Shown here one piece after another: positions 1 to 64,000 of a stretch of DNA of 64,000 bases (position 1 is the stretch's first letter; each line of letters starts with the position of its first letter). Below the pieces are notes generated by a model. The model did not search any database. It saw nothing but the letters and a program-made list of their open reading frames with translations, and was not told the DNA's origin. Both the position numbers and the translations under genes were made by a program. Source of the DNA: an uncultured Acidimicrobiales bacterium (GTDB lineage: Bacteria > Actinomycetota > Acidimicrobiia > Acidimicrobiales > SZUA-35). The stretch spans positions 62,001 through 126,000 of the forward strand of contig CALAJQ010000018.1 in NCBI GenBank assembly GCA_937922785.1, read 5' to 3'.

Positions 1-1
1 G

Positions 2-1474
2 CCTGATGAGGATGCAGCTTGGCAAGTGGCCCTCGATGTCGCTGCCCAGAACGGATTTGTCTCCGACATCGGCGTAGGCGGCGCGCCTGTCGCTGGAGGC
101 AACTCGACGCTCACTTTCCTCGGAGAGGGGGCGACCGTCAACGTTACGATTGAGACTGACGGTGAACTTTTCTTCTCCCAAGCTTTCCTCGGCAATGTCA
201 ACCTCGCCCGCGTCGCTCAGGCGGAGTACATCGAAGAAGTCCGGATGGGTAACCCCAGTTCTGGCTTAGGAATGGGCAACCTCGAGGATCCATCAGACGT
301 CGGCGCACTGGCAAACGATGGTTTCTGGTTGGCGATCAATTCAAGTTGTGAGTTGCGAGCTAACGGTGACAACTTTGTAGATCAACTTGGCAACAACTGC
401 ACAGGAACAGTTAATCCTGTAGGTCGGTTGCCCGTAGCCTCCGGTGGTGCAGGCTGGGACGGCTACACGTTTGTGGCAGACATGCCAGCCGGCGCAGGTG
501 CTGCTGATCTTCAGATCCGCAATCCTGGATTTTGCGATAACTCCTACTTCGGTGAAGTTCTCGACGCGTCCACCACTTTGGAAGAGCCTGACCTGCTGGC
601 CAACGTTTACGGTCCAGATACTACCCCATTATTGGCCTCTGACGTTCTTGACCAGATTGGGAGCCGCGTGGCCGGCCCCATTGTTTATGACGGAGATGTC
701 TACGGGGCAGCATGCGGCTGGCAGACGATCTACACGATTCCTGGCGGCGCCGCCCAGCGCCAGCTGTACTATCTGAAGCTCCAGGCTGATGCCAGCATTG
801 GTGGCAGCATTGACATCAACACTTTTTCTCTGCGAGTTAAGCCGACCGCGGCAGCTGCCAACGAGGGTCTGTGTACCAGCCTTAGTGATGGTGGATGTCC
901 TCAGATTTATGCCTTGGACTGGCTGCCGATCTATCGACCGTCCTTCCCAATCCTAGACGTCTTCGGAAATCCGACCTTTGAACCGCATCCGGACGGCCCG
1001 CCAAATCCTCCCGTGCAGGCTTTTGAAAAAACCGCGGAGTTCTTCTTGGCAAATATTCCGGCCTTCCACGAGGGGAAAGTATTCGAGCTGACAATGTTCG
1101 ACCCTGGCGAAGGTATGAAAGAGATCCGGATTCTTGACCCGGACGGCAACTACGTCGACTTCGAATGGCGCCGAGCCAACAACTTTGTGCTTGAGGACCC
1201 CGGGGCGGATGGAGGCTTCGGTCCTAATCACAACGGAGCCACGACCCCGTCCTGTGCCTCGGGCGACCACTGCCTAGATGTCACCGGAAACGCCTTCAAC
1301 GGCGATGCAATTCAGCTGCGCATGGATCTTGACGGCTATTCCTGTCAGGACCTCGGTGGCGGAAATGTTAACTGTTGGTGGAAGGTCGAGTACTTCACCC
1401 AAGGCAGCGGCGTTACAGACCGCACCAACTGGTCGGTTCGCATCATTGGTGACCCGATCCGCCTCACCGAGTAG
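2..1474 (+). CDS. C-terminal part of a large exported protein, possibly TadG-like (partial)
   Basis: The reading frame is open back to the window edge, so the true start lies upstream; a GTG at 26 is internal. What is visible is about 490 residues rich in Gly, Asp, Asn and Pro, with scattered Cys (pairs such as SSCEL, NNCTG, GGCPQ, PSCASGDHC) and no membrane segment, as in an extracellular beta-rich protein. The first residues (DAAWQVALDVAAQNGF) resemble the 'AA..A..NG' helix that follows the TadG/TadE N-terminus of Flp-pilus-associated proteins, which is the only family hint. The end contains a repeat-like stretch (ILDPDGNYVDFEWRR). The function is not recognised with confidence. It is followed by obgE after 65 bp. 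Confidence 0.55.
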   Translation, partial: PDEDAAWQVALDVAAQNGFVSDIGVGGAPVAGGNSTLTFLGEGATVNVTIETDGELFFSQAFLGNVNLARVAQAEYIEEVRMGNPSSGLGMGNLEDPSDVGALANDGFWLAINSSCELRANGDNFVDQLGNNCTGTVNPVGRLPVASGGAGWDGYTFVADMPAGAGAADLQIRNPGFCDNSYFGEVLDASTTLEEPDLLANVYGPDTTPLLASDVLDQIGSRVAGPIVYDGDVYGAACGWQTIYTIPGGAAQRQLYYLKLQADASIGGSIDINTFSLRVKPTAAAANEGLCTSLSDGGCPQIYALDWLPIYRPSFPILDVFGNPTFEPHPDGPPNPPVQAFEKTAEFFLANIPAFHEGKVFELTMFDPGEGMKEIRILDPDGNYVDFEWRRANNFVLEDPGADGGFGPNHNGATTPSCASGDHCLDVTGNAFNGDAIQLRMDLDGYSCQDLGGGNVNCWWKVEYFTQGSGVTDRTNWSVRIIGDPIRLTE

Positions 1475-1527
1475 GAGCTAGGTCGTTGCCTGTCTTAAAC
1501 ACGGGTCAACTCCCAATGCCGAGCGCC

Positions 1528-1533
1528 TATCCT
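1528..1533 (+). promoter_or_regulatory. -10 box (TATCCT) for leaderless obgE
   Basis: TATCCT ends exactly 6 nt before the GTG start at 1540, the spacing expected if transcription starts on the start codon. The same bases form a 6-bp hairpin, CCTATC (1526-1531) with GATAGG (1535-1540), which takes in the first base of the start codon. No Shine-Dalgarno sequence is visible. Confidence 0.5.
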
Positions 1534-1539
1534 TGATAG

Positions 1540-2793
1540 GTGTCCAACTTCGTAGACGAGACCAACTTATGTGCCAGGGCCGGTGACGGCGGCGCTGGTT
1601 GCGTGGCGTTTCGACGTGAGGCCCACGTGGCAATGGGCGGTCCAAACGGCGGCGACGGTGGCACGGGTGGATCAGTCTGGCTCGAAGCTGACCGCAACGT
1701 GGCATCACTTCTGGCGTTCCGCGACTATCCGCACCGAATCGCTGAACGTGGCACCCATGGCATGGGCAGCGGCAAGCACGGTAAGTCTGGCCAAGATCTT
1801 GTTGTAAAGGTGCCCGAAGGCACCACTGTTCTAAATCACGAGACCCGAGCGCCTCTAGCTGATCTTGCCAACCACGGTGACCGCTGGCTGGCAGCTCAGG
1901 CTGGCGAAGGGGGCAAGGGCAACGCTCGCTTCCTTTCCAACAAACGCCGGGCCCCAGCCTTTGCCGAACAGGGCGAGGCGGGTGAAGAAATCTGGTACCG
2001 ACTCATCCTGCGCCTGTTCGCTGACGTCGCACTTGTTGGTTACCCCAACGCTGGCAAATCAACTCTGATATCTGTGGTGTCAGCAGCTAAGCCGAAGATT
2101 GCTGACTATCCGTTCACCACTCTTGAACCAAACCTGGGCGTTGTCCGGCTTGATGAAGAGAACGAGTTTGTCATGGCCGACATTCCCGGTTTGATCGAAG
2201 GCGCCAGCGAGGGCATTGGCCTGGGCCATCAATTCTTGCGCCACATCGAGAGAGCTCGAGTTCTTGTGTACATGCTTGATCTCAGCGCGGTCGATGGTGA
2301 CAACCCTGAAAAGCAGTTGGAGGTCTTGCGTAACGAGCTTGGTAGCTATCAGCCCGACATGTTGGAACGTCCGTCAATTGTGGTTGGCGCCAAAAGTGAC
2401 GTGCTAACAGCGCAGGACTGGGGTATCGAAGACATCGTCGACTTCTCAATATCTTCTGTTGCCCGTCAAGGTCTGCAGCCGATGTTGTGGCGGCTGCTTC
2501 AGCTCGTGAAGGCAGCGCGAGATACTGCCGAAGAACGAGAAGGCTTTGTGATCCACCGGCCAGCTGCAAGTGGCGTTGAAGTGATTCGCGAAGACGATGG
2601 TTCGTTCCGGGTCATTGGCCGTCAGGCCGAGCGGGCCGTGGCCCTTAGCGACTTAACCAGCTTCGAAGCAATCGCTTACGCCTGGCAACAGCTAGAAAAG
2701 CAGGGTGTCAACAAGGCTCTTCGTAAGGCTGGCGTTCGTTCGGGTGACGAGGTCCACATTGGCACCTTCAGCTTCGAGTACGAAGAGGACTAA
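1540..2793 (+). CDS. obgE: GTPase Obg/CgtA
   Basis: Ribosome-associated GTPase needed for 50S assembly and stress control. The 417 residues show the glycine-rich Obg fold (about 3-160, with GGPNGGDGGTGG), an OBG-type G domain with P-loop GYPNAGKST at 167-175 and switch II DIPG at 214-217, and a C-terminal OCT domain (about 340-412). The G4 motif is unusual: AKSD at about 284-287 where NKxD is normal. The GTG start fits the family N-terminus (NFVDETNL...AGDGGAG). The stop codon directly abuts the GTG of proB, so the two are co-transcribed. The usual upstream rplU-rpmA pair is absent. Confidence 0.96.
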   Translation: MSNFVDETNLCARAGDGGAGCVAFRREAHVAMGGPNGGDGGTGGSVWLEADRNVASLLAFRDYPHRIAERGTHGMGSGKHGKSGQDLVVKVPEGTTVLNHETRAPLADLANHGDRWLAAQAGEGGKGNARFLSNKRRAPAFAEQGEAGEEIWYRLILRLFADVALVGYPNAGKSTLISVVSAAKPKIADYPFTTLEPNLGVVRLDEENEFVMADIPGLIEGASEGIGLGHQFLRHIERARVLVYMLDLSAVDGDNPEKQLEVLRNELGSYQPDMLERPSIVVGAKSDVLTAQDWGIEDIVDFSISSVARQGLQPMLWRLLQLVKAARDTAEEREGFVIHRPAASGVEVIREDDGSFRVIGRQAERAVALSDLTSFEAIAYAWQQLEKQGVNKALRKAGVRSGDEVHIGTFSFEYEED

Positions 2794-3900
2794 GTGTCTG
2801 CTGCGCCAATCGTTGTCATAAAGATCGGATCCTCGTCAGTCACAACCAGTGATGGAGCGGTCAACGAGGACGCTCTAGCTAAGTTGTGCGCCGAAGTACA
2901 GCAACTACGCGCGATGGGTAAATCGGTAGTGATCGTTACTAGCGGCGCCATTGCAACTGGCCTGCCTTCACTAGGTCTTGGCGGCGATACCCAACCAAAG
3001 GACCGGGCTGTTCTGCGCGCGGCATCAGCGGTCGGGCAGATTTCACTAATGCGGTCGTTTGAGAAGGCGCTGGCTGAGGTCGGATTGACTGGTGGCCAGA
3101 TCCTTTTGGCCCCAACTGACTTCATGAACCGTCGTCGCTACCTAATGAGTAGAGGCACAATCGAAGCGCTTCTGAACCTGGGCGTGGTGCCGGTGGTGAA
3201 CGAGAACGATGCCATTAGCGACGAGGAGATTCGCTTCGGTGACAACGATCGTCTGGCTGCGCTGGTAGCTCACTTAGTTGATGCCGAGCGTCTTGTCCTG
3301 CTTACCGACACCGCCGGCGTTTACACCGCTGACCCTCGTAGCAGTATCGACGCGGCACTGATTCAAGAAGTTGTTGTTATCGATGATGAGCTTGAAGCGG
3401 CGGCTGGGGGAGCGGCCTCAAGCCATAGCCGTGGCGGTATGGCTTCCAAGCTCGCTGCGGCCAAGATTGCATCATGGTCGGGGGTCGAGGTTGTGGTGGC
3501 GGCCGCTAATCGTGACAACGTAGTAGTCGATGCCTGCAACGGAGTCGAAGGCGTCGGCACTAAGTTTCGGGCCCGCGAGGCCCGGTTCCCGGCCCGCAAG
3601 CTTTGGATCGCCTTTGCCGTTGTGCCCGAGGGCTCAGTCATAGTTGATGCCGGCGCACGGAAGGCAATTGAAGACAACCAACGATCCCTCCTGGCGGCGG
3701 GGGTGACTGACGTGATCGGTCGCTTCGATGCGGATGATCCAGTTGATTTAGTGGACGCCGAGGGCACCGTATTCGCCCGCGCGCTCGTTCGATGGTCCAG
3801 TGAGACAATACGCGACAACATGGGCGCTCAAAGCGCCCAGCTGCCACCAGAATTAGCGCCCGAAGTAATACATCGGGACGACTTGGTTGTATTGCCTTAA
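2794..3900 (+). CDS. proB: Glutamate 5-kinase
   Basis: Catalyses ATP-dependent phosphorylation of glutamate, the first step of proline synthesis in the cytoplasm. The 368-residue length is typical of the long form: an amino-acid-kinase domain (about 5-260) with IKIGSSSV, VTSGAIATG, VNENDA (135-140) and FGDND (148-152), then a PUA domain (about 275-350). The GTG start immediately follows the obgE stop. In many actinobacteria obgE-proB continues into proA and nadD. Here proA is not next, the strand switches after proB, and nadD lies 15 kb downstream. Confidence 0.97.
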   Translation: MSAAPIVVIKIGSSSVTTSDGAVNEDALAKLCAEVQQLRAMGKSVVIVTSGAIATGLPSLGLGGDTQPKDRAVLRAASAVGQISLMRSFEKALAEVGLTGGQILLAPTDFMNRRRYLMSRGTIEALLNLGVVPVVNENDAISDEEIRFGDNDRLAALVAHLVDAERLVLLTDTAGVYTADPRSSIDAALIQEVVVIDDELEAAAGGAASSHSRGGMASKLAAAKIASWSGVEVVVAAANRDNVVVDACNGVEGVGTKFRAREARFPARKLWIAFAVVPEGSVIVDAGARKAIEDNQRSLLAAGVTDVIGRFDADDPVDLVDAEGTVFARALVRWSSETIRDNMGAQSAQLPPELAPEVIHRDDLVVLP

Positions 3901-3912
3901 CGAAGGGTGCCC

Positions 3913-4689
3913 TTAGGCAGTGGCTGTGGTGCCACCTTCGGTTGGTGCGTCAGTTACTTCAGACGCTTCGGTGATTCCGAGCTGCGCCCGGATTTCAGCC
4001 AAGCGGCTTTCTGCTTCGACGTTCATTGAGGCCTGCTCTACTTCAAGCATGCGGCCTTCAATCGAGCCTTCGTTCAGCTCCGCAGCACCACGAGCTTTGG
4101 CGTAGCGTGACTCAACCTTGTTGCGAACTTCGTCGAAGCTTGGAACTTCATCACCGACGGTCTCAGACAGCGAGCTCATTGCCTTGTTCAGCTGTTCCTG
4201 CATCTTGGCTTGGTCGAGCTGGCTGAGAAGCTTCTGGCGCTCGCCTAGCTTCTTCTGAAGGGCAGAAGAGTTCTGGTGCACTGCAGACTTGGCTTGATCG
4301 GCGGCCTGTGAGGCCTGGAGATGAAGCGACTTAAGGTCCTGGACCTCTTGCTCCAAAGCGACCATGCGGTTGGCAAAGGCTTCAGCGGCACTGGTGTACT
4401 CGTTGAGTTTCTTTGTGTTGCCCTTTTTCTGAGCATCGTCGGCCATCAAAACGGCCTGGCGGGCGTTCGAAGAGATCTTTTCGTACTCTTCCATGGTGCG
4501 GTTGAGTCTGATTTCAGTCTGCTTTTGGTTGGCGATCACGTTCGCAGCCTGCTCTTTCAGGCGACGATGCTGATCCTGGGCCTCCTGGATGGCCTGCTCG
4601 AGCTGGACCTTAGGGTCTGCTCCTTCGTTAAACGCACCAGTTAGTTTGGCCGTCGTATAACTCCACCAACGCTTCATTAGCTTGATCAT
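3913..4689 (-). CDS. pspA: PspA/IM30 family membrane-stress protein
   Basis: 258 residues, almost entirely predicted alpha-helix and coiled coil (about 20-225), rich in Gln, Glu, Lys and Ala, with the PspA pattern (WWSYTTAKLTGAFNEGADPKVQLEQAIQEAQ split over 5-40). Members of the ESCRT-III-like PspA/Vipp1 family coat the inner face of the membrane and protect it under envelope stress. The C-terminal tail is a Thr/Ala/Glu-rich disordered stretch. The gene lies just downstream of murJ on the same strand, 9 bp from its stop, and also has its own leaderless-type promoter overlapping that stop, so it can be expressed independently of murJ. Confidence 0.92.
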   Translation of the reverse strand: MIKLMKRWWSYTTAKLTGAFNEGADPKVQLEQAIQEAQDQHRRLKEQAANVIANQKQTEIRLNRTMEEYEKISSNARQAVLMADDAQKKGNTKKLNEYTSAAEAFANRMVALEQEVQDLKSLHLQASQAADQAKSAVHQNSSALQKKLGERQKLLSQLDQAKMQEQLNKAMSSLSETVGDEVPSFDEVRNKVESRYAKARGAAELNEGSIEGRMLEVEQASMNVEAESRLAEIRAQLGITEASEVTDAPTEGGTTATA

Positions 4690-4695
4690 GGTGTG

Positions 4696-4701
4696 ATCCT
4701 A
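4696..4701 (-). promoter_or_regulatory. -10 box (TAGGAT) for leaderless pspA, overlapping the murJ stop
   Basis: On the minus strand TAGGAT is followed by 6 nt and then the ATG of pspA at 4689. The first three bases of the box are the TAG stop of murJ (4701-4699). No Shine-Dalgarno sequence precedes the ATG. Confidence 0.5.
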
Positions 4702-6357
4702 GCGTTCGCGTGGCTTGTATCCCAGCAGATGCAGTGTTGCTACATAACCCACCACAGCACATACGCCGAGAACGATGGCCTCGATTGGCGCCGGAATGTC
4801 GAACAAGACTCTAATCGCCAGGATTATCACGCCCGCTACTGACGCTGCAGCGGTGATATCTATAGCAAGTCCAGAGGCAAGCTTTTGGCCGAGAGCAGCG
4901 TTCAGGCGACGTCGTAGAAGCAGCCACTCAGTCCAGGCCGCAGCTGCGCTGCCTAATGCAATTCCGACAGGCCCAAGGTGCACTCCGCTGGGGTTCTCCC
5001 GGTCAGCCATGGGGGAGAGAATGTCGCTTTGGCCAAAGTCGCCCATAATCTCGCCTCCAACCACAAACAGCCGGTCAAACTGGAACATAAGCAAGGTCGC
5101 AACGACCGCCAAAACGGCCAGACGTACTAAAGCAATTTGAGCTGGCCCCTTAACATCCCCGATTGCGTATAGGGCGTTCTGGGAGATCCGGGCGGTCATT
5201 GCAGCAGGAAGCGCTAACCCGAAGCCGGCAAGGGTGAGCCCAACAGCTATTGCCCCGTCAGATGACAAGCCGCCCGAACCGAAGATTGAGGATGGCCATT
5301 CGTACAAACCTGTAGCAAAAGCGCCGCCGCCAAACACCAGCCCGGCTGTGCATAGTCCTGCAGCCAAGGCAACTTTTCGAAGCCCAATCCGAACCCTGTT
5401 GGCGACTGCTTCATCGTCGCTGGCCTTCCGAGACATCTCAGTTAGCTCTGCAGTGGCGACGCTGAATCCGAAGAGCGAGATGGGCAATATGTAAAGCGGG
5501 ATGCTGTAGCCGATAACTGAAGGCCCGCCCTTAACCAGAAGCGCTGCCAGGGCAATAGAGAGGAAACTCGACAGCTGTACCACGCCCCGAGCTGCAACCG
5601 CTGGGACCATTCGCTCGGCGACGTCAGCCAGTAGGTAGGTGCGCTTAAAGGACGGCCGAATGTTTCCGGCGACCGAAAGTAGCTTTGGAAGCTGAACCAG
5701 GACTTGGGCGGCTGAACCGATCACGATTGCTCCGGCCACCCAACGCGAAGCCGTTGACACCTCGTTGTCTAGAAAGATTAGGGCTGCAGCTAGCGCAATG
5801 ATTTGGGCGAGGTTCCAGACAACGGGAGCGGCGTATGGAATGAGGTATTCGCGGTGGGCATTTAGTACGCCCAGGCACCACGCAGCCATAACCAGCAGGC
5901 CGACGCCCACAGCAGTAATTCGTGTGAGTTCGACCGTCAGATCAAGCCGGTCGGCCTCTACGGCGCCAAGTGTGGCCAGTCGGACCAATGGCCTCGTGAA
6001 CAACACCACGATTGCAACGAGCAGGCCCACTATGGCCAAGCCAAAACCCAGTACGGAACTTGCAAGTTGTTGTGCCTCGCGCGCGTCTGGCCCGTCGGGA
6101 TCTTCCTCAGCTCGCTGGAGCGATCCGGCGTAGACGGGTACAAACGCTGCCGACAGTGAGCCCTCGCCCAACAAGTTCTGGATCAGATTGGGAATCTGCA
6201 TGGCGAACCGCAAGGCGTCGGCACCAGTGCCCAACACTGCAGCAATAAAGATCTCTCGAATCACGCCGGCGATTCGAGAGAAGCCAATGCCGAGAGCGAC
6301 TCGGTTGCTGCCGCTTTGCCCAGCAGCGTTGATGCTGGAGCCAGTGGGCTCTGTCAC
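4699..6357 (-). CDS. murJ: Lipid II flippase MurJ (MviN)
   Basis: Integral membrane protein of 552 residues that flips undecaprenyl-linked peptidoglycan precursor outward. It shows about 13-14 hydrophobic segments, the MviN signature GEGSLSAAFVPVY near residues 64-76, and an early amphipathic RIAGVIREIFIAAVLG helix. The length fits a plain MurJ; it lacks the long C-terminal pseudokinase extension of mycobacterial MviN. Its start overlaps the stop of the upstream AAA+ gene by 4 bp (ATGA), so they are translationally coupled, and pspA follows. The three genes form a minus-strand envelope/stress group. Confidence 0.94.
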   Translation of the reverse strand: MTEPTGSSINAAGQSGSNRVALGIGFSRIAGVIREIFIAAVLGTGADALRFAMQIPNLIQNLLGEGSLSAAFVPVYAGSLQRAEEDPDGPDAREAQQLASSVLGFGLAIVGLLVAIVVLFTRPLVRLATLGAVEADRLDLTVELTRITAVGVGLLVMAAWCLGVLNAHREYLIPYAAPVVWNLAQIIALAAALIFLDNEVSTASRWVAGAIVIGSAAQVLVQLPKLLSVAGNIRPSFKRTYLLADVAERMVPAVAARGVVQLSSFLSIALAALLVKGGPSVIGYSIPLYILPISLFGFSVATAELTEMSRKASDDEAVANRVRIGLRKVALAAGLCTAGLVFGGGAFATGLYEWPSSIFGSGGLSSDGAIAVGLTLAGFGLALPAAMTARISQNALYAIGDVKGPAQIALVRLAVLAVVATLLMFQFDRLFVVGGEIMGDFGQSDILSPMADRENPSGVHLGPVGIALGSAAAAWTEWLLLRRRLNAALGQKLASGLAIDITAAASVAGVIILAIRVLFDIPAPIEAIVLGVCAVVGYVATLHLLGYKPRER

Positions 6358-7763
6358 GATTCCGGGTCGAAACTGTCCAGGTCTGGATCCATCGGGTCAT
6401 CAGGATCGGGTGGGGGAGGGAGGTCGCTCGGTTCAAGAACCATTAGCTGGTCATCGGTTGGGCTTTCAACTTCGACCAGTCTGACAGCGTGGCGGGAAAC
6501 CATTGCCTCGAACAGGTTTCGGGCCAGGCGACCGTTGCCAAACCCCCGGCCTCGGGGGTGAAGATCGAACCAGGCGACGATGGCCTCTTTGGCTTCGTCG
6601 TTGGCTCGATAGCCGTCCTTGTTGGCAATCAGATCGAAGATGGCGATGAGCTCTTCGTTGTTGTAATCGGGAAACGTAATGGTCTTTGGGAAACGGCTTG
6701 AGAAACCTGGGTTGGCCGAGACAAGTTCAGCCATTTCCTTCGGGTAGCCGGCCAAGATGACCACCATCGAGTCTCGACGATCTTCGACGTTCTTAACAAC
6801 AGCGTCGATGGCCTCTCTACCGAAGTCTTTCTCGCCGCCTCGAATCAGGCTGTAGGCCTCGTCAATCAACAGCACGCCGCCGTCGGCTTTCTCGAAAACT
6901 TCGGCAACCTTGGTTGCGGTCTGGCCTACAAAGCCAGCCACGAGGCCACTGCGATCAACTTCGGTTAGGTGGCCCCGCTCGACCACACCGAGACTGCGAT
7001 AAATGCGAGCCAGGAGCCGAGCGACTGTGGTCTTGCCTGTGCCAGGGTTACCGCTGAAGACCAGATGCTTGGTTGAGTCAACAACCGGGAGGTCTCTTTC
7101 GGCCCGAAGTTTCTGAACTCTAAGTAAGGCCGAGAGCAGTCGAACTTCTTCTTTGACGGCGTCCAGACCAATCAACGCGTCCAGCTCGGCCAGGACGTCT
7201 TCGAGCGGTTCTGGCGGCTCTAGTTCTTCAGGTGGAGTCTCGGTAGAGCCGGCGGTCCCGGAACCCTCAGCGGCCGCCGATGGTGACGGGACTCTGGCCA
7301 ACAGCAACTTCTGAAAGTCGATGATTGCCTTGAGCTCGGCATCGCTTGGGTACTTGTCGAGAGAGGCAACTGTGTGTGACAGCGCCATCGCCTCGTCGTA
7401 GTAAACCTTGGCGAGCTGCTTACCTTTCATCTTGTCATATTGAGTGAAAGTCTCGAACAGCTCTGAGGGCTTGTGTAGCCAAATCGACTTGCCTTGAACG
7501 AGACGCGCATTACGAATGTCATCAGGCGCGGCTCGCGTTGGCAACAGGTCATGGGCGGTGAAAGCTGAGATCAGCGCCCACAGCTCATCGTTGGTCTGAC
7601 GATTGTCAGAGTCGATCACTGCGCACGACAAATTAAACGCTTCAACGATCGCGTCACGTCTGAGTGACTTGGTCTCAACCGTTGTCCCAGAGGCAGCTTC
7701 AGAGAGCGCTGCTCCAACGCGGTCGGCGAATTGTTCAACTGCTTTGGAAAGGCCTCTGTCCAT
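6354..7763 (-). CDS. CbxX/CfqX-type AAA+ ATPase with TerB-like N-terminal region
   Basis: 469 residues. The C-terminal half is a CbxX/SpoVK/EccA-type AAA+ module: Walker A GNPGTGKTT at 238-246, Walker B VLLIDEAY at 297-304, and a GFSSRFP arginine-finger region near 353-359. The helical N-terminal part (about 1-155) resembles a TerB-like domain (DAIVEAFNLSCAVIDSDN...), followed by an acidic/Pro-rich linker. Proteins of this type remodel partners, for example Rubisco activase CbbX or type VII secretion EccA, but no such partner gene is present, so the substrate is unknown. It is translationally coupled to murJ and divergent from the MoxR/VWA pair, with 37 bp between the starts. The extreme C-terminus is Pro/Asp-rich. 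Confidence 0.85.
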   Translation of the reverse strand: MDRGLSKAVEQFADRVGAALSEAASGTTVETKSLRRDAIVEAFNLSCAVIDSDNRQTNDELWALISAFTAHDLLPTRAAPDDIRNARLVQGKSIWLHKPSELFETFTQYDKMKGKQLAKVYYDEAMALSHTVASLDKYPSDAELKAIIDFQKLLLARVPSPSAAAEGSGTAGSTETPPEELEPPEPLEDVLAELDALIGLDAVKEEVRLLSALLRVQKLRAERDLPVVDSTKHLVFSGNPGTGKTTVARLLARIYRSLGVVERGHLTEVDRSGLVAGFVGQTATKVAEVFEKADGGVLLIDEAYSLIRGGEKDFGREAIDAVVKNVEDRRDSMVVILAGYPKEMAELVSANPGFSSRFPKTITFPDYNNEELIAIFDLIANKDGYRANDEAKEAIVAWFDLHPRGRGFGNGRLARNLFEAMVSRHAVRLVEVESPTDDQLMVLEPSDLPPPPDPDDPMDPDLDSFDPES

Positions 7764-7800
7764 ATTGGTTCATAATCCTAGTCGGCTGTACGGTGTTGGG

Positions 7801-8685
7801 ATGACGCAGAGATTTACCTCGATAGACGAGGTCCGAGAGGGTCTAGGCAAGGTCGATTACCTTGCGGATGATTCCATTGCCAGTGTGACGTTTTTAGCCG
7901 ACAGGCTAGAGAAGCCAGTCCTAGTTGAGGGACCCGCCGGCACCGGCAAAACTCAGCTGGCAAAGTCGGTCGCTGAGATGACCGGCGCCCGCCTAATTCG
8001 CCTTCAGTGCTATGAGGGCTTGGATGAGTCCAAGGCGCTTTATGAGTGGAACTACAAGAAGCAGCTGCTTCGTATCCAGGCCGAGGGTTCAGAGGCGGGA
8101 TGGGATGAAATCCAAGATGACATCTTCGCCAATGACTTCTTGCTAGAGCGTCCGTTGCTTGAAGCGATCCGGGCTAAGGATCCGGTTGTTCTGCTTATCG
8201 ACGAAGTTGACCGCGTTGAGGTTGAAACTGAGGCTCTGCTTCTCGAGCTTCTGAGTGACTACCAGGTATCGATTCCCGAGCTTGGCACCTTGACTGCAGA
8301 GCAGATTCCCCTTGTGTTCCTCACTTCCAACAACACGCGTGAGCTGTCTGAAGCTCTGAAGCGTCGTTGTCTGTTCCTCCACTTGGACTACCCAGATATC
8401 GAGCGTGAGAAGCAGATCATCCTCAACAAGGTTCCTGACATTAACGAGAACCTCGCTGACCAGATCTCGCGCATAGTGCGTTCCATCCGAACTCTCGAGT
8501 TGAAGAAAGCGCCTTCGGTTTCTGAAAGCATCGACTGGGCTCGCACGCTGATCTTGCTTGGCATCTCCAAGGTCGATGAGAACACGGCCAAGTCAACAAT
8601 CAACATTTTGTTGAAGTACCGCAGCGACATCGAGAAGGTCATGAAGGAATTCACCACCAACTCTGCCGCCCACTTCGGCGACTGA
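7801..8685 (+). CDS. MoxR-family AAA+ ATPase
   Basis: 294 residues from the ATG at 7801. A longer open frame runs back to 7603, but it would overlap the divergent AAA+ gene, and homology begins at MTQRFTSIDEV. Visible motifs are Walker A EGPAGTGKTQLA, Walker B LLIDEVDR and sensor 1 LTSNNTREL. A -10-like TACGGT (7789-7794) sits 6 nt before the ATG, suggesting a leaderless mRNA. MoxR ATPases work as chaperones with a VWA partner, which follows after 2 bp. The CoxD/CoxE pair of carbon monoxide dehydrogenase maturation is one example, but no cox genes are seen here. Confidence 0.93.
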   Translation: MTQRFTSIDEVREGLGKVDYLADDSIASVTFLADRLEKPVLVEGPAGTGKTQLAKSVAEMTGARLIRLQCYEGLDESKALYEWNYKKQLLRIQAEGSEAGWDEIQDDIFANDFLLERPLLEAIRAKDPVVLLIDEVDRVEVETEALLLELLSDYQVSIPELGTLTAEQIPLVFLTSNNTRELSEALKRRCLFLHLDYPDIEREKQIILNKVPDINENLADQISRIVRSIRTLELKKAPSVSESIDWARTLILLGISKVDENTAKSTINILLKYRSDIEKVMKEFTTNSAAHFGD

Positions 8686-8687
8686 TT

Positions 8688-10190
8688 GTGGCCACTACGC
8701 CAACAGATACTGTCGACCCGACTCCCGATCATGAGGAGATACCTCTCTTCCATCTGCTGTCGGGCTTTGTCCAAGAGCTAAGGGCGGCTGGCCTGCCGGT
8801 GTCCCTTGTTGAGAACATCGACGCGGCCGATGCCGTGCGCCATATTCCGTTGGAAGACCGCGAGGCGTTTAAGTACACGCTGGCGGCCACTTTGGTTAAG
8901 AACCAGACCCACTGGAGCACTTTCGAAACACTGTTCGAGGTCTACTTCTCTTTGCGTGGGGCTCAATACGCGCTGGGCGAAGAAGCTGCCGATCCATTCG
9001 CCGAGATGGATCTCGACATGGATGACATGGACAGTGCCGAAGGATCGCCCCAAGGCGGCGACGGCTCCGGTGGTGGGCAGTCCCTGTCTCCCGAGGAACT
9101 TGCCGAGCTGCTGTTTCAGGCACTTCTAAACTCTGACCAGATGCTTATGCGGGCGATTGCCCGTCACGCGGTTCAGCGGTTTGCCGGCATGGAGCCTGGC
9201 CGGCCCGTTGGTGGCACTTACTACCTTTACCGGACCCTTCGGAATCTCGATCTCGACGGCATGATGGAGCGTTTGATGGAGGCCCGAGAGGGCGCCGAAG
9301 ACGGTCCTCAGTCTGACCTGGACAAGCGGCTCGAGTCTGATGAGTTCAACGACCGCATCGAGAAGCTTAAGAAGGAAATCGAGGCTGAGATTCGCCGTCG
9401 CCTTGTTGCTGATCGTGGCGCCGAGGCAATGGCTAAGACGTTGCGCAAACCGCTGCCTGAAGACGTCGACTTTATGCACGCCAGCCGTGACGAAATGGCC
9501 AAGTTGCGCCGGGCGATCTATCCGCTCACGCGCAAGCTTGCGGTCCGTCTGGCTCGGAAACGTCGCCACGGTCGTAAAGGCCCTCTCGACTTCCGCAGCA
9601 CTGTTCGGCACTCGTTGTCTTATGGCGGCGTGCCTGCCGAACTCAAGTTCCGTTACCCCAAACCGTCCAAGCCTGAGATCATGGTTGTTGCCGACATCTC
9701 CGGTTCAGTGGCGGCGTTTGCTCGTTTCACTTTGCACTTGGTCTATGCAATTTCTGGCCAATTTTCCAAGGTGCGCAGCTTCGTGTTCATCGACGGGCTG
9801 GATGAAGTAACCCGGCTCTTTGAGGGAGTTGATGACATCAACGAAGCTGTGCACCGAGTTAACACTGAAGCCGATGTTGTCTGGGTTGATGGTCACAGCG
9901 ACTACGGCCATGCCTTCGACGTCTTCTGGGAAAACTACGGCAAAGAGGTCAACTCCAAGACAACGATCTTGATTCTGGGCGATGCGCGCAACAACTACCA
10001 CGCCACCCAAGACTGGATCATCCAGGAATTGCAAAAGAAGGCCCGCAAGGTGTTCTGGCTCAACCCAGAGCCAAAGGCCTACTGGAACACAGGCGATTCG
10101 GTCCTAGACGACTATGGCCAACACTGCGACGACGTCTTCGAAGTAAGAAACCTCCGCCAACTAGAAAAATTCGTAGACAACCTGGTCTAG
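8688..10190 (+). CDS. VWA-domain protein, CoxE-like partner of MoxR
   Basis: 500 residues from a GTG located 2 nt after the moxR stop. The C-terminal third is a CoxE-like VWA fold with the MIDAS signature DISGS at 336-340, and later conserved metal-site residues (DGHSDYGHAF about 401-410, LGDARNN about 430-436). The middle holds a charged coiled-coil region (about 205-250) and an acidic, Gly-rich linker (100-132). MoxR/VWA pairs typically insert metals or remodel enzyme complexes in the cytoplasm. The client cannot be deduced from the neighbours. Confidence 0.9.
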   Translation: MATTPTDTVDPTPDHEEIPLFHLLSGFVQELRAAGLPVSLVENIDAADAVRHIPLEDREAFKYTLAATLVKNQTHWSTFETLFEVYFSLRGAQYALGEEAADPFAEMDLDMDDMDSAEGSPQGGDGSGGGQSLSPEELAELLFQALLNSDQMLMRAIARHAVQRFAGMEPGRPVGGTYYLYRTLRNLDLDGMMERLMEAREGAEDGPQSDLDKRLESDEFNDRIEKLKKEIEAEIRRRLVADRGAEAMAKTLRKPLPEDVDFMHASRDEMAKLRRAIYPLTRKLAVRLARKRRHGRKGPLDFRSTVRHSLSYGGVPAELKFRYPKPSKPEIMVVADISGSVAAFARFTLHLVYAISGQFSKVRSFVFIDGLDEVTRLFEGVDDINEAVHRVNTEADVVWVDGHSDYGHAFDVFWENYGKEVNSKTTILILGDARNNYHATQDWIIQELQKKARKVFWLNPEPKAYWNTGDSVLDDYGQHCDDVFEVRNLRQLEKFVDNLV

Positions 10191-10221
10191 AGAGCCCCCG
10201 TGGCCGGGGAACGGCAAGGCA

Positions 10222-10247
10222 GGGTCAAGTCTCAAAAGTAGCTAGGT
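10222..10247 (+). repeat. 26-bp intergenic repeat, copy 1
   Basis: Identical, base for base, to 13657-13682. The unit begins GGGTCAAGTCTC and ends AGTAGCTAGGT. It lies between the VWA gene and the ECF sigma gene, and 8 bp further on comes a DnaA-box-like 9-mer. The same layout is seen at copy 2, 3.4 kb away. Confidence 0.85.
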
Positions 10248-10255
10248 CCAATTTC

Positions 10256-10264
10256 TGTGGATAA
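10256..10264 (-). promoter_or_regulatory. DnaA-box-like 9-mer (TTATCCACA)
   Basis: On the minus strand the bases read TTATCCACA, the classical bacterial DnaA box consensus. It lies 8 nt beyond repeat copy 1. A single box is not an origin; it could be a regulatory or titration site. Confidence 0.45.
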
Positions 10265-10301
10265 CTTTCTGACGCTCATGTAGCGCGAAAGCCCTGTTCT
10301 A

Positions 10302-10784
10302 GTGTTTGAGAGTGTGAAGCAGGCTGCGATCAGCGAATTCGAAAGGTTCACCGTCGAAGCCCATCGACGCCTGTGGCGCGCCTATTTGCCGGTACGCGGC
10401 ATCGATGGCGCTGATGAGGCAGCGGCCGAAGCTATGGCTTGGGCTTGGGAACACTGGGCTCGCCTCGAACCGATGGAGAACCGGGTCGGCTACCTCTATC
10501 GAGTTGGTCTGACTCGGTCTGTCCCGCGAAAGCCTTTGCCGATCCCGATGAAGCTGCCAGAGCCAGATCCGCCCCAGCTGCCAGACGTCGAGCCGGGGCT
10601 AGTACCGGCGCTCTTGGGCCTCAGCGAAAACCAAAGGGCGGCCGTCTGGCTAGTGCACGCCTGTGGTTGGTCCTACGGCGAAGTGGCCGAGGCGCTGGAG
10701 GTTGGCAAGTCGACCGTCGGAACTCACGTGACTCGAGCACTAGCTGCTTTGAGACAACAACTGGAGGTACCAACCAATGATTGA
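10302..10784 (+). CDS. ECF-type RNA polymerase sigma factor
   Basis: 160 residues from a GTG. A weak region 2 (FERFTVEAHRRLWRAYLP...AWAWEHWARLEP...YLYRVGLTR) is followed by a Pro-rich linker (about 80-100) and a clear region 4 helix-turn-helix (LSENQRAAVWLVHACGWSYGEVAEALEV). This is the layout of SigE-like extracytoplasmic-function sigma factors. The 3' end overlaps the downstream membrane protein gene by 8 bp, a common sigma/anti-sigma arrangement. No autoregulated promoter motif was recognised upstream. Confidence 0.85.
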   Translation: MFESVKQAAISEFERFTVEAHRRLWRAYLPVRGIDGADEAAAEAMAWAWEHWARLEPMENRVGYLYRVGLTRSVPRKPLPIPMKLPEPDPPQLPDVEPGLVPALLGLSENQRAAVWLVHACGWSYGEVAEALEVGKSTVGTHVTRALAALRQQLEVPTND

Positions 10785-11832
10785 TCTAGAGAACCAACTC
10801 GCTCAATACGCAGACCACCTAGAAGAACACCATTACACGCCATCTGAGGCTCATCCGGCGGGTTCGCCCAGACGGCGGCGGATTTTGACCCTCGCTGCGG
10901 CCACCGTTGTGGTCGCCGGACTCGGAGCCTTGGCGATTTCGCTTTCTGGTCGAGGTTCGGTCTCGCGAATTGAAGCCAATGACATAATCACCACGACCAC
11001 CAACGATCCCTCACCAACAGAACCGGAAGGTCCCGAAGACATGTTGAAGACATTCGAAGTGCTGGGAGCGAAGGTCAATGTTGTCACAGCGCTCGACGAA
11101 CTGCCCGAGCAAGCGTCGGTAGTCCGGCTATCCACGACGATCTCAGATTCAGGTGACGGCCCCGCAGTTTGCATGGGGCCATCACCGGCGATTGCTGGGC
11201 CACGGAGGTGTGGAGGATTCATTGTCGACGGCCTGTCGATGGACGGCTGGACTCAGACCCAAGGTGACAGCACGTGGGGTCCCCGAATTGTCGAGGTGAC
11301 CTGGCCGCCGGTCGACAACCATGTCTCGCTGATATCTGACACAGAGCTGGTCATCCCATCGTTTGAAGATTACGTACCGCCAGCAAGCCAGGTCGAGATG
11401 GAGGAGTTCTTCAAGACAATCCCGCCCGAGTGCGCCGATATCACAAACCCCACCAGTGGGCCGGCGCTTGCCAACTGGGGCCGGACCTACCCTGACCGTG
11501 CCGGGCTTGTTTACGTGGTCGACGGCGGACCGTTCGGGGTCATGGGCCTAGTAGGAGACTTGGAACTAGTACGTGGCGAATTCAACGCGATAGGCACTGA
11601 GCCTTGCTTGATCAAAGTGGATTATTCCTTCGATCAGTTAGAGAAGGCTCATGCCCAAGTCGGGGAACTACTCGGGGAGGACTCACCCGTAGTCATAGTG
11701 GCGACTGGCGTGTTCAACCGAGTTGAGGTAACCGTGACAGTTGCCGACATCGAAACCGTTCGCAAGCTCGTAGAGGTGGTGGATGACCCAGGCACTCTGT
11801 TGATCACAAGCGTCGCCGACATAGTCGAATAG
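10777..11832 (+). CDS. Single-pass membrane protein coupled to the ECF sigma factor (possible anti-sigma or sensor)
   Basis: 351 residues: about 33 cytosolic residues (ENQLAQYADHLEEHHYTP), an RRRR stop-transfer motif, one membrane helix (about 36-56) and a large extracellular domain after a Thr-rich linker. The start overlaps the sigma gene by 8 bp. The position and topology are those of ECF anti-sigma factors, but the cytosolic part is short and shows no zinc-binding HxxxCxxC motif, so the anti-sigma role is inferred from context only. The extracellular part matches no domain I know. Confidence 0.6.
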   Translation: MIDLENQLAQYADHLEEHHYTPSEAHPAGSPRRRRILTLAAATVVVAGLGALAISLSGRGSVSRIEANDIITTTTNDPSPTEPEGPEDMLKTFEVLGAKVNVVTALDELPEQASVVRLSTTISDSGDGPAVCMGPSPAIAGPRRCGGFIVDGLSMDGWTQTQGDSTWGPRIVEVTWPPVDNHVSLISDTELVIPSFEDYVPPASQVEMEEFFKTIPPECADITNPTSGPALANWGRTYPDRAGLVYVVDGGPFGVMGLVGDLELVRGEFNAIGTEPCLIKVDYSFDQLEKAHAQVGELLGEDSPVVIVATGVFNRVEVTVTVADIETVRKLVEVVDDPGTLLITSVADIVE

Positions 11833-11845
11833 CGATACCGCTGAG

Positions 11846-11851
11846 TAGTCT
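11846..11851 (+). promoter_or_regulatory. -10 box (TAGTCT) for leaderless BtuF-like gene
   Basis: TAGTCT is followed by exactly 6 nt and the GTG at 11858. The only nearby purine tract (AGG) is too close to serve as a ribosome-binding site. Confidence 0.45.
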
Positions 11852-11857
11852 CAGGCG

Positions 11858-12748
11858 GTGCGCATCATCTCACTTCTGCCATCCGCTACCGAGATCCTCT
11901 TTGACCTGGGCCTCGGCGACCACGTTGTCGGGGTCACTTTTGAGTGTGACTTTCCTGACGAGGCGCGAACCAAGCGAATCGTCTCTACTTCCGCACTTCC
12001 CGAAGGATTGACGCCCAGCGAAATCGACGCGGTTGTCAAAGAGCGAATGGCTTCAGGCGAAGACCTCTACCGCCTTGACCGGGGCGCTTTCGCCGACCTA
12101 GACCCAGACATCGTCATCACCCAGGATCTCTGCGCTGTGTGTGCTGTTGACGTTTCCGAAGTTGACGACGCCCTCGCGTTCCTGGCGTGTTCGGCGGACG
12201 TAGTGACTCTTGATCCGATGTCGCTTGATGAAGTGATCGCTTCAGTCGCCACGGTCGCTGCAGCAACCGGAACTGAGAGCCAAGCTGTTGCTCTACAAGC
12301 AGCATTGCGTGATCGCCTGGCAGCGACGGCCAGTGTTGTTGCGGATGCGAAGAGGCCCAGCGTTTTAGTGCTGGAATGGACCGATCCAGCGTTCACTGCT
12401 GGTCACTGGGTGCCTGACCTCGTTGAGGCAGCCGGTGGAGTATCGGTGCTCGGCAAGCCGGGGGAGAACTCGGTGGGCGTCGAGTGGGATGCAATCGCCG
12501 AGTGTGGTGCCGACATTGTGGTGGTCTCGCCGTGTGGATTTCGACTGGATGGGGCCGCCGAGTTGGGTCAGCAATGCATAGCTAAAGGCCAATTGCCACC
12601 CGGCGCACAGGTTTGGGCTATCGATGCCGACGCGTTCATGGTTCGACCGGGCCCGCGTGTAGTCGAAGGGGTCGAGGTGCTGGCGACCATCTTCCACCCC
12701 GACAGCGTTGGTAAGCCCGATCCCAGCAAGGCTCGCCTACTTTCCTGA
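11858..12748 (+). CDS. BtuF-like cobalamin-binding / ABC substrate-binding fold protein without signal peptide
   Basis: 296 residues that begin directly with the periplasmic-binding-protein core (RIISLLPSATEILFDLGLGDHVVGVTFECDFP), so there is no secretion signal or lipobox. The pattern LxPSxTE...G, then DLCAVCAV and CGFRLDGA, matches the BtuF/FepB-like family annotated as cobalamin-binding proteins. No ABC permease or ATPase is adjacent. A cytosolic role is therefore likely, and the ligand is uncertain. It is convergent with the endonuclease-family gene. Confidence 0.8.
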   Translation: MRIISLLPSATEILFDLGLGDHVVGVTFECDFPDEARTKRIVSTSALPEGLTPSEIDAVVKERMASGEDLYRLDRGAFADLDPDIVITQDLCAVCAVDVSEVDDALAFLACSADVVTLDPMSLDEVIASVATVAAATGTESQAVALQAALRDRLAATASVVADAKRPSVLVLEWTDPAFTAGHWVPDLVEAAGGVSVLGKPGENSVGVEWDAIAECGADIVVVSPCGFRLDGAAELGQQCIAKGQLPPGAQVWAIDADAFMVRPGPRVVEGVEVLATIFHPDSVGKPDPSKARLLS

Positions 12749-12785
12749 CGCCACCAAACCCAGTGACGCTCAAATGTCAGCTCCA

Positions 12786-12841
12786 GGTGACAATTTCTCG
12801 ATCTGTCTGCTGGAGGTGACACTAATTGTCACCCCCAGCAG
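12786..12841. terminator. Composite inverted repeat between convergent genes
   Basis: A 15-bp stem with one mismatch pairs 12807-12821 (CTGCTGGAGGTGACA) with 12827-12841, with a 5-nt loop. In addition GGTGACAATT at 12786-12795 is a perfect inverted copy of 12824-12833, so two alternative hairpins compete for the same arm. The element lies between the BtuF-like stop and the end of the endonuclease gene, and probably ends transcription from both sides. Confidence 0.6.
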
Positions 12842-13655
12842 AAATTTGGGAGGGGGAGGGGGAGGTGGGGGTGGAGAGGTCGGCCCAGACGGCGTAGTGG
12901 TCGCTGGGGACGATTCCATCGATCGGTTGGGTCCCGGCTAGGCCGGCTGCGGTAGCAGTAAGGCCGGACCCGGTGAGTATGTAATCGAGTCGGCGGTTGG
13001 GGACCCGAGCGTTGCGGGCATGCGGGTTGGATTCGGCCCAGGTCCATCCGTCGCCTTCGCCGGCTTCCCAAGCGTCGGTTAGGCCACAGCCCGCTAACAG
13101 CCTGAGCTCGGGACTGTCGGGGGTCGCGTTCAGGTCCCCGGCCAGGATGGTGTTGGGCCCGGATTCACCCAGGTCACTCAGTTCGCTCAGTCGCTGAGCC
13201 TGAGCAAGGCGGTCAGCGTCGTCCTCGCCGACGTGAGCGATGTGAGCCGTCACCACCCGCAAAGGACCGCCCGGAGCGTCGACAGTAGCGATCACTGCCA
13301 TGCGATAGGACGGTGTGCCGTCGGCCTTTGGAAGCCGAGTCACATTGATATCCAGCAGCGGCCACCGGCTAATGATCCCGTTGGAGAAGGCCAGGTCAAC
13401 TTCTCGTTCGGGCCGTTGGTGAAAGCGCAGCGCCGTCGGCCCCACGAAGCTGAAGCCCAGGGTCTGGGCCAGCTCGCCGATCTGAGACCTCACCTGACCC
13501 GAAGGCGATCGTTCACCCCACGACTCCTGCACACACAAAATGTCCGGAGCGATCTCGGCCACAACTTGATGAATGCCAGCCTGACGTTCCTCCCAGGGCC
13601 CGAATTGCCACCACAGGTTCCAGCTCATCACCCTTACGGGGGTCATCACCCTCAT
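12822..13655 (-). CDS. Endonuclease/exonuclease/phosphatase (EEP) family protein
   Basis: 277 residues from the ATG at 13655; a TTG at 13670 and ATGs at 13646 and 13628 are alternatives. Motifs of the DNase I/ExoIII-like fold are visible in order: MSWNLWWQ, CVQESWGE, AGDLNATPDSPE, RLDYILTG and PSDHYAVWADL (catalytic Asp-His near the end). The substrate could be DNA or a phosphoester such as a phospholipid. There is no signal peptide. The C-terminal Pro/Ser tail is encoded by a G-run tract at 12848-12871. The promoter region contains copy 2 of the 26-bp repeat. Confidence 0.85.
   Translation of the reverse strand: MRVMTPVRVMSWNLWWQFGPWEERQAGIHQVVAEIAPDILCVQESWGERSPSGQVRSQIGELAQTLGFSFVGPTALRFHQRPEREVDLAFSNGIISRWPLLDINVTRLPKADGTPSYRMAVIATVDAPGGPLRVVTAHIAHVGEDDADRLAQAQRLSELSDLGESGPNTILAGDLNATPDSPELRLLAGCGLTDAWEAGEGDGWTWAESNPHARNARVPNRRLDYILTGSGLTATAAGLAGTQPIDGIVPSDHYAVWADLSTPTSPSPSQISAGGDN
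12848..12871 (+). other. G-quadruplex-like G tract
   Basis: Four runs of three or more G with one- to four-base spacers (GGG A GGGGG A GGGGG AGGT GGGGG). It lies inside the 3' end of the minus-strand endonuclease gene, on its template-complement strand, where it encodes the Pro/Ser tail. Confidence 0.4.
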
Positions 13656-13656
13656 G

Positions 13657-13682
13657 GGGTCAAGTCTCAAAAGTAGCTAGGT
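13657..13682 (+). repeat. 26-bp intergenic repeat, copy 2
   Basis: Identical to 10222-10247. It is located between the methyltransferase stop and the endonuclease start, both on the minus strand, and is followed 9 bp later by a DnaA-box-like 9-mer. Confidence 0.85.
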
Positions 13683-13691
13683 GGTCGTACC

Positions 13692-13700
13692 TGTGGACAA
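13692..13700 (-). promoter_or_regulatory. DnaA-box-like 9-mer (TTGTCCACA)
   Basis: On the minus strand the bases read TTGTCCACA, the preferred DnaA box of high-GC actinobacteria. Its position relative to repeat copy 2 is the same, within 1 nt, as that of the box next to copy 1. Confidence 0.45.
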
Positions 13701-13706
13701 CCTCCA

Positions 13707-14399
13707 CTAGCCGGCCAGAGGTTTGGTTAGCACAGAAACAAGTTGCTCGGATGTGAAGGCCCAACCGTCATCGGTCTTAGCGCCGTGTTCGTAGAAGCGC
13801 TCGGCAATCTGTTCTCGCATTTTTTCAACTGCGGTTCTCCGTCCGGAATCGACTCCAATCATCGTCTCCTCCCAGTGCTGGATGTCGGCAAACACAGATT
13901 GAGTAATGTAACTGGTGTCCCGAGACCGCTCGAATCCAATTGACCCCGCGCCGCCAAGGGCATCTTGAGCAAGGCCCCGTACATAAGTCTCATCGTCAAT
14001 AAGTCGGACCACTTCAAAGCTCGGCCCGGCAGGCACTGGCTCGACTACGTACGCAATGCCGCCTGGTTTGAGTACCCGAAACGCCTCGGCGAGGGCATTG
14101 GTCATCTCGCCTTCGGGCACGTGATGCAACGAACGGAAAAAGGTCACGATGTCGGCCGACTCGTCCTCGAGCGGCAAGTTCTGGCCTTCACCGTCTAGAT
14201 AGTCGTCTGCGTGTTCGGGGTCTGCTGCCCTAGCCGTCGCCAACGCTTCAGCCCCGCACTCAACTCCGACTGGCGATGCTCCTTCGGACCGAAGCCAGCG
14301 CACCATCTTGCCCTGGCCACACCCGACGTCGACGACTGCTTTCTCGGCGATATCGAGATGAACAGCAAGCGCCCCTGCATCGGTGGTGATCTGTGACAT
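13707..14399 (-). CDS. Class I SAM-dependent methyltransferase
   Basis: 230 residues from the ATG at 14399, chosen because TATGTT (14411-14406) lies exactly 6 nt upstream, a leaderless arrangement; an in-frame TTG at 14423 is possible. The Rossmann-type motifs are clear: VVDVGCGQGKMV (SAM binding), GVECGAEAL, SADIVTFFRSLHHV and VLKPGGIAYVVEP. The YqeF/UbiE-like Methyltransf_11 pattern points to a small-molecule substrate, not identified. It is transcribed on the same strand as the HAD gene upstream (42 bp gap). Confidence 0.87.
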   Translation of the reverse strand: MSQITTDAGALAVHLDIAEKAVVDVGCGQGKMVRWLRSEGASPVGVECGAEALATARAADPEHADDYLDGEGQNLPLEDESADIVTFFRSLHHVPEGEMTNALAEAFRVLKPGGIAYVVEPVPAGPSFEVVRLIDDETYVRGLAQDALGGAGSIGFERSRDTSYITQSVFADIQHWEETMIGVDSGRRTAVEKMREQIAERFYEHGAKTDDGWAFTSEQLVSVLTKPLAG

Positions 14400-14405
14400 C
14401 AGCCA

Positions 14406-14411
14406 AACATA
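14406..14411 (-). promoter_or_regulatory. -10 box (TATGTT) for leaderless methyltransferase gene
   Basis: TATGTT on the minus strand is followed by 6 nt and the ATG at 14399, deciding this start over the TTG 24 nt further upstream. Confidence 0.45.
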
Positions 14412-14441
14412 GCCATATGCCAACCGCAGCTCACAACTCGG

Positions 14442-16556
14442 CTAGTGACTCATGCGATTACAGACTGCTCTCAAGATGGGCCGGAGCGGCGCCTTAGCCA
14501 GCTCAATAGATCCCCGTCGCCACTGTCGGTCCACATGAGTGCGTCGGCTAAGGATTTCGCTCAACTCATAGGGTCTGGCAACCGGCTCGATGGAACGCCC
14601 ATCATCGTCGGTTTCGAAACTGAGCCTTGAAAAGGCAGCGGCCTCGGTGGCCGAAGGAGTCATCCAGAACAAACGAAGAAGTTCCCTGGCCGCGACCTCC
14701 ATGTTCTGTGATTCGATACCCCAGTACTCAAGTTCGGTTATCGACGGAACCCGGGCTGCGGTCGCCTTTGCGCCTGCCCACAAGCTTTGCTTAGCGGAGC
14801 CAAAGATCTCAGGCTGGGCTTCGGAGAAAACAGGATCGGCGCCGTCGGGCGTCCAAATCAAGTCAACCAGCTTCGGGCCGCCTGAAGCTGCTATCGATTC
14901 GAGGCAAGACACCGGCCGATCGACGGGTTGGTCCTCTGGGTTGTCGTGAATGGCGAACCTTCTGATGTCGACCGATTGCTCAATCTCAGAAATGGTTCGA
15001 TAGGCACCAAAATGCAGATGGATTGGCTCTTCGTCCAGGTAGCCAGCCAGTACTGCGTTCATCTGCTGGGCCATCTGTCCCCGCCAGCCGATGTCTACAA
15101 AAGCAGTTGGTTCAACTGGAAGTTCGGTGGACTTGAGGTATCGATAAAGAGTGTCTCGCGCTAGGTCTGAGCGGCGAGTGACCAGCTGCTTGGTCTTTGC
15201 CGAATTGATGTGCTCTTGCCACAAAGGAATCTGCGACTCGTCAAGTGGCTGAGCGGGGGACTGGTTGCGCAGACCAGCCGGTAGCGGATCTGCTGCGTTT
15301 AGTCCGAAACGGTCCAGCAGCGACTCGAACGGAATCGTTGTTTGTGACAAGGACAGAAAGCTCGCCCAGTCTTTGGTGCCAAGCTCAATCCAGCGATCGA
15401 TTCCCATGGCTGAGGCCGCAGGAAGTTGCCAGGTTCTTCGACTGCCCTCCAAGTACCGCAGGACCAGGTCTTTGCGGTGATCTTCGGGAAGAGCGTGAGC
15501 GATCTCGAATGGGAGGCGTCCGTCTCGGGCGAGGAAGGCCATCGACCGATGTCCTGATTCGAGAGCCTGCTCTCGGGCCCATGCGTAGAAGCCGACCATG
15601 ACCGGACCAACGACGCTGGCACCGAGCCGCTCCATTTCCGAATCAACAGTTTGGTTGTCGGCAACTGACAGTCTCGCTCGCCGAGCGGCGGCTGCCAGCA
15701 CGGCCCCAAAATCGCCTTGCTGTTCTTCAACGACGCGTTCGTAGCGATTCGACTCGGCGTGGCGCAAAGCGATGGGCCTTATCCCTCGTGTTCCGGCCAC
15801 CGCAACATCGGCCCACAGCTGGTTGCCGACGTGAATGAAGTCGCCATGAAGCTGACGAACCCGGTCGAACAAATCGCCCTGGCTCTTGGACACGCCCAGG
15901 TCAGAGGATGAAATCACCTCATCATGGGGCAAGGCGAGATCGAAGGTCTCTAGCCAGAGTCGAACTTCGTTTGCGCCATGGTGCATGTCGGAGAGAAACA
16001 CGACTTTCCAACCGGCGGCCCTGATGTCATCCAAAGCACTCTTAGCGCCGGCAATTTCGTCTAGCACGGCCAGCTCAAGCTGAGCCTCATTTTCGACCAG
16101 GTGATCGGCGTGTTCGAACCCTTCGAACCAGTCCTTTGCTGACTGGGCAGGGCCCATCGCAGCTCGCTCGTCTCGAAGGCTCAGATACTCTTCAACAGAT
16201 CCCGGCCAGTAGCCGTTTCTGATCGCAAGGCGGGCTGCGGTGCGGGCCAGCGCTGCATCGGTTGAAATCCGTCGGGTTAGCACGGTGTCAAATACGTCGA
16301 CGCTGAGAACCCCTGGATCAGATGGAAGCAGCGAAATCACATCGGACCATGACCGACTGTCACCAGAGCCGGAGACCTGAAGTAGCTTGTGAGCCACCCG
16401 CGGTCCGAAAGTGCGTGCCGTGCGACGAATCAAGGAGGGGCGCTGGCGCTCCAAGAGCGTCCTCGTCAAGCTGGAAGTCGAGCCTGATACGAGGTTCGTT
16501 CCAGACCCCAGTCTGGCGTCGTCAAAAGCGGTGGCGCTAGTCCCTCCGGTTGTCAC
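14442..16556 (-). CDS. HAD-superfamily hydrolase of the surface-polysaccharide-associated type
   Basis: 704 residues. A HAD domain starts near residue 84 with the DVFDT motif (87-91) and continues with VVFLSDMHHGANEV and VGNQLWADVAVA. A second, long C-terminal region (about 300-690) contains MAFLARDGRLPFEIA and FVDIGWRGQMAQQM. This two-part layout is typical of large HAD proteins next to glycosyltransferase genes; none is adjacent here. Motif I has Phe in place of the second Asp, so phosphatase activity is uncertain. The start is a GTG preceded by a GAGAGG Shine-Dalgarno. The first 70 residues are low-complexity. Confidence 0.75.
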   Translation of the reverse strand: MTTGGTSATAFDDARLGSGTNLVSGSTSSLTRTLLERQRPSLIRRTARTFGPRVAHKLLQVSGSGDSRSWSDVISLLPSDPGVLSVDVFDTVLTRRISTDAALARTAARLAIRNGYWPGSVEEYLSLRDERAAMGPAQSAKDWFEGFEHADHLVENEAQLELAVLDEIAGAKSALDDIRAAGWKVVFLSDMHHGANEVRLWLETFDLALPHDEVISSSDLGVSKSQGDLFDRVRQLHGDFIHVGNQLWADVAVAGTRGIRPIALRHAESNRYERVVEEQQGDFGAVLAAAARRARLSVADNQTVDSEMERLGASVVGPVMVGFYAWAREQALESGHRSMAFLARDGRLPFEIAHALPEDHRKDLVLRYLEGSRRTWQLPAASAMGIDRWIELGTKDWASFLSLSQTTIPFESLLDRFGLNAADPLPAGLRNQSPAQPLDESQIPLWQEHINSAKTKQLVTRRSDLARDTLYRYLKSTELPVEPTAFVDIGWRGQMAQQMNAVLAGYLDEEPIHLHFGAYRTISEIEQSVDIRRFAIHDNPEDQPVDRPVSCLESIAASGGPKLVDLIWTPDGADPVFSEAQPEIFGSAKQSLWAGAKATAARVPSITELEYWGIESQNMEVAARELLRLFWMTPSATEAAAFSRLSFETDDDGRSIEPVARPYELSEILSRRTHVDRQWRRGSIELAKAPLRPILRAVCNRMSH

Positions 16557-16700
16557 AGTGATCCTCTCGGTTAGCGCCCTGCTTCAAAACCACACTAAGG
16601 CAAGCGATATATCAAGGTCAATGCCCTATCTGCCCAATGCTTATAGCCGGGTGTACCTAGCGACGCACCTGTGTTGTAGTTCTTTTGACCTAAGGCAAGC

Positions 16701-16749
16701 TTCTGTCTGCTCGTAACGCCCACTGGCTGAGCGTTACGCCCAGACAGAA
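16701..16749. terminator. Large two-part hairpin downstream of the DAHP synthase gene
   Basis: A 9-bp arm TTCTGTCTG (16701-16709) pairs with 16741-16749, and inside it CGTAACGC (16712-16719) pairs with GCGTTACG (16731-16738), giving 17 bp interrupted by a 2x2 internal loop and an 11-nt apical loop. It lies 28 bp beyond the stop of the DAHP synthase gene on the minus strand. There is no U tract, as is common for actinobacterial terminators. Confidence 0.6.
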
Positions 16750-16777
16750 CAGAGGGAGAGCTAGGTCGACTCTGCGG

Positions 16778-18115
16778 TTAGTCAACCAAGAGTTCGCCCA
16801 CCCGGAACGCCAGGTCCAGGCTTTGGCGTGCGTTTAAACGAGGGTCACACATCGTCTCATAGCGCTGACCGAGGTCGGCTTGAGCAACCGGCTCAGAACC
16901 ACCCAGGCACTCTGTGACATCTTCGCCAGTTAGCTCGACGTGAATGCCGCCAGCCCAAGTGCCAGCCTCTTCGTGAGCTGCAAAGAACCCAGTGACTTCA
17001 CCGAGTACTGCTTCGAGGTCACGAGTCTTGTAGCCGCCTTCGGCAGTAAAGGTATTTCCATGCATTGGATCACAGGCCCACACAACAGGGTGACCCTCGG
17101 CCTTAACTGCTTTGAGCAGGGGAGGGAGGTTGGCGGCAACGTTGTCTGCACCCATTCGAGTGATCAACGTAAGCCGGCCGGGCTCGCGCTCGGGGTTAAG
17201 GGCCTCGCACAAACCAATCACGTCTTCTGCGGTTGCGGTAGGCCCGACCTTGCAGCCGATCGGGTTCTTAATGCCCTTGAAGAACTCAACGTGAGCACCC
17301 GATAGGTCACGAGTGCGCTCACCAATCCAGACCATATGGGCAGAACAATCGTAGAACTCTCCGGTCAGGCTGTCTTTGCGAGTCAACGCTTCTTCATATT
17401 GCAGGATCAGCGCTTCGTGGCTTGTGAAGAACTCGGCCTGGTGAATTTTGTGGTTTGACGAGTCGATTCCGGCGGCCGCCATGAACCGCAGTGCTCGTCG
17501 CATTTCCTGCGCGAGTTTGTCATAACGCTGGCCTTCTGGGGAGCTGGCAACGAACTCTTGAGTCCATTCCTGCACCCGGTGCAGGTCGGCAAATCCGCCC
17601 TTAGTGAACGCGCGCAGCAGGTTCAGGGTGGATGCGCTTTGATGGTAGGCCCGTATGAGCCGCTGCGCGTCTGGCTTGCGATCAGCCTCGGAGAACGCCA
17701 GGTCGTTGATCATGTGACCCAGGAAACTAGGAAGTTCCTGGCCGTCAACGGTCTCGGTGGCGCTTGAACGAGGCTTGGCAAACTGGCCAGCGATCCGGCC
17801 CACTTTGACCGTAGGAACACCAGAGGAGTAGGTGAGCACAACAGCCATCTGGAGGATTACTCGCAACTTCTCCCGGATGGAGACAGCGTCGAAAGAGTCA
17901 AAGCTCTCTGCGCAGTCGCCAGCCTGAAGTAGGAAGGCTTCCCCATTCGCAACGCGAGCGAGGTTTGCCTTGAGGTCACGGGCTTCGCCAGCAAAAACTA
18001 GAGGTGGTAAGGAGGACAGTTCCTTCTCAACACGATCTAGTTCAGGAGCATCAGTCCACATGGGCTGGTGCTTAGCTGCTTTGGCTCGCCAAGAGCCGGG
18101 GTGCCATTCAGTCAT
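16778..18115 (-). CDS. aroG: Class II 3-deoxy-7-phosphoheptulonate (DAHP) synthase
   Basis: First enzyme of the shikimate pathway: PEP plus erythrose 4-phosphate gives DAHP. At 445 residues it has the length of the plant/actinobacterial AroA-II type. Signature stretches are LQAGDCAESFD, KVGRIAGQFAKPRS, FTSHEALILQYEEALTR, WIGERTRD, GIKNPIGCKVGP, WACDPMHGNT and GGIHVELTGEDVTEC. The start ATG fits MTEWHPGSWR. It stands alone, with no other aro gene nearby, and the hairpin at 16701-16749 follows it. Confidence 0.96.
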   Translation of the reverse strand: MTEWHPGSWRAKAAKHQPMWTDAPELDRVEKELSSLPPLVFAGEARDLKANLARVANGEAFLLQAGDCAESFDSFDAVSIREKLRVILQMAVVLTYSSGVPTVKVGRIAGQFAKPRSSATETVDGQELPSFLGHMINDLAFSEADRKPDAQRLIRAYHQSASTLNLLRAFTKGGFADLHRVQEWTQEFVASSPEGQRYDKLAQEMRRALRFMAAAGIDSSNHKIHQAEFFTSHEALILQYEEALTRKDSLTGEFYDCSAHMVWIGERTRDLSGAHVEFFKGIKNPIGCKVGPTATAEDVIGLCEALNPEREPGRLTLITRMGADNVAANLPPLLKAVKAEGHPVVWACDPMHGNTFTAEGGYKTRDLEAVLGEVTGFFAAHEEAGTWAGGIHVELTGEDVTECLGGSEPVAQADLGQRYETMCDPRLNARQSLDLAFRVGELLVD

Positions 18116-18185
18116 AAATGCCCAATCATTCCTACGCCAAGTCTGACAGGTTGAAACTCAACCTGCTAGCTAATTTAGGCGGTGC

Positions 18186-19025
18186 TTATGCAGCGTCGAA
18201 GTCGGCCATTACGTCGCCAGCCTGCTCGCGCACTGCGCTGACGGCTCGCTTGACCAATCGGCGGGCGGCCTCGGCTGTTACGCCCAGCTCTTCGCCAACT
18301 TCGCGATATGAACGCTTGCGGCCGTCGTTTAGGCCAAAGCGCTGCTCAACCGCGTAACGGGCGCGATCGTCGAGAACATCGAGAAGTCCGGTAACCATTG
18401 CCTCTTCGGCGCGGGCCATAACTTCAAATTCTGGTCCAGGAGTTGAGTCTGGAAGCAGATCAACAAGCTCGTTTGAGTCGTCGTCGCCAATGGTGCGATC
18501 AAGCGAAGTTGGAGTAGTTAGGCGATGCAAGCGTGCATGCTCATCGTCCAACTCATCGCCGTCGCCACTTACCTGGCGAAGTGCGGCACGAAGGCTGGCA
18601 GAACGATCGCCCGGAAGGCGAACAAGGCTGGCCTTCTGGTCAAGTGCCCGGCCGATTGCCTGACGGATCCAGAACGTGGCGTAAGTGCTGAACTTGAAGC
18701 CCTTGCGCCAGTCGAACTTGTCAACTGCGTGCTCAAGGCCGAGGTTGCCTTCTTGAATTAGGTCCAACAGTTCCATTGAGGGAGGTAGTGGGTAGCGCCG
18801 TGCGACGCTTACTACTAGACGGAGGTTGGCTCGGATGAAACGATCCTTGGCCCGAGCTGCAGCGCGTGCTGAGCGTCGGAACTCGGCGGTGTTTTCTCCG
18901 GCGTCGATCTTTTCTTGGGCGTCGCGGCCCTTTTCGATTATTTGGCTCAGCTCGCGTTCTTCGCTAGCTGTCAAAAGCGGGACTAGCCCGATTTCGTTTA
19001 GGTACTGACCTACTGAGTCACTCAT
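18186..19025 (-). CDS. RpoD-related alternative sigma factor (group 2/3)
   Basis: 279 residues with region 1.2 (SVGQYLNEIGLVPLLTASEERELS), region 2 ([39 protein letters not shown] split over 2.1-2.3, then [19 protein letters not shown] for 2.4), a shortened region 3, and region 4 (YREVGEELGVTAEAARRLVKRAV). It is smaller than the primary sigma factor at 56851 and lacks its long N-terminal region, so it is an alternative sigma factor, perhaps SigB/HrdD-like. The divergent 248-bp region to nadD holds the promoters of both. Confidence 0.9.
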   Translation of the reverse strand: MSDSVGQYLNEIGLVPLLTASEERELSQIIEKGRDAQEKIDAGENTAEFRRSARAAARAKDRFIRANLRLVVSVARRYPLPPSMELLDLIQEGNLGLEHAVDKFDWRKGFKFSTYATFWIRQAIGRALDQKASLVRLPGDRSASLRAALRQVSGDGDELDDEHARLHRLTTPTSLDRTIGDDDSNELVDLLPDSTPGPEFEVMARAEEAMVTGLLDVLDDRARYAVEQRFGLNDGRKRSYREVGEELGVTAEAARRLVKRAVSAVREQAGDVMADFDAA

Positions 19026-19198
19026 GCGCGTTAAATTCCTGTGTTGCGGGGGGATTTGGAGGGGGGTTACCCGATATTTGCGGGCTTGTATTCGGTTGCG
19101 GTATTGATCGGGTTTTCTGGCAGTTGCGGACGTTGTGAGTTTCCGAGTTGTTTGTTGTCTACGCTGAGACTTGGTCTGGGGTCCTCACGGGCTTCAAG

Positions 19199-19210
19199 GC
19201 GCAGCTGCGC
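19199..19210. promoter_or_regulatory. 12-bp palindrome in the sigma/nadD divergent region
   Basis: GCGCAGCTGCGC is a perfect palindrome, followed by an AT-rich TATATAT stretch that could be a -10 box toward nadD. A second small inverted repeat, GTGAC-ATTA-GTCAC (19258-19271), lies just before the nadD start. It could be an operator; no regulator is identified. Confidence 0.3.
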
Positions 19211-19273
19211 TATATATCCAAACAGTCGGTCTACTACAGATCGTTCCCGGTATGAAAGTGACATTAGTCACAT

Positions 19274-19906
19274 ATGGTTGGAAGTTCTAATTTGGCTGGT
19301 AGCGCAACCGACAAGGGGCCGCTAAAAATAGGGCTTTTTGGTGGCACGTTCGATCCGCCTCACATAGGTCATTTGGTCCTAGCTGACCAGGTAAAACACA
19401 TAGTTGAGCTTGATGAACTGGTGTTCATGGTTGCCAATAACCCTTGGCAAAAAGAGGGCACCAGAAAGATCACGGACGCCAAGACTCGTGTGGCGCTTGC
19501 CACAGTGGCTTTAGAGGCCGCTGAGGGCATTTCGGTTAGTGATCTAGAGTTACAGATCGGCGGCGACAGCTTCACGATCAACACGGTTGTGGCCTTGAAG
19601 CAACACTACGCCGATCTTGGCCATGAAGCTTCAATACATGTAATTGTGGGCTCTGACGCTGCAGCGGGCCTTAACACCTGGCACGAACATGAGCGACTCA
19701 GGGAGATGGTTGAAATCATCGTCGTCAACCGACCAGGTGGTCACGGAGTTGCGCCAGGCTGGCGGACCCGTCATATCGGAATCCCACCCCTGGACATCTC
19801 CAGTACTCAGATCCGGGCCAGCATCAGGGCTGGCCGCTCGGTCCGCTATCTGACACTTGACCCGGTAATAGAAGCCATCGACAAGTTCGGTCTTTACCGA
19901 GACTGA
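19274..19906 (+). CDS. nadD: Nicotinate-nucleotide adenylyltransferase
   Basis: Joins ATP and nicotinate mononucleotide to give deamido-NAD in NAD synthesis. 210 residues with the nucleotidyltransferase signature GLFGGTFDPPHIGHL (about 20-34) and the C-terminal ISSTQIRASIRAGRSVRYL motif. The chosen ATG adds about 17 residues before the conserved KIGLFGGTF; a TTG at residue 7 is an alternative. It is followed after 6 bp by a LytR-like gene and then rsfS, the usual actinobacterial order, but proA is missing upstream. Confidence 0.95.
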   Translation: MVGSSNLAGSATDKGPLKIGLFGGTFDPPHIGHLVLADQVKHIVELDELVFMVANNPWQKEGTRKITDAKTRVALATVALEAAEGISVSDLELQIGGDSFTINTVVALKQHYADLGHEASIHVIVGSDAAAGLNTWHEHERLREMVEIIVVNRPGGHGVAPGWRTRHIGIPPLDISSTQIRASIRAGRSVRYLTLDPVIEAIDKFGLYRD

Positions 19907-19912
19907 ACTGGC

Positions 19913-21025
19913 ATGTCCCGATCGCGCAACAACACATCGCGTAATAACAGATCGACCAGAAGTCGCTTCCTGTTCACGATCGCCGAAGTCTCGTTGTTTG
20001 CACTAGTGCCGTTCCTGGCCTATCTAGGGTTTACGACCCTCCTAGACACCAGAACCGGAACCTTTGTTGCCGATCCGATCGAGGGCGAACCAGGATGGCG
20101 CGCCCTGGTCGACCCGACTCCGGTGACTGCGGTAGTTGAGGTCGAGAACGACCGGATCACCGGCCTCACCGTGATCACTCAGCCCGCAGGTGACGGCAAA
20201 GGGGGAGCGGTTGTGTTAGTACCGGGCACTTTGTTAGTTGACGGAACTCCTTTGACCGCTCTTGACCCCCAAGGGGCTGCGCAACTACTTGGCAATGCAA
20301 TGAGGCTTCAGATTGCTGAGGTGTTGGTGTTGGACGAAGAGGGTTGGTTCAGTGTCTTGGACAGCACGGCTTATGAGATTGACGTACCTGACCCGATTCC
20401 TAATGATGCTGACGGCGTACTTGTTCCGGTCGGGCCCAATCAGATCGACGCCCGGCTGACTCCAGCGTTCTTGGGTCGGCTAGTGGCCGGGAATGATCCT
20501 CTAGCTCTCATCTTTCGGCGGCGCCTGTACTGGGAGTCTCTTCTGACAGAGCCCCCGGCGCCAAGCGATCATCCGTTCTCTGAACTCTTGCAAACGGTGG
20601 GTGCTGGCCAAAGTCGGATCTATGACTTCCCCCTCGAGAAGACCGAAATTATTGGGCCCGAGGCGAATCTTGTTCCAGATGAAGTCTCAGTGGAGTTTCT
20701 GGTTAGGGAAATCGTGCCGTTCCCTGCCGGTGCAGGACCAGGCGACAGGCCACAAGTCCGGTTGATCGACCGAACAGGCGAAGCTGACTTGTATGCCCTG
20801 GCCGCCGCGCTTGGCCGCAGCGGTATCGAAGTGCTCGAAATTGGCAACGCATGGGTCTACGACGACGGCCCAACGGAGCTAGTCGTCCCGATTGGGGCTG
20901 ACACCGCTGGAATAACTCGGCTGTCGGAATTGGTCGGAGCCGATACTGTTCAGGCCGCGGACACCGAACTGAATGACTCACTTACCCTGTTAGTCGGCCG
21001 AGACATCATCTTGCCGGCGAACTAG
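19913..21025 (+). CDS. LytR-CpsA-Psr-like membrane protein with LytR_C domain (divergent)
   Basis: 370 residues: a basic Asn/Arg/Ser-rich N-terminus, one membrane helix (about 20-42), a divergent extracellular LCP-like region with VVLVPGTLLVDG where the LCP active-site strand is expected, and a C-terminal LytR_C-like domain (about 275-368: VRLIDRTGEADLYALAAALG... ending LTLLVGRDI). Genuine LCP enzymes attach glycopolymers to peptidoglycan through conserved arginines; these are not obvious here, so catalysis is doubtful. The position between nadD and rsfS supports the family call. Confidence 0.65.
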   Translation: MSRSRNNTSRNNRSTRSRFLFTIAEVSLFALVPFLAYLGFTTLLDTRTGTFVADPIEGEPGWRALVDPTPVTAVVEVENDRITGLTVITQPAGDGKGGAVVLVPGTLLVDGTPLTALDPQGAAQLLGNAMRLQIAEVLVLDEEGWFSVLDSTAYEIDVPDPIPNDADGVLVPVGPNQIDARLTPAFLGRLVAGNDPLALIFRRRLYWESLLTEPPAPSDHPFSELLQTVGAGQSRIYDFPLEKTEIIGPEANLVPDEVSVEFLVREIVPFPAGAGPGDRPQVRLIDRTGEADLYALAAALGRSGIEVLEIGNAWVYDDGPTELVVPIGADTAGITRLSELVGADTVQAADTELNDSLTLLVGRDIILPAN

Positions 21026-21108
21026 GCCGTTGAATTAGGTTGGCAAGTTCAGTGATCGTCAAGTGCATGAACCACAAGTCTCAAGACTGAAAGTAACTCC
21101 GGAAATTT

Positions 21109-21474
21109 ATGGCAAGAACAACTGACAATGAGATTCGTGACTGGGTGAGCATCGTCGTGGACGCGGCCGAGGACAAGCTCGGTCAGGACACCAATGCATA
21201 CATGGTCGGAGAGATTCTCAGCATCACTGACTGGTTCGTCGTGACGTCGGGCAACAACTCCCGCCAGGTCCGCGCGATATCAGACAACATCGAGGAAGTT
21301 CTTGCCGCTAGTGGCGGGCCCAAGCCAGTTCGGATCGAAGGCCGAGACACCATGACCTGGGTTCTGATGGACTACGGCTCGTTTGTTGTTCACATCTTTG
21401 ATGCAGACAATCGTGAGTACTACGACATTGATCGGCTGTGGCGAGACGTTCCAACGCTAGAAGCAACTGTCTAG
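21109..21474 (+). CDS. rsfS: Ribosomal silencing factor RsfS
   Basis: 121 residues, the normal size. RsfS binds ribosomal protein uL14 and blocks subunit joining in starvation. Recognised by ADDKLGQD-type N-terminus (AEDKLGQDTNAYMVGEI), DWFVVTSGNNSRQVRAI, and DYGSFVVHIFDADNREYYDIDRLWRD. It completes the nadD-LytR-like-rsfS group and lies 83 bp after the LytR-like gene. Confidence 0.95.
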   Translation: MARTTDNEIRDWVSIVVDAAEDKLGQDTNAYMVGEILSITDWFVVTSGNNSRQVRAISDNIEEVLAASGGPKPVRIEGRDTMTWVLMDYGSFVVHIFDADNREYYDIDRLWRDVPTLEATV

Positions 21475-21486
21475 TCTTCATCTCTG

Positions 21487-21518
21487 TTCACCAGTTTCGT
21501 CGTTAACCAGTTTCGTCG
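21487..21518. repeat. Tandem 16-bp repeat at the 3' end of the AlkZ-like gene
   Basis: Two units (21487-21502 and 21503-21518) differ by one base, and a third partial unit starts at 21519. Because 16 is not a multiple of 3, each unit is read in another frame, and the TAA stop of the gene (minus strand, 21505-21503) is made by the single-base difference in the middle unit. Confidence 0.75.
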
Positions 21519-22729
21519 TTCACCAGTTCGCTTTGAATCGGGGCGGGGAATCTCGCCTTGAAGCGTCGGTCACCCAGCAAAGTCTCTAGCCTGCGGGCGG
21601 TCAGGTCAATCTCTGCGATTCGCTCTTTGGCAACGTCGGTCAGCAGGCGGTAGACAATCTTGCCCGTTGGCGTCTGGGTCCAACCGCCAACGATTTGTCC
21701 ATCAACCCAAACTGTCGGGCCACCATTGCCGTTGCGGTCAAACAAGTCCGGAACCATCGAGGGCTCTAGATACCAGTCACGCTTTTTCCATCCCATAGAA
21801 GTTGGATCCAGCCCAGGCAGCAAAGCCGTCCATGGCGCCGTCGGCCTCGGTTCGTCACAGCCGTCAATAGCCCAGCCGTCAATAGCCCAGCCGTCCTCCC
21901 AAACATCGGGTGCCGATTCGACGAGCACTTGGACGGCGCCTGAACTCTCCACTGCGTTTCTGGTGATTCCCGCCGGCCATCCTGTCCACCACTGCAAATC
22001 ACTAAGTGGTGCGGGGCCAAAAGCCCAAAGCCAGCGTCGAGCCAATCGAGAACGAGCGTCGTCAGTTGCTATGTCATCAAGATCGGCCGTCGTGGCGTTG
22101 CCCATTAGTGTCCATTGATATTGGCTTGTATTCCAGCCTCCGGTCGGCTGGTCTCGAGCGATCAGCCCATCGAAGCCGAGCTGGGTTAGAACACGAGACA
22201 GCGCCGAAGCGGTGGCGCTGTATGGCTTGCCTGGTGCTATTTGGACGGGAACTTTCAGATGGGGCAGAGCATCGCCAATTTCACGTGTGCTTGCTCGCTT
22301 AGTCTGGCCCAGATAGGTCAGAACCTCGGTCTCTGCTGCGGCGAGCCAGGTGTCAACTGCGTCGAGGTCACTGTTTTTAGCTAGCAGCTTGAGCGTGCGC
22401 TTCCGGTCTGCCTCAGCGACCCTTCGAGTTGCAGCTGCGTGGCAAATTTCAAGATCGTCATGGGTTACAACCCAAAGCGTCCGTCTCATCGCGTGGTGAC
22501 GTACCAGGGTGCGCTTCTTGTAGAGCGCATTGTCAACGCCAGCGAAGGAAGGGCTTGTCATCCGGGCCATTGCGCTCAGGTACAGCGTCACCGGATCGCT
22601 CGAATGTAGAGCGATTACCGAACGGGCAATTTTCGCAATGTCGTTGGTTCCGAGCGTTGGGGTCAATCGGTGCCGCTCAGCTAGCAGTTGCCGCCGTTGC
22701 GAAATTGTGACCCTACGCAAGTTCTGCAT
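21503..22729 (-). CDS. Winged-helix AlkZ/YcaQ-like (HTH_42) protein
   Basis: 408 residues of the HTH_42 (DUF1006) family, which includes the DNA glycosylases AlkZ and YcaQ that remove alkylated or crosslinked bases. Typical stretches are ALHSSDPVTLYLSAMARM, LVRHHAMRRTLWVV, WLWAFGPAPLSDLQWW and WTALLPGLDPTSMGWKKRDWYL. The catalytic QxQ motif of AlkZ is not evident, so DNA repair is an inference. A 15-bp tandem duplication (21861-21890) repeats GWAID in frame, and the stop codon lies in a tandem 16-bp repeat, so the gene carries two recent-looking slippage events. Confidence 0.8.
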   Translation of the reverse strand: MQNLRRVTISQRRQLLAERHRLTPTLGTNDIAKIARSVIALHSSDPVTLYLSAMARMTSPSFAGVDNALYKKRTLVRHHAMRRTLWVVTHDDLEICHAAATRRVAEADRKRTLKLLAKNSDLDAVDTWLAAAETEVLTYLGQTKRASTREIGDALPHLKVPVQIAPGKPYSATASALSRVLTQLGFDGLIARDQPTGGWNTSQYQWTLMGNATTADLDDIATDDARSRLARRWLWAFGPAPLSDLQWWTGWPAGITRNAVESSGAVQVLVESAPDVWEDGWAIDGWAIDGCDEPRPTAPWTALLPGLDPTSMGWKKRDWYLEPSMVPDLFDRNGNGGPTVWVDGQIVGGWTQTPTGKIVYRLLTDVAKERIAEIDLTARRLETLLGDRRFKARFPAPIQSELVNDETG

Positions 22730-23105
22730 ATGACAAAGACGCTAAAGGGAGAATGTTCATTGAAGAAGATCAACCTGTAATCATTGCCAAGTTCTTGGGA
22801 AGCGGGGCCGATCGCCGGAGGGAATGGCGACCGGCCCCGCTCTTAGGATATGACGAAACGAAACCGCTTTTGGTCGCGGAAAAGCAGAAAAAAACTAAAA
22901 GTCAGCCACCAGAGGGAAAAAGAGTGGCTGACTTTAGGTTCATGGGAGTGCTTGTAGCCAGATTTGGCTGGTTCGCTCTCCGGGAAGATAGACGGCTTAG
23001 CGCTGTGAAAGTCGCGAAGTTGTTGGATACCTCGGTAAGAAAAGGTGCAAGTCAGTCTTGATTCGAAAGATGGCGATTCGGTGCCTTAGGTCTAATGTGC
23101 CGAAC
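22730..23105. other. 376-bp gap with two strong inverted repeats
   Basis: No convincing gene. A 102-codon open frame (22753-23061) runs through both hairpins and has no family pattern. Hairpin 1: 22801-22816 pairs with 22826-22841, 16 bp with one mismatch. Hairpin 2: 22898-22909 pairs with 22924-22935, 12 bp perfect. Both loops contain GAGGGAA. The stretch is locally A-rich (22881-22900), unlike its neighbours. Confidence 0.7.
22888..22935 (-). terminator. Intrinsic-terminator-like hairpin on the minus strand
   Basis: Read on the minus strand, the perfect 12-bp stem GTGGCTGACTTT / AAAGTCAGCCAC is followed by TAG and then seven T, a textbook intrinsic terminator. No minus-strand gene lies just upstream. 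A transcript ending here would have to be antisense to the MFS gene, for instance read-through from the DUF2510 gene. Confidence 0.5.
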
Positions 23106-24341
23106 ATGGTATTCGATCAAGTCGCAATTCAGCGACGGACGCTTGCGGTGTTGTGCACCAGCAGCATCTTGAGCAGGGGAGCGGTGACTGCGCTATTTAC
23201 CGTTGCTGCTCTATCAATTGCGGACATGATGGATTCGAGCCGGTGGGCTGGCTTGTCAACGGTCGCAATCACCATTGGTTCGATGGTGGCAGCAGCGGTT
23301 CTGGCCCAGATGATGGATCGCAGTGGCCGTCGGCCCGGAATTGCGCTTGGATACGCGGCGGCAATTGTGGGAAGTCTGGTGGCCATTGTTGGTCTGGAAA
23401 GGCAGACGGTTTGGGTTTTCTTGGTGGGCTTGGTGATGGTGGGCGTCGGTTCGGGAACCTCGACTTTGTCTCGCTACGCCGCCGCTGACCTCGCTCCGCC
23501 GGAAGTTCGGTCGACGCACATCAGTTGGGTCATCTTTGCGTCGACGGCTGGTTCAGTTGGTGGCCCCTTGTTGATTGGTATTGCGGGGGCTGCTGCGGTT
23601 TCTTCGGGACTGGTCGAAAACAGTGGAGCCATCGCAATCTGCCTGATTGCCTTTTTCATTGCTTCAGTCGTTGTTTGGGTGTTCATGAGGCCGGACCCAC
23701 TTCTTGTGGCGAGACAACTCGGCGACGACGACGTCCAGCAGCGCCGCAACTTTTCTCAAGCAATCCGAATTATCTGGACGTCGCCGATGGCTCGTCTGGC
23801 GCTGGCCTCTTTGGTCGTGTCTCAGGTAGTAATGGTGACGGTTATGGCCATGACCCCTCTCCATATGAAAGCTCACGACCATACTCTCGCGACCGTTGGC
23901 GCTGTCATCTCGGCTCACACCGCAGGCATGTACGCGTTCGCTCCAATTGCTGGCTGGTTCTCAGACAAGTTCGGGCGGATCAAGGCCATTGGTGTTGGAT
24001 CGTCGATCTTGCTGATTGCCACAGTTGTGACAGCCTTGGCCGGAGAGGCGCCGCGAGTTTTGATGTTCCCTGGCCTCTACATGCTCGGGCTGGGTTGGAG
24101 TTTCGGAATTGTGGCTGGCAGTGCGTTGCTTACTGAATCAGTGCAACCTGAGCATCGAGTGAGCGTCCAAGGAACCGCTGACATGGCAACCAACATGGCA
24201 AGCGGGGCCGGAGCTCTTGCGTCAGGCTTTGTCTTTGACATGTCCGGATTCCATACGTTGTCGCTACTCGGAACTGCTGCGGCGGGAGCGCTCATGATTC
24301 ACGGCTTCTGGCGCTACCGCCTGTCGGTGTTAGGCGTCTAG
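23106..24341 (+). CDS. Major facilitator superfamily transporter
   Basis: 411 residues from the ATG at 23106, chosen because TAATGT (23093-23098) lies 7 nt upstream (leaderless type); a TTG at 23058 and an ATG at 23070 are upstream alternatives. About 12 membrane helices and the MFS loop 2-3 motif AQMMDRSGRRPGIALG, repeated in the second half as GWFSDKFGRIKAIG. It resembles drug/metabolite exporters; the substrate is unknown. Its stop overlaps the convergent DUF2510 gene by 4 bp. Confidence 0.88.
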   Translation: MVFDQVAIQRRTLAVLCTSSILSRGAVTALFTVAALSIADMMDSSRWAGLSTVAITIGSMVAAAVLAQMMDRSGRRPGIALGYAAAIVGSLVAIVGLERQTVWVFLVGLVMVGVGSGTSTLSRYAAADLAPPEVRSTHISWVIFASTAGSVGGPLLIGIAGAAAVSSGLVENSGAIAICLIAFFIASVVVWVFMRPDPLLVARQLGDDDVQQRRNFSQAIRIIWTSPMARLALASLVVSQVVMVTVMAMTPLHMKAHDHTLATVGAVISAHTAGMYAFAPIAGWFSDKFGRIKAIGVGSSILLIATVVTALAGEAPRVLMFPGLYMLGLGWSFGIVAGSALLTESVQPEHRVSVQGTADMATNMASGAGALASGFVFDMSGFHTLSLLGTAAAGALMIHGFWRYRLSVLGV

Positions 24342-25123
24342 CCGTACTTGGGAGATCGACCCCAACTGTTGGCATGCGGTCGTGAGTCTGAGAACAACAA
24401 CACCAGGAAGAAAATCAGGTTCACAAACGGAACCAAGATGGCAAGAGCGGCCCAACCGCTGACGTTCATGTCATGAAGGCGGCGTACTGACAGCGCGAAA
24501 TAGGGGACGAGGCTGGCCAGCCAGAACAAACCGGCGACAACCGATTCACCGTCTGAACCGCCGGTGACGAATGCGACTACAAAGAAGATCACCCAGAAGA
24601 TCAGGACGAACCAGCCAAACTCTGCTCTACGAGCTCGGCCCTGAAAGTCAGCGTACCGAGACGTGTAGGCCCGCTTGAAATACTGCAGCGGAGTTAGTGT
24701 GTCGGCGCCCTCGGTTCCGCCAGGAGCGAAGTTGCCACCTGCTGCCCGTGGGCCTCCTTGCCAATTGCTTCCGTCCCAGTATCGGATTGTGTTTGGCGGA
24801 TCGCCAGCGGCCTGATACCAACCAGGCTGAACTTGTGACTCCGAAGCCGGTTGCGGGGCGCGTGCGTCTTGGACTGGAACTTGACCCCAAGCGGGTGGAG
24901 GAGTTTGGGGTTCCTGTGTTTGATCAGCGGGCGTAGGCGCATATGGGTCAGTCGAAGTAATTGGCTCAGGGGCCGGTTGGCTGAACTGCTGAGGCGCGGC
25001 TTGAACTTGGTTGGGTTGTTGGGCGGGCGCTTGGGGACCGCCCTGCCATTGACTCCCGTCCCAATATCGCACGGTGTTGGGCGGATCGCCTTCGGCGGGA
25101 TACCAACCAGGTTCTATCGACAT
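24338..25123 (-). CDS. DUF2510-DUF805 membrane protein
   Basis: 261 residues from the ATG at 25123, preceded 6 nt upstream by TACATT (leaderless type); a GTG at 25126 is also possible. Two DUF2510 modules (GWYPAEGDPPNTVRYWDG and GWYQAAGDPPNTIRYWDG) are separated by a Gln/Pro/Ala-rich linker. A DUF805 domain follows with about four membrane helices (FGWFVLIFWVIFFVVAFV onward) and the RRLHDMNVSGW motif. Both domains have no known activity; DUF2510 is largely actinobacterial. The two DUF2510 copies are nearly identical in sequence, suggesting recent duplication. Confidence 0.88.
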   Translation of the reverse strand: MSIEPGWYPAEGDPPNTVRYWDGSQWQGGPQAPAQQPNQVQAAPQQFSQPAPEPITSTDPYAPTPADQTQEPQTPPPAWGQVPVQDARAPQPASESQVQPGWYQAAGDPPNTIRYWDGSNWQGGPRAAGGNFAPGGTEGADTLTPLQYFKRAYTSRYADFQGRARRAEFGWFVLIFWVIFFVVAFVTGGSDGESVVAGLFWLASLVPYFALSVRRLHDMNVSGWAALAILVPFVNLIFFLVLLFSDSRPHANSWGRSPKYG

Positions 25124-25167
25124 CACACAAATGTACTTGGGTGAACGATCTGACCGTTTGCTAGCAA

Positions 25168-26064
25168 CTACTTCTGCTTTCGGGCAGCTATTTCAGCTAG
25201 CTGTTCATGAGTGATTTCGCCCCGGAACAGAGATGCGATTGCTCGGCCGAATCGACGGCGGGGCCATCTATCATCGTCCACTAGGTGGACTTCGCTGGTG
25301 ACAGATCCGTCGGCGCCGAATTCATAGGTTCGGTATCCCGGCGGCAACCAGGTCTCATTTTCTAAATCGAAGTTGTTCTTGAATGCGGGAGACACGTACA
25401 GCGGCCGATCCATGAACTCATATTTAGAGGGCACGTGAGTATGACCCGCGCCGATTCCGCGCACCTTGGGAAGATCGGCCAGTAACTGAGTCCACTCGGT
25501 GGTGTAGGTGTTATCGGCAACTAGGGCGACGGTGTCGCCCGGCGGGTGGTGTACCCAGATGAAGACGTGGGCTGCCTCGGTTTGTTCGCACATTGTGCGA
25601 ATCCGAGCTGGCTCGTCGACTCCGAGCGAGCCGTTAGCGTGAAGGCGATCCTCACCGGGTGGGTCGATCAGAGTGCCGTTTGAGTCGGCAATCATTTGGC
25701 CAGCATTTGAGTCGGCAAAAACAAACGCCCAGTTGCCCAGCTCCACGATGCGTTCGGTTGTGAGGTTTGGAGCGTCAAATCCGGTCTGAAATGGCACTTC
25801 AAAGTCATGATTTCCCGGGCATAGGTTGACCGGGACGCGGAACTGAGAAAACGCTTGTGCTGCTACCTCGTACTCGGGCGCTGTGCCGTGGTCGGCAACA
25901 TCGCCAGTAACAACCACCAGGTCCAGATGGTCGTGATCGCCAATATGGCCAAACACAGCTTCAAATGCAGCCGAAGTGTCATAAGCCCCCATGCCTTCAG
26001 CAACCGCGCCACCAGAAAGAAAATGAGTATCAGAAAGCTGCAAAACCCGAACCGGCAAAGTCAC
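25168..26064 (-). CDS. Calcineurin-like metallophosphoesterase (CpdA-like)
   Basis: 298 residues from the GTG at 26064, which lies 8 nt after TATTGT; a TTG at 26076 and a GTG at 26070 are alternatives. The dinuclear metal-site motifs appear in order: LSDTHF (D-x-H), VTGDVAD (GDxxD), CPGNHDF (GNHD), WVHHPP and AGHTHVPSK. This is the class that includes the cAMP phosphodiesterase CpdA, but the natural substrate cannot be read from sequence. There is no signal peptide, so it acts in the cytoplasm. It is separated from tRNA-Ala by a repeat-rich gap. Confidence 0.87.
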   Translation of the reverse strand: MTLPVRVLQLSDTHFLSGGAVAEGMGAYDTSAAFEAVFGHIGDHDHLDLVVVTGDVADHGTAPEYEVAAQAFSQFRVPVNLCPGNHDFEVPFQTGFDAPNLTTERIVELGNWAFVFADSNAGQMIADSNGTLIDPPGEDRLHANGSLGVDEPARIRTMCEQTEAAHVFIWVHHPPGDTVALVADNTYTTEWTQLLADLPKVRGIGAGHTHVPSKYEFMDRPLYVSPAFKNNFDLENETWLPPGYRTYEFGADGSVTSEVHLVDDDRWPRRRFGRAIASLFRGEITHEQLAEIAARKQK

Positions 26065-26144
26065 AAACACCAACAATAGAGCCCAACCCCAGTTCTGGCG
26101 GTGTAAGCAGTCAAAACAGGCTGGCTACCAGGTCAGTTCAAGAA

Positions 26145-26278
26145 GGGTTGCAGGCCCGCAGGAGTTTGCCAGGTGGCGTGAGCAGGTCGATGTTGTGGCC
26201 CCCTAGGGCCAGAACTCGGGTTGCAGGCCCGCAGGGACCGAATACTCCTCGATGTTTTGGCCGCTAGGCCGAAACTCG
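26145..26278. repeat. Tandem imperfect repeat with GGCC palindromes
   Basis: Two units (26145-26217 and 26218-26278) begin with the same 18 bases, GGGTTGCAGGCCCGCAGG, and end with CGATGTT.TGGCC..CTAG.GCC..AACTCG. Each unit carries its own palindrome (GGCCC-CCTA-GGGCC and GGCC-GCTA-GGCC). The middle of the units differs. Apart from this, 26077-26303 holds nothing recognisable; it is the spacer between the phosphoesterase and the tRNA gene. Confidence 0.65.
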
Positions 26279-26303
26279 CCTAGTGAGACGAAGTCGAACG
26301 ACG

Positions 26304-26376
26304 TGGAGCTTAGGAGAATCGAACTCCTGACCTCTTCCATGCCATGGAAGCGCTCTACCAACTGAGCTAAAGCCCC
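26304..26376 (-). tRNA. tRNA-Ala (GGC)
   Basis: 73 nt that fold as a cloverleaf: acceptor GGGGCTT/AAGCTCC with one G-U pair, D arm AGCTCAGTTGGTAGAGC, anticodon stem CTTCC/GGAAG with loop ATGGCAT (anticodon GGC, reading GCC/GCU), T arm AGGAGTTCGATTCTCCT, and discriminator A. The CCA end is not encoded. Confidence 0.95.
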
Positions 26377-26503
26377 GAATAACGAATGGCGAGTCTAACA
26401 AGGATCGGCTCTATTGCCGCCGAAATTGCCAACCACGATTACCAGGAGGTAACAAAGTGGCTGAGTATTCGCTACCTTCTGTGTTTAATAAGCATTTGTA
26501 GCC

Positions 26504-28180
26504 GTGAGGAACTTGATTCAGCCAGTGCAAACAATCATCGACCGCATCGAACACGCCGCCAAGGGTGAGGGCACCGTCACCTTTGTTACTGGTGAATCAC
26601 CCGTGACTTTTTCTTGGGCAGAGCTTCACGATCAGGCAAAGCTGGCCGCTGCCCGGTTGCAGGCTCGGGGCATTCAAAAGGGCGATCACGTAGCGCTTCT
26701 TGGCCCAACTACTCCTCAACTGGTCACTTGCTTCCAAGCTGTCTGGCTTTGCGGGGCAACTCTTGTTGTCCTGCCGCTGCCTATGCGGTTGGCCTCTATT
26801 GAAGAGTTCACCACCGCCACCAAGAATCGGATCGAGGGTGCTGATTGTGCTGCGGTTCTTATCGATTCAGACCTTGCCGCCTTTGTGACTGCGAATGAAG
26901 AGGATCCTCCCCTTTATGGTTTGGATGATCTTGTTGGAGATATCGACGACGGCATCTCGACTGATGCCTACATTCGCCCCGACGTCGGTGCCGAGGACTT
27001 GTTCGTGCTCCAGTTCACTAGTGGTTCAACTTCTGAGCCCAAGGGTGTGATGTTGCCGAACCATGTGGTGGCAGCAAATCTCGATGCCATCTACACGGCT
27101 GCAGAGATCGTCGACGACGACGTCATGGTCTCCTGGCTTCCGCTCTACCACGACATGGGGTTGGTTGGATTTTGCATCCTCCCGATGAGCGCCGGGATCG
27201 ATCTTGTTCTCGGAGCGCCCCAGGACTATTTGGCCAAGCCGGCTCGCTGGATGGAGTGGATGTCTAGCTACGGCGGCACCGCTACGGCTGGCCCTAACTT
27301 TAGCTGGGTACTTGCCACGCGAGCGCTGAAGTCAAGCAAAGAGAAGCTTGATCTTTCTCGGATGCGTATTGCGTTAAACGGAGCCGAACCGGTCGATCCG
27401 GCCGGCGTCCGAGCCTTTACCGCTGCTGCGGCTGAGCATGGAATGAACCCTGGAGCCATCTTCCCAGCTTTCGGCATGGCTGAAACCGCAATTGCTGGCT
27501 CGTTCCCGACTCCAGGCACCGGCCTCCAGACAGACGTGATTGACGCCGAGGTTCTGGAGCTAGAGCATCGCGCTGTCGAGGTCCCGCTGGAACATCCCAA
27601 AGCACGAGAGATTGCCAAGCTGGGTGGACCTGTTCCCGGTTTGAGGTTCCGCATTGTGGATCCCCAAAGTGGTGACGAGGTCCCAGAACGCATTGTGGGC
27701 GAGCTGCAAATCTCGGGAACGTCACTTACCAGTGGCTATTACAAACGCCCGGACGCAACTGCTGAGTGTTTCGACGGCGAATGGTTACGGACCGGCGACC
27801 TTGCCTATATGACTGGTGGTCAAATGGTCATGTGCGGTCGAATCAAGGACCTAATTATTGTTGGCGGCCGCAACGTTTACCCGCAAGACATCGAACGCTC
27901 CGTTGCAGAGCTTGACGAGGTTCGCTCTGGAAACGTGATTGCGTTTTCGGTTGAAGGCAAGGCGGGCAAAGAAGCAGTTGCGGTTGTTGCTGAGACTCGC
28001 CACGAGGCTACGCCCGCTCTGCTGGATGCGATTCGATCTCAGGTGCTTACAGCAGTCGGCGTACCGGCAAAGGACATTGTCTTGGTCAAACCGTCGACGT
28101 TGCCTAAGACAAGCTCGGGCAAACTTCAGCGAGCTCTTTGTCGGCAACAATTCGCTAGCGGTGCCCTTCAGCTGGCCTAG
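26504..28180 (+). CDS. Acyl-adenylate-forming enzyme, fatty acyl-AMP ligase (FAAL)-like
   Basis: 558 residues of the AMP-binding superfamily. Core motifs: FTSGSTSEPKG (171-181), WLPLYHDMGLVG, FGMAETAIAG, YYKRPDATAECFDGEWLRTGDLAY, KDLIIVGGRNVYPQDIE, and the C-terminal lysine motif LPKTSSGKLQR. YHDMGL and the overall pattern match FAAL/FadD32-type enzymes that load fatty acids onto carrier proteins, rather than classical acyl-CoA ligases. No polyketide or carrier-protein gene is adjacent, so the acceptor is unknown. The start is a GTG. Confidence 0.85.
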   Translation: MRNLIQPVQTIIDRIEHAAKGEGTVTFVTGESPVTFSWAELHDQAKLAAARLQARGIQKGDHVALLGPTTPQLVTCFQAVWLCGATLVVLPLPMRLASIEEFTTATKNRIEGADCAAVLIDSDLAAFVTANEEDPPLYGLDDLVGDIDDGISTDAYIRPDVGAEDLFVLQFTSGSTSEPKGVMLPNHVVAANLDAIYTAAEIVDDDVMVSWLPLYHDMGLVGFCILPMSAGIDLVLGAPQDYLAKPARWMEWMSSYGGTATAGPNFSWVLATRALKSSKEKLDLSRMRIALNGAEPVDPAGVRAFTAAAAEHGMNPGAIFPAFGMAETAIAGSFPTPGTGLQTDVIDAEVLELEHRAVEVPLEHPKAREIAKLGGPVPGLRFRIVDPQSGDEVPERIVGELQISGTSLTSGYYKRPDATAECFDGEWLRTGDLAYMTGGQMVMCGRIKDLIIVGGRNVYPQDIERSVAELDEVRSGNVIAFSVEGKAGKEAVAVVAETRHEATPALLDAIRSQVLTAVGVPAKDIVLVKPSTLPKTSSGKLQRALCRQQFASGALQLA

Positions 28181-28215
28181 ATCTGCTACCTGAAACCTGC
28201 GAGCCAAATATGTGT

Positions 28216-29244
28216 TTAGTGCGACTTTAGGTCGGCCATTATTGACTTCCAGCGGTCCTGATTTGAGTCATAGGGCGAGTAAAAGCTGACCCTTTGGACT
28301 ACGTCGCCAAAACGTCGGGCTAGCTCGGCCGCGATCTCATCAGGTTCACCGACAACAGCAAAAGTATTCAGCATCTCTTCGTCAATCAGGTCACCCATCT
28401 GCTCCCAGCGGGCCTCCTTGCTCATCTTGTTTAGTTTCGGCTGAAGGCCGCCCCAGCCATGCACTTCCAGTACAGAACGGTAGGACGGCGTTGAGCCATA
28501 GAAACTGATCTGCCTGCGAACTGCATCTGCTGCGCGGGCCCGATCGGCCTTGTCCTCGCCGGTGACTACAAACGAAGGTCCCACAATCTGAAAGTCGTCC
28601 GAAGAGTCGAGCGGGGGCTTGTTTGCCCGGGCGCGGCCAGCGTTCAACGCAGGAACGGTAACTTCACGAAGATAGCGCTCGGTCGTGAATCCGTGACAGA
28701 TGAAGCCGTCGGCGACTTCTCCTGCAACCTCGGTCATCAGCTCGCCGACCCCGGCCAGGAAGATCTTTGGTGGTCCGAACTCGTTGCGGTCAGGAACAAA
28801 GAACGGGGTCATCAAGGTGTGGGTATAAAACTCGCCACGGAAGTCCAGCTCGGAGTCATTGGCCCAGCAATCCCAGATCGCTCGAATGGCCAAAATCATC
28901 TCCCGCATCCGAGCCGCCGGTTTTGACCATTCCATCGAGAACCGTTTGGTGATGTGGGGTTTGATCTGGCTACCAAGGCCCAAAATGAATCTGCCTTCGG
29001 AGAACTTTTGTAGATCGTTTGCTGTGTATGCGAGTGTCATCGGGTTACGGGCGAACGCAACCGCAATCGAGGTGCCAAGCTCGATTGTTGATGTGTGCTC
29101 TGCGGCCAGAAGTAGGGGCAGAAATGGGTCTTGGCTGGTTTCTGCGGTCCACAATCCGGCATAACCCTGGGCCTCGTGGCGAGTAGCAGCCTCGATGGCG
29201 TCCGCAATGTTTTCTTCTTGGCCGAGGCCTCCATCTACCAACAT
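28216..29244 (-). CDS. LLM-class (probably F420-dependent) oxidoreductase
   Basis: 342 residues of the luciferase-like monooxygenase TIM-barrel family. The frame stays open 297 nt further upstream, but homology begins at MLVDGGLGQEENIADAIEAA, and TAGGTT (29257-29252) lies 7 nt before this ATG. Typical stretches are GTSIAVAFARNPMTLAYTA, GRFILGLGSQIKPH and PPKIFLAGVG. Actinobacterial members of this TIGR03617-like type use cofactor F420; the substrate is not known. Divergent from the thioredoxin gene, with only 28 bp between starts. Confidence 0.85.
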   Translation of the reverse strand: MLVDGGLGQEENIADAIEAATRHEAQGYAGLWTAETSQDPFLPLLLAAEHTSTIELGTSIAVAFARNPMTLAYTANDLQKFSEGRFILGLGSQIKPHITKRFSMEWSKPAARMREMILAIRAIWDCWANDSELDFRGEFYTHTLMTPFFVPDRNEFGPPKIFLAGVGELMTEVAGEVADGFICHGFTTERYLREVTVPALNAGRARANKPPLDSSDDFQIVGPSFVVTGEDKADRARAADAVRRQISFYGSTPSYRSVLEVHGWGGLQPKLNKMSKEARWEQMGDLIDEEMLNTFAVVGEPDEIAAELARRFGDVVQRVSFYSPYDSNQDRWKSIMADLKSH

Positions 29245-29251
29245 GAAAGTG

Positions 29252-29257
29252 AACCTA
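29252..29257 (-). promoter_or_regulatory. -10 box (TAGGTT) for leaderless LLM gene
   Basis: TAGGTT on the minus strand, 7 nt before the ATG at 29244. The divergent thioredoxin gene has TAGCTT (29259-29264) 8 nt before its ATG, so two promoters are packed back to back. Confidence 0.4.
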
Positions 29258-29272
29258 GTAGCTTTGGGGCCA

Positions 29273-29866
29273 ATGATCGACGTAACCGACGAGACGTTCC
29301 AGGCCGAAGTTCTAGAAAAGTCGATGACGACACCTGTCATTGTTGACCTCTGGGCCGAATGGTGTGGTCCCTGTAAGACGCTGACGCCCATCTTGGAAAA
29401 GGTGATCGCGGCAACAAACGGCCAAGTCGTCGGAGTTAAGGTCAACGTCGAAGAGAACCCCCAGCTAAACGAGGCTTTCCGGGTGCAGTCGATTCCAGCT
29501 GTCTTTGCTTTATCAAACGGTGCAATCGTGGACACCTTCACTGGCGCTCAACCAGAAGCGGTTGTCACCGAGTTTGTGAACAACTTGCTTGGAGCGACGC
29601 CAGGCGCACCTGACGATTTGCCCCACGGCTCACCGGCTGAGGGCTCGGCCGCGGCTGCAGGCGCAGAGCCAGCACAGGCTGAACCTGAAGAGGTTGGACC
29701 GACTCCAGAACAAGATGCAGCCGAAGTCCGGATGGCAGAACTATTGCCAACGGTGAAGACTAAGGACGAGGCGCGGGTAGAGTTCCTAGAGCTTCTCGAG
29801 GTGCTAGGTGCCTCGCACGAAAACACCGCTGACTGGCGAAAGAAGCTTTCAAGTCAGCTCTTCTAG
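29273..29866 (+). CDS. Thioredoxin with C-terminal CnoX-like extension
   Basis: 197 residues from the ATG at 29273. A thioredoxin fold (about 1-108) carries the active site WCGPC at 30-34 and the cis-Pro motif QSIPAVFAL. After an Ala/Glu/Pro-rich linker the last 50 residues (VRMAELLPTVKTKDEARVEF... ending LSSQLF) resemble the end of CnoX/YbbN proteins, which combine thioredoxin with TPR repeats and act as holdase chaperones; here the TPR part is much reduced. It is likely a cytosolic thioredoxin-chaperone. Followed by tandem hairpins. Confidence 0.88.
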   Translation: MIDVTDETFQAEVLEKSMTTPVIVDLWAEWCGPCKTLTPILEKVIAATNGQVVGVKVNVEENPQLNEAFRVQSIPAVFALSNGAIVDTFTGAQPEAVVTEFVNNLLGATPGAPDDLPHGSPAEGSAAAAGAEPAQAEPEEVGPTPEQDAAEVRMAELLPTVKTKDEARVEFLELLEVLGASHENTADWRKKLSSQLF

Positions 29867-29870
29867 TTTC

Positions 29871-29908
29871 AGAGCTTTGGCTCTCACTTAATTCAGAGCT
29901 CCGGCTCT
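29871..29908 (+). terminator. Tandem small hairpins after the thioredoxin gene
   Basis: AGAGC-TTTG-GCTCT (29871-29884) and AGAGC-TCCG-GCTCT (29895-29908) are near-identical stem-loops 10 bp apart, directly after the stop codon. They probably act as a double terminator before comEA. Confidence 0.5.
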
Positions 29909-29947
29909 CGTGCCCCTTAGATCTATCAGCGGCTCGGAGTACTTGGC

Positions 29948-30625
29948 GTGTCTGCAGACGAAGATATTGACCTGGACCTGTTGAACCAAACGCGTCCCGG
30001 TATCGCCCGAAGCTTGGATCGCAGTCTTGTGTGGCTAGACGAGCTGCGCTCTCGTCCTGAAGTGGTTGGGTTCACGGTTGTGATCCTGCTCGGGCTGATG
30101 GCAGTTGCCTACATGGGATCTAGAAGTGGCCCCGAGGTGGATGTAGCCAACCTGATCCCTGAGATCAGACTCGAAACCACGCTTCCAGCGTCAGTGCCCG
30201 AGGCTCAGATTGTGGTTCACGTCTCAGGGGCAGTCATGTCTCCCGGCATCTACATGTTGGATCCGGGCGCTCGTGTGATGGACGCGATCACCGCAGCTGG
30301 CGGGCCAACCGCAGAAGGTCTCGTGCATGAATTGAACTTGGCAGCTCCGGTAGCTGATGGAGTTCAGGTCCGGGTCCCGATCGAGGGAGAGACCGTCCAA
30401 CCAGTCGGTCCCGATGCAGGGTCGGTGATCGGCCCGATCGATGTGAATAGCGCAACCGCGGCCGAGCTAGAAAGCCTGCGGGGGATCGGGCCCGCATTGG
30501 CCGCAGCGCTGATTTCCTATCGGGAAGAGAACGGTCCGTTCGGCTCAGTTGAAGCCTTGCTTGAGGTACCTGGCATTGGTCCCGCCAAGCTGGACATGTT
30601 CAGCGACCAGGTATCGGTGGGCTGA
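29948..30625 (+). CDS. comEA: Competence protein ComEA (DNA receptor)
   Basis: 225 residues from a GTG with CGGAG 8 nt upstream. One membrane helix (about 39-57) anchors an extracellular part with an SLBB domain (IVVHVSGAVMSPGIYMLDPGARVMDAITAAGG) and a C-terminal double helix-hairpin-helix DNA-binding domain (DVNSATAAELESLRGIGP ... LLEVPGIGPAKL). ComEA binds incoming double-stranded DNA and passes it to ComEC, whose gene overlaps by 1 bp (TGATG). Confidence 0.95.
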   Translation: MSADEDIDLDLLNQTRPGIARSLDRSLVWLDELRSRPEVVGFTVVILLGLMAVAYMGSRSGPEVDVANLIPEIRLETTLPASVPEAQIVVHVSGAVMSPGIYMLDPGARVMDAITAAGGPTAEGLVHELNLAAPVADGVQVRVPIEGETVQPVGPDAGSVIGPIDVNSATAAELESLRGIGPALAAALISYREENGPFGSVEALLEVPGIGPAKLDMFSDQVSVG

Positions 30626-32397
30626 TGGGTCGGGCTGCCACAGAACACGAACTGGTCCTGATGGCCGCCCTGGTTTGGCTTGGGGCGCGGCTAACTCTTC
30701 CGGTGCCCTTGTGGCTGGGCGTTGCCTTTGTTGTTGCGGGTTTGACGCTGCGTCAGCCAAAGATCGCACTTGTTGCCGCACTTCTTCTGGCCGGCTCCCT
30801 AGGTAGCAGGGCCGAGCAGAATTATCAGCCGCTGGCGGCTGGCGAATTCAAAGAAATCGGGCGATTGGTATCTGATCCTCGTCCGCTTGGCCTACACAGC
30901 TGGCGAGCCGAGTTCAGAACAGACCAGGGTGACCGGCTGTTGTTACAGGCCTCCGGTCCGCCAGGTTGGAGATTGGCAGACGCTGGGGCCGGTGATGAGC
31001 TGGTGGTGTCGGGTCGAATCAAAGGTCTGCCCAACCGGGACTGGTACAAGTCCCGCCACCTGCTGGGAGCCGTAGTGCCTTCGGAGGTAAGGATCGAGGC
31101 CGGGCCGCCAAGTTGGCAGCTGCCGGCAGAGTGGCTGCGCAACGCTGTTAGCTCCGGCGGCGAGCTGCTCGGCCCCGATCGTGCTGCGCTGTATACGGGC
31201 CTGGTCATTGGTGATGATCGTTTCCAACATCGCAGCCAACAAGAGACCTTTCGCGCTGTTGGCCTAGCGCACCTATTGGCTGTGTCGGGGCAGAACGTGG
31301 TGTTCTTGTTGGCAGTTGCTTCGCCATTACTAAGCCGCCTCGACCGTCGGGCCACCTTTGTGGCAACTCTGGCTCTGCTCGGCTGGTTTGCCATCGCTAC
31401 TCGACTGGAACCGTCGGTGGTTCGCGCCACCCTTACTGCGGGTATCGCTGCGTGGTCGATCGTTCGAGGCACTCGGGCTACAGGCGTCAGAGTGCTCGCA
31501 CTGACTGTGGCTCTTGCGGTCATGCTGGATCCGTTCCTTGTGTATTCGGTTGGCTTCTCACTGTCGGTTCTGGCTTCAGCGGGCATTCTGATTGGGTCAG
31601 AAGTAGTAGCTGAACGGCTTCGAGGGCCCGCTTGGATCAGGTTGCCGTTGGCCATAACGCTGACTGCTCAGTTGGCAGTTGCCCCACTTCTCGTGGGCAC
31701 ATTCGGGCCAGTCGCTTCAGTGTCGATTCTGGCCAACGTTGCAGCGGGTTGGGCCGCAGGTCTTGTGATGGCGTGGGGTCTAAGCGGGGGAGTGGTGGCT
31801 GCTTTTGTTCCCGAACAAGTTGGACAGGTTCTACAACTCCCTGCCGGTTTGGGAGTGTGGTGGATTGACTTTGTGGCCTCAGCTGCGTGGCGTCTACCAC
31901 TTCCGTTGCTTGACGGCTTGGGCGTGACTTTGGCACTCGGACTGTATTCAGCGCTCTGGCTGGTCAAGTATCAGCCGGCGCCGCTTCGGCTTCTGATTGT
32001 CGTCGGGCTAACCGCAGTTGCAGTGAACGCGGTTCCGTCGAGCCCCACAGAAAAGACGGTTCTGGAGGGCGGCGGCTCTTACTGGCCAGCCACCGAACAA
32101 ACACCATCGGTGCTTGTGATTGACGGTTCTGGTGACACCAGAATTGTGGGCTCCTTAGTGTCGATGAGAATCAGTTCCGTTGACTATCTGGTGTTGGTGA
32201 AAGGAAACCGCACAGCGTCGCTGGTTACGGCCGAGGTTCAGCGACTAGTAAAGCCATCGGTGGTGTTTGCCCCGGCCCTGCATCGGGTTCCAGGTGCCAC
32301 CCGAATGACTGAGTCCGCCGAGATTGCGGTCATCGACGGCTTCCTTCAGCTTGAGCCATCAGACGATCACATCAAGGTGACCACACTTCCTCCCTAG
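30625..32397 (+). CDS. comEC: ComEC/Rec2 DNA-uptake channel with degenerate C-terminal domain
   Basis: 590 residues. An extracellular DUF4131-type OB-like region (about 60-165) is followed by the competence core (about 190-460) with DRAALYTGLVIGDDR, the GLAHLLAVSGQNVVFLL signature and about 10 membrane helices. Full ComEC proteins end with a metallo-beta-lactamase domain. Here only about 110 residues remain after the last helix and no HxHxDH motif is present, so the nuclease-like part is lost or replaced. The protein imports single-stranded DNA across the membrane. Coupled to comEA. Confidence 0.93.
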   Translation: MGRAATEHELVLMAALVWLGARLTLPVPLWLGVAFVVAGLTLRQPKIALVAALLLAGSLGSRAEQNYQPLAAGEFKEIGRLVSDPRPLGLHSWRAEFRTDQGDRLLLQASGPPGWRLADAGAGDELVVSGRIKGLPNRDWYKSRHLLGAVVPSEVRIEAGPPSWQLPAEWLRNAVSSGGELLGPDRAALYTGLVIGDDRFQHRSQQETFRAVGLAHLLAVSGQNVVFLLAVASPLLSRLDRRATFVATLALLGWFAIATRLEPSVVRATLTAGIAAWSIVRGTRATGVRVLALTVALAVMLDPFLVYSVGFSLSVLASAGILIGSEVVAERLRGPAWIRLPLAITLTAQLAVAPLLVGTFGPVASVSILANVAAGWAAGLVMAWGLSGGVVAAFVPEQVGQVLQLPAGLGVWWIDFVASAAWRLPLPLLDGLGVTLALGLYSALWLVKYQPAPLRLLIVVGLTAVAVNAVPSSPTEKTVLEGGGSYWPATEQTPSVLVIDGSGDTRIVGSLVSMRISSVDYLVLVKGNRTASLVTAEVQRLVKPSVVFAPALHRVPGATRMTESAEIAVIDGFLQLEPSDDHIKVTTLPP

Positions 32398-32417
32398 TTG
32401 CCCACAACCCAAACGAG

Positions 32418-32459
32418 CGCGACAAAGAAGCGAAGAAGTTGTGAACAACCACTGTCGCG
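32418..32459 (+). terminator. Inverted repeat after comEC
   Basis: CGCGACA (32418-32424) is a perfect inverted copy of TGTCGCG (32453-32459), enclosing a smaller palindrome GTTGT-GA-ACAAC. Located between the comEC stop and the DUF3179 gene; probable terminator. Confidence 0.4.
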
Positions 32460-32496
32460 ACCCTGCATCGGGCGGGGTGTGGCACACACTGTGTGA

Positions 32497-33903
32497 GTGA
32501 CCTATCTGAAGTTGTGCGTTGTCTCACTAGCGGGCGCCCTGGTGTTGGCCAGTTGCACCCAGGCTTCTGATCCGTCAGAGAGCTCTGGGTCATCGTCAAG
32601 CGTTGTCTTTGATGTGCCTGCGGGTGACCCGGCGCGCGATTTCGGCGTGGCGCCGGAGACTCCCGACGGCGCTCTGGAGCCTGAAGTGGTGGCTGCGTTG
32701 GATTCTTTCTTCGGACCAACTCTGACTGACGGTGTCCTACTTCAAGCTGAGTTGGAACAACTGCAGGTAATTGAGGGCGCTGGTGACCCGCGGCTGGCTT
32801 GGCTGATCAGCGACTTGCTTCGAATCACCACTCCTGGTGAGTTGCGAGAACGGTTACATCTAGCTAGTCAAAGAGCGACTGGTGCAGACATTGATCCGTC
32901 AAACCCGTGGGGCGACCTGGTGGACCGACTGATTGCTTGGGATACCCCGGCGCCGCCCGATTACCTTCCCTACAAGCGCGGCATTTACACATTGGTGGAG
33001 CCCGGCTGGGAGCCGCTGTTTGCTGATAACTCGGTGGTTGACTGGCGCTTGGTCTCTTGGGGCGGAGTGCGAATTGATGACCGCGCTTTCGATACCACCG
33101 ACGAAGAATGCAACTGCATTCCCGCTGCCGATAACCCACAGGTTGAAACTGCTGAAGAAACAACCTGGCTGGATGACGACGATGTGATCTTTGGAGTTGA
33201 GATCAACGGCGAAGCTCGGGCCTATCCCCGCCAGATCATGGAAGTGCGAGAGATGGTGAACGACACGCTCGGCGGGCGGGATATAGCAATGCCTTACTGC
33301 ACCTTGTGCGGTTCCGCTCAGGTGTATTTCACTGACGATCTTCCCGACGGGGTGGAGCGTCCGGTGATGAGAACCTCGGGCTTGCTGATCCGGTCTAACA
33401 AGGTGATGTATGAACTCACCACTAAGTCAGTGTTTGACACTTTCACCGGCGAAGCGGTCTCGGGGGAGCTTTTAGACAAAGGCATTGTGCTTCCTCAGGC
33501 CAGCGTTGTCACAACTACCTGGGGCCAATGGAAACAGGATCACCCTGACACCACAGCCTTGATCGAGGATCTCGCCCTTGGCCGAGACTTTGATTTCCGC
33601 AACGGCCGAGACGCCGACGGGCCGATCTTCCCAATCGGCGACGTTGACCCGCGGCTTCCAGTGCAAGAGGACATAGTTGGTGTGATAGCGGCCGACGGAA
33701 CGCCGGTTGCGTTCCACAGGGTCTCAGCAGTGCTTGCGCTCGAGGCCGGCCAGGACGTCGTTGTCAATGGCATCCAGCTGGTTCTTGATGGTGGAGGCGT
33801 GCGAGCCGAGGACAGCGACGGCAACGACCTAGGCAGCCATCAAGCTTTCTGGTTCGCGTGGTCCCAGTTCCATCCTGACACCGAGGTTTGGCCAATAGGC
33901 TGA
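32497..33903 (+). CDS. DUF3179 lipoprotein
   Basis: 468 residues from a GTG. The signal sequence ends in the lipobox LVLASC (Cys about 20), followed by a Ser-rich linker, so it is a membrane-anchored exported lipoprotein. The DUF3179 domain (about 215-465) contains INGEARAYPRQIMEVREMVNDTLGG, PYCTLCGSAQVY (two Cys), SVFDTFTGEAVSG and HQAFWFAWSQFHPDTEVW. The PYCTLC pair and several His suggest a metal or heme-like site, but the activity is unknown. It is inserted between comEC and the folP2-like gene. Confidence 0.88.
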   Translation: MTYLKLCVVSLAGALVLASCTQASDPSESSGSSSSVVFDVPAGDPARDFGVAPETPDGALEPEVVAALDSFFGPTLTDGVLLQAELEQLQVIEGAGDPRLAWLISDLLRITTPGELRERLHLASQRATGADIDPSNPWGDLVDRLIAWDTPAPPDYLPYKRGIYTLVEPGWEPLFADNSVVDWRLVSWGGVRIDDRAFDTTDEECNCIPAADNPQVETAEETTWLDDDDVIFGVEINGEARAYPRQIMEVREMVNDTLGGRDIAMPYCTLCGSAQVYFTDDLPDGVERPVMRTSGLLIRSNKVMYELTTKSVFDTFTGEAVSGELLDKGIVLPQASVVTTTWGQWKQDHPDTTALIEDLALGRDFDFRNGRDADGPIFPIGDVDPRLPVQEDIVGVIAADGTPVAFHRVSAVLALEAGQDVVVNGIQLVLDGGGVRAEDSDGNDLGSHQAFWFAWSQFHPDTEVWPIG

Positions 33904-33907
33904 CAAG

Positions 33908-34762
33908 GTGAAAACCATATTGGAGTTGGGTTCCCAGAAGTTCGACATCACCTATCGAGCGCTGGTGATGGGAATCTTGAACAGAACTCCTGACTCGTTT
34001 TTTGATGCTGGCGAATATTGGGACTTTGACGACTTTCTCGCCAAGGCTGATGTGTTGGTTGCCGAAGGTGCCGACTTCCTTGACGTAGGCGGAGTTAAGG
34101 CCGGCCCCGGCGAGGATGTCACATCTGAGATGGAACTAGAACGAGTCGTCCCGGCCGTTCAAGCTTTGCTTGACCGGTTCGATTTGCCGATCTCAGTTGA
34201 CACCTGGCGAGCCGAAGTACTTGAAGAGTGCCTCAAGATTGGTGCCCACGTCGGCAACGACATCAGCGGGTTCGCTGACCCTGACTACCTGCCCGTTGCG
34301 GCAAAGTACGGAGCGTCAGTATTTGCCACCCACATCCGCCTGGCCCCCCGAGTTCCAGATCCTGACCCGATTTATGACGACCTAGTTTCTGATGTGGCCG
34401 AGTTTCTGTTGGATCGTGCCAACCAGGCGCTGGCTGCCGGAATTCCTCGGCAACGCATTGTTTTGGATGCCGGCATGGATCTGGGCAAGATCAAGCACCA
34501 ATCAGTTACGTTGTTGCACGCTTCAGACCGTCTGGCCAGCCTTGGCTATCCGTTGCTGCTTTCAGCGTCAAACAAGCGGTTCCTGTTTGAGCTGCTTGAG
34601 ACCGAACGCCACGACATCTTGGCGGGCACTATGGCCGCTCATGTTGTTGGCATCGAAAAGGGCTGTCGAATTCTGAGGGCCCATGATGTGAAAGGCACCC
34701 GCCGCCTCGCCGACATGATGGCCACCATTCTTGAACTACGTCAGGAAGCAGTCAGCTCATGA
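33908..34762 (+). CDS. folP2: FolP2-type dihydropteroate synthase homologue
   Basis: 284 residues, TIM-barrel pterin-binding family, from a GTG 4 nt after the DUF3179 stop. It has MGILNRTPDSFFD (DHPS: NxTPDSF), but the second loop reads DVGGVKAGPGEDV instead of DVGGESTRPG. This is the hallmark of actinobacterial FolP2, whose mycobacterial members are reported to lack dihydropteroate synthase activity. Later stretches are PISVDTWRAEV, VLDAGMDLGK and SNKRFL. It is therefore probably not the folate enzyme; its real reaction is unknown. It overlaps holA by 4 bp. Confidence 0.85.
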   Translation: MKTILELGSQKFDITYRALVMGILNRTPDSFFDAGEYWDFDDFLAKADVLVAEGADFLDVGGVKAGPGEDVTSEMELERVVPAVQALLDRFDLPISVDTWRAEVLEECLKIGAHVGNDISGFADPDYLPVAAKYGASVFATHIRLAPRVPDPDPIYDDLVSDVAEFLLDRANQALAAGIPRQRIVLDAGMDLGKIKHQSVTLLHASDRLASLGYPLLLSASNKRFLFELLETERHDILAGTMAAHVVGIEKGCRILRAHDVKGTRRLADMMATILELRQEAVSS

Positions 34763-35772
34763 CCGTTGTGCTGATCACCGGCGATGACCCAACTCTTGTA
34801 GCCCAATCGCTGCGTACCACGGTTGCGGAGTTACTCGGTGACGGTGACCGCAGCCTTATGGTTGAAGAGGTTGCCGAGGAGCACTACAAGGGTGACGGAT
34901 CAAACGATGCAGATCTCACACCGCTTGTGAATGCGGCTCAAACGCCCCCTTTCTTAACCGAGCGCCGAATCGTCATTGGCCGGAACTTGGCGATGTTCAC
35001 CAAGGGCGAACAAGTGAAAGGCCTGGTGCAGTGGTTTGAAAGCCCGCTCGAAAGCACGGACTTGGTTCTTGTGTGGGAAAAGGGCTCGTCATCGACCCGG
35101 CTCGGGGCGATTCCAAAAGCGCTTAAGGAAGCGTTAAAGGGCGCTGGCGCACAAGAGATCAACGCTGCGCCCAGTGGCAAGGCTCGAAAAGGGCTGTTGG
35201 CAGACAAGCTGGCAGAGTCTGAGGTCAAGCTGGATGCTGGCGCCCGCCAGCTTCTGGCTAACGTTCTGGGCGACGATGTCGGCCGTGCCGACCGAATTCT
35301 GGCCACGTTGGCGTCAACATTTGGCCCCGGCGCAAAGCTGGACTCAAATGAGATTCAACCATTCCTAGGTGAGAAGTCTGACGTTCCGCCGTGGGAGCTA
35401 ACTGACGCGATCGATTCGGGAGATATTCCGACGGCGCTGGAGAAGCTTGGCCGTATGACCAGGGGAGGCGAACGTCACCCGCTTCAGCTCATGGCAACCC
35501 TGCAACGTCACTACCAGAGTGCGCTTGCCCTTGACGGGGCCTCGGTCTCAAACGAAAAAGAAGCGGCAGCCATTTTGGGCATGAAGGGTTCAACCTTCCC
35601 TGCCAAAAAGGCAATGAACCTAAGCCGAAACTTAGGTTCACCTGGTGTTGCAGCTGCGGTTCACTTGCTCGCAGATGCAGATATTGACTTGCGAGGCGGC
35701 ACTGCTGTCCCCGCCGAAGCAGTTATGGAAGTACTGGTAGCCCGGCTCTCAAGGCTCTCATCTAGACGCTAG
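34759..35772 (+). CDS. holA: DNA polymerase III subunit delta
   Basis: 337 residues, normal length for the clamp-loader delta subunit, which opens the beta clamp. AAA+-like fold without Walker motifs, recognised by the actinobacterial pattern (LITGDDPTLVAQSLRTTV, PPFLTERRIVIGRNL, LVWEKGSSSTRLG, DVPPWELTDAIDSGD, HPLQLMATLQRHYQ). ATG overlaps the folP2 stop by 4 bp. The order comEA-comEC-holA next to rpsT-lepA is widely conserved. Confidence 0.93.
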   Translation: MTVVLITGDDPTLVAQSLRTTVAELLGDGDRSLMVEEVAEEHYKGDGSNDADLTPLVNAAQTPPFLTERRIVIGRNLAMFTKGEQVKGLVQWFESPLESTDLVLVWEKGSSSTRLGAIPKALKEALKGAGAQEINAAPSGKARKGLLADKLAESEVKLDAGARQLLANVLGDDVGRADRILATLASTFGPGAKLDSNEIQPFLGEKSDVPPWELTDAIDSGDIPTALEKLGRMTRGGERHPLQLMATLQRHYQSALALDGASVSNEKEAAAILGMKGSTFPAKKAMNLSRNLGSPGVAAAVHLLADADIDLRGGTAVPAEAVMEVLVARLSRLSSRR

Positions 35773-35819
35773 ACCGCCAGTAACGCGGGCTCCGTGCCCG
35801 GGAAACGGCAAATGCAGCG

Positions 35820-36083
35820 TTAGCTGTCGCTTGATGCGGCAGCGATTCGCTTAGCCAAACGGCTCTTCTGGCGAGCTGCGGTGTTCTTGTGAAGAACGCC
35901 CTTGGCGGCTGCCTTGTCGATCTTCTTCATTGCCATACGAAGCGCTTCGGCCTCGTTTTCGGTGCCAGCAGCGGCGTCGGCACCCTTAACAACGGTGCGC
36001 AGCTCAGAACGGACCGCACGGTTACGTAGGCGGGCTTTTTCGTTCTGGCGGTTTCGCTTGATTTGGCTCTTAATGTTTGCCAC
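35820..36083 (-). CDS. rpsT: 30S ribosomal protein bS20
   Basis: 87 residues, Lys/Arg/Ala-rich: MANIKSQIKRNRQNEKARLRN and the C-terminal HKNTAARQKSRLAKRIAA are diagnostic of S20. GTG start with AAAGGAAC about 9-12 nt upstream. It lies convergent to holA and divergent from lepA; the 71-bp divergent gap holds both promoters. Confidence 0.97.
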   Translation of the reverse strand: MANIKSQIKRNRQNEKARLRNRAVRSELRTVVKGADAAAGTENEAEALRMAMKKIDKAAAKGVLHKNTAARQKSRLAKRIAAASSDS

Positions 36084-36154
36084 GAGGGGAAGTTCCTTTA
36101 ATAAACAAGATCTGGTTCGACTGACAAAGGGTAGCGGCCCCAGAGGGAGTACCG

Positions 36155-37942
36155 TTGCGGACTGACATGGGAATCCACAACCTCTCTATTATCGCCCACA
36201 TCGATCACGGCAAATCCACCCTGGCAGACAGGATGTTGGAGCTTTGTGGCGCGGTCGAAGCCCGCGACATGCGCGCTCAATACCTCGATTCGATGGATAT
36301 CGAGCGTGAACGGGGCATCACAATCAAGCTTCAGAGCGTCCGCCTTGAATGGAAAGGTCACGTAATCAACCTCATTGATACCCCTGGCCACGTCGACTTT
36401 GGTTATGAAGTGAGCCGCTCGCTTGCCGCTTGTGAAGGCGTGATTCTGGTAGTCGACGCCGCTCAAGGCATCGAGGCTCAAACGCTGGCAAACATGTATT
36501 TGGCGTTGGAAAACGATCTGGATGTGGTGGCGGTCCTTAACAAGATTGACCTCCCAGCCGCTGAGCCTGACAAATATGCCGAGGAGATTGAGAACATTCT
36601 TGGCATCCCAGCCGAAGACATCCTTCAGATTTCAGCCAAGACCGGCCAAGGTGTCGAGGCCCTACTTGACGCCATCATCGAGCTGATTCCCGAACCCGAG
36701 GGTGATCCCGATGCGCCGCTCCAGGCGTTGATCTTCGATTCTCACTTTGATTCCTACCGAGGTGTGGTTTCCAGTGTTCGAGTGATGGAAGGAACCATGA
36801 CCTCTCGAAGCAAGCTTCGCTTCATGCAAGCCAACGCAGTCCATGAGGCGGATGAAATTGGTGTGAGAACCCCCGAGAACGAGGTGGTCAAGGAGCTCAA
36901 AGCGGGCGAAGTTGGTTACTTGATCGCCGGTATCAAAGACGTTCGTGATGCTCGTTCGGGTGAGACGATTACTACCGCAACAAAGGGTTCAGAGATTGCC
37001 CTTGAGGGTTACCGTGAGCCGCAGCAGATGGTGTTCTGTGGCCTGTACCCAGTAGACGGTGACGACTATGAGAACTTCCGCGACGCATTAAGCAAGCTCC
37101 GCCTGGACGACGGCTCGTTCAGCTACGAGCCCGAAACGTCGAATGCTTTGGGCTTTGGCTTCCGCTGTGGATTCTTGGGTTTGTTGCACATGGAGATCGT
37201 TCGAGAGCGCTTAGAGCGCGAGTTCGATTTGAACCTGATCGCTACATCTCCGTCGGTGGAGTATCACGTAACAATGAACAACGGCGAAGACCGGGTAATC
37301 GATAACCCTTCTGTCTTGCCTGAACAAAACGACTGGTCATCAATTTCTGAGCCTTTCATGAAGGCCAGCATGATCACGCCGTCGACCTACACCGGCACGT
37401 TGATGGAACTTTGCCAGGGTCGCCGAGGCCGCATGGAGAAGATGGAGTACCTCAGCCCAGAGCGCGTTGAGCTGGTCTATTCGTTGCCGCTGTCCGAAGT
37501 TGTGATCGACTTCTTTGATCAGTTGAAGAGCCGCACGGCGGGGTACGCATCGCTCGACTATGAGCCCATGGGTTATGAGAAGGGCGACCTCGTCAAGGTC
37601 GACATCTTGTTCAACAGTGAAAAGGTTGACGCTTTCTCCACCATTGTTCACCGGGACAAAGCTTTTGAATACGGTCGCAAGACCACAGAAAAGCTAAAAG
37701 AGATCATTCCTCGCCAGCAGTTCGAAGTGCCGATTCAGGCAGCAATTGGCGGCAAGATCATCGCCCGCGAGACCGTTCGAGCGTTTCGCAAAGACGTAAC
37801 GGAAAAGCTCTACGGCGGCGACGTAACCCGTAAGAACAAACTTCTGAAGAAGCAGAAGGAAGGCAAGAAGAAGATGAAGAGCATCGGCCGGGTAGAGATC
37901 CCGCCGGACACCTTCATCCGCGCCCTCCGACTCGACGACTAA
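36155..37942 (+). CDS. lepA: Elongation factor 4 (LepA), back-translocating GTPase
   Basis: 595 residues: G1 [10 protein letters not shown]3 DTPGH, G4 NKID, then domains II, III and V and the LepA-specific C-terminal domain ([23 protein letters not shown] split). Start choice: TTG at 36155 lies 5 nt after an AGGGAG Shine-Dalgarno (36144-36149), whereas the ATG at 36167 has none at a suitable distance, so TTG ([11 protein letters not shown]) is preferred. The stop overlaps the convergent photolyase gene by 4 bp. Confidence 0.97.
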
Positions 37943-39288
37943 CGCTTTTTGATCTTCTCTAGCCGGGCTAGGGCTTCGAGTCGTTCTTTGGCGTGGTTTA
38001 CCATCGGCGCTGGATAACCAGCCGGCGGTCCGGCCTTGCAAGCTTCGGGCTCGTGAATGTCTTTGTCGGTCATGTGGGCTATTTCGGGAATCCACTGGCG
38101 TATATACGTGCCGGTGGCGTCGAACTTGCGGCTTTGTCCGGTTGGGTTGAACACCCGGTAATAGGGGGAGGCGTCGGTGCCCGAACCGGCCACCCATTGC
38201 CAGCCGTGGCTATTGGAAGCAAGGTCACCGTCAATTAGGTGGGTCATAAAAAACCGTGCGCCCCACTGCCACGGCAAGTGCAGATCCTTCACCAGAAACG
38301 AAGCAACAATCATCCGAACCCGGTTGTGCATCCAGCCAGTGGCTAGAAGTTGACGCATTCCTGCATCCACGATGGGGAACCCGGTGGTTCCCGTGCACCA
38401 TCGCTCGAACCGCTCTTTGGCCCCGGCACCACTATCGGTCTCGATACGGGCCATGTTTGCCACCAGCGCTTCTCGTGCGGTTTCGGGTCTTTGGAAAAGC
38501 ACGTCGGCGTAAAACTCACGCCACGCAATCTCAGACCGGAACACGTCTTCGGCGGGGTCAGGGCCCAACATCGCCAAGAGCTGGCGAGGATGAATGTTGC
38601 CCCACTTCAAATACGGCGACAGCCCTGAAGTGCCTGCAAGTCCGGGCCTGTTCCGGGCATCGGGATAGTCCATGACCCGTTCAGCCAAGAACTCCTCAGC
38701 GCGCTTCATGGCAGCCTCCTCACCGACTGGAGGTAGGTCTATGACGTCACCTGGCATTGGCGGCGGGCCTTCACCTTTTATGCCTGACACCCACTTCACG
38801 TCGGGTGCCTCGATTGGATCAGCCCAACCGTGTTGCTTCCAGACTTTGAAGAAGGGTGTGAACACTTTGTATGGGGTCCCAGCGCCTGAGAACACCGAGT
38901 TCGGAGCCACTGCGTAGTTTGAATCCAAGTAGTGAGTTTCGACGTTGTGCTCTGCCAAACCTTCGCCAACTTGGGTATCGCGCCGTCGACCATAGGGCCC
39001 ATGGTCATCGGTGGCGTAGACCGCCTCGGCCTCGATCTCTTCACACAACTTGGTCAAAACGTCTAGGGGTTGGCCGGTTCGAACAACGAGGTTTCGGTCG
39101 ATTTCAGCGTTTAGCCATCGCAGTGTTTGGGACAGAAAGCCGAGGCGATTGTTGCCAGAGGGCCCCCGCAACACTGGGTCATTGATGAAGACTCCCAGGA
39201 CCGGTCCGCGGGCAGAGGCCGCTGCTAGAGCAGGATTGTCATTAAGTCGGAGGTCCCGGCGGAACCAGATAATGGTGGGGCTGGGCAC
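37939..39288 (-). CDS. phrB: Deoxyribodipyrimidine photolyase
   Basis: 449 residues. An N-terminal antenna-binding Rossmann domain ([16 protein letters not shown]) and a C-terminal FAD domain with the class I photolyase core ([70 protein letters not shown]). It repairs UV-induced cyclobutane dimers using blue light, consistent with a sunlit habitat. GTG start. Head-to-head with hrcA, with 85 bp between starts. Confidence 0.94.
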
Positions 39289-39321
39289 GGTACAATTGTT
39301 GCCCAGAAGTATTCGCTGGGC
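39281..39321. promoter_or_regulatory. Candidate HrcA operator (CIRCE-like repeats)
   Basis: Three copies of the half-site CTGGGC/GCCCAG: CTGGGCA (39281-39287), TGCCCAG (39300-39306) and CTGGGC (39316-39321). The last two form GCCCAG-N9-CTGGGC, the 9-nt spacer of the classical CIRCE element, although the bases differ from TTAGCACTC. It lies between phrB and hrcA, where an autoregulatory site of HrcA would be expected. No classical CIRCE is seen. Confidence 0.4.
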
Positions 39322-39373
39322 TAAACCGGCGGAAAGCTGATTTCTTCTAATTTCCCAGGTGTAGGAATAGCCA

Positions 39374-40363
39374 GTGTTGGATCAACGCAAAGCTGCAATT
39401 CTCAACGCAGTTGTTGAGGAATACATAGAAACCGCCGAGCCGGTGGGGTCTTCGGCTGTGTCCAATTCTGGGGTAGTCAGCGCGTCGCCAGCCACCGTGC
39501 GTTCGGAAATGGCAGCCCTTGAGGCAGATGGTTTCCTCGCCCAGCCCCACACCAGCGCTGGGCGTGTGCCCACCGAGAAGGCCTACCGCTACTTCGTCGA
39601 CTCAGTCGGTGATGTTGAAGTTGAACGCAAAAAGTCTCAGCACATCTCTTCGTTCTTTCGTGAAATGTCTGGCGAGATCGAATCGCTTATGCAGGAGACA
39701 GCGAAGCTTCTAGCGAACCTGACCGACTACGCCGCCATTGTTGTTGACCACTCAACTGACGCTGCCCGGATCCACTCCATCGAAATGGTGCAACTAAGCG
39801 ACTCAGTGCTACTCGCCATTGTCGTGATGGACAACGGCGAGGTGGTGCGTCACTCAATTGAGGACGCTCCAATTGGCTCGGTTGACCTCTCGTCAGTGAA
39901 GCGCATTCTGATGCAGGCCTATCAAGGCGCACACCAGGGTGAGCTTCGCGAGCTTGAATTATCTAGCGACGCAAATACGAACTTGGTTGCTGAAAAGGTG
40001 GCCGAGGCCGTGGTCGCATCCACCGACGCCGAGCGTGTCTACACCGACGGAGCAGCCAAGGTTGCTCAGTCATTCGGCGCTATCGACTCGGTTTCGAGGG
40101 TGCTTACAATCCTAGAGCGACAGCTTCTAGTGGTCTCGCTGGTTACCGACGTATTGGACCGAGGCATGAGAGTTGCCATTGGTTCCGAAAACCGGATCGA
40201 ACCTCTGGAAGAGCTGAGTGTGGTGGTCAGTCCGTACCGAATCGATGGTGAAATGGCCGGATCCATTGCTGTGCTCGGACCGACCCGCATGCACTACCCA
40301 CAAGCCATGGCTACAGTGGCGGCCCTTAGCCGCCAACTTGGCTCTCATCTGAGCGAGAATTGA
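39374..40363 (+). CDS. hrcA: Heat-inducible transcription repressor HrcA
   Basis: 329 residues: N-terminal winged helix ([23 protein letters not shown]...[14 protein letters not shown]), [22 protein letters not shown] and the GAF-like dimerisation part ending in [18 protein letters not shown]. HrcA represses chaperone operons in cooperation with GroEL. GTG start; a weak -10-like TAGGAA lies 6 nt upstream. Followed by dnaJ after 10 bp, the normal hrcA-dnaJ-rsmE order; no grpE or dnaK here. Confidence 0.95.
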
Positions 40364-40373
40364 TCACAGAACT

Positions 40374-41471
40374 ATGAACGATCTTTATGAGCTCTTGGGT
40401 GTATCCAAAACCGCGAGCACCGAAGAAATCAAGAAGGCCTACCGCAAGAAAGCGCGTGAGGCTCACCCCGATGCCAATCCTGACGACCCCGAGGCTGAAG
40501 AGCGCTTCAAGCTAATCGCAGGCGCCTATGAGGTATTGAGCGATGACGCCAAACGGTCTCAATATGACCGCACAGGCACGGTCGGAAACAGTGGTGCCGG
40601 CGATCCCTTTGGCGGCGCCGGTGGTTTCGGTGACATCTTCGAAGCGTTCTTCAACATGGGCGGCCAGGCCGGCGGTCGGGCGCCCCAGCGAGGCGTAGAC
40701 CTCGAAACCACAACTGTTCTCACTTTGGAAGAGACCATTTCCGGTGTCGAGAAGGAAGTGACCGTAAGAACAGCAGTCACTTGTGACACGTGCGAAGCGA
40801 CTGGCGCGGCTCCGGGAAGCGAAGCCCGAACCTGTGGCACATGTCAAGGCGCCGGGCAGGTGCGCCAAGTGCGCCAGTCGATTCTTGGACAGATGGTTAC
40901 CACCGGTGTCTGCCCCGATTGCGGCGGCCTCGGACAAACGATTTCTAACCCTTGCGCCGATTGTGCTGGTGAAGGCCGCCGAGTCGAAGATCGAACCTAC
41001 ACAGTTAACGTTCCTGCTGGCGTCGGTCACGGCTCAACTTTGCGTCTCAGCGACAAAGGAGCCGTCGGACCGCGGGGGAGCGGAGCCGGTGACCTCTATG
41101 TGGAGATCCGTCTGGAACGCCACCCAATCTTTACCCGTGATGGTGTCAACCTTGAGGCCGAACTCCACATCGCAGTAACTCAAGCTGCGTTGGGGGCAAA
41201 CATCAAGTTTGATGCGATTGACGGTCAGGTAGACATTGAGATCCCGGCCGGGGCCCAAACCGGCAAACGGTTCAGAGTTCGTAACAAGGGCGTCCCCTCG
41301 TTGCGCGGGAAGAGCCGGGGCGACATGAACCTGACCCTCATCGTTGATACCCCAACCGGGCTTGGCGACGAGGAAGAGGCGCTTCTTCGTGAACTGGCCA
41401 AGTTGAGATCCGAACCGGTTGCTGAACCTCGGGAAGGGTTTGTCTCAAAGATCAAGTCGAAGTTCTCCTAG
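40374..41471 (+). CDS. dnaJ: Chaperone protein DnaJ
   Basis: 365 residues: J domain with HPD at 31-33, a Gly/Phe-rich linker (about 70-105), four zinc-binding CxxCxGxG-type repeats ([36 protein letters not shown]) and two beta-barrel substrate domains. The Phe/Gly linker is the DnaJ2 type found with hrcA in actinobacteria. Co-chaperone of DnaK; directly downstream of its likely regulator gene hrcA and 3 bp before rsmE. Confidence 0.96.
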
Positions 41472-41474
41472 TTA

Positions 41475-42161
41475 ATGCGCGATCGGCCAATGCACGATCG
41501 GCGCGATCATCCGTTGGTCATTGTTGACAGTCTTGATGCGGTCCAGCTTGATCAGGCCTCGGAGAAGCATCTGACGAAGTCACTACGGCTTAAGCCGGGT
41601 GATCCGTTCTTTGTTTCAGACGGTCGTGGACATTGGCGTAAGGCCAGGTTGGGCGTTGACGGGTTTTCATATGACGGCGCGCCAGAATTTGAAGAAGCTC
41701 CGGTGGTTCGTCGCGGGGTCGCGTTCACCCCAGTCAAAGGCGACAAGTCATCGTGGATTGTGCAGAAGCTGACTGAGCTGAACATAGACAACATTGTGTT
41801 GCTTGAAACCGATCGATCCGTGGTGCGTTGGGATGCCCAACGGAAACAAAAGCAGCTTGAAAAGCTAGGTCGGGTCGCCATCGAGGCCTGTGGCCAGTCG
41901 CGCCGAGTGTGGACCCCGGACATCAGTTTCGGATCACTGAGCGAGGTTCTGACCCGTCCCGGTGCGGTTATGGCCGAACCTGGTGGTCGATCGATTACTG
42001 ATGGTGACTACATCGTCGCAGTTGGTCCCGAGGGAGGATGGAGCCAGCGCGAAACCGAGCTGGGTGTTCACGTCGGGTTGCCTGGCGGGATCCTCCGAGC
42101 AGAGACTGCAGCACTGGCTGCGGCGGTTCAGATCGGCAGCTTTGCGGCCACATACTCCTAG
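41475..42161 (+). CDS. rsmE: 16S rRNA m3U1498 methyltransferase RsmE
   Basis: 228 residues with a PUA-like N-terminal domain and a SPOUT knot: VIVQKLTEL-type motif (SSWIVQKLTELNIDNIVLLE), KLGRVAIEACGQSRR and the SAM loop AVGPEGGWSQRETE...LRAETAALAA. Methylates U1498 of 16S rRNA. ATG 3 nt after the dnaJ stop; a second ATG at residue 6 is possible. Confidence 0.95.
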   Translation: MRDRPMHDRRDHPLVIVDSLDAVQLDQASEKHLTKSLRLKPGDPFFVSDGRGHWRKARLGVDGFSYDGAPEFEEAPVVRRGVAFTPVKGDKSSWIVQKLTELNIDNIVLLETDRSVVRWDAQRKQKQLEKLGRVAIEACGQSRRVWTPDISFGSLSEVLTRPGAVMAEPGGRSITDGDYIVAVGPEGGWSQRETELGVHVGLPGGILRAETAALAAAVQIGSFAATYS

Positions 42162-42304
42162 CGTGACCAATTGCTTGCGTTGAGTGGTTGAATGCGCCCT
42201 TTGTGTCGATTATGTTACTAAGCGTTGTGTAAGGGCTTGGAGTTACTGATGTCGACCCGCGGCATCGGCGGGGCAACTTCTACTTACTCTTTTGGAGATC
42301 AAAA

Positions 42305-42856
42305 ATGTCCCAAGTCGATGAATCCAACGAAGCAGATTCTGCCTATGGCCGCCGAGTAGGAGAGCGTCTTCGCGCTATCCGTCGCCAAAAGCGATTGTCT
42401 CTCCAGGATGTGGAAGGCCAATCCGGCCAAGAGTTCAAGGCGTCGGTTTTAGGGGCATATGAACGGGGTGAGCGTTCTATCTCTGTTCCTCGGCTTCAGC
42501 GTTTATCGGCCTTCTATAACGTCCCAGTCGACCAGCTGCTGCCCCGGGCAACCGAAGTTGGCGTAGCGCCTTCAATGGTTGATCTGACCGAGCAGAACGG
42601 TCGTATGGGTGTGAAGCTTGACCTAACCCAGTTAGAAGGTCTGGCCGGGCCCGAAGGTCAGATGCTGTCTCGCTACCTCACGATGATTCAGGTGCAACGC
42701 CAGGACTTTAATGGTCGGGTGCTAACCATCCGCTCCGACGACCTAAGGGCCGTTGCCTGCATTCTTGGAGTTGAGATGACTAGCGCAATTGATCGCCTGC
42801 GTGATCTTGGCCTCACTGGCGCAAACTTGGGTGCCACCACTACCCCCAGCGCTTAG
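42305..42856 (+). CDS. bldD: BldD-type transcriptional regulator with c-di-GMP signature
   Basis: 183 residues. The N-terminal helix-turn-helix of the XRE/BldD type (about 12-80: RVGERLRAIRRQKRLSLQDVE, SVLGAYERGERSISVPRL) is followed by the BldD C-terminal domain. That domain carries RQD (132-134), eight residues, and RSDD (143-146), exactly the RxD-X8-RxxD signature by which BldD binds tetrameric cyclic di-GMP and dimerises on DNA. In streptomycetes BldD represses development; here it more likely links c-di-GMP to growth or attachment genes. GGAG lies 8 nt before the ATG, and a 143-bp leader region precedes it. Confidence 0.92.
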   Translation: MSQVDESNEADSAYGRRVGERLRAIRRQKRLSLQDVEGQSGQEFKASVLGAYERGERSISVPRLQRLSAFYNVPVDQLLPRATEVGVAPSMVDLTEQNGRMGVKLDLTQLEGLAGPEGQMLSRYLTMIQVQRQDFNGRVLTIRSDDLRAVACILGVEMTSAIDRLRDLGLTGANLGATTTPSA

Positions 42857-42865
42857 CCCTACCGT

Positions 42866-43882
42866 CTAGCTTCCGACCACCAGGCTTTGGCCTGCTGGCC
42901 CAGTCGCCCAAACCTGGCCACACCCGTCGGCTGAGGTCACCGTTAAGTCGGTGGCCCCAGGTACCTGGGCTAGGGATGACGCTTGCACTCCGTCACCGGC
43001 TTCGCTGAAGACCCAAACAACTGAGCTGGAGTCGAGTAGGACCGCAACGGGCTGCCCTTCGCATGGCGTTGGCACAGCAACGGCGACATAGCTTCGATCG
43101 CCCACTTGATAAAGGTCCGAGCCGATGATCAACTCGAGGGCCGGACCCACCTCTGGTGGCCCGACGATGGCGGAGGTCAAGCGGGACCACGACGCCACAG
43201 CCGCTAAAACAACAAATATGCCAGCGACGCCAGCGGCAGTCTTCAGACTTGGCAGTCGTGGCTTGGGCAAAGAGCCTTTTGAGATTGTTAGTTTCGAGAT
43301 CGGTCCTGTTGGTTTGTCTACCGAATCACTTGCTAGCCGGGCTAAGGCCATCTGGGCCCGGCGGGCGGTGTAGCTAGCGTCGGTTGCCTTTAGACGATCG
43401 GCCAGGGCTTGCCACTCTGAGCGCTGATCGATAGTGACTGAGTCGGCGTCCCACCTTTCGATCATTTCGTCCACAATTTGGCCCAGGCCGGCTAGGTCGG
43501 TTGCCGCATCGGTGACCGTGCCGTCGGGGCTGCATAAAGTTGTGCGAGCGTCGCCCGAAACGATGATGTGGTCCATGGCCAACTTGCCATGGGCCAGATT
43601 TCGCTCATGCAAATTGGTCAGGGTTTCGGCGGTCGAGCCCAGCAGCCGGGCTGCAGTACGAGGCGCCGGGCGAGCTGTCCTAAGGGTTGTTGTGCCAGCG
43701 TGAGCCGTTCTGATTGTGAACGGGTCTTCAGTGACGCCTACCAGGCGCACTATTCCCTGGTTTCGGGCTAGCGCCAGCCACTGCGCTTCTTGTTTTCGGT
43801 TAGCGGAATCTGTGGGCAGTGATTGCTTGTCAACCACGACCCGTCCGTCGGGAAGGCTTTGAAGGGTGACTCGAGTGGTCAC
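42866..43882 (-). CDS. Membrane-anchored protein with degenerate kinase domain (pseudokinase)
   Basis: 338 residues from a GTG with an AGGAGA Shine-Dalgarno. The cytosolic part (about 1-185) keeps the outline of a Ser/Thr kinase: a beta-3-like VVVDKQ (Lys19), then LHERNLAHGKLAMDHIIV where HRDLxxxN is expected, and LCSPDG where DFG is expected. The catalytic Asp is absent (HGK), so phosphotransfer is unlikely. A membrane helix (about 216-236) is followed by a roughly 100-residue extracellular domain with two Cys (TPCEGQ, ADGCGQ). Mycobacterial MviN uses a similar pseudokinase as a scaffold, but no link to murJ is shown. Confidence 0.75.
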   Translation of the reverse strand: MTTRVTLQSLPDGRVVVDKQSLPTDSANRKQEAQWLALARNQGIVRLVGVTEDPFTIRTAHAGTTTLRTARPAPRTAARLLGSTAETLTNLHERNLAHGKLAMDHIIVSGDARTTLCSPDGTVTDAATDLAGLGQIVDEMIERWDADSVTIDQRSEWQALADRLKATDASYTARRAQMALARLASDSVDKPTGPISKLTISKGSLPKPRLPSLKTAAGVAGIFVVLAAVASWSRLTSAIVGPPEVGPALELIIGSDLYQVGDRSYVAVAVPTPCEGQPVAVLLDSSSVVWVFSEAGDGVQASSLAQVPGATDLTVTSADGCGQVWATGPAGQSLVVGS

Positions 43883-44061
43883 GGCTTCTCCTGTGTTTGG
43901 AGACTTGTTTGTAACGCCGCCTGTGGGGTCCGCGGCATTCGAGGGTGGACCGGCCCGATGCGGAGGTTTCCGCCTAAATGCGACAGTATCGGTCTAGAAA
44001 ACCCAAGTCCAGCCGAGAAAGTCATGCGCTAGCCTTTACAAGTCGATGTCGGGAATGTTGT

Positions 44062-45003
44062 TTGAGTAACGCAGTAAAGATAAACGTTGGTGGCAACCAT
44101 CTAATGGTCAGCCTCCTTGGTGAGCGCGATGAATACCTGCGGGTAATCGAAGACGGCTTTGACGCACAGGTAAATGTGCGTGGCAACGAGATCTCGGTAG
44201 ATGGTCCCGAAGCAAAACAGGCGGCACGCGTCATTGAAGAGCTGGTGCTGATAGTGGAGCGCGGCCAGGCAATTGAGAGCAGTTCGGTTCGACGCGCCAT
44301 TGCGATGGTGGCCAACGACCAGCGGCCATCTGAGGTTCTAACCGACCGCATTCTGACAACAGACCGAGGCAAAGCCGTTCGACCCAAGACCTCTGGTCAG
44401 AAGTTGTACCTAGATGCGATCAGAGAAAACATGATCACCTTCGGTATTGGTCCAGCGGGAACCGGCAAGAGCTGGTTGGCCGTGGCGTGTGCTGTAAGGG
44501 CTCTTCAGAACAAAGAGGTTCAGCGGATCCTGCTGACCCGTCCGGCTGTTGAGGCCGGAGAGCGACTCGGCTATTTGCCGGGTGACCTCATGAGCAAGGT
44601 TGACCCGTATCTGCGTCCGCTTTATGACGCGTTGCAGGACATGGTGGGCGTTGAGGGACTTAGCAAGATGTTTGAGAAGAACGAAGTTGAAGTTGCGCCG
44701 CTGGCCTTCATGCGCGGCCGCACGCTCAATGACAGCTTCATCATCCTCGACGAAGCTCAGAACACCACTCCAGAACAAATGAAGATGTTCCTAACCAGAA
44801 TCGGGTTTGGTTCAAAGGTCGTGGTTACTGGCGATGAGACCCAGGTTGATGTTGCTGGCAACAGAAGCGGACTGGGCGGAACCGAACGCATCCTGAAAGG
44901 GCTCGATGACGTTGCCTTCGTGCGGCTTACCTCCGGTGACGTAGTCAGGCACAGGATCGTCCAAGAGATTGTCGATGCCTATGACCGACACCTCAATCAA
45001 TGA
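44062..45003 (+). CDS. phoH: PhoH-like ATPase
   Basis: 313 residues from a TTG at 44062 preceded by GGGA; the family N-terminus (SNAVKINVGGNHLMVSLLGERDEYLRVIE) begins here, while the frame itself opens further upstream. The N-terminal KH-like region is followed by a P-loop ATPase: GIGPAGTGKSWLA (Walker A), LTRPAVEAGERLGYLPG, FIILDEAQNTTPEQMKMFLTR (Walker B) and VTGDETQVD. It is probably an RNA-related helicase or ATPase. Start of the phoH-ybeY-era group. Confidence 0.92.
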   Translation: MSNAVKINVGGNHLMVSLLGERDEYLRVIEDGFDAQVNVRGNEISVDGPEAKQAARVIEELVLIVERGQAIESSSVRRAIAMVANDQRPSEVLTDRILTTDRGKAVRPKTSGQKLYLDAIRENMITFGIGPAGTGKSWLAVACAVRALQNKEVQRILLTRPAVEAGERLGYLPGDLMSKVDPYLRPLYDALQDMVGVEGLSKMFEKNEVEVAPLAFMRGRTLNDSFIILDEAQNTTPEQMKMFLTRIGFGSKVVVTGDETQVDVAGNRSGLGGTERILKGLDDVAFVRLTSGDVVRHRIVQEIVDAYDRHLNQ

Positions 45004-45024
45004 GCCAATGAAGCTTTCCGGCCC

Positions 45025-45462
45025 ATGATTCAAGTCGATGGGTCCAATACCGAGCTTTGTGACGTGGTCCGGCAAACCCTGGCGGGTGAAGGTGTAGTTG
45101 CCGGCCGGGTTGACATGCATTTCGTTGATCTCGACGAAATGACTGCGCTGAATTCCGAGCATATGGGCGGCGATGGGCCGACCGATGTTTTGTCGTTTCC
45201 TATTGATGGCATCGACGGACCTGAGCCAGAGGTTGGTGGCCGCCAGATTGGCGAAATTGTTATCTGTTCTGAGGTGGCTGAAAACCAAGCCCCGGAACAT
45301 ATGGGTGACCTTGATTCAGAACTAAAGCTGCTTAGCATTCATGCAGCTCTTCATTTGTGTGGGTATGACCACCACGATCCACAGGAGCGATCAGAGATGT
45401 GGGCGCGCGAAACCCACCACCTCAAGCGCTACCAACTGAGCCATCCAGGGGACCAACAGTGA
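45025..45462 (+). CDS. ybeY: Endoribonuclease YbeY
   Basis: 145 residues, zinc-dependent rRNA-maturation RNase. The metal triad is in IHAALHLCGYDHHD (His 106, 110, 116), with PTDVLSFP upstream. It matures 16S rRNA 3' ends and takes part in ribosome quality control. 21 bp after phoH and overlapping era by 4 bp (GTGA). Confidence 0.95.
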   Translation: MIQVDGSNTELCDVVRQTLAGEGVVAGRVDMHFVDLDEMTALNSEHMGGDGPTDVLSFPIDGIDGPEPEVGGRQIGEIVICSEVAENQAPEHMGDLDSELKLLSIHAALHLCGYDHHDPQERSEMWARETHHLKRYQLSHPGDQQ

Positions 45463-46388
45463 GTGAACAAGACATGCCTGACGAACAGATGCCCGAACAA
45501 GAGATCCCCGAACTTGCTGTCCCCGAACCAGACGCACTCAACCCGGAGTTTCGGTCTGGCTTTGTGGCTTTGGTGGGACGACCTAACGTAGGGAAGTCCA
45601 CGATATTGAACTCGATCTGCGGTGAGAAGGTGACGATCACCTCCAACAAGCCCCAGACCACTCGACATCAGGTCAGGGGGTTGTTGACTACCGATGAATA
45701 CCAGATCGTTTTCGTAGACACGCCTGGCATCGGCAAGCCTCGGTCCGCTTTGGGTAAGAAACTGAACAAGACCGCAATGGAAGCAAAGGGCAGCGTCGAT
45801 GTTGTCTGCTTCGTAATCGACGGTCGAACCGGGTTCGGTCGTGGTGACGAGATGCTTGCTCAGTCTCTAGATCCGGAAAAGACTGTTGTTGTACTAAACA
45901 AGATTGACGGTCAGAAACCCGAGCACATCATGGCTCAGCTGACCAAGGTCTCGGACCTCGGAGCATCTGCCTACTTCCCAGTCTCAGGCTGGACTGGCAA
46001 GGGTGTGCCTGATCTGGTTAAACACTTGGTCGACCGGATCCCCAAGGGGCCAATGTGGTTTCCAACCGATCTCGTAAGAGAAACGCCAGACCGACTCTGG
46101 GTGGCCGAGCTAGTGCGTGAACAACTACTTAGGGTGCTCCGTGACGAAGTCCCTCATTCGGTTGCCACCCGAGTTGTTGAGTGGGAGTGGCCCAGAATCA
46201 GAGTGGAGATCCTGGTCGAGCGTAACTCTCAAAAAGGCATCGTCATCGGCAAGGGCGGTCAAGTGCTCAAAGAAGTAGGCACCCGAGCCCGCAAGCAGCT
46301 GCCAGAAGAAACTTTCCTAGAGCTAACGGTAAGTGTTGATCCCAACTGGCAACAAGACCCAGCCGGAGTAGAACGCCTCGGCTACTAG
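45459..46388 (+). CDS. era: GTPase Era
   Basis: 309 residues from the GTG at 45459, which overlaps the ybeY stop. An acidic N-terminal extension of about 32 residues (EQDMPDEQMPEQEIPELAV) precedes the G domain: G1 GRPNVGKST (40-48), G3 DTPG, G4 NKID. The C-terminal KH domain includes EILVERNSQKGIVIGKGGQVLKEVG. Era binds the 3' end of 16S rRNA in 30S assembly. The acidic extension is not part of the standard family. Confidence 0.95.
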   Translation: MSEQDMPDEQMPEQEIPELAVPEPDALNPEFRSGFVALVGRPNVGKSTILNSICGEKVTITSNKPQTTRHQVRGLLTTDEYQIVFVDTPGIGKPRSALGKKLNKTAMEAKGSVDVVCFVIDGRTGFGRGDEMLAQSLDPEKTVVVLNKIDGQKPEHIMAQLTKVSDLGASAYFPVSGWTGKGVPDLVKHLVDRIPKGPMWFPTDLVRETPDRLWVAELVREQLLRVLRDEVPHSVATRVVEWEWPRIRVEILVERNSQKGIVIGKGGQVLKEVGTRARKQLPEETFLELTVSVDPNWQQDPAGVERLGY

Positions 46389-46402
46389 CTCAAAATTTCT
46401 GT

Positions 46403-46450
46403 TTCTGTCATAGGTTTATCGGTCTATAGACCGATAAACCTATGACAGAA
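46403..46450. terminator. Perfect 48-bp palindrome between era and dinG
   Basis: Bases 46403-46426 are exactly the reverse complement of 46427-46450, with no spacer (centre CTA|TAG). Each arm starts TTCTGTCATAGG. It lies between the stop codons of the convergent genes era and dinG, so a bidirectional terminator is the simplest reading, although the stem is AT-rich for this genome and lacks a long T tract. Confidence 0.7.
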
Positions 46451-46464
46451 GCGATTGTTGGGGT

Positions 46465-48339
46465 CTAGAGGTCGAGTGATCGAAGGAATTCGAGGACTTC
46501 TTCTTTGTCCCTTGTCCGTTTCAGCGGGGGTAGAGAATTGATCATCTCCCAGCGGTAGGACTTCGACGTTGCGAGGCGCGAGTCAAGCACGGCAACAACC
46601 CCTCTATCAGTGCTGCGTCTGATCAACCGGCCGACACCCTGAGCCAACAGAATTTGGGCCCTAGGAAGATCAACAACACCGAACGCTCGAGGGCCCGCTC
46701 GGTTGCGGCGAGCTTGGGTCACCGGTTCATCAGGCCTTGGGAACGGCAACCTGTCGATGGTTACCAAAGTGCAGCTGTCTCCGGGAAGATCGACGCCTTG
46801 CCAGAAAGACATAGTTGCCATCAAAACTGTTTCGGGATCGTCCATGAATTGATCGATGAGGCGTTGCTTGGAGCTGTCTCCCTGCATCAAAACGGGGAAG
46901 TTCAGTTCGTCGCGGAGGTAGTCCGTTGCCTCTCGCATCGCCCTGGCGCTGGTGAACAAGCCAAGTGTTCGACCACCGGCGGCTTCAATCAGCTCGGCAA
47001 GTTCTTGCCGTAGCTTGGTGCCACCCTCTGCGCTTCGAGGACTTGGCAAATGAGCGGCGCAATACAGCAGTCCCTGGTTCTCATAGTCAAACGGTGACCC
47101 GACTCGTTTTACCGCAACCGAGCTAGCCAGACCGAGGGAACCAACGATGCCTTGGGGGAGTGTTGCGCTGGTAAACACCACCGATCGCTCGGCGTAAAGG
47201 TTGTCGTTGAGAACATGGCCGACGTCAAGCGGGGTGCACTTGAGAATGGGCGCAGCTTCAGATCCGTCAACCCAGATGACGTCGTCGTCGCCGGTGTCAA
47301 GAACGGCGTCAACCGCCAACATCAGCGAGGTGCCTGCCTTGGTTGCTCGCTCTACTCGGGCCGCTACGTCAGTGTTGGTTCCAGGCTTGATCTTGCGTAA
47401 GGCGTCGAGCACTTCGTCGGCGTGTGAGCGGGCCATCACCAGCGACTGAACGAGGTCGGCTGTTAGATCGACCCGTTGACCCCTGAACTCGCGAATCATC
47501 GAATCGAGGTCGGCGGCGCTGCGTTCGCATCTTTCGTCTACGTCGGTGTCCACCAGAATTCCGCGAGCTCGTCGGGCCAGGGCCCGAAGCCGACCACCGC
47601 TAACTTCAGTGCCGCAAGTAGCGCTGAGGACTTCTGGAAGGTGGTGAGCCTCATCGAATACGACCACGTCGTGTTCGCCGATGAGAGCCCCGCCCGAAGC
47701 CAAATGCAAGCCGTAGTAGTGGTGGTTTGTGATTACGACGTCGGCTTCGCGGGCTGCGTTGCGGGCGATCTCGGCATAACAAGAGTCGCCTGAAGGGCAT
47801 TTGCCGGCCCCTGGGCATTCGTCTGGCCCGACACTTACCGCTCGCCAAGCCTCACTTCCTGAGTTGATGCTGAGTTCTTCACGGTCTCCGGTTTCGGTTT
47901 CAATTGACCACTTGCGGATTTTTTCGAGATCGTCGTCTTCGGCGTTGAGGCCCCCAAGAAGTTGCAACTGCTCTGTAGCGTCGGCTCGATCGAGTTCGGA
48001 TAGGCGCTGCACGCACAGATAGTTGCTGCGCCCTTTCAGCACGACCGCATCGATGTCCACCCCAAGGCCGGCAGATACGAGTGGAATATCCTTTTCCAAG
48101 AGCTGTGATTGGAGCGCGATTGACGACGTCGCAATGACCGCCGTTGCTTCAGCAGCAACAATCGGCGTCAAATAGGCAACCGACTTACCGGTACCAGTGC
48201 CAGCCTCAACCAGTACTGCCTGAAGCGTTTCGAGGGTTTTATCCACTGTTTCAGCCATTACTAGCTGACCTGGACGCTCTTCACCTCCGCCCTCTAGGCG
48301 TTGGGTCACCCTACCCAGAAGGTCCTGAATGCTGGACAT
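46465..48339 (-). CDS. dinG: DinG-family ATP-dependent DNA helicase (XPD-like)
   Basis: 624 residues from the ATG at 48339; an in-frame ATG at 48378 is unlikely because TAGGCT (48352-48347) lies 7 nt before 48339. Motifs: Walker A EAGTGTGKS, four cysteines for a 4Fe-4S cluster (YLCVQ, then CPGAGKCPSGDSC), DEAH box VVFDEAHHLPE, TSATLP, and motif VI QGVGRLIRRSTDRG. DinG-type helicases unwind 5'-3' and remove D-loops or R-loops. It is divergent from the TM/Thr-rich protein, with 42 bp between starts. Confidence 0.93.
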   Translation of the reverse strand: MSSIQDLLGRVTQRLEGGGEERPGQLVMAETVDKTLETLQAVLVEAGTGTGKSVAYLTPIVAAEATAVIATSSIALQSQLLEKDIPLVSAGLGVDIDAVVLKGRSNYLCVQRLSELDRADATEQLQLLGGLNAEDDDLEKIRKWSIETETGDREELSINSGSEAWRAVSVGPDECPGAGKCPSGDSCYAEIARNAAREADVVITNHHYYGLHLASGGALIGEHDVVVFDEAHHLPEVLSATCGTEVSGGRLRALARRARGILVDTDVDERCERSAADLDSMIREFRGQRVDLTADLVQSLVMARSHADEVLDALRKIKPGTNTDVAARVERATKAGTSLMLAVDAVLDTGDDDVIWVDGSEAAPILKCTPLDVGHVLNDNLYAERSVVFTSATLPQGIVGSLGLASSVAVKRVGSPFDYENQGLLYCAAHLPSPRSAEGGTKLRQELAELIEAAGGRTLGLFTSARAMREATDYLRDELNFPVLMQGDSSKQRLIDQFMDDPETVLMATMSFWQGVDLPGDSCTLVTIDRLPFPRPDEPVTQARRNRAGPRAFGVVDLPRAQILLAQGVGRLIRRSTDRGVVAVLDSRLATSKSYRWEMINSLPPLKRTRDKEEVLEFLRSLDL

Positions 48340-48346
48340 ACCCCCG

Positions 48347-48352
48347 AGCCTA
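48347..48352 (-). promoter_or_regulatory. -10 box (TAGGCT) for leaderless dinG
   Basis: TAGGCT on the minus strand, 7 nt before the ATG at 48339; supports that start over the one 39 nt upstream. Confidence 0.4.
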
Positions 48353-48381
48353 GGCACTAACCTGGGCCGAGAGTTCATGTC

Positions 48382-49419
48382 ATGATCGATGATTCACCAA
48401 AATCCAAACCCCAACATCTTTCAGAATCGGACGCTAATTTTTTAGCGTCTCTTCTAATGGGCGAACCCTCGTCTGGACCCGTGGTTGATGTTTCGCGCGA
48501 AGGTGAAGCGGTCCTCGACCTGACTGACAGTCCAACTCTTACTTTCGACCCTGCCGAAGGGATGGCTGGGATTCTCTCCAGCACCGGGCAGGGAAAGGTC
48601 TCTGACCTTGTAGACGTTGCCCTGGTGCTAAGTACCAAGCCATCGGCTGAAGTCATCGCTCGATCAATATTTGGACAGCCCGAGCCCACCGGAGCCCTCG
48701 CCACAAAGGCTGGGGCAAACCCAAGAGCTTCCGCAGCCGCAGTTGGCGCGTCACACGGAACGAGCCACGGCTGGTTCCATCCCGTTGGGGACACCGCCTC
48801 TATGACTGCGGTAGCAGGTGAGAATCTCTTCGGCACAAAGAACCGGCCGGAACCTCCGGTCGCAGTTCGGTTAGAAACCGCTGCCGCAGCCAGTGGCGGT
48901 GACGCCGTTGTCTTCGCTGCGGCAAAAAGCAAGGACGAGCGTCGTCGCAAGTTCATGCTGGCTGCTCTGTTCCTCGGAGCAGTTGCAATCGGCGGTGGAC
49001 TTGTTGCGCTACTAGCTGAGAACGGGACTTTCGGTAATCGAGGCGAAACGGATCCGTCGGCCGAAACCGTGCCGACCACGGCCGTTCCAACCACTGCAGT
49101 CGCTACTACTGCCGCTCCAGTGACCGCTGCGCCCACCTCGGCCGCTCCAACTACTGCGGCGCCGGCAACAGCCGCTCCGACCACTACAGCGCCAACCACA
49201 ACGGTTCCTTCAACTACTGAGGCCCCAACAACCACCGTTGCGCCAACAACTGCAGCGCCTGCAACAACCAGCCCTCCAGTAACGCGGCCCCCAACAACTC
49301 GTGCGCCGCGAACTACACGTCCTCCGGCAACTACCCAGCCACCAGCCACAACGCCTCCAACGACCGCTGCGCCGACGGTAACGTTTGCTCCGCCCACCTG
49401 GGCCGATCCACTCGACTAA
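48382..49419 (+). CDS. Membrane protein with long Thr/Pro/Ala extracellular tail
   Basis: 345 residues, no recognised family. The cytosolic part (about 1-195) has no clear domain; one membrane helix (about 196-216, LAALFLGAVAIGGGLVALLA) is preceded by a KSKDERRRK stop-transfer signal. The last 120 residues are a low-complexity Thr-Ala-Pro stretch (TTAAP/TTVAP repeats), like a flexible cell-wall spacer. Codon pattern there creates a long shadow frame on the minus strand. It may be a cell-wall-spanning structural protein. Confidence 0.7.
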   Translation: MIDDSPKSKPQHLSESDANFLASLLMGEPSSGPVVDVSREGEAVLDLTDSPTLTFDPAEGMAGILSSTGQGKVSDLVDVALVLSTKPSAEVIARSIFGQPEPTGALATKAGANPRASAAAVGASHGTSHGWFHPVGDTASMTAVAGENLFGTKNRPEPPVAVRLETAAAASGGDAVVFAAAKSKDERRRKFMLAALFLGAVAIGGGLVALLAENGTFGNRGETDPSAETVPTTAVPTTAVATTAAPVTAAPTSAAPTTAAPATAAPTTTAPTTTVPSTTEAPTTTVAPTTAAPATTSPPVTRPPTTRAPRTTRPPATTQPPATTPPTTAAPTVTFAPPTWADPLD

Positions 49420-49466
49420 TCAGGATCCAGCTAGCTGGATGAGCCCCCGGTTGGGGCCAAGGACGA

Positions 49467-49472
49467 TAGCGT
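49467..49472 (+). promoter_or_regulatory. -10 box (TAGCGT) for leaderless uppS
   Basis: TAGCGT followed by exactly 6 nt and the uppS ATG at 49479; no Shine-Dalgarno is present. Confidence 0.45.
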
Positions 49473-49478
49473 GCGGCT

Positions 49479-50189
49479 ATGGATCTGTCGGGAATTGATC
49501 TCAGCGCGGTGCCCAAACACATGGCTTGTGTCATGGACGGCAACGGACGCTGGGCAACTCAGCGCGGCTTAAAGAGAACAGACGGACACTCCGCAGGCGA
49601 GGAGGCGCTGCTAGACGCAGTTCATGGTGCTTTGGGTGTCGGTGTCAAGTGGCTAACCGTCTATGCGTTCTCTACTGAGAACTGGCGGCGTCCTACTGAT
49701 GAAGTCCGTTTCCTGATGAAGTTCAACGAATCGCTGCTGGTTAGGCGACGCGACGAGCTGAACGACCTGGGTGTTCGAATTCGCTTCATCGGCAGACGTG
49801 ATTGGCGAGTTCCGCGAAGACTGATTCGTCGTATGGACGAGTCAACTGAGCTAACCAAAAACAACACAAAGCTAACTTTGACTATCGCTTTCAACTACGG
49901 CTCACGAGCCGAAATCGTCGATGCCGCGAACGCGGTTGTGGATGCCGGTGGTCCGTTGACAGAGAAGTCGCTGGCGGCCCAACTTTATGACCCTGAAATG
50001 CCAGAGGTCGACCTTTGGGTGCGCACATCCGGTGAACATCGGATCTCCAACTACCTACTGTGGCAGTCCGCCTATGCCGAACTTGTTTTCATCGAGACGT
50101 GGTGGCCGGACTTCCGACGTGAACACATTGCTGATGCAGTCAGGGAGTATCAGCTGCGAGAGCGTCGCTTTGGCGGTCTCAACTCCTAA
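49479..50189 (+). CDS. uppS: Polyprenyl diphosphate synthase (cis type)
   Basis: 236 residues. Makes the long-chain cis-polyprenyl diphosphate that becomes the lipid carrier of peptidoglycan and other glycans. Motifs: CVMDGNGRWA with catalytic Asp20, FSTENWRRP, FNYGSRAEI, DLWVRTSGEHRISNYLLWQ and YAELVFIETWWPDF. The stop overlaps the recO ATG by 1 bp (TAATG). Confidence 0.96.
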   Translation: MDLSGIDLSAVPKHMACVMDGNGRWATQRGLKRTDGHSAGEEALLDAVHGALGVGVKWLTVYAFSTENWRRPTDEVRFLMKFNESLLVRRRDELNDLGVRIRFIGRRDWRVPRRLIRRMDESTELTKNNTKLTLTIAFNYGSRAEIVDAANAVVDAGGPLTEKSLAAQLYDPEMPEVDLWVRTSGEHRISNYLLWQSAYAELVFIETWWPDFRREHIADAVREYQLRERRFGGLNS

Positions 50190-50908
50190 TGCCCCACTTT
50201 CGGGACGATGGCGTCGTAATTCGAACCTACAAGCTGGGTGAGGCTGACCGCATCGTGATTATCTATACACGGGGCCGAGGCAAGATCCGAGCTGTCGCTA
50301 AAGGCATCCGCAAGACTAAATCCAAATTTGGCGCCCGTCTTGACCCAGCGTCGATCGTGCACATTCAGTGTTATGAGGGCCGCAACCTAGACATCGTGAC
50401 CCAAGTGGAGTCACGAGAAATCTTCGTCGACCTTCGATCCAACCTTGACTCATTCGGCCGAGCGGCAGTGTTGCTCGAAATTGTTGATCAGGTTGCGGTT
50501 GAATCTGAGTCGAATCCAGCTTTGTACAAACTTCTAACCGGGGCTCTTGCCGAGTTGAACCGAAGCGCAAACCCAATGGTTGTGCCTGCGTTTGTTGCGA
50601 AGGTTCTCGCCCTCGAGGGAGTTCAGCCTTATCTGGATGCGTGCGTGAACTGCGAAGCCACTGAGAACATCGTTGCGCTAGACATCTCAGCCGGGGGCGT
50701 GTTGTGTCAAGACTGTCGGCGCGGTGAACCACTTTCGCATGAGGCCAGGCAAGCACTACTGCTTGTGTTCGACGGTCAGGTCCGGGCTGCCCTCGAGATG
50801 ACTTCAGAGAAGGTGGTCAACGAGCTTGAAGGCTTATCGGCGCGAATGATCGAGCAACACATAGAACGGCGGCTGCGAACTTCAGATGTTCTGCAGCAGT
50901 TCCACTAG
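50189..50908 (+). CDS. recO: DNA repair protein RecO
   Basis: 239 residues: an N-terminal OB fold (DDGVVIRTYKLGEADRIVIIYTRGRGKIRAVAKGIRK), a helical domain and a C4 zinc site (CVNCEATEN...VLCQDCRRGE). RecO loads RecA at gaps together with RecR. Coupled to uppS, convergent overlap of 4 bp with the RDD-protein gene. Confidence 0.94.
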   Translation: MPHFRDDGVVIRTYKLGEADRIVIIYTRGRGKIRAVAKGIRKTKSKFGARLDPASIVHIQCYEGRNLDIVTQVESREIFVDLRSNLDSFGRAAVLLEIVDQVAVESESNPALYKLLTGALAELNRSANPMVVPAFVAKVLALEGVQPYLDACVNCEATENIVALDISAGGVLCQDCRRGEPLSHEARQALLLVFDGQVRAALEMTSEKVVNELEGLSARMIEQHIERRLRTSDVLQQFH

Positions 50909-52119
50909 TTAATTGGTAACCAGCTGTCGTCATCTTCGACGTGGCGTAGCCAGCGCTGGTTGACATGATCCCAGAAGAGCCACGCCTGCCAGTCGTCACT
51001 CCACGTTGGGGTGCCTTCTCCTGGGGCTGAGCTAGCGGCTGCAGCGGCTACCGAAGCGTTGGCCGCAGATGCGGTCGCTACTGCCGCCGGTGCAGCCTCA
51101 GAGGCCTGGGTCCCGTCTCCGCTGCTCGGAGTGGCATCGGCCATCGCGTGGGCCATCTCTGGTTCAGCAACTTCTGTAACTTCAGAGGCTGCATCGGTGG
51201 TTTGTGATCCATCCAGCGACTCTGGCTCCCAAACCGGAGCAGGTTCTGAAACCGGCTGAGACCAGGTGACTTCAGATTCTGAGGCTTCGGCAGCTTCTGG
51301 TTCGGTACTGGCAACGGCGCCGGACTGATCGGCCGTTGCGTCAGATGCAACTGTCGCGTCATGGTGAGTTGGGATGTACAGCTCTTGTTTCTCGGTCTCG
51401 ACGACCGGGGCGTTCCACGGGCTGGCCTGAGCTGCCTCTGCTTCAGCTACGACCTGCTCGGGAGAGAAACCCGAGCCCTTCTTCGGTCGATGGTCAGCAA
51501 TTGCGTCACCGACATCGACCATTTGGCTAGTCCGATTTGCGTAAGCGGTTGCGTCGATCATTCGGATCTCCGCGTTGGCATCAACAACGACGGTGTCGCC
51601 GCTGAGGTCACCGATGCGCTGAGAATGTTCGTTACGGCTCGCAGTTAGCCATCCAAGCAGGCCTGGGATCACAAACGGGAAAAGGTCTAGAAGTCCAACG
51701 ACATAGCGGCGCAGGTAGCCGTCTAGCGGTGGATCCTGACCGTCCATGGTCACAACCTTGAGGCCAAGCAACCGGTGACCTGGGCTCCATCCGACGCTGG
51801 CTGGTACAAGCACCCAAACCACAAGGGAAATCAGCGTGATGATTAGGCCGCTGACGAATAGAGCCGGCGTGTGCCATACGTAGAAGTTGTCTCCAACTGT
51901 CAGAGCTCGGTTGAACGTGTCATCTAGTTCGGCCAGGCGACGGCCCTCACCGCTGTAGCGAGGCCACACTGGGTTACCTTCGGCATTGCGCTGAGTTATC
52001 ACAAAGCGTTCCGCCTGGGCGGCAATAAAGGCCAAAGAAGCCGCGCCAACTAAGAGGAGATTGACTAGGGATGCCAAGATGCGGCGCCCGAGCACCTTGG
52101 TTAGTTCAGGATCGATCAT
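50905..52119 (-). CDS. RDD-family membrane protein with long acidic Ala/Glu-rich tail
   Basis: 404 residues. The N-terminal RDD domain (about 8-180) has three or four membrane helices and the Arg/Asp positions (LGRRILASLVNLLL; GWSPGHRLLGLKVV). A disordered, Glu/Ala/Ser-rich region follows (about 215-370). The end is a compact aromatic module (WQAWLFWDHVNQRWLRHVEDDDSWLP) reminiscent of DUF2510-type WDG modules. Such proteins have no established function. Divergent from glyS. Confidence 0.83.
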   Translation of the reverse strand: MIDPELTKVLGRRILASLVNLLLVGAASLAFIAAQAERFVITQRNAEGNPVWPRYSGEGRRLAELDDTFNRALTVGDNFYVWHTPALFVSGLIITLISLVVWVLVPASVGWSPGHRLLGLKVVTMDGQDPPLDGYLRRYVVGLLDLFPFVIPGLLGWLTASRNEHSQRIGDLSGDTVVVDANAEIRMIDATAYANRTSQMVDVGDAIADHRPKKGSGFSPEQVVAEAEAAQASPWNAPVVETEKQELYIPTHHDATVASDATADQSGAVASTEPEAAEASESEVTWSQPVSEPAPVWEPESLDGSQTTDAASEVTEVAEPEMAHAMADATPSSGDGTQASEAAPAAVATASAANASVAAAAASSAPGEGTPTWSDDWQAWLFWDHVNQRWLRHVEDDDSWLPIN

Positions 52120-52186
52120 CGTTCATACATTCTTGCGGAGATTATTGGGAGTTCGTTGGACCATGGGTCGGTTAGCCTTCATCGCC

Positions 52187-53512
52187 ATGACGCAAGAGCA
52201 GTTTCCGAACTCAGAACTCTTTGACAAGATCGTAAACCTTTCTAAACGGCGGGGGATTGTTTATCCATCGGCCGAGATATATGGAGGTTTTAGGTCTACC
52301 TACGATTACGGCCCGGTTGGTGTCCTGATGTTGCGAAACGTCAAAGATGCTTGGTGGAGGTCGATGGTTCAACTACGGCATGACGTCGTTGGGTTAGACG
52401 CGTCCATCCTGGGACCACCAGCGGTGTGGGAAGCGTCGGGGCACCTGTCGAACTTCAGCGACCCCCTGGTTGACTGCAAAGAATGCGGCGCCCGTCATCG
52501 CGAGGACAAGCTAGAAGACCCGAATGTGTGCCCGACCTGCGGAAACACAGGAACTTTCACCGAGGCTCGCCAGTTCAACCTGATGTTCAAAACCCAGGCC
52601 GGTCCGGTGGAAGACACCGCAGCAGTTGCCTACCTGCGGCCCGAAACCGCCCAGGGTATGTTCATCAACTTTGCGAACGTTCTTTACACAAGCCGCAAGA
52701 AGCCACCGTTTGGAATTGCTCAAATTGGCAAGAGTTTCCGCAACGAAATTACTCCAGGAAACTTCGTGTTCCGGACCCGAGAATTTGAACAAATGGAAAT
52801 GGAGTTCTTTGTTCCGCCTGCCGAAGCCAGCGAGTGGTACTCCTACTGGTGTGACAAGCGCTTCAACTGGTATGTCGAACACGGCATGACGGAAGCGAAT
52901 ATTCGCCTCCGCCCCCATGGTGATGACGAACTTAGTCACTATTCCTCTGGGACTAGCGACGTCGAGTTCTTGTTCCCTTGGGGTTGGGATGAGTTAGAAG
53001 GCATCGCGAATCGCGGCAACTTCGACCTCACCCAGCACATGGAGCACTCGGGAACCAAGCTTGAATTCTTCGACCAAGCTGCCAACGAGCGCTACATCCC
53101 TCACGTCATCGAACCGGCAGCTGGCGCCACCAGGACGATGATGGCTTTTTTGATGGACGCCTATCACGAGGAACAGGTCAACGACGACACCCGAGTCGTT
53201 CTGAAGCTGCACCCCAGACTTGCCCCCTTTAAGCTTGCGGTTCTGCCGTTGTCCAAAAAGCCCGAGCTGATCGGTCCGGCAACTGAGCTTTATGAGCACC
53301 TCGCCGAGCACTGGATGTGTGACTTCGATCAGACTCAGGCGATCGGAAAGCGTTATCGACGCCAGGATGAAATTGGCACGCCATATTGTGTGACGTTCGA
53401 CTTTGACTCCCTCGATGACAACGCTGTGACCGTCAGGGACCGAGACACGATGGAACAGGTCCGTTTGCCAATTGCTGAGCTACAGGCTTGGCTTAGTGAA
53501 CGCTTGCCATAA
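52187..53512 (+). CDS. glyS: Glycyl-tRNA synthetase (alpha2 type)
   Basis: 441 residues, class II synthetase of the single-chain alpha2 type. The ATG at 52187 is chosen because TAGCCT (52173-52178) lies 8 nt upstream and the family starts here (LFDKIVNLSKRRGIVYPSAEIYGG); ATGs at 52163 and 52061 are in frame. Class II motif 2 FRNEITPGNFVFRTREF, a zinc-like CKECG...CPTCG pair, and the C-terminal anticodon-binding domain (about 345-441). Followed by the PPDK-like gene. Confidence 0.96.
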   Translation: MTQEQFPNSELFDKIVNLSKRRGIVYPSAEIYGGFRSTYDYGPVGVLMLRNVKDAWWRSMVQLRHDVVGLDASILGPPAVWEASGHLSNFSDPLVDCKECGARHREDKLEDPNVCPTCGNTGTFTEARQFNLMFKTQAGPVEDTAAVAYLRPETAQGMFINFANVLYTSRKKPPFGIAQIGKSFRNEITPGNFVFRTREFEQMEMEFFVPPAEASEWYSYWCDKRFNWYVEHGMTEANIRLRPHGDDELSHYSSGTSDVEFLFPWGWDELEGIANRGNFDLTQHMEHSGTKLEFFDQAANERYIPHVIEPAAGATRTMMAFLMDAYHEEQVNDDTRVVLKLHPRLAPFKLAVLPLSKKPELIGPATELYEHLAEHWMCDFDQTQAIGKRYRRQDEIGTPYCVTFDFDSLDDNAVTVRDRDTMEQVRLPIAELQAWLSERLP

Positions 53513-53540
53513 AGCGTCCAGCCATAAGGGGAACCCATTA

Positions 53541-55067
53541 ATGACATCTAGTCCAGGCGAGAGGCTGATTGAGGCCGTAGCTGAGACGCTTCTTGCCGAC
53601 ATGCCAGCAACCCAGGCTGTACTAAGCGTCGACTGCTCCGACGTGGAGGCAGTTCTTCACGGACAGATGGATGCCACCAGCGAACCAATCGCCGAAGGGT
53701 TAGGGGCCTCACCCGGCGCTGCGTCAGGTCGGGCCTACTTCACCGCCGATGACGCAGCAGACGCCTATGACCGTGGTGAAGACGTCATCTTGGTTGCTGT
53801 GGAGACCTCGCCTGAAGACGTCCATGGAATGGAGTTGGCCGAAGGCATCCTGACTACTCGGGGCGGCTTGGCCTCCCACGCTGCGGTAGTGGCGAGAGGT
53901 TGGGGCAAACCTGCGGTCTGTGGGGCCAAGGACATTGAGATCGTTGACAAATCACTCGTGGTCGGTGATACCACCATTCACCAAGGTCAGCTGATCTCGA
54001 TAGACGGCAAGACCGGCTCAGTCTTTCAAGGAGCGGCGTCGGTTTCAGCGTCTGACCCGCCACCGGAGCTTCAGGTGATCCTTGGGTTGGCTGACGAAGT
54101 CAGACGGTCAAAGCTGGCGGTCAGAGCCAACGCTGACACCGGTGCCGACGCAGCAAAAGCTCGAGCGTTCGGGGCCGAAGGCATTGGCCTGTGCCGAACC
54201 GAGCACATGTTCCTAGGTGACCGGCTGCCGGCCTTGCGTCGGGTGATCACGGCCAACACTGACGCGGAAGAGAAAGAAGGTTTGGCAGCTCTTCTGGAAC
54301 TTCAACAGAAGGACTTCGAATCGATCTTCGAAGCAATGGATGGACTACCCGTCACGATCCGACTGCTCGATGCCCCGCTACATGAGTTCTGTCCTGACAT
54401 CGAGGAGCTGGTCGAGGCGAATCCGATGCTGGGAACCCGTGGCGTTCGGCTTGGAATATTGAAGCCGCGTCTGTTTCGCATGCAGGCCCAAGCAGTGCTC
54501 GGGGCAGCCAGCGCCCGCATCGCTGCCGGGGGAGACCCTAAACCCGAAATCATGGTGCCGCTGATTGTCAATCGGCAGGAACTGGCCCTCGTTAGAAGCT
54601 GGATCACCGAAGAAATCGAGAGCGCCGGGCTAAGTCATCTCGACATTCCGATCGGCGCCATGCTGGAAACACCGCGAGCAGTTCTAAGCGCGTCAGACAT
54701 TGCAGATGCGGCCGACTTCTTCAGTTTCGGCACCAACGACCTCACCCAAATGACCTTCGGATTCAGCCGCGACGATGTGGAAGCTTCGATGATGGCTCAC
54801 TATCTAGAGCAGGACCTGCTGTCAGCCAATCCGTTCCAAACGCTCGATTCGGTCGTGTACTCCCAGGTCAAGAAGGCTGCCGACGGCTGCCGCTCTTTCC
54901 AAAGCAGCTTCAAACTTGGGGTCTGTGGCGAACACGGGGGAGACCCGGCATCCATCGCCAAGTTCTATGACGCCGGTCTCGACTATGTGTCGTGCTCTCC
55001 ATACCGCGTTCCCGTTGCCCGCCTGGCAGCTGCTCAAGCCATTGCGGCGCTCGGTCAACCTAGCTAG
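53541..55067 (+). CDS. Pyruvate phosphate dikinase-like protein lacking the ATP-grasp domain
   Basis: 508 residues from the ATG at 53541 with AAGGGGAA upstream. Homology to PPDK begins in the linker before the swivelling phosphohistidine domain (AVLSVDCSDVEAVLHGQM, GLGASPGAASG). The catalytic His113 is in RGGLASHAAVVARGWGKP; the adjacent regulatory Thr of PPDK is Ala. The C-terminal PEP/pyruvate TIM barrel is complete (CRTEHMF, NPMLGTRGVRLG, FFSFGTNDLTQMTFGFSRDD, GVCGEHGGDP). The N-terminal ATP-grasp half (about 350 residues) is absent and not in the preceding gene. It may transfer phosphate between PEP and an unknown partner. Confidence 0.85.
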   Translation: MTSSPGERLIEAVAETLLADMPATQAVLSVDCSDVEAVLHGQMDATSEPIAEGLGASPGAASGRAYFTADDAADAYDRGEDVILVAVETSPEDVHGMELAEGILTTRGGLASHAAVVARGWGKPAVCGAKDIEIVDKSLVVGDTTIHQGQLISIDGKTGSVFQGAASVSASDPPPELQVILGLADEVRRSKLAVRANADTGADAAKARAFGAEGIGLCRTEHMFLGDRLPALRRVITANTDAEEKEGLAALLELQQKDFESIFEAMDGLPVTIRLLDAPLHEFCPDIEELVEANPMLGTRGVRLGILKPRLFRMQAQAVLGAASARIAAGGDPKPEIMVPLIVNRQELALVRSWITEEIESAGLSHLDIPIGAMLETPRAVLSASDIADAADFFSFGTNDLTQMTFGFSRDDVEASMMAHYLEQDLLSANPFQTLDSVVYSQVKKAADGCRSFQSSFKLGVCGEHGGDPASIAKFYDAGLDYVSCSPYRVPVARLAAAQAIAALGQPS

Positions 55068-55074
55068 TTGTTGA

Positions 55075-55080
55075 TAGCTT
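55075..55080 (+). promoter_or_regulatory. -10 box (TAGCTT) for leaderless dnaG
   Basis: TAGCTT followed by 7 nt and the GTG at 55088, directly after the end of the PPDK-like gene; gives dnaG-rpoD its own promoter. Confidence 0.4.
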
Positions 55081-55087
55081 CAAAATT

Positions 55088-56854
55088 GTGGGAATACTGG
55101 ACGAAGACATTGCGAAAGTGCGGGACACCACCGACATCGTTGCTGTCATCTCTTCCTATACCCAGCTAAAACGCGGGGGCAGTCGCTTCGTTGGACTGTG
55201 CCCCTTTCACGGTGAGAAGACGCCATCGTTTTCGGTTAACGCTCAACAAGGTCTTTACTACTGCTTCGGTTGTGGGGCTGGTGGAGACTCAATCAACTTT
55301 GTCAGGGAGAAGGAACAAACCGACTTCGTGGGCGCCGTTGAATGGCTAGCCAACAAGGCCGGGGTGACTCTGCGTTACACCGACGCCGACGAAGGAATGG
55401 AACGTAAGCGCCGAGCAAAGCTTCATGGTGCGGTAGAAGCTGCGGTCGAGTGGTACCACGACCGGCTCCTTTCGAGTGCTGACGCTGGTGTGGCCCGCAG
55501 CTATTTGCGGGCTCGTGGCTTCAACGGAGAAACCGTCCGCAAGTACCGGGTTGGCTACGCGCCTGACTCCTGGGATGCCCTTGCTAAGCACTTAAAGCTT
55601 TCTGACAAAGACCTAGTCGATTCTGGTCTTGGCCTGATCAACCGCCGGAGCCGCCAGCAAGACGCGTTCCGAAACCGAGTGCTGTTCCCAATCTTTGACG
55701 CTCAGGGCAAGGCGATGGGCTTCGGTGGTCGAATCTTGCCGGGCAGCGATGACCCCGCAAAATACAAGAACTCAGCGTCGTCAACGATCTATGACAAGAG
55801 CCGCGTTCTGTACGGGCTGAACTGGGCCAAGGAATCAGTGGTGGCCGAAGACGAAGTGATTGTGTGCGAGGGCTACACCGACGTCATCGGTTTCAGCACA
55901 TCAGGCGTACCGCGAGCAGTTGCAACCTGTGGCACCGCCCTGACCGAATCTCACGTGAAGTTGTTGCGAAGGTTCGCCAAACGCGTTGTGCTGGCCTTCG
56001 ATGCCGACGCCGCCGGTCAGAACGCCGCCGCAAAGTTCTACGAATGGGAACGAGACCACGACCTCGATGTTGCAGTCGCAGCGTTGCCTAACGGCGTGGA
56101 CCCTGGCGACCTGGCTCGATCGGACCCGGCGGCATTGCGAGCCGCCGTTGAGAATGCACAACCATTCCTTCGGTTCCGGATCGAGCGCGCGTTGGCCGCT
56201 GGCAATATGAACACTGTCGAGGGGCGAGCCAAGACAGCGGAGGTCGCCCTGGAAATGGTTGGCGAGCACCCTGACGCTTTGGTTCGTGATACCTACGCAA
56301 TGGAGATCGCCGACCGTTGCCGCCTCAAGCCCGAGCTAGTGAGAGCCCTCCTGGAAAATCCCCGCTCTATACCTGCCGCACCGGCGACGCGCCGAGGAGA
56401 CCGAGCAGGCGACACTGCGGAAGTCTTAGCTCTCACATTGGCTCTCCATGCCCCAACTGAGATAAACCATTTCTTAATGGCTGATCTGTTTCATGATGAG
56501 TTAGCGGCAACAGCCTTCGAACTCATCAACAAACACGACTCGCTTCACGACGCCGTTGCCGCCGGTGGTCCCGAAGTCGGGGAGCTAATTCAACAGCTGT
56601 CGGTTGCCGAACCTCGCGCCGAGGCTGGTGATGTTGCCGCGTTGTTGTGGCGCCAATACGTCGATGTTTCTATCGAAGAGACACTTCGAGAGGCTCGCAA
56701 CTGCGTTTCGCCAGCAGATTTGGCATCGGTAAATCAGCAGTACGCATGGCTTAGATCCCATCGCGACAGGCTCGGTAACCCCAAGACGCAGATAGATGCC
56801 ATCGAGAGCTTGCTAGCTTGGGTACACGGTCCTCGGGCCGAGGAGACTCTGTGA
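55088..56854 (+). CDS. dnaG: DNA primase
   Basis: 588 residues from a GTG. The CHC2 zinc finger (C38, H41, C59, C62 in [12 protein letters not shown]...[11 protein letters not shown]) is followed by the RNA polymerase domain with TOPRIM ([24 protein letters not shown]) and a helicase-interacting C-terminal region (about 440-588). Synthesises RNA primers at replication forks. It overlaps rpoD by 4 bp (GTGA), the macromolecular-synthesis arrangement dnaG-rpoD. Confidence 0.96.
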
Positions 56855-58092
56855 TCGAACCGCCACTAGCTGAAGCCCCTTCGGTATTCACCGAAGAACA
56901 CCGGCAAAGGCTCCAACTTCGCGCCCGTGGCGGCCGTGCCCTTACACCCGAAGACATCACCGAGGTGATGTATCGGGTCAACCAAATTGCTCCCGAAGTG
57001 CTTACTGAAATAAAGCAGTTCTTTAGCGACAACGACATAGTCTATGACGATGAGCCGACCCTGATGTCCAGCAACGGCCGCAGCAGGGCGACAGAGCGCT
57101 CCAGTGGTGGCCGCACCAAGGTTGATCCCGCAAAGGTTGCGGCCGAGGCTATGGCTAAGGCCAGTGGGTCTGCAGACCCGGTCAAGATGTACCTGAAAGA
57201 GATCGGTCGGGTGCCTCTTCTAGACGCTGCAGAAGAGGTGGCGCTTGCTAAGCGCATAGAGGCTGGGGCCGCTGCAGCCGCGAAGACCCACGAGCTGTTT
57301 AACAACGGCCAATGGCAGACCCTTGACCGAACACAACAGAGAACCCTCCGCCGCCAAGCCGCCGACGGCGAGAAGGCCAAGAGCTCGCTGACATCAGCAA
57401 ACCTACGTTTGGTGGTCTCGATAGCCAAGCGTTACGTCGGGCGAGGAGTGCCGATCTTGGATCTGATCCAAGAAGGCAACCTGGGCCTAATGCGAGCCGT
57501 TCAAAAGTTCGACTACACCAAAGGCTTCAAGTTCTCCACCTATGCCACGTGGTGGATTCGCCAAGCCATCACCCGCGCAATTGCAGACCAGTCCCGCACG
57601 ATTCGGGTGCCCGTTCACATGGTCGAGAGCATCAATAAGGTCGTACGGTCGCAGCGATCTCTGCTGCAGCGCTTAGAGCGTGAACCAACAATGGCCGAGA
57701 TTGCCTCTGACGTTGACCTCGAAGAAGATCGAGTAATCGAGATCCTTCGGATCGCTCAACAAAATCCTCTAAGCCTTGACTCGCCAATTGGCGAAGAAGA
57801 CGACACCTCTATGGCCGACTTCATCCCAGACGGGGGAGCGGCACCAGTGGAGCTGGCTGCCCGAAAGCTGTTGGTCGCGGCGGTGGAGGAAGTGCTTCAC
57901 GAGTTGCCAGAACGAGAACGAGAAGTCGTACGACTGAGATTTGGCCTAGAAGACGGACGACCACGGACGTTGGAAGAGGTCGGCAAACAATTTGGCGTCA
58001 CCAGAGAGCGAATTCGCCAAATAGAGTCAAAAACTCTGGCCAAATTGCGTCATCCACTGCGTTCTGATCGCCTCCGCGATTATCTCGACTAG
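56851..58092 (+). CDS. rpoD: Primary RNA polymerase sigma factor
   Basis: 413 residues from the GTG that overlaps the dnaG stop. Region 1.1-like acidic N-terminus, region 1.2 ([24 protein letters not shown]), region 2 ([45 protein letters not shown]), region 3 ([18 protein letters not shown]), region 4 ([29 protein letters not shown]). Housekeeping sigma factor recognising the TANNNT -10 boxes noted in this window. Followed by two tRNA genes after 81 bp. Confidence 0.96.
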
Positions 58093-58173
58093 CGGCGGCC
58101 ATAAATTTAAGGTCTAAACCGCACACAAATCGGTTCGAACAGGCCGATAATCAAGCTAAGCTCATCTAGCCAT

Positions 58174-58246
58174 TCCGGGGTAGCTCAGCTGGCAGAGCAA
58201 CGGATTGTTAATCCGTAGGTCGTGGGTTCGAGCCCCACCCCCGGAG
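58174..58246 (+). tRNA. tRNA-Asn (GTT)
   Basis: 73 nt cloverleaf: acceptor TCCGGGG/CCCCGGA, D arm AGCTCAGCTGGCAGAGC, anticodon stem ACGGA/TCCGT with loop TTGTTAA (anticodon GTT), T arm GTGGG-TTCGAGC-CCCAC, discriminator G, no encoded CCA. Confidence 0.95.
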
Positions 58247-58251
58247 CTTCA

Positions 58252-58325
58252 GGGCCTGTAGCTCAGTTGGTCAGAGCAGGGGACTCATAATCCCTTTGTC
58301 GTGGGTTCGAGCCCCACCGGGCCCA
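58252..58325 (+). tRNA. tRNA with CAT anticodon (Met elongator or Ile2)
   Basis: 74 nt cloverleaf: acceptor GGGCCTG/CGGGCCC with one U-G pair, loop CTCATAA (anticodon CAT), T arm GTGGG-TTCGAGC-CCCAC, discriminator A, no encoded CCA. It lacks the three G-C pairs of an initiator anticodon stem. Elongator Met and lysidine-modified Ile2 cannot be separated by eye; the acceptor and anticodon arm favour Ile2 slightly. 5 nt after tRNA-Asn, so co-transcribed. Confidence 0.93.
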
Positions 58326-58328
58326 CGT

Positions 58329-58350
58329 GTGCGGCCCTGGCGGGCCGCAC
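58329..58350 (+). terminator. Hairpin after the tRNA pair
   Basis: GTGCGGCCC-TGGC-GGGCCGCAC, a perfect 9-bp stem. A partial copy (CCCTGGCGGGCCGC) recurs at 58363-58376 and is followed by TCTTT. Likely terminator of the tRNA transcript. Confidence 0.6.
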
Positions 58351-58448
58351 CCAGAGTTTCGACCCTGGCGGGCCGCTCTTTCCCCGTTCTGGCGGTGCTT
58401 GGGCCCGTATCCGGGCTTGGACACAGCCAGAACCAATGGTTTTTTGGG

Positions 58449-59696
58449 TTAGATGCTGGCTTTTAGGTGCTTTATTCCGTGGATGAAGCTGGCTCTTAGT
58501 AGATCTGGGTCGCCGGTGGCTTTTAGTGTGGGGGCTTTTTTGAACAGCTCCCGGAACATGACGGTGATCTCTCGGCGGGCTAAGTGGGCGCCTAAGCAGA
58601 AGTGAGGGCCGGGACCGCCGAAACCTACGTGGTTGTTGTTTTCCCTAGTGATGTCGAACTTGTACGGATCGTCGAACACGTCCTCGTCACGGTTAGCGGC
58701 GAGGTAGAACATACAGAGCTTCTCGCCTTCGGAAATTTTGGTCTCGCCGAGCATCGTGTCTTGGGTTGCGGTGCGCCGCATATAGGTGACAGGGGCCGCC
58801 AGTCGCACTATCTCTTCAACAGCGCCCGGAGCGTACTTCTCGAAGTCAGAGGCCCAAAGGTCCCTTTGGTCCGGGTTCTCCGTCAGATACTGCAGACCCC
58901 AGCTGATGGCGTTACGGGTCGTTTCGTTTCCGGCGACTACCAACAGAATAAAGAAGCTTCCGAGGTCAGCTGCTGTCAGTTGGTCATCTTCAAGCTCGGC
59001 ATTAACAAGCAGCGAAGTCAGATCGGTTCCGTCGCCGCCCTTCTTGGCCTCAGCTACTTCGGCCATGAGACCAGCAAGATCACCACCTGCGGTTAGGAGC
59101 TGGGTAACGAGGTCTCCGTCGCCCGCGCTGTACTCAGGATCACCAAGACCCAAGATCACGTTGGTCCGGTCGAACACGAACTGGTAGTGGGACTCGTCGA
59201 TGCCCATCAAGTCACACACGATCTTCAGGGGCAGTGCCGCTGCAACGTCAACTACAAAGTCAACTTCACGCTTTTCTACTAGTTCGTCGACTATCTCAGC
59301 TGCCAATTGTTGAACGGTGTCGTCCAGCTTGGCCAACATCCGTGGCGTGAAACCGGCCGAAACAATTCGCCTCAGGCGGGCGTGGCGAGGATCATCCATT
59401 GCAATCATCGAAGAGAAGAACTCGAGGAACTCAATGGGAGCATCGCCCACGGTGATGCCTGCGGCCGAACTAAAGAGATCGGCGTTCTTGGACATGTGCA
59501 GGATGTCAGCATGTTTGGTGACCACCCAAGACCCTGGGCCCTGGGGAAGCGGCGTGCCCGCCGGAGGCGGTGGTTCAGCCATGTAAGCAAGCGGCGCGGC
59601 ACGCACGGTTGCGAGGTCTTCCTCGATCTCGGCAGCGGGGCGAACCCAGAATTCGGGCATGATCGGATTTGGCAAATTTGTGATGAGCTCAGGCAC
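58449..59696 (-). CDS. Cytochrome P450 (CYP125/CYP142-like)
   Basis: 415 residues, GTG start 8 nt after a TAGGTT box. I-helix LLVVAGNETTRNAI, K-helix EIVR (ExxR), and heme loop FGGPGPHFCLGAHLAR with the axial Cys. The early MDDPRHARLRRIVSAGFTPR and PVTYMRRTATQD are typical of the actinobacterial CYP125/CYP142/CYP124 group that oxidises sterol or alkyl side chains. No ferredoxin gene is adjacent. Divergent from the peroxiredoxin gene, 29 bp apart. Confidence 0.92.
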   Translation of the reverse strand: MPELITNLPNPIMPEFWVRPAAEIEEDLATVRAAPLAYMAEPPPPAGTPLPQGPGSWVVTKHADILHMSKNADLFSSAAGITVGDAPIEFLEFFSSMIAMDDPRHARLRRIVSAGFTPRMLAKLDDTVQQLAAEIVDELVEKREVDFVVDVAAALPLKIVCDLMGIDESHYQFVFDRTNVILGLGDPEYSAGDGDLVTQLLTAGGDLAGLMAEVAEAKKGGDGTDLTSLLVNAELEDDQLTAADLGSFFILLVVAGNETTRNAISWGLQYLTENPDQRDLWASDFEKYAPGAVEEIVRLAAPVTYMRRTATQDTMLGETKISEGEKLCMFYLAANRDEDVFDDPYKFDITRENNNHVGFGGPGPHFCLGAHLARREITVMFRELFKKAPTLKATGDPDLLRASFIHGIKHLKASI

Positions 59697-59725
59697 AGCA
59701 TAGAAACCTAATACTGTTGGGTCCT

Positions 59726-60172
59726 ATGAATGAAAACGACCGGATGCAGAGTTTCTCTCTCCCGGATCAAGATGGCGTCATGGTTAGCTCCGACGCACTG
59801 CTTGCTCAGGGGCCACTAGTGGTATATTTCTACATAAAGGCAATGACATCTGGTTGAACGGTTGAAAGTAATCATTTCCGCGATTTGTCGGCTGAATTTG
59901 CCTCTCTGGGGGCATCAATCGTGGGAATAAGTGTCGATCAGGTTGATCGACAGAAGAAATTCGCTGACAAGAACGACCTTGGGTTCCCGCTTCTGAGCGA
60001 TCCCGACAAGAAGGTTGCATCCCAATTTGGGGTAAAGCGGCTGGCTTTTCTGCCGAATAAAAGAGCAACGTTTGTGATCGGTACTGATGGCACGGTGCTG
60101 TCAGAAATCACCAGCGAAACGAATATGAATGCACATGCTGACCAGGCATTAGAGGTGTTAAGGGCCCTCTAG
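59726..60172 (+). CDS. Bcp/PrxQ-type peroxiredoxin, candidate selenoprotein (in-frame TGA = Sec44)
   Basis: From the ATG at 59726 the frame encodes 43 residues (ending VVYFYIKAMTSG), then TGA at 59855-59857, then TVESNHFRDLSAEF and 90 further residues to a TAG at 60172; 148 residues in all, normal for Bcp. In Bcp proteins this segment reads FYPKAMTPGCTVE, so the TGA falls precisely on the peroxidatic cysteine. The downstream half keeps the family pattern (GISVDQ, FPLLSDPDKKVASQFGV, TFVIGTDGTV). The protein has no Cys at all and no resolving Cys at +5, so it would be a 1-Sec enzyme that reduces peroxides. No frameshift is present. Selenocysteine is the best explanation; a nonsense mutation is the alternative. 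No sel genes are in the window. Confidence 0.8.
59864..59891 (+). promoter_or_regulatory. Candidate bacterial SECIS region downstream of the TGA
   Basis: Two small stem-loops can be drawn just after the TGA: GAAA (59864-59867) with TTTC (59875-59878) around the loop GTAATCA, and CCG (59878-59880) with CGG (59889-59891) around the loop CGATTTGT, 20 nt after the TGA. Bacterial SECIS elements are short hairpins in the coding region with a G near the start of the loop. Both drawings are weak and exclude each other; proper folding is needed. Confidence 0.3.
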
Positions 60173-60179
60173 GCTGCCG

Positions 60180-60704
60180 GTGTCGGCCGTGGCGATTGGG
60201 CGACACCGGAAAATGTACACACCACTATTGATTGCACTAGGCGCTCTGATCCTGATCGTCGGCTTGCTGCTGTTGGCATGGTCGAAATCGGGCTGGCTAG
60301 CCGATCGACGTAACGCGCTGGGTCGGATTGATCGGTTCGTAGACGATCTGAACCGACTTTCCGAGCGGTTTCCCAGCATCAGCGCGCAGCTTGATCTTCC
60401 AAAGCTAAACGACAACTGGCCAGTCCAACGCGCCGAAGTGGTCAGCGAAGGCACCTTCTTTGCCTGGTTCAAAGCGGGTCGCCCTGCCCGCACATCTGGA
60501 ATTCCGAACGCTGAGGCGCTATTCAGATTTGCTCGGAGCCAGGCCGAACCCCTCAGCTTCTCAATAGCTAGAGTCGAGGACGACCCAACTGATGAGCTGA
60601 TTCGCCGAATCAAGGCCGTGATCGACGCCAGAACTGGCCGATTCTTGATGGACATTAGATATGTCCGCTTGTCCCAGCCTCAGAAATCGGCTGACATCGG
60701 CTGA
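60180..60704 (+). CDS. Small membrane-anchored protein of unknown function
   Basis: 174 residues from a GTG; an ATG at 60213 would start right at the membrane helix (YTPLLIALGALILIVGLLLLAW, about residues 13-34). The rest is a cytosolic or extracellular domain with charged helices and no family I recognise. The stop codon lies inside a tandem 10-bp repeat (60686-60705). It starts 7 nt after the peroxiredoxin gene, so probably co-transcribed. Confidence 0.6.
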   Translation: MSAVAIGRHRKMYTPLLIALGALILIVGLLLLAWSKSGWLADRRNALGRIDRFVDDLNRLSERFPSISAQLDLPKLNDNWPVQRAEVVSEGTFFAWFKAGRPARTSGIPNAEALFRFARSQAEPLSFSIARVEDDPTDELIRRIKAVIDARTGRFLMDIRYVRLSQPQKSADIG

Positions 60705-60747
60705 CAATGCGTTCTGTCTGACAGCGAGTTCTAGCTGATAGAGCTGT

Positions 60748-61635
60748 CTAGATTCGCTCCAGCTCTCCGCCGTCAAACAGCGGCGTCATGTCATTCGCAA
60801 TCGCAATGGCTTCCATCATCTCGTCGCCAACTGGTTCGGGGTCGATAGCGGCCGCGTAAGTCGTTTCCAGCAATCTGCTATCGGAAGATGTGTTCAGGAA
60901 AACCTGGGTGTTTTGCAGCACCCAATGAACAGCCGATGTAATTGCCGCCTCTTCAGCGAGCGGCTCGTACCAGCTGAAGCGGCGTTCAGGAATCTCGGGC
61001 CAACGCCGCCGAGCTACAGACTTGATGGTCTGCACTGCAACTGAAGTTTGATCGCAGTAGTCGAGAAGCGCCTGCAAGTCGGCTTGGTACTGCTGATTCT
61101 GCCAAAGCACGAAGTTCATGGGTACCAACACCGACGCGAATGGGTATCGCTCGAGGCTTCGCAGGTGCATCTTCGGGATCCGGAGTCCGTGACCTGTCAC
61201 CCCAATATGGCTGCAGAGACCTTCTTCCTTGGCCTTGATTAGCGCTTCAACAGCCCCACCCGGTCCGTGGGCCTCATCCCACTCATTCTGCTCAACCAGG
61301 TTGTGGAGTTGAATCATGTCGACCCGGTCTGTGCCTAGACGCTCTAGCGAAAGCTCTAGTTCGGCCCTGGCATCGTCGCCGTTTCGTGCCCCAGTCTTGG
61401 TGGCAAGGAAAACCCTGTTTCGGTTCTCGGCCAACCAAGGTGCCAAGTTCAGCTCGGATCGGCCATAAGAAGCTGCGGTGTCTAGATGGTTGACCCCAAC
61501 CTCCATCGCTCGGTCCAGCACTTCCCATGCCCGTTCAGGAGTACCACCAGCCAGTGCGGCTGCCCCGAAGAGCACTCTAGAGCTCATGTGTCCGGTCGAT
61601 CCGAAGTTCATGCGGGGGATTGTCGATGAGGTCAT
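60748..61635 (-). CDS. Aldo/keto reductase
   Basis: 295 residues, (beta/alpha)8 NADPH-dependent oxidoreductase. Catalytic-site segments: GVNHLDTAASYGRSE (Asp, Tyr), ATKTG (Lys) and DMIQLHNL (His). The C-terminal part is shortened against classical AKRs. The ATG at 61635 is preceded 7 nt upstream by TACTTT (61648-61643), leaderless type. Substrate not deducible. Divergent from trkA. Confidence 0.88.
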   Translation of the reverse strand: MTSSTIPRMNFGSTGHMSSRVLFGAAALAGGTPERAWEVLDRAMEVGVNHLDTAASYGRSELNLAPWLAENRNRVFLATKTGARNGDDARAELELSLERLGTDRVDMIQLHNLVEQNEWDEAHGPGGAVEALIKAKEEGLCSHIGVTGHGLRIPKMHLRSLERYPFASVLVPMNFVLWQNQQYQADLQALLDYCDQTSVAVQTIKSVARRRWPEIPERRFSWYEPLAEEAAITSAVHWVLQNTQVFLNTSSDSRLLETTYAAAIDPEPVGDEMMEAIAIANDMTPLFDGGELERI

Positions 61636-61642
61636 GGGTTCG

Positions 61643-61648
61643 AAAGTA
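61643..61648 (-). promoter_or_regulatory. -10 box (TACTTT) for leaderless aldo/keto reductase
   Basis: TACTTT on the minus strand, 7 nt before the ATG at 61635, without a Shine-Dalgarno. Confidence 0.4.
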
Positions 61649-61697
61649 GTAGGTGGGGGTGACCCCGGCCAGCTCTCAAGTGAGACATCCTTACAGG

Positions 61698-63047
61698 GTG
61701 CAGGTAATAATCATTGGTGCTGGAGAGATCGGGTGGTATTTGGCCGAGATCCTCGCAGCCGAACATCATGATGTCAGCGTTGTCGAACTGGACCCCGGCC
61801 GGGCGGCTCGAATCGCTGGAAGTCTTGACGTTCAGGTAATTGTTGGATCCGGCTCTTCACCCGCTGTTCTGGAACAGGCCGGCATCGCCAACGCCGACTT
61901 CCTGGCAGCAGTGACCCAGATCGACGAAGTGAATCTCGTAGCAGCGTTGCTAGCCAAGGAGCACTTCGTCGACACCACAGTGGTCCGTCTGCAACAAGAA
62001 GAGTTGCGCGGCAGCGCCGGTCGAAGACTGATTGCAACCGTGGGTGCCGATCTTGTTATCGATCCCGATGCCGACACTGCCGATGAAATCATCGAACTGG
62101 TTCATGACACCGGTGCCGACGAGGTGTACCCGATGGCGGGGGGCCAGCTTGTTGTCATCGGCGCTGTTGTAAGAGAGGGCGCCGAGTTTGCTGGCATGAG
62201 CTTGGCCGAGATCGGCCAAGCCATGGGTCCGGAATGGGACTTCCTGTTCGGCTCAATTACTCGCGGTGGAGTGTCGATCATCCCGCGGGGCAATGAGACC
62301 CTCGAAGTTGGTGATCATGTTCGCGTCGTTTCGAAGCCTTCAGCTCGCCGCCAGGTGCTCGACCTACTTGGAGTCCCGGGCGGTAGGGCAAAACGAGTGA
62401 TGGTGCTCGGCGGCGGATCGATCGGCGGCCGTCTGGCTGAGATCTTGCAAGATGAGGGGGTCAGCGTCGTTCTGATTGAAGGCGACCGATCGCGGGCTGA
62501 GCAACTGGCCGAGCGTTTGCCGCGAGTAGCGGTTGTGTTTGGAGACGTTAACGACACTGAGCTTCTAGCCCAGGAGGCCGTCGGCCGTATGGACGCGGTA
62601 GTGGCAGCCACCGGCGAAGACGGCGCAAACGTTTTGGCTTGCGCATTTGCCGCTTCAGAAGGTGCGGTTTTCACAGTTGCTGTGCTGCACCGCCTGGCCT
62701 TGCTTCCTCTTGTATCCAGGTTCGGAATTGACGCGGCTCTTTCGCCTCGAACCGCTTCGGCGAACGCGGTATTGCGTCAGGTCCGCGGCGGCACATCTGC
62801 GGTTGCCACCTTCCTTGAGACTGACGCTGAGGCAGATGAAATTGAAATCGAGGCCGGCTCGTTGGCTGACGGTGCGGTTGTTGCAGACCTTCATCTCCCT
62901 CGGTCGATACTGCTTGGCGCCGTCACAAGCGCTGATGGTTCTGTGGAGATCGTCCGTGGTCACACTCAACTCAAGGCGGGAGATCACGTTGTTGTTTTTG
63001 CCCGCCCCGACTCTCTTGCTAGCGCCCGTGGGTTCTTCACTAAATGA
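61698..63047 (+). CDS. trkA: Trk potassium uptake regulatory protein TrkA
   Basis: 449 residues from the GTG at 61698 (MQVIIIGAGEIGWYLAEILA). Two RCK modules: N-terminal Rossmann GAGEIGWYLAE with a TrkA_C segment (about 140-220), then a second RCK (VMVLGGGSIGGRLAEILQDEGVSVVLIEGD) and TrkA_C to the end. NAD(H)/ATP-binding cytosolic ring that gates the channel TrkH, encoded next with a 4-bp overlap (ATGA). Confidence 0.95.
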   Translation: MQVIIIGAGEIGWYLAEILAAEHHDVSVVELDPGRAARIAGSLDVQVIVGSGSSPAVLEQAGIANADFLAAVTQIDEVNLVAALLAKEHFVDTTVVRLQQEELRGSAGRRLIATVGADLVIDPDADTADEIIELVHDTGADEVYPMAGGQLVVIGAVVREGAEFAGMSLAEIGQAMGPEWDFLFGSITRGGVSIIPRGNETLEVGDHVRVVSKPSARRQVLDLLGVPGGRAKRVMVLGGGSIGGRLAEILQDEGVSVVLIEGDRSRAEQLAERLPRVAVVFGDVNDTELLAQEAVGRMDAVVAATGEDGANVLACAFAASEGAVFTVAVLHRLALLPLVSRFGIDAALSPRTASANAVLRQVRGGTSAVATFLETDAEADEIEIEAGSLADGAVVADLHLPRSILLGAVTSADGSVEIVRGHTQLKAGDHVVVFARPDSLASARGFFTK

Positions 63048-64000
63048 AGCACGAGGCAACGCTAGAGCCGTCTAACAAAAAGCAAAGCCTGACTATTCAC
63101 ATCGTTGGGTTCACTTTGCTTTTCGCCGGCATCGGGATCTTGGTGGCCGGATTGGTCGAAGCCGTCGACGGCGGCCCCGATGTTTTGGAGCTTCTGCTTT
63201 CAGGTGGCGTGGCCAGCGTGTTGGGTTGGGCCGGCTGGCGCTACACGGACGTGCCAACCAGGGTTCAGACCACTGACGTTTTTACAACGGTCACATTGTC
63301 GTGGATTGTGATGTCCGTGGCTGCGGCCATTCCATACATGTTGACGGGCACGTTGACGCAGTTCGACGATGCACTGTTCGAGGCTGTCTCCGGACTGACG
63401 ACCACAGGCGCCACAGTCCTGCCTAAGATTTCAGATGCGTCCCAGGGCCTGTTGTTCTGGAGGGCCATCACCCAGTGGCTTGGCGGCATGGGTGTAATCG
63501 TCTTGGTTGTGGCAATCTTGCCAACCTTCGGCGCCGGCGGGATGGACTTGCTAGAAGCAGAAGCTCCAGGCCCCACTGGGGAACGTCTGACGCCTCGTGT
63601 TCGCAACACCGCCCGCAGGCTGTGGGGTGTCTACCTTGGTTTCACGATTGTTTTGGCCATTGCCTATTTCGCCGCTGGCATGTCGATCTATGACGCCGTC
63701 AGCCACAGCTTCACAACTGTTTCTACCGGCGGCTTCTCGCCCCATGATGCCTCGATCGCCCACTTTGATTCCGCTCTGATTGAGTGGATCGCAATTGTTG
63801 CCATGTTTACCGCTGGGTCAAGCTTCACGCTTATCTATCGGGTCCTTAAGGGCAAGCCGGGCAGCCTGTTCACCTCGGGCGAGTTCCGGCTTTACGCAAC
63901 AGTTGTGGTGTCGGCCACTGCCATTGTCTACTTCACTGCTGGTGATTCGGTGTCTGGGCTAGAAGGGCTTCGAGATTCCGCCTTCGCCATAACCGCAATC
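63044..64000 (+). CDS. trkH: Trk potassium channel subunit TrkH (partial, runs off the window)
   Basis: The first 319 residues; the frame is open to the last base. ATG overlaps the trkA stop. About eight membrane helices, with the first selectivity-filter loop SGLTTTGATVL and the second STGGFSPHD of the KtrB/TrkH family; WRAITQWLGGMGVIVLVVAILP is diagnostic. Potassium importer driven by ion gradients and gated by TrkA. Confidence 0.95.
   Translation, partial: MKHEATLEPSNKKQSLTIHIVGFTLLFAGIGILVAGLVEAVDGGPDVLELLLSGGVASVLGWAGWRYTDVPTRVQTTDVFTTVTLSWIVMSVAAAIPYMLTGTLTQFDDALFEAVSGLTTTGATVLPKISDASQGLLFWRAITQWLGGMGVIVLVVAILPTFGAGGMDLLEAEAPGPTGERLTPRVRNTARRLWGVYLGFTIVLAIAYFAAGMSIYDAVSHSFTTVSTGGFSPHDASIAHFDSALIEWIAIVAMFTAGSSFTLIYRVLKGKPGSLFTSGEFRLYATVVVSATAIVYFTAGDSVSGLEGLRDSAFAITAI

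Follow-up and report, generated by a model that had tools for sequence, protein, structure and literature searches.

A gene of the window, as we call the whole 64,000-nucleotide stretch of DNA from an uncultured Acidimicrobiales bacterium analyzed here, carries one in-frame TGA at the position of the catalytic cysteine of a Bcp/PrxQ-type peroxiredoxin. Since the genome encodes SelA, SelB, SelD and tRNA-Sec, and 63 related genes share this codon and its place, UGA44 is very likely read as selenocysteine (Sec), giving a predicted BcpB/PrxQ-type peroxidase with a single selenocysteine. We assign the gene with high confidence to a known kind of selenoprotein gene, of which it is a variant lacking both the resolving cysteine and the active-site proline.

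The coordinates of the gene and of its features are collected in Table 1. Codon reading returned 43 sense codons before the TGA, 104 after it and zero Cys codons in the whole frame, and the translation around the TGA was FYIKAMTSG-U-TVESNHFRDL, in agreement with the first-pass annotation, which had described a frame intact on both sides of one TGA and a protein with no other Cys. The read-through product matched the AhpC-TSA family of Pfam (PF00578, 1.7e-30), and its best NCBIfam model was Bcp (NF006960, 4e-29), with a score of 101.6 bits that lies below the 140-bit cut-off. The TxxU site is present as TSGU, and in the longer PxxxTxxC site (IKAMTSGU) the Thr is kept, the Cys is replaced by UGA and the Pro by Ile. 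Arg113 probably corresponds to the catalytic arginine of peroxiredoxins. A TAATACT motif was noticed by eye at 59709-59715, ten bases 5' of the start codon, and suggests a nearly leaderless transcript.

Table 1. Features of the predicted Sec-type peroxiredoxin gene (positions in the window)
Feature	Position	Strand	Remarks
Sec-type BcpB/PrxQ peroxiredoxin gene (predicted)	59726..60172	+	148 residues, U44; start ATG 59726, stop TAG 60170-60172
In-frame TGA, codon 44	59855..59857	+	peroxidatic Cys column in the orthologue alignment
Thr41 codon	59846..59848	+	T of TxxU; column nearly invariant
Ile37 codon	59834..59836	+	Pro of PxxxTxxC in 91/91 Cys orthologues
Asn49 codon, position +5	59870..59872	+	Cys in 91/91 Cys orthologues
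Arg113 codon	60062..60064	+	invariant column (A1, A2)
C-terminal fragment	59885..60172	+	given by plain ORF search; 95 aa, TTG start 59885
Candidate SECIS	59852..59885	+	59852-59856 with 59881-59885, A-A bulge, 59859-59860 with 59879-59880
Candidate SECIS, possible upper stem	59864-59867 with 59875-59878	+	

An AlphaFold2 model built from 38 sequences showed a mean pLDDT of 89.1, the active-site stretch being its least certain part (residues 41-50, only 57). The best PDB match of the model was M. tuberculosis BcpB (5epf), with a TM score of 0.94 by query length and 52% identity, and the next matches were Bcp/PrxQ chains, with AhpE appearing from rank 13. According to the model, the protein is thus predicted to have an AhpC-TSA fold with Bcp/PrxQ proteins as its closest relatives. 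BcpB is the closest solved relative by sequence (6.4e-40) as well as by fold, but it has Cys at the site and retains both the Pro and the Cys five residues on. PrxU (NF040737), a Sec protein of Eubacterium acidaminophilum, is also of AhpC-TSA type but belongs to another subfamily; its model, with a cut-off of 270 bits, gave our protein a score of 24.3.

The machinery for Sec insertion was then evaluated in the genome of the window, a 4.9-Mb draft of 45 contigs that is 95.7% complete. The selA gene scored 384.6 bits in the profile search (cut-off 267.9), selB, located directly 3' of selA, 296.3 bits (cut-off 242.25), and selD 374.3 bits (cut-off 125), while a tRNA-Sec with anticodon TCA reached 66.7 bits against a gathering score of 47. 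As the tRNA-Sec family model also gave a weak signal in 14/14 control genomes, exceeding the gathering score in 5 of them, only the over-threshold match together with the ARAGORN call was counted. All four components that the first-pass annotation had proposed to look for in the same genome are therefore present. The selD gene (L046:9656-10696, minus strand) itself has an in-frame TGA, in the context HGAG-U-GCK; a possible 6-bp hairpin, ACUCGC/GUGAGU, was seen by eye 11-27 bases 3' of the T of this UGA. The genome also holds a second Sec-PrxQ gene but no third peroxiredoxin-like TGA match at E 1e-3.

Orthologues were collected by pooling genomes of the order with named contigs, the latter being the best 80 of 590 relatives, and the 164 loci were reduced to 155 by removing 9 with identical proteins. 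Among these matches listed, the catalytic column was occupied by TGA in 64, TGC in 85, TGT in 6 and any other codon in none, so that the homologue column holds only Cys and TGA, as the first-pass annotation had wanted checked (64 TGA, 91 Cys). That annotation was right to place the TGA at the catalytic Cys of a Bcp/PrxQ peroxiredoxin. A pseudogene or a sequencing error, in which the TGA would have arisen from a Cys codon by mutation or misreading, would be in line with the one base separating TGA from TGC or TGT and with the draft state of the genome (45 contigs). We regard this as extremely improbable, since 63 further non-identical orthologues share the TGA at this column and all of them continue 3' of it in an open frame of similar length, and since the +5 Cys and the Pro are also absent from the window's gene, a combination that a single error would not produce. 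Moreover, median pairwise dN/dS in the UGA genes was 0.33 before the UGA and 0.32 after it, a value obtained from the 375/2016 pairs within the dS limits, which are non-independent and include the window's own gene in none. In these pairs, the two flanks of the UGA are under comparable purifying selection.

The same data bear on a second explanation, in which translation ends at the UGA and a separate C-terminal protein begins internally at TTG 59885. The mechanical ORF list does contain this 95-aa piece, just as the first-pass annotation had expected of a standard gene caller, but the resulting product would be devoid of the TxxC site and of the first strands of the fold, and purifying selection acts on the codons 5' of the UGA as it does on those 3' of it; such a start therefore seems hardly credible.

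Sec decoding was further evaluated from the co-occurrence with selA. In a set of 41 genomes, 14 had the TGA form and 10 the Cys form of the same subfamily, and selA was found in 14/14 of the former versus 4/10 of the latter; the 10 selA-less genomes of this set, one of them 55% complete, showed no TGA in any peroxiredoxin match. The order-wide set consisted of 397 genomes, 161 of which had an orthologue at <=1e-32. The 150 of these 161 that were listed comprised 53 TGA and 97 non-TGA genomes, with selA in 49/53 versus 40/97, respectively (Fisher p 2.7e-10, a value to be taken only as a guide because genomes share ancestry). The four TGA-form genomes with no selA match (G189, G323, G338 and G368) are 72-83% complete. 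UGA also serves as terminator in 22/64 TGA forms and 56/91 Cys forms, and its use as terminator in TGA-form genes means that it has not been reassigned wholesale. Insertion of another amino acid at the UGA (Trp, Cys or Arg) through a near-cognate or suppressor tRNA, with a selenium-free product, would keep the downstream frame open too. It is nevertheless very unlikely, as UGA alternates only with Cys codons, tracks selA and terminates 22 of the 64 TGA-form genes, and as a tRNA-Sec is encoded in the genome. Machinery, Cys/UGA column and selA co-occurrence thus uphold the original proposal, and UGA is very likely decoded as Sec here.

Among the named contigs (the best 80 of 590 relatives), 14 had the TGA form. 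The label was Acidimicrobiales, Acidimicrobiaceae or Acidimicrobiia for 9 of them, Candidatus Microthrix for 1, only Actinomycetota or Actinobacteria for 2, Deltaproteobacteria for 1 and Myxococcales for 1. The TGA forms on contigs labelled as Deltaproteobacteria and Myxococcales MAGs (L050, L087) may result from transfer or mis-binning. Separately, several weak peroxiredoxin-like matches with one TGA and open frames of 231-645 aa were observed (G001:C459, G002:C43, G005:C36, G007:C3, G011:C279, G012:C626, G017:C170 and G022:C3), and these are perhaps other thioredoxin-fold selenoproteins.

The first-pass annotation had called the gene a candidate new selenoprotein, and this part did not hold. 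A 2005 Sargasso Sea paper (43 sequences, PMC1088965) and later a 2022 review (PMC9312934) list Sec peroxiredoxins that carry a TxxU site and are filed under COG1225 (Bcp); PMC1794560 counts 12 Sec peroxiredoxins and 5 events of Cys-to-Sec replacement, and names 12 selenoprotein families for the Actinobacteria in their circumscription of that time, PMC5029168 counts 91 Sec peroxiredoxins in 78 organisms, and PMC13188914 gives the Sec-Prx motif as PxxxTxxU. Compared with the COG1225 family (PMC1088965; PMC9312934; PMC13188914), the window's gene is likewise Bcp-type, with Sec as peroxidatic residue and the TxxU spacing, but the Pro of PxxxTxxU (PMC13188914) is Ile. Titles and the beginnings of abstracts mentioned no Sec-Bcp/PrxQ enzymes of Acidimicrobiales, and unnamed members may be contained in earlier tables. 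The Sec Bcp-type family has been known since 2005 and is hence not new; what looks new is the subfamily and its losses.

These losses concern the residues that accompany the catalytic one. Among the 155 orthologues listed, Cys at +5 was present in 91/91 Cys forms and 48/64 TGA forms, being lost in 16/64, and the active-site Pro of PxxxTxxC was present in 91/91 Cys forms and 41/64 TGA forms, being lost in 23/64. Both residues were gone in 14/64 TGA forms, the window's gene included (Ile37, Asn49), and 16/64 TGA forms had no Cys anywhere in the protein. In C. glutamicum PrxQ, a member of the PrxQ subfamily with the same site (Cys49), the resolving Cys54, five residues on, is needed for activity, and electrons come from thioredoxin only and not from the mycothiol system (PMC5811025). 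By comparison with this enzyme, position +5 would correspond to the resolving Cys site, which is occupied by Asn in the window's protein.

A similar condition was found in the second Sec-PrxQ gene of the same genome (L047, G000:C15:51440-51838, minus strand), which reads WWYPKASTPG-U-TLQGGGLRD, lacks Cys at +5 and has the same UGA context as the window's gene, GGT-TGA-ACG. To describe this line (WWYPKAxTPGU), 21 regions were used, 20 fetched as TGA matches plus L047, and one (L198) was dropped as its motif codon is TGC; in the 20 comparison regions, L211, L216, L223 and L225 had no motif match. TGA was present in the 20 genes examined and 19/20 were without Cys at +5, L191 being the only member to keep it. 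A Cys relative of the second line from a selA-less genome (L226) has Cys at +5. A tree of the 155 proteins, calculated by a quick method with the three trait columns masked, required a minimum of 6 changes between Sec and Cys, 6 gains or losses of the +5 Cys and 5 of the Pro. Of the 6 independent Sec/Cys pairs only 2 are on starred branches, a number that does not allow dependence to be tested, and the permission of resolving-Cys loss by Sec is therefore described as a pattern with no proven dependence, the tree being too weak. Judged from the orthologues compared here, the losses of the resolving Cys and of the Pro look new.

Finally, we investigated the RNA around the UGA. Near the UGA, the bias in synonymous codon choice of the UGA genes greatly exceeded that of the Cys genes. 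Among the TGA genes (46 after deduplication), GGT preceded the UGA in 35 (10.5 expected), ACG followed it in 31 (13.9 expected) and CGT was found at +24 in 20 (4.6 expected); in 50 Cys genes there was no preference for GGT, ACC was favoured instead of ACG, and CGT occurred in 11 versus 5.7 expected. One helix enclosing the UGA explains the three preferences, for GGT, for ACG and for CGT or CGC at +24. It pairs GGUUG with YGAYY and CG with CG; the window's gene has CGAUU on the 3' arm, and all seven lower pairs form.

All fixed helices were scanned against synonymous-codon shuffles, positions being counted from the first base of the TGA. The helix -3..+1 with +26..+30 formed in 79% of 24 deduplicated TGA genes (null 6%) and in 63% of the 46 TGA genes (null 7%, or 24% if the Gly codon is fixed), compared with 12% of Cys genes (null 8%). 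With +4,+5 paired to +25,+24 in addition, all seven pairs formed in 46% of the 46 TGA genes (null 2%), in 2% of the 50 Cys genes (null 2%) and in 75% of 20 genes of the second Sec-PrxQ line (null 3%), a line unused in finding the first five pairs, while the other two were added after it had been seen. Slid controls paired far less than the candidate helix in 26 sequences. The scan alone is indecisive, because competing and mutually exclusive helices also score highly (the top z in the 24-gene scan belonged to -11..-8 with +16..+19, and the 46-gene scan returned -4..0 with +12..+16 among others) and the Cys control has a significant helix of its own (+12..+15 with +40..+43, 42% vs 16%).

In 26 sequences no helix pair had changed on both sides and none showed covariation above column shuffles, and RNAalifold returned no strong consensus structure. 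Folding energies, evaluated against synonymous shuffles in 28 TGA and 76 Cys genes, did not differ for +3 to +42, +48 or +54, nor for the windows holding the helix (0..+39, -3..+33, -6..+36 and -3..+54). Only the interval from +36 to +57 differed (mean z -1.17 in TGA vs -0.31 in Cys genes, p 1.3e-4). This interval holds a codon-controlled hairpin, GAGUUC-NNN-GAACUC (+39..+44 with +48..+53), present in 61% of 46 TGA genes vs 2% of 50 Cys genes. It was set aside as SECIS because it is missing from the gene in the window. A home-made filter for bacterial SECIS hairpins was likewise dropped as a discriminator, since it did not separate the two sets: at -5 kcal/mol, 25/28 TGA genes and 39/40 Cys genes passed (40 of the 76 Cys genes being given), with the lower median energy in the Cys genes. 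The candidate element was also turned into a covariance model (R1), built from 26 sequences of both PrxQ lines. In the genome of the window this model recovered the two genes on which it had been trained and, at E 0.03, one further match, whose TGA sits in a frame with many stops. The model did not find selD in the same genome, although its UGA is also preceded by GGT; either selD therefore has a different element or the model was drawn too narrowly.

The UGA-enclosing helix is accordingly rated a candidate SECIS only, given the lack of covariation, of unusual folding energy and of a selD match. The codon bias might instead reflect termination context or pausing, with SelB recognising some other element. 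This reading, which we consider doubtful yet far from negligible, would accommodate the missing covariation and energy signals, the competing helices in the scan, and the selD gene, where GGT again precedes the UGA and the sequence following it was not found by the helix model; against it, a single helix accounts for GGT, ACG and CGY in two paralogous lines and shows no excess in the Cys set. If the candidate helix is the SECIS, the RNA element likely to direct SelB and Sec-tRNA to the UGA would enclose this codon (GGUUG/CGAUU, CG/CG).

In the proposed mechanism, Sec44, aided by Thr41 and Arg113, would reduce the peroxide and be converted to a selenenic acid. As the chain has no Cys, an external thiol would reduce this in turn; possible donors are thioredoxin and mycothiol, the latter acting with a mycoredoxin-like protein. 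M. tuberculosis AhpE resembles our protein in having one catalytic residue, no resolving Cys and a similar fold (1xxu, TM 0.82), but it is a Cys enzyme of another subfamily (23% identity); it is reportedly reduced by mycothiol/mycoredoxin-1. The best MshC-like gene scored 434.6 bits (cut-off 485.1, exceeded in 0/41 genomes) and the best mycoredoxin-like gene 84.2 bits (cut-off 89.5), and with both under their cut-offs mycothiol is a guess as the partner.

Taken together, we tentatively propose, at somewhat less than even confidence, that PrxQ enzymes with Sec as peroxidatic residue no longer depend on the otherwise fixed resolving Cys and Pro, that the two Acidimicrobiales lines may be one-selenocysteine peroxidases served by an external thiol, and that they may share a UGA-enclosing RNA element, GGUUGAACG ... 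CGYGAY, which would escape hairpin-based searches for bacterial SECIS. If the UGA is read as Sec, the Acidimicrobiales would have a set of selenium peroxidases, present in 53/150 listed orthologue-bearing genomes and truncated by ordinary gene calling. The 91 Cys forms, the 48 Sec forms with a second Cys and the 16 without it offer a natural comparison for what selenium buys over sulfur and, should the RNA element hold, it would provide a testable model of how SelB picks its UGA in Acidimicrobiales.
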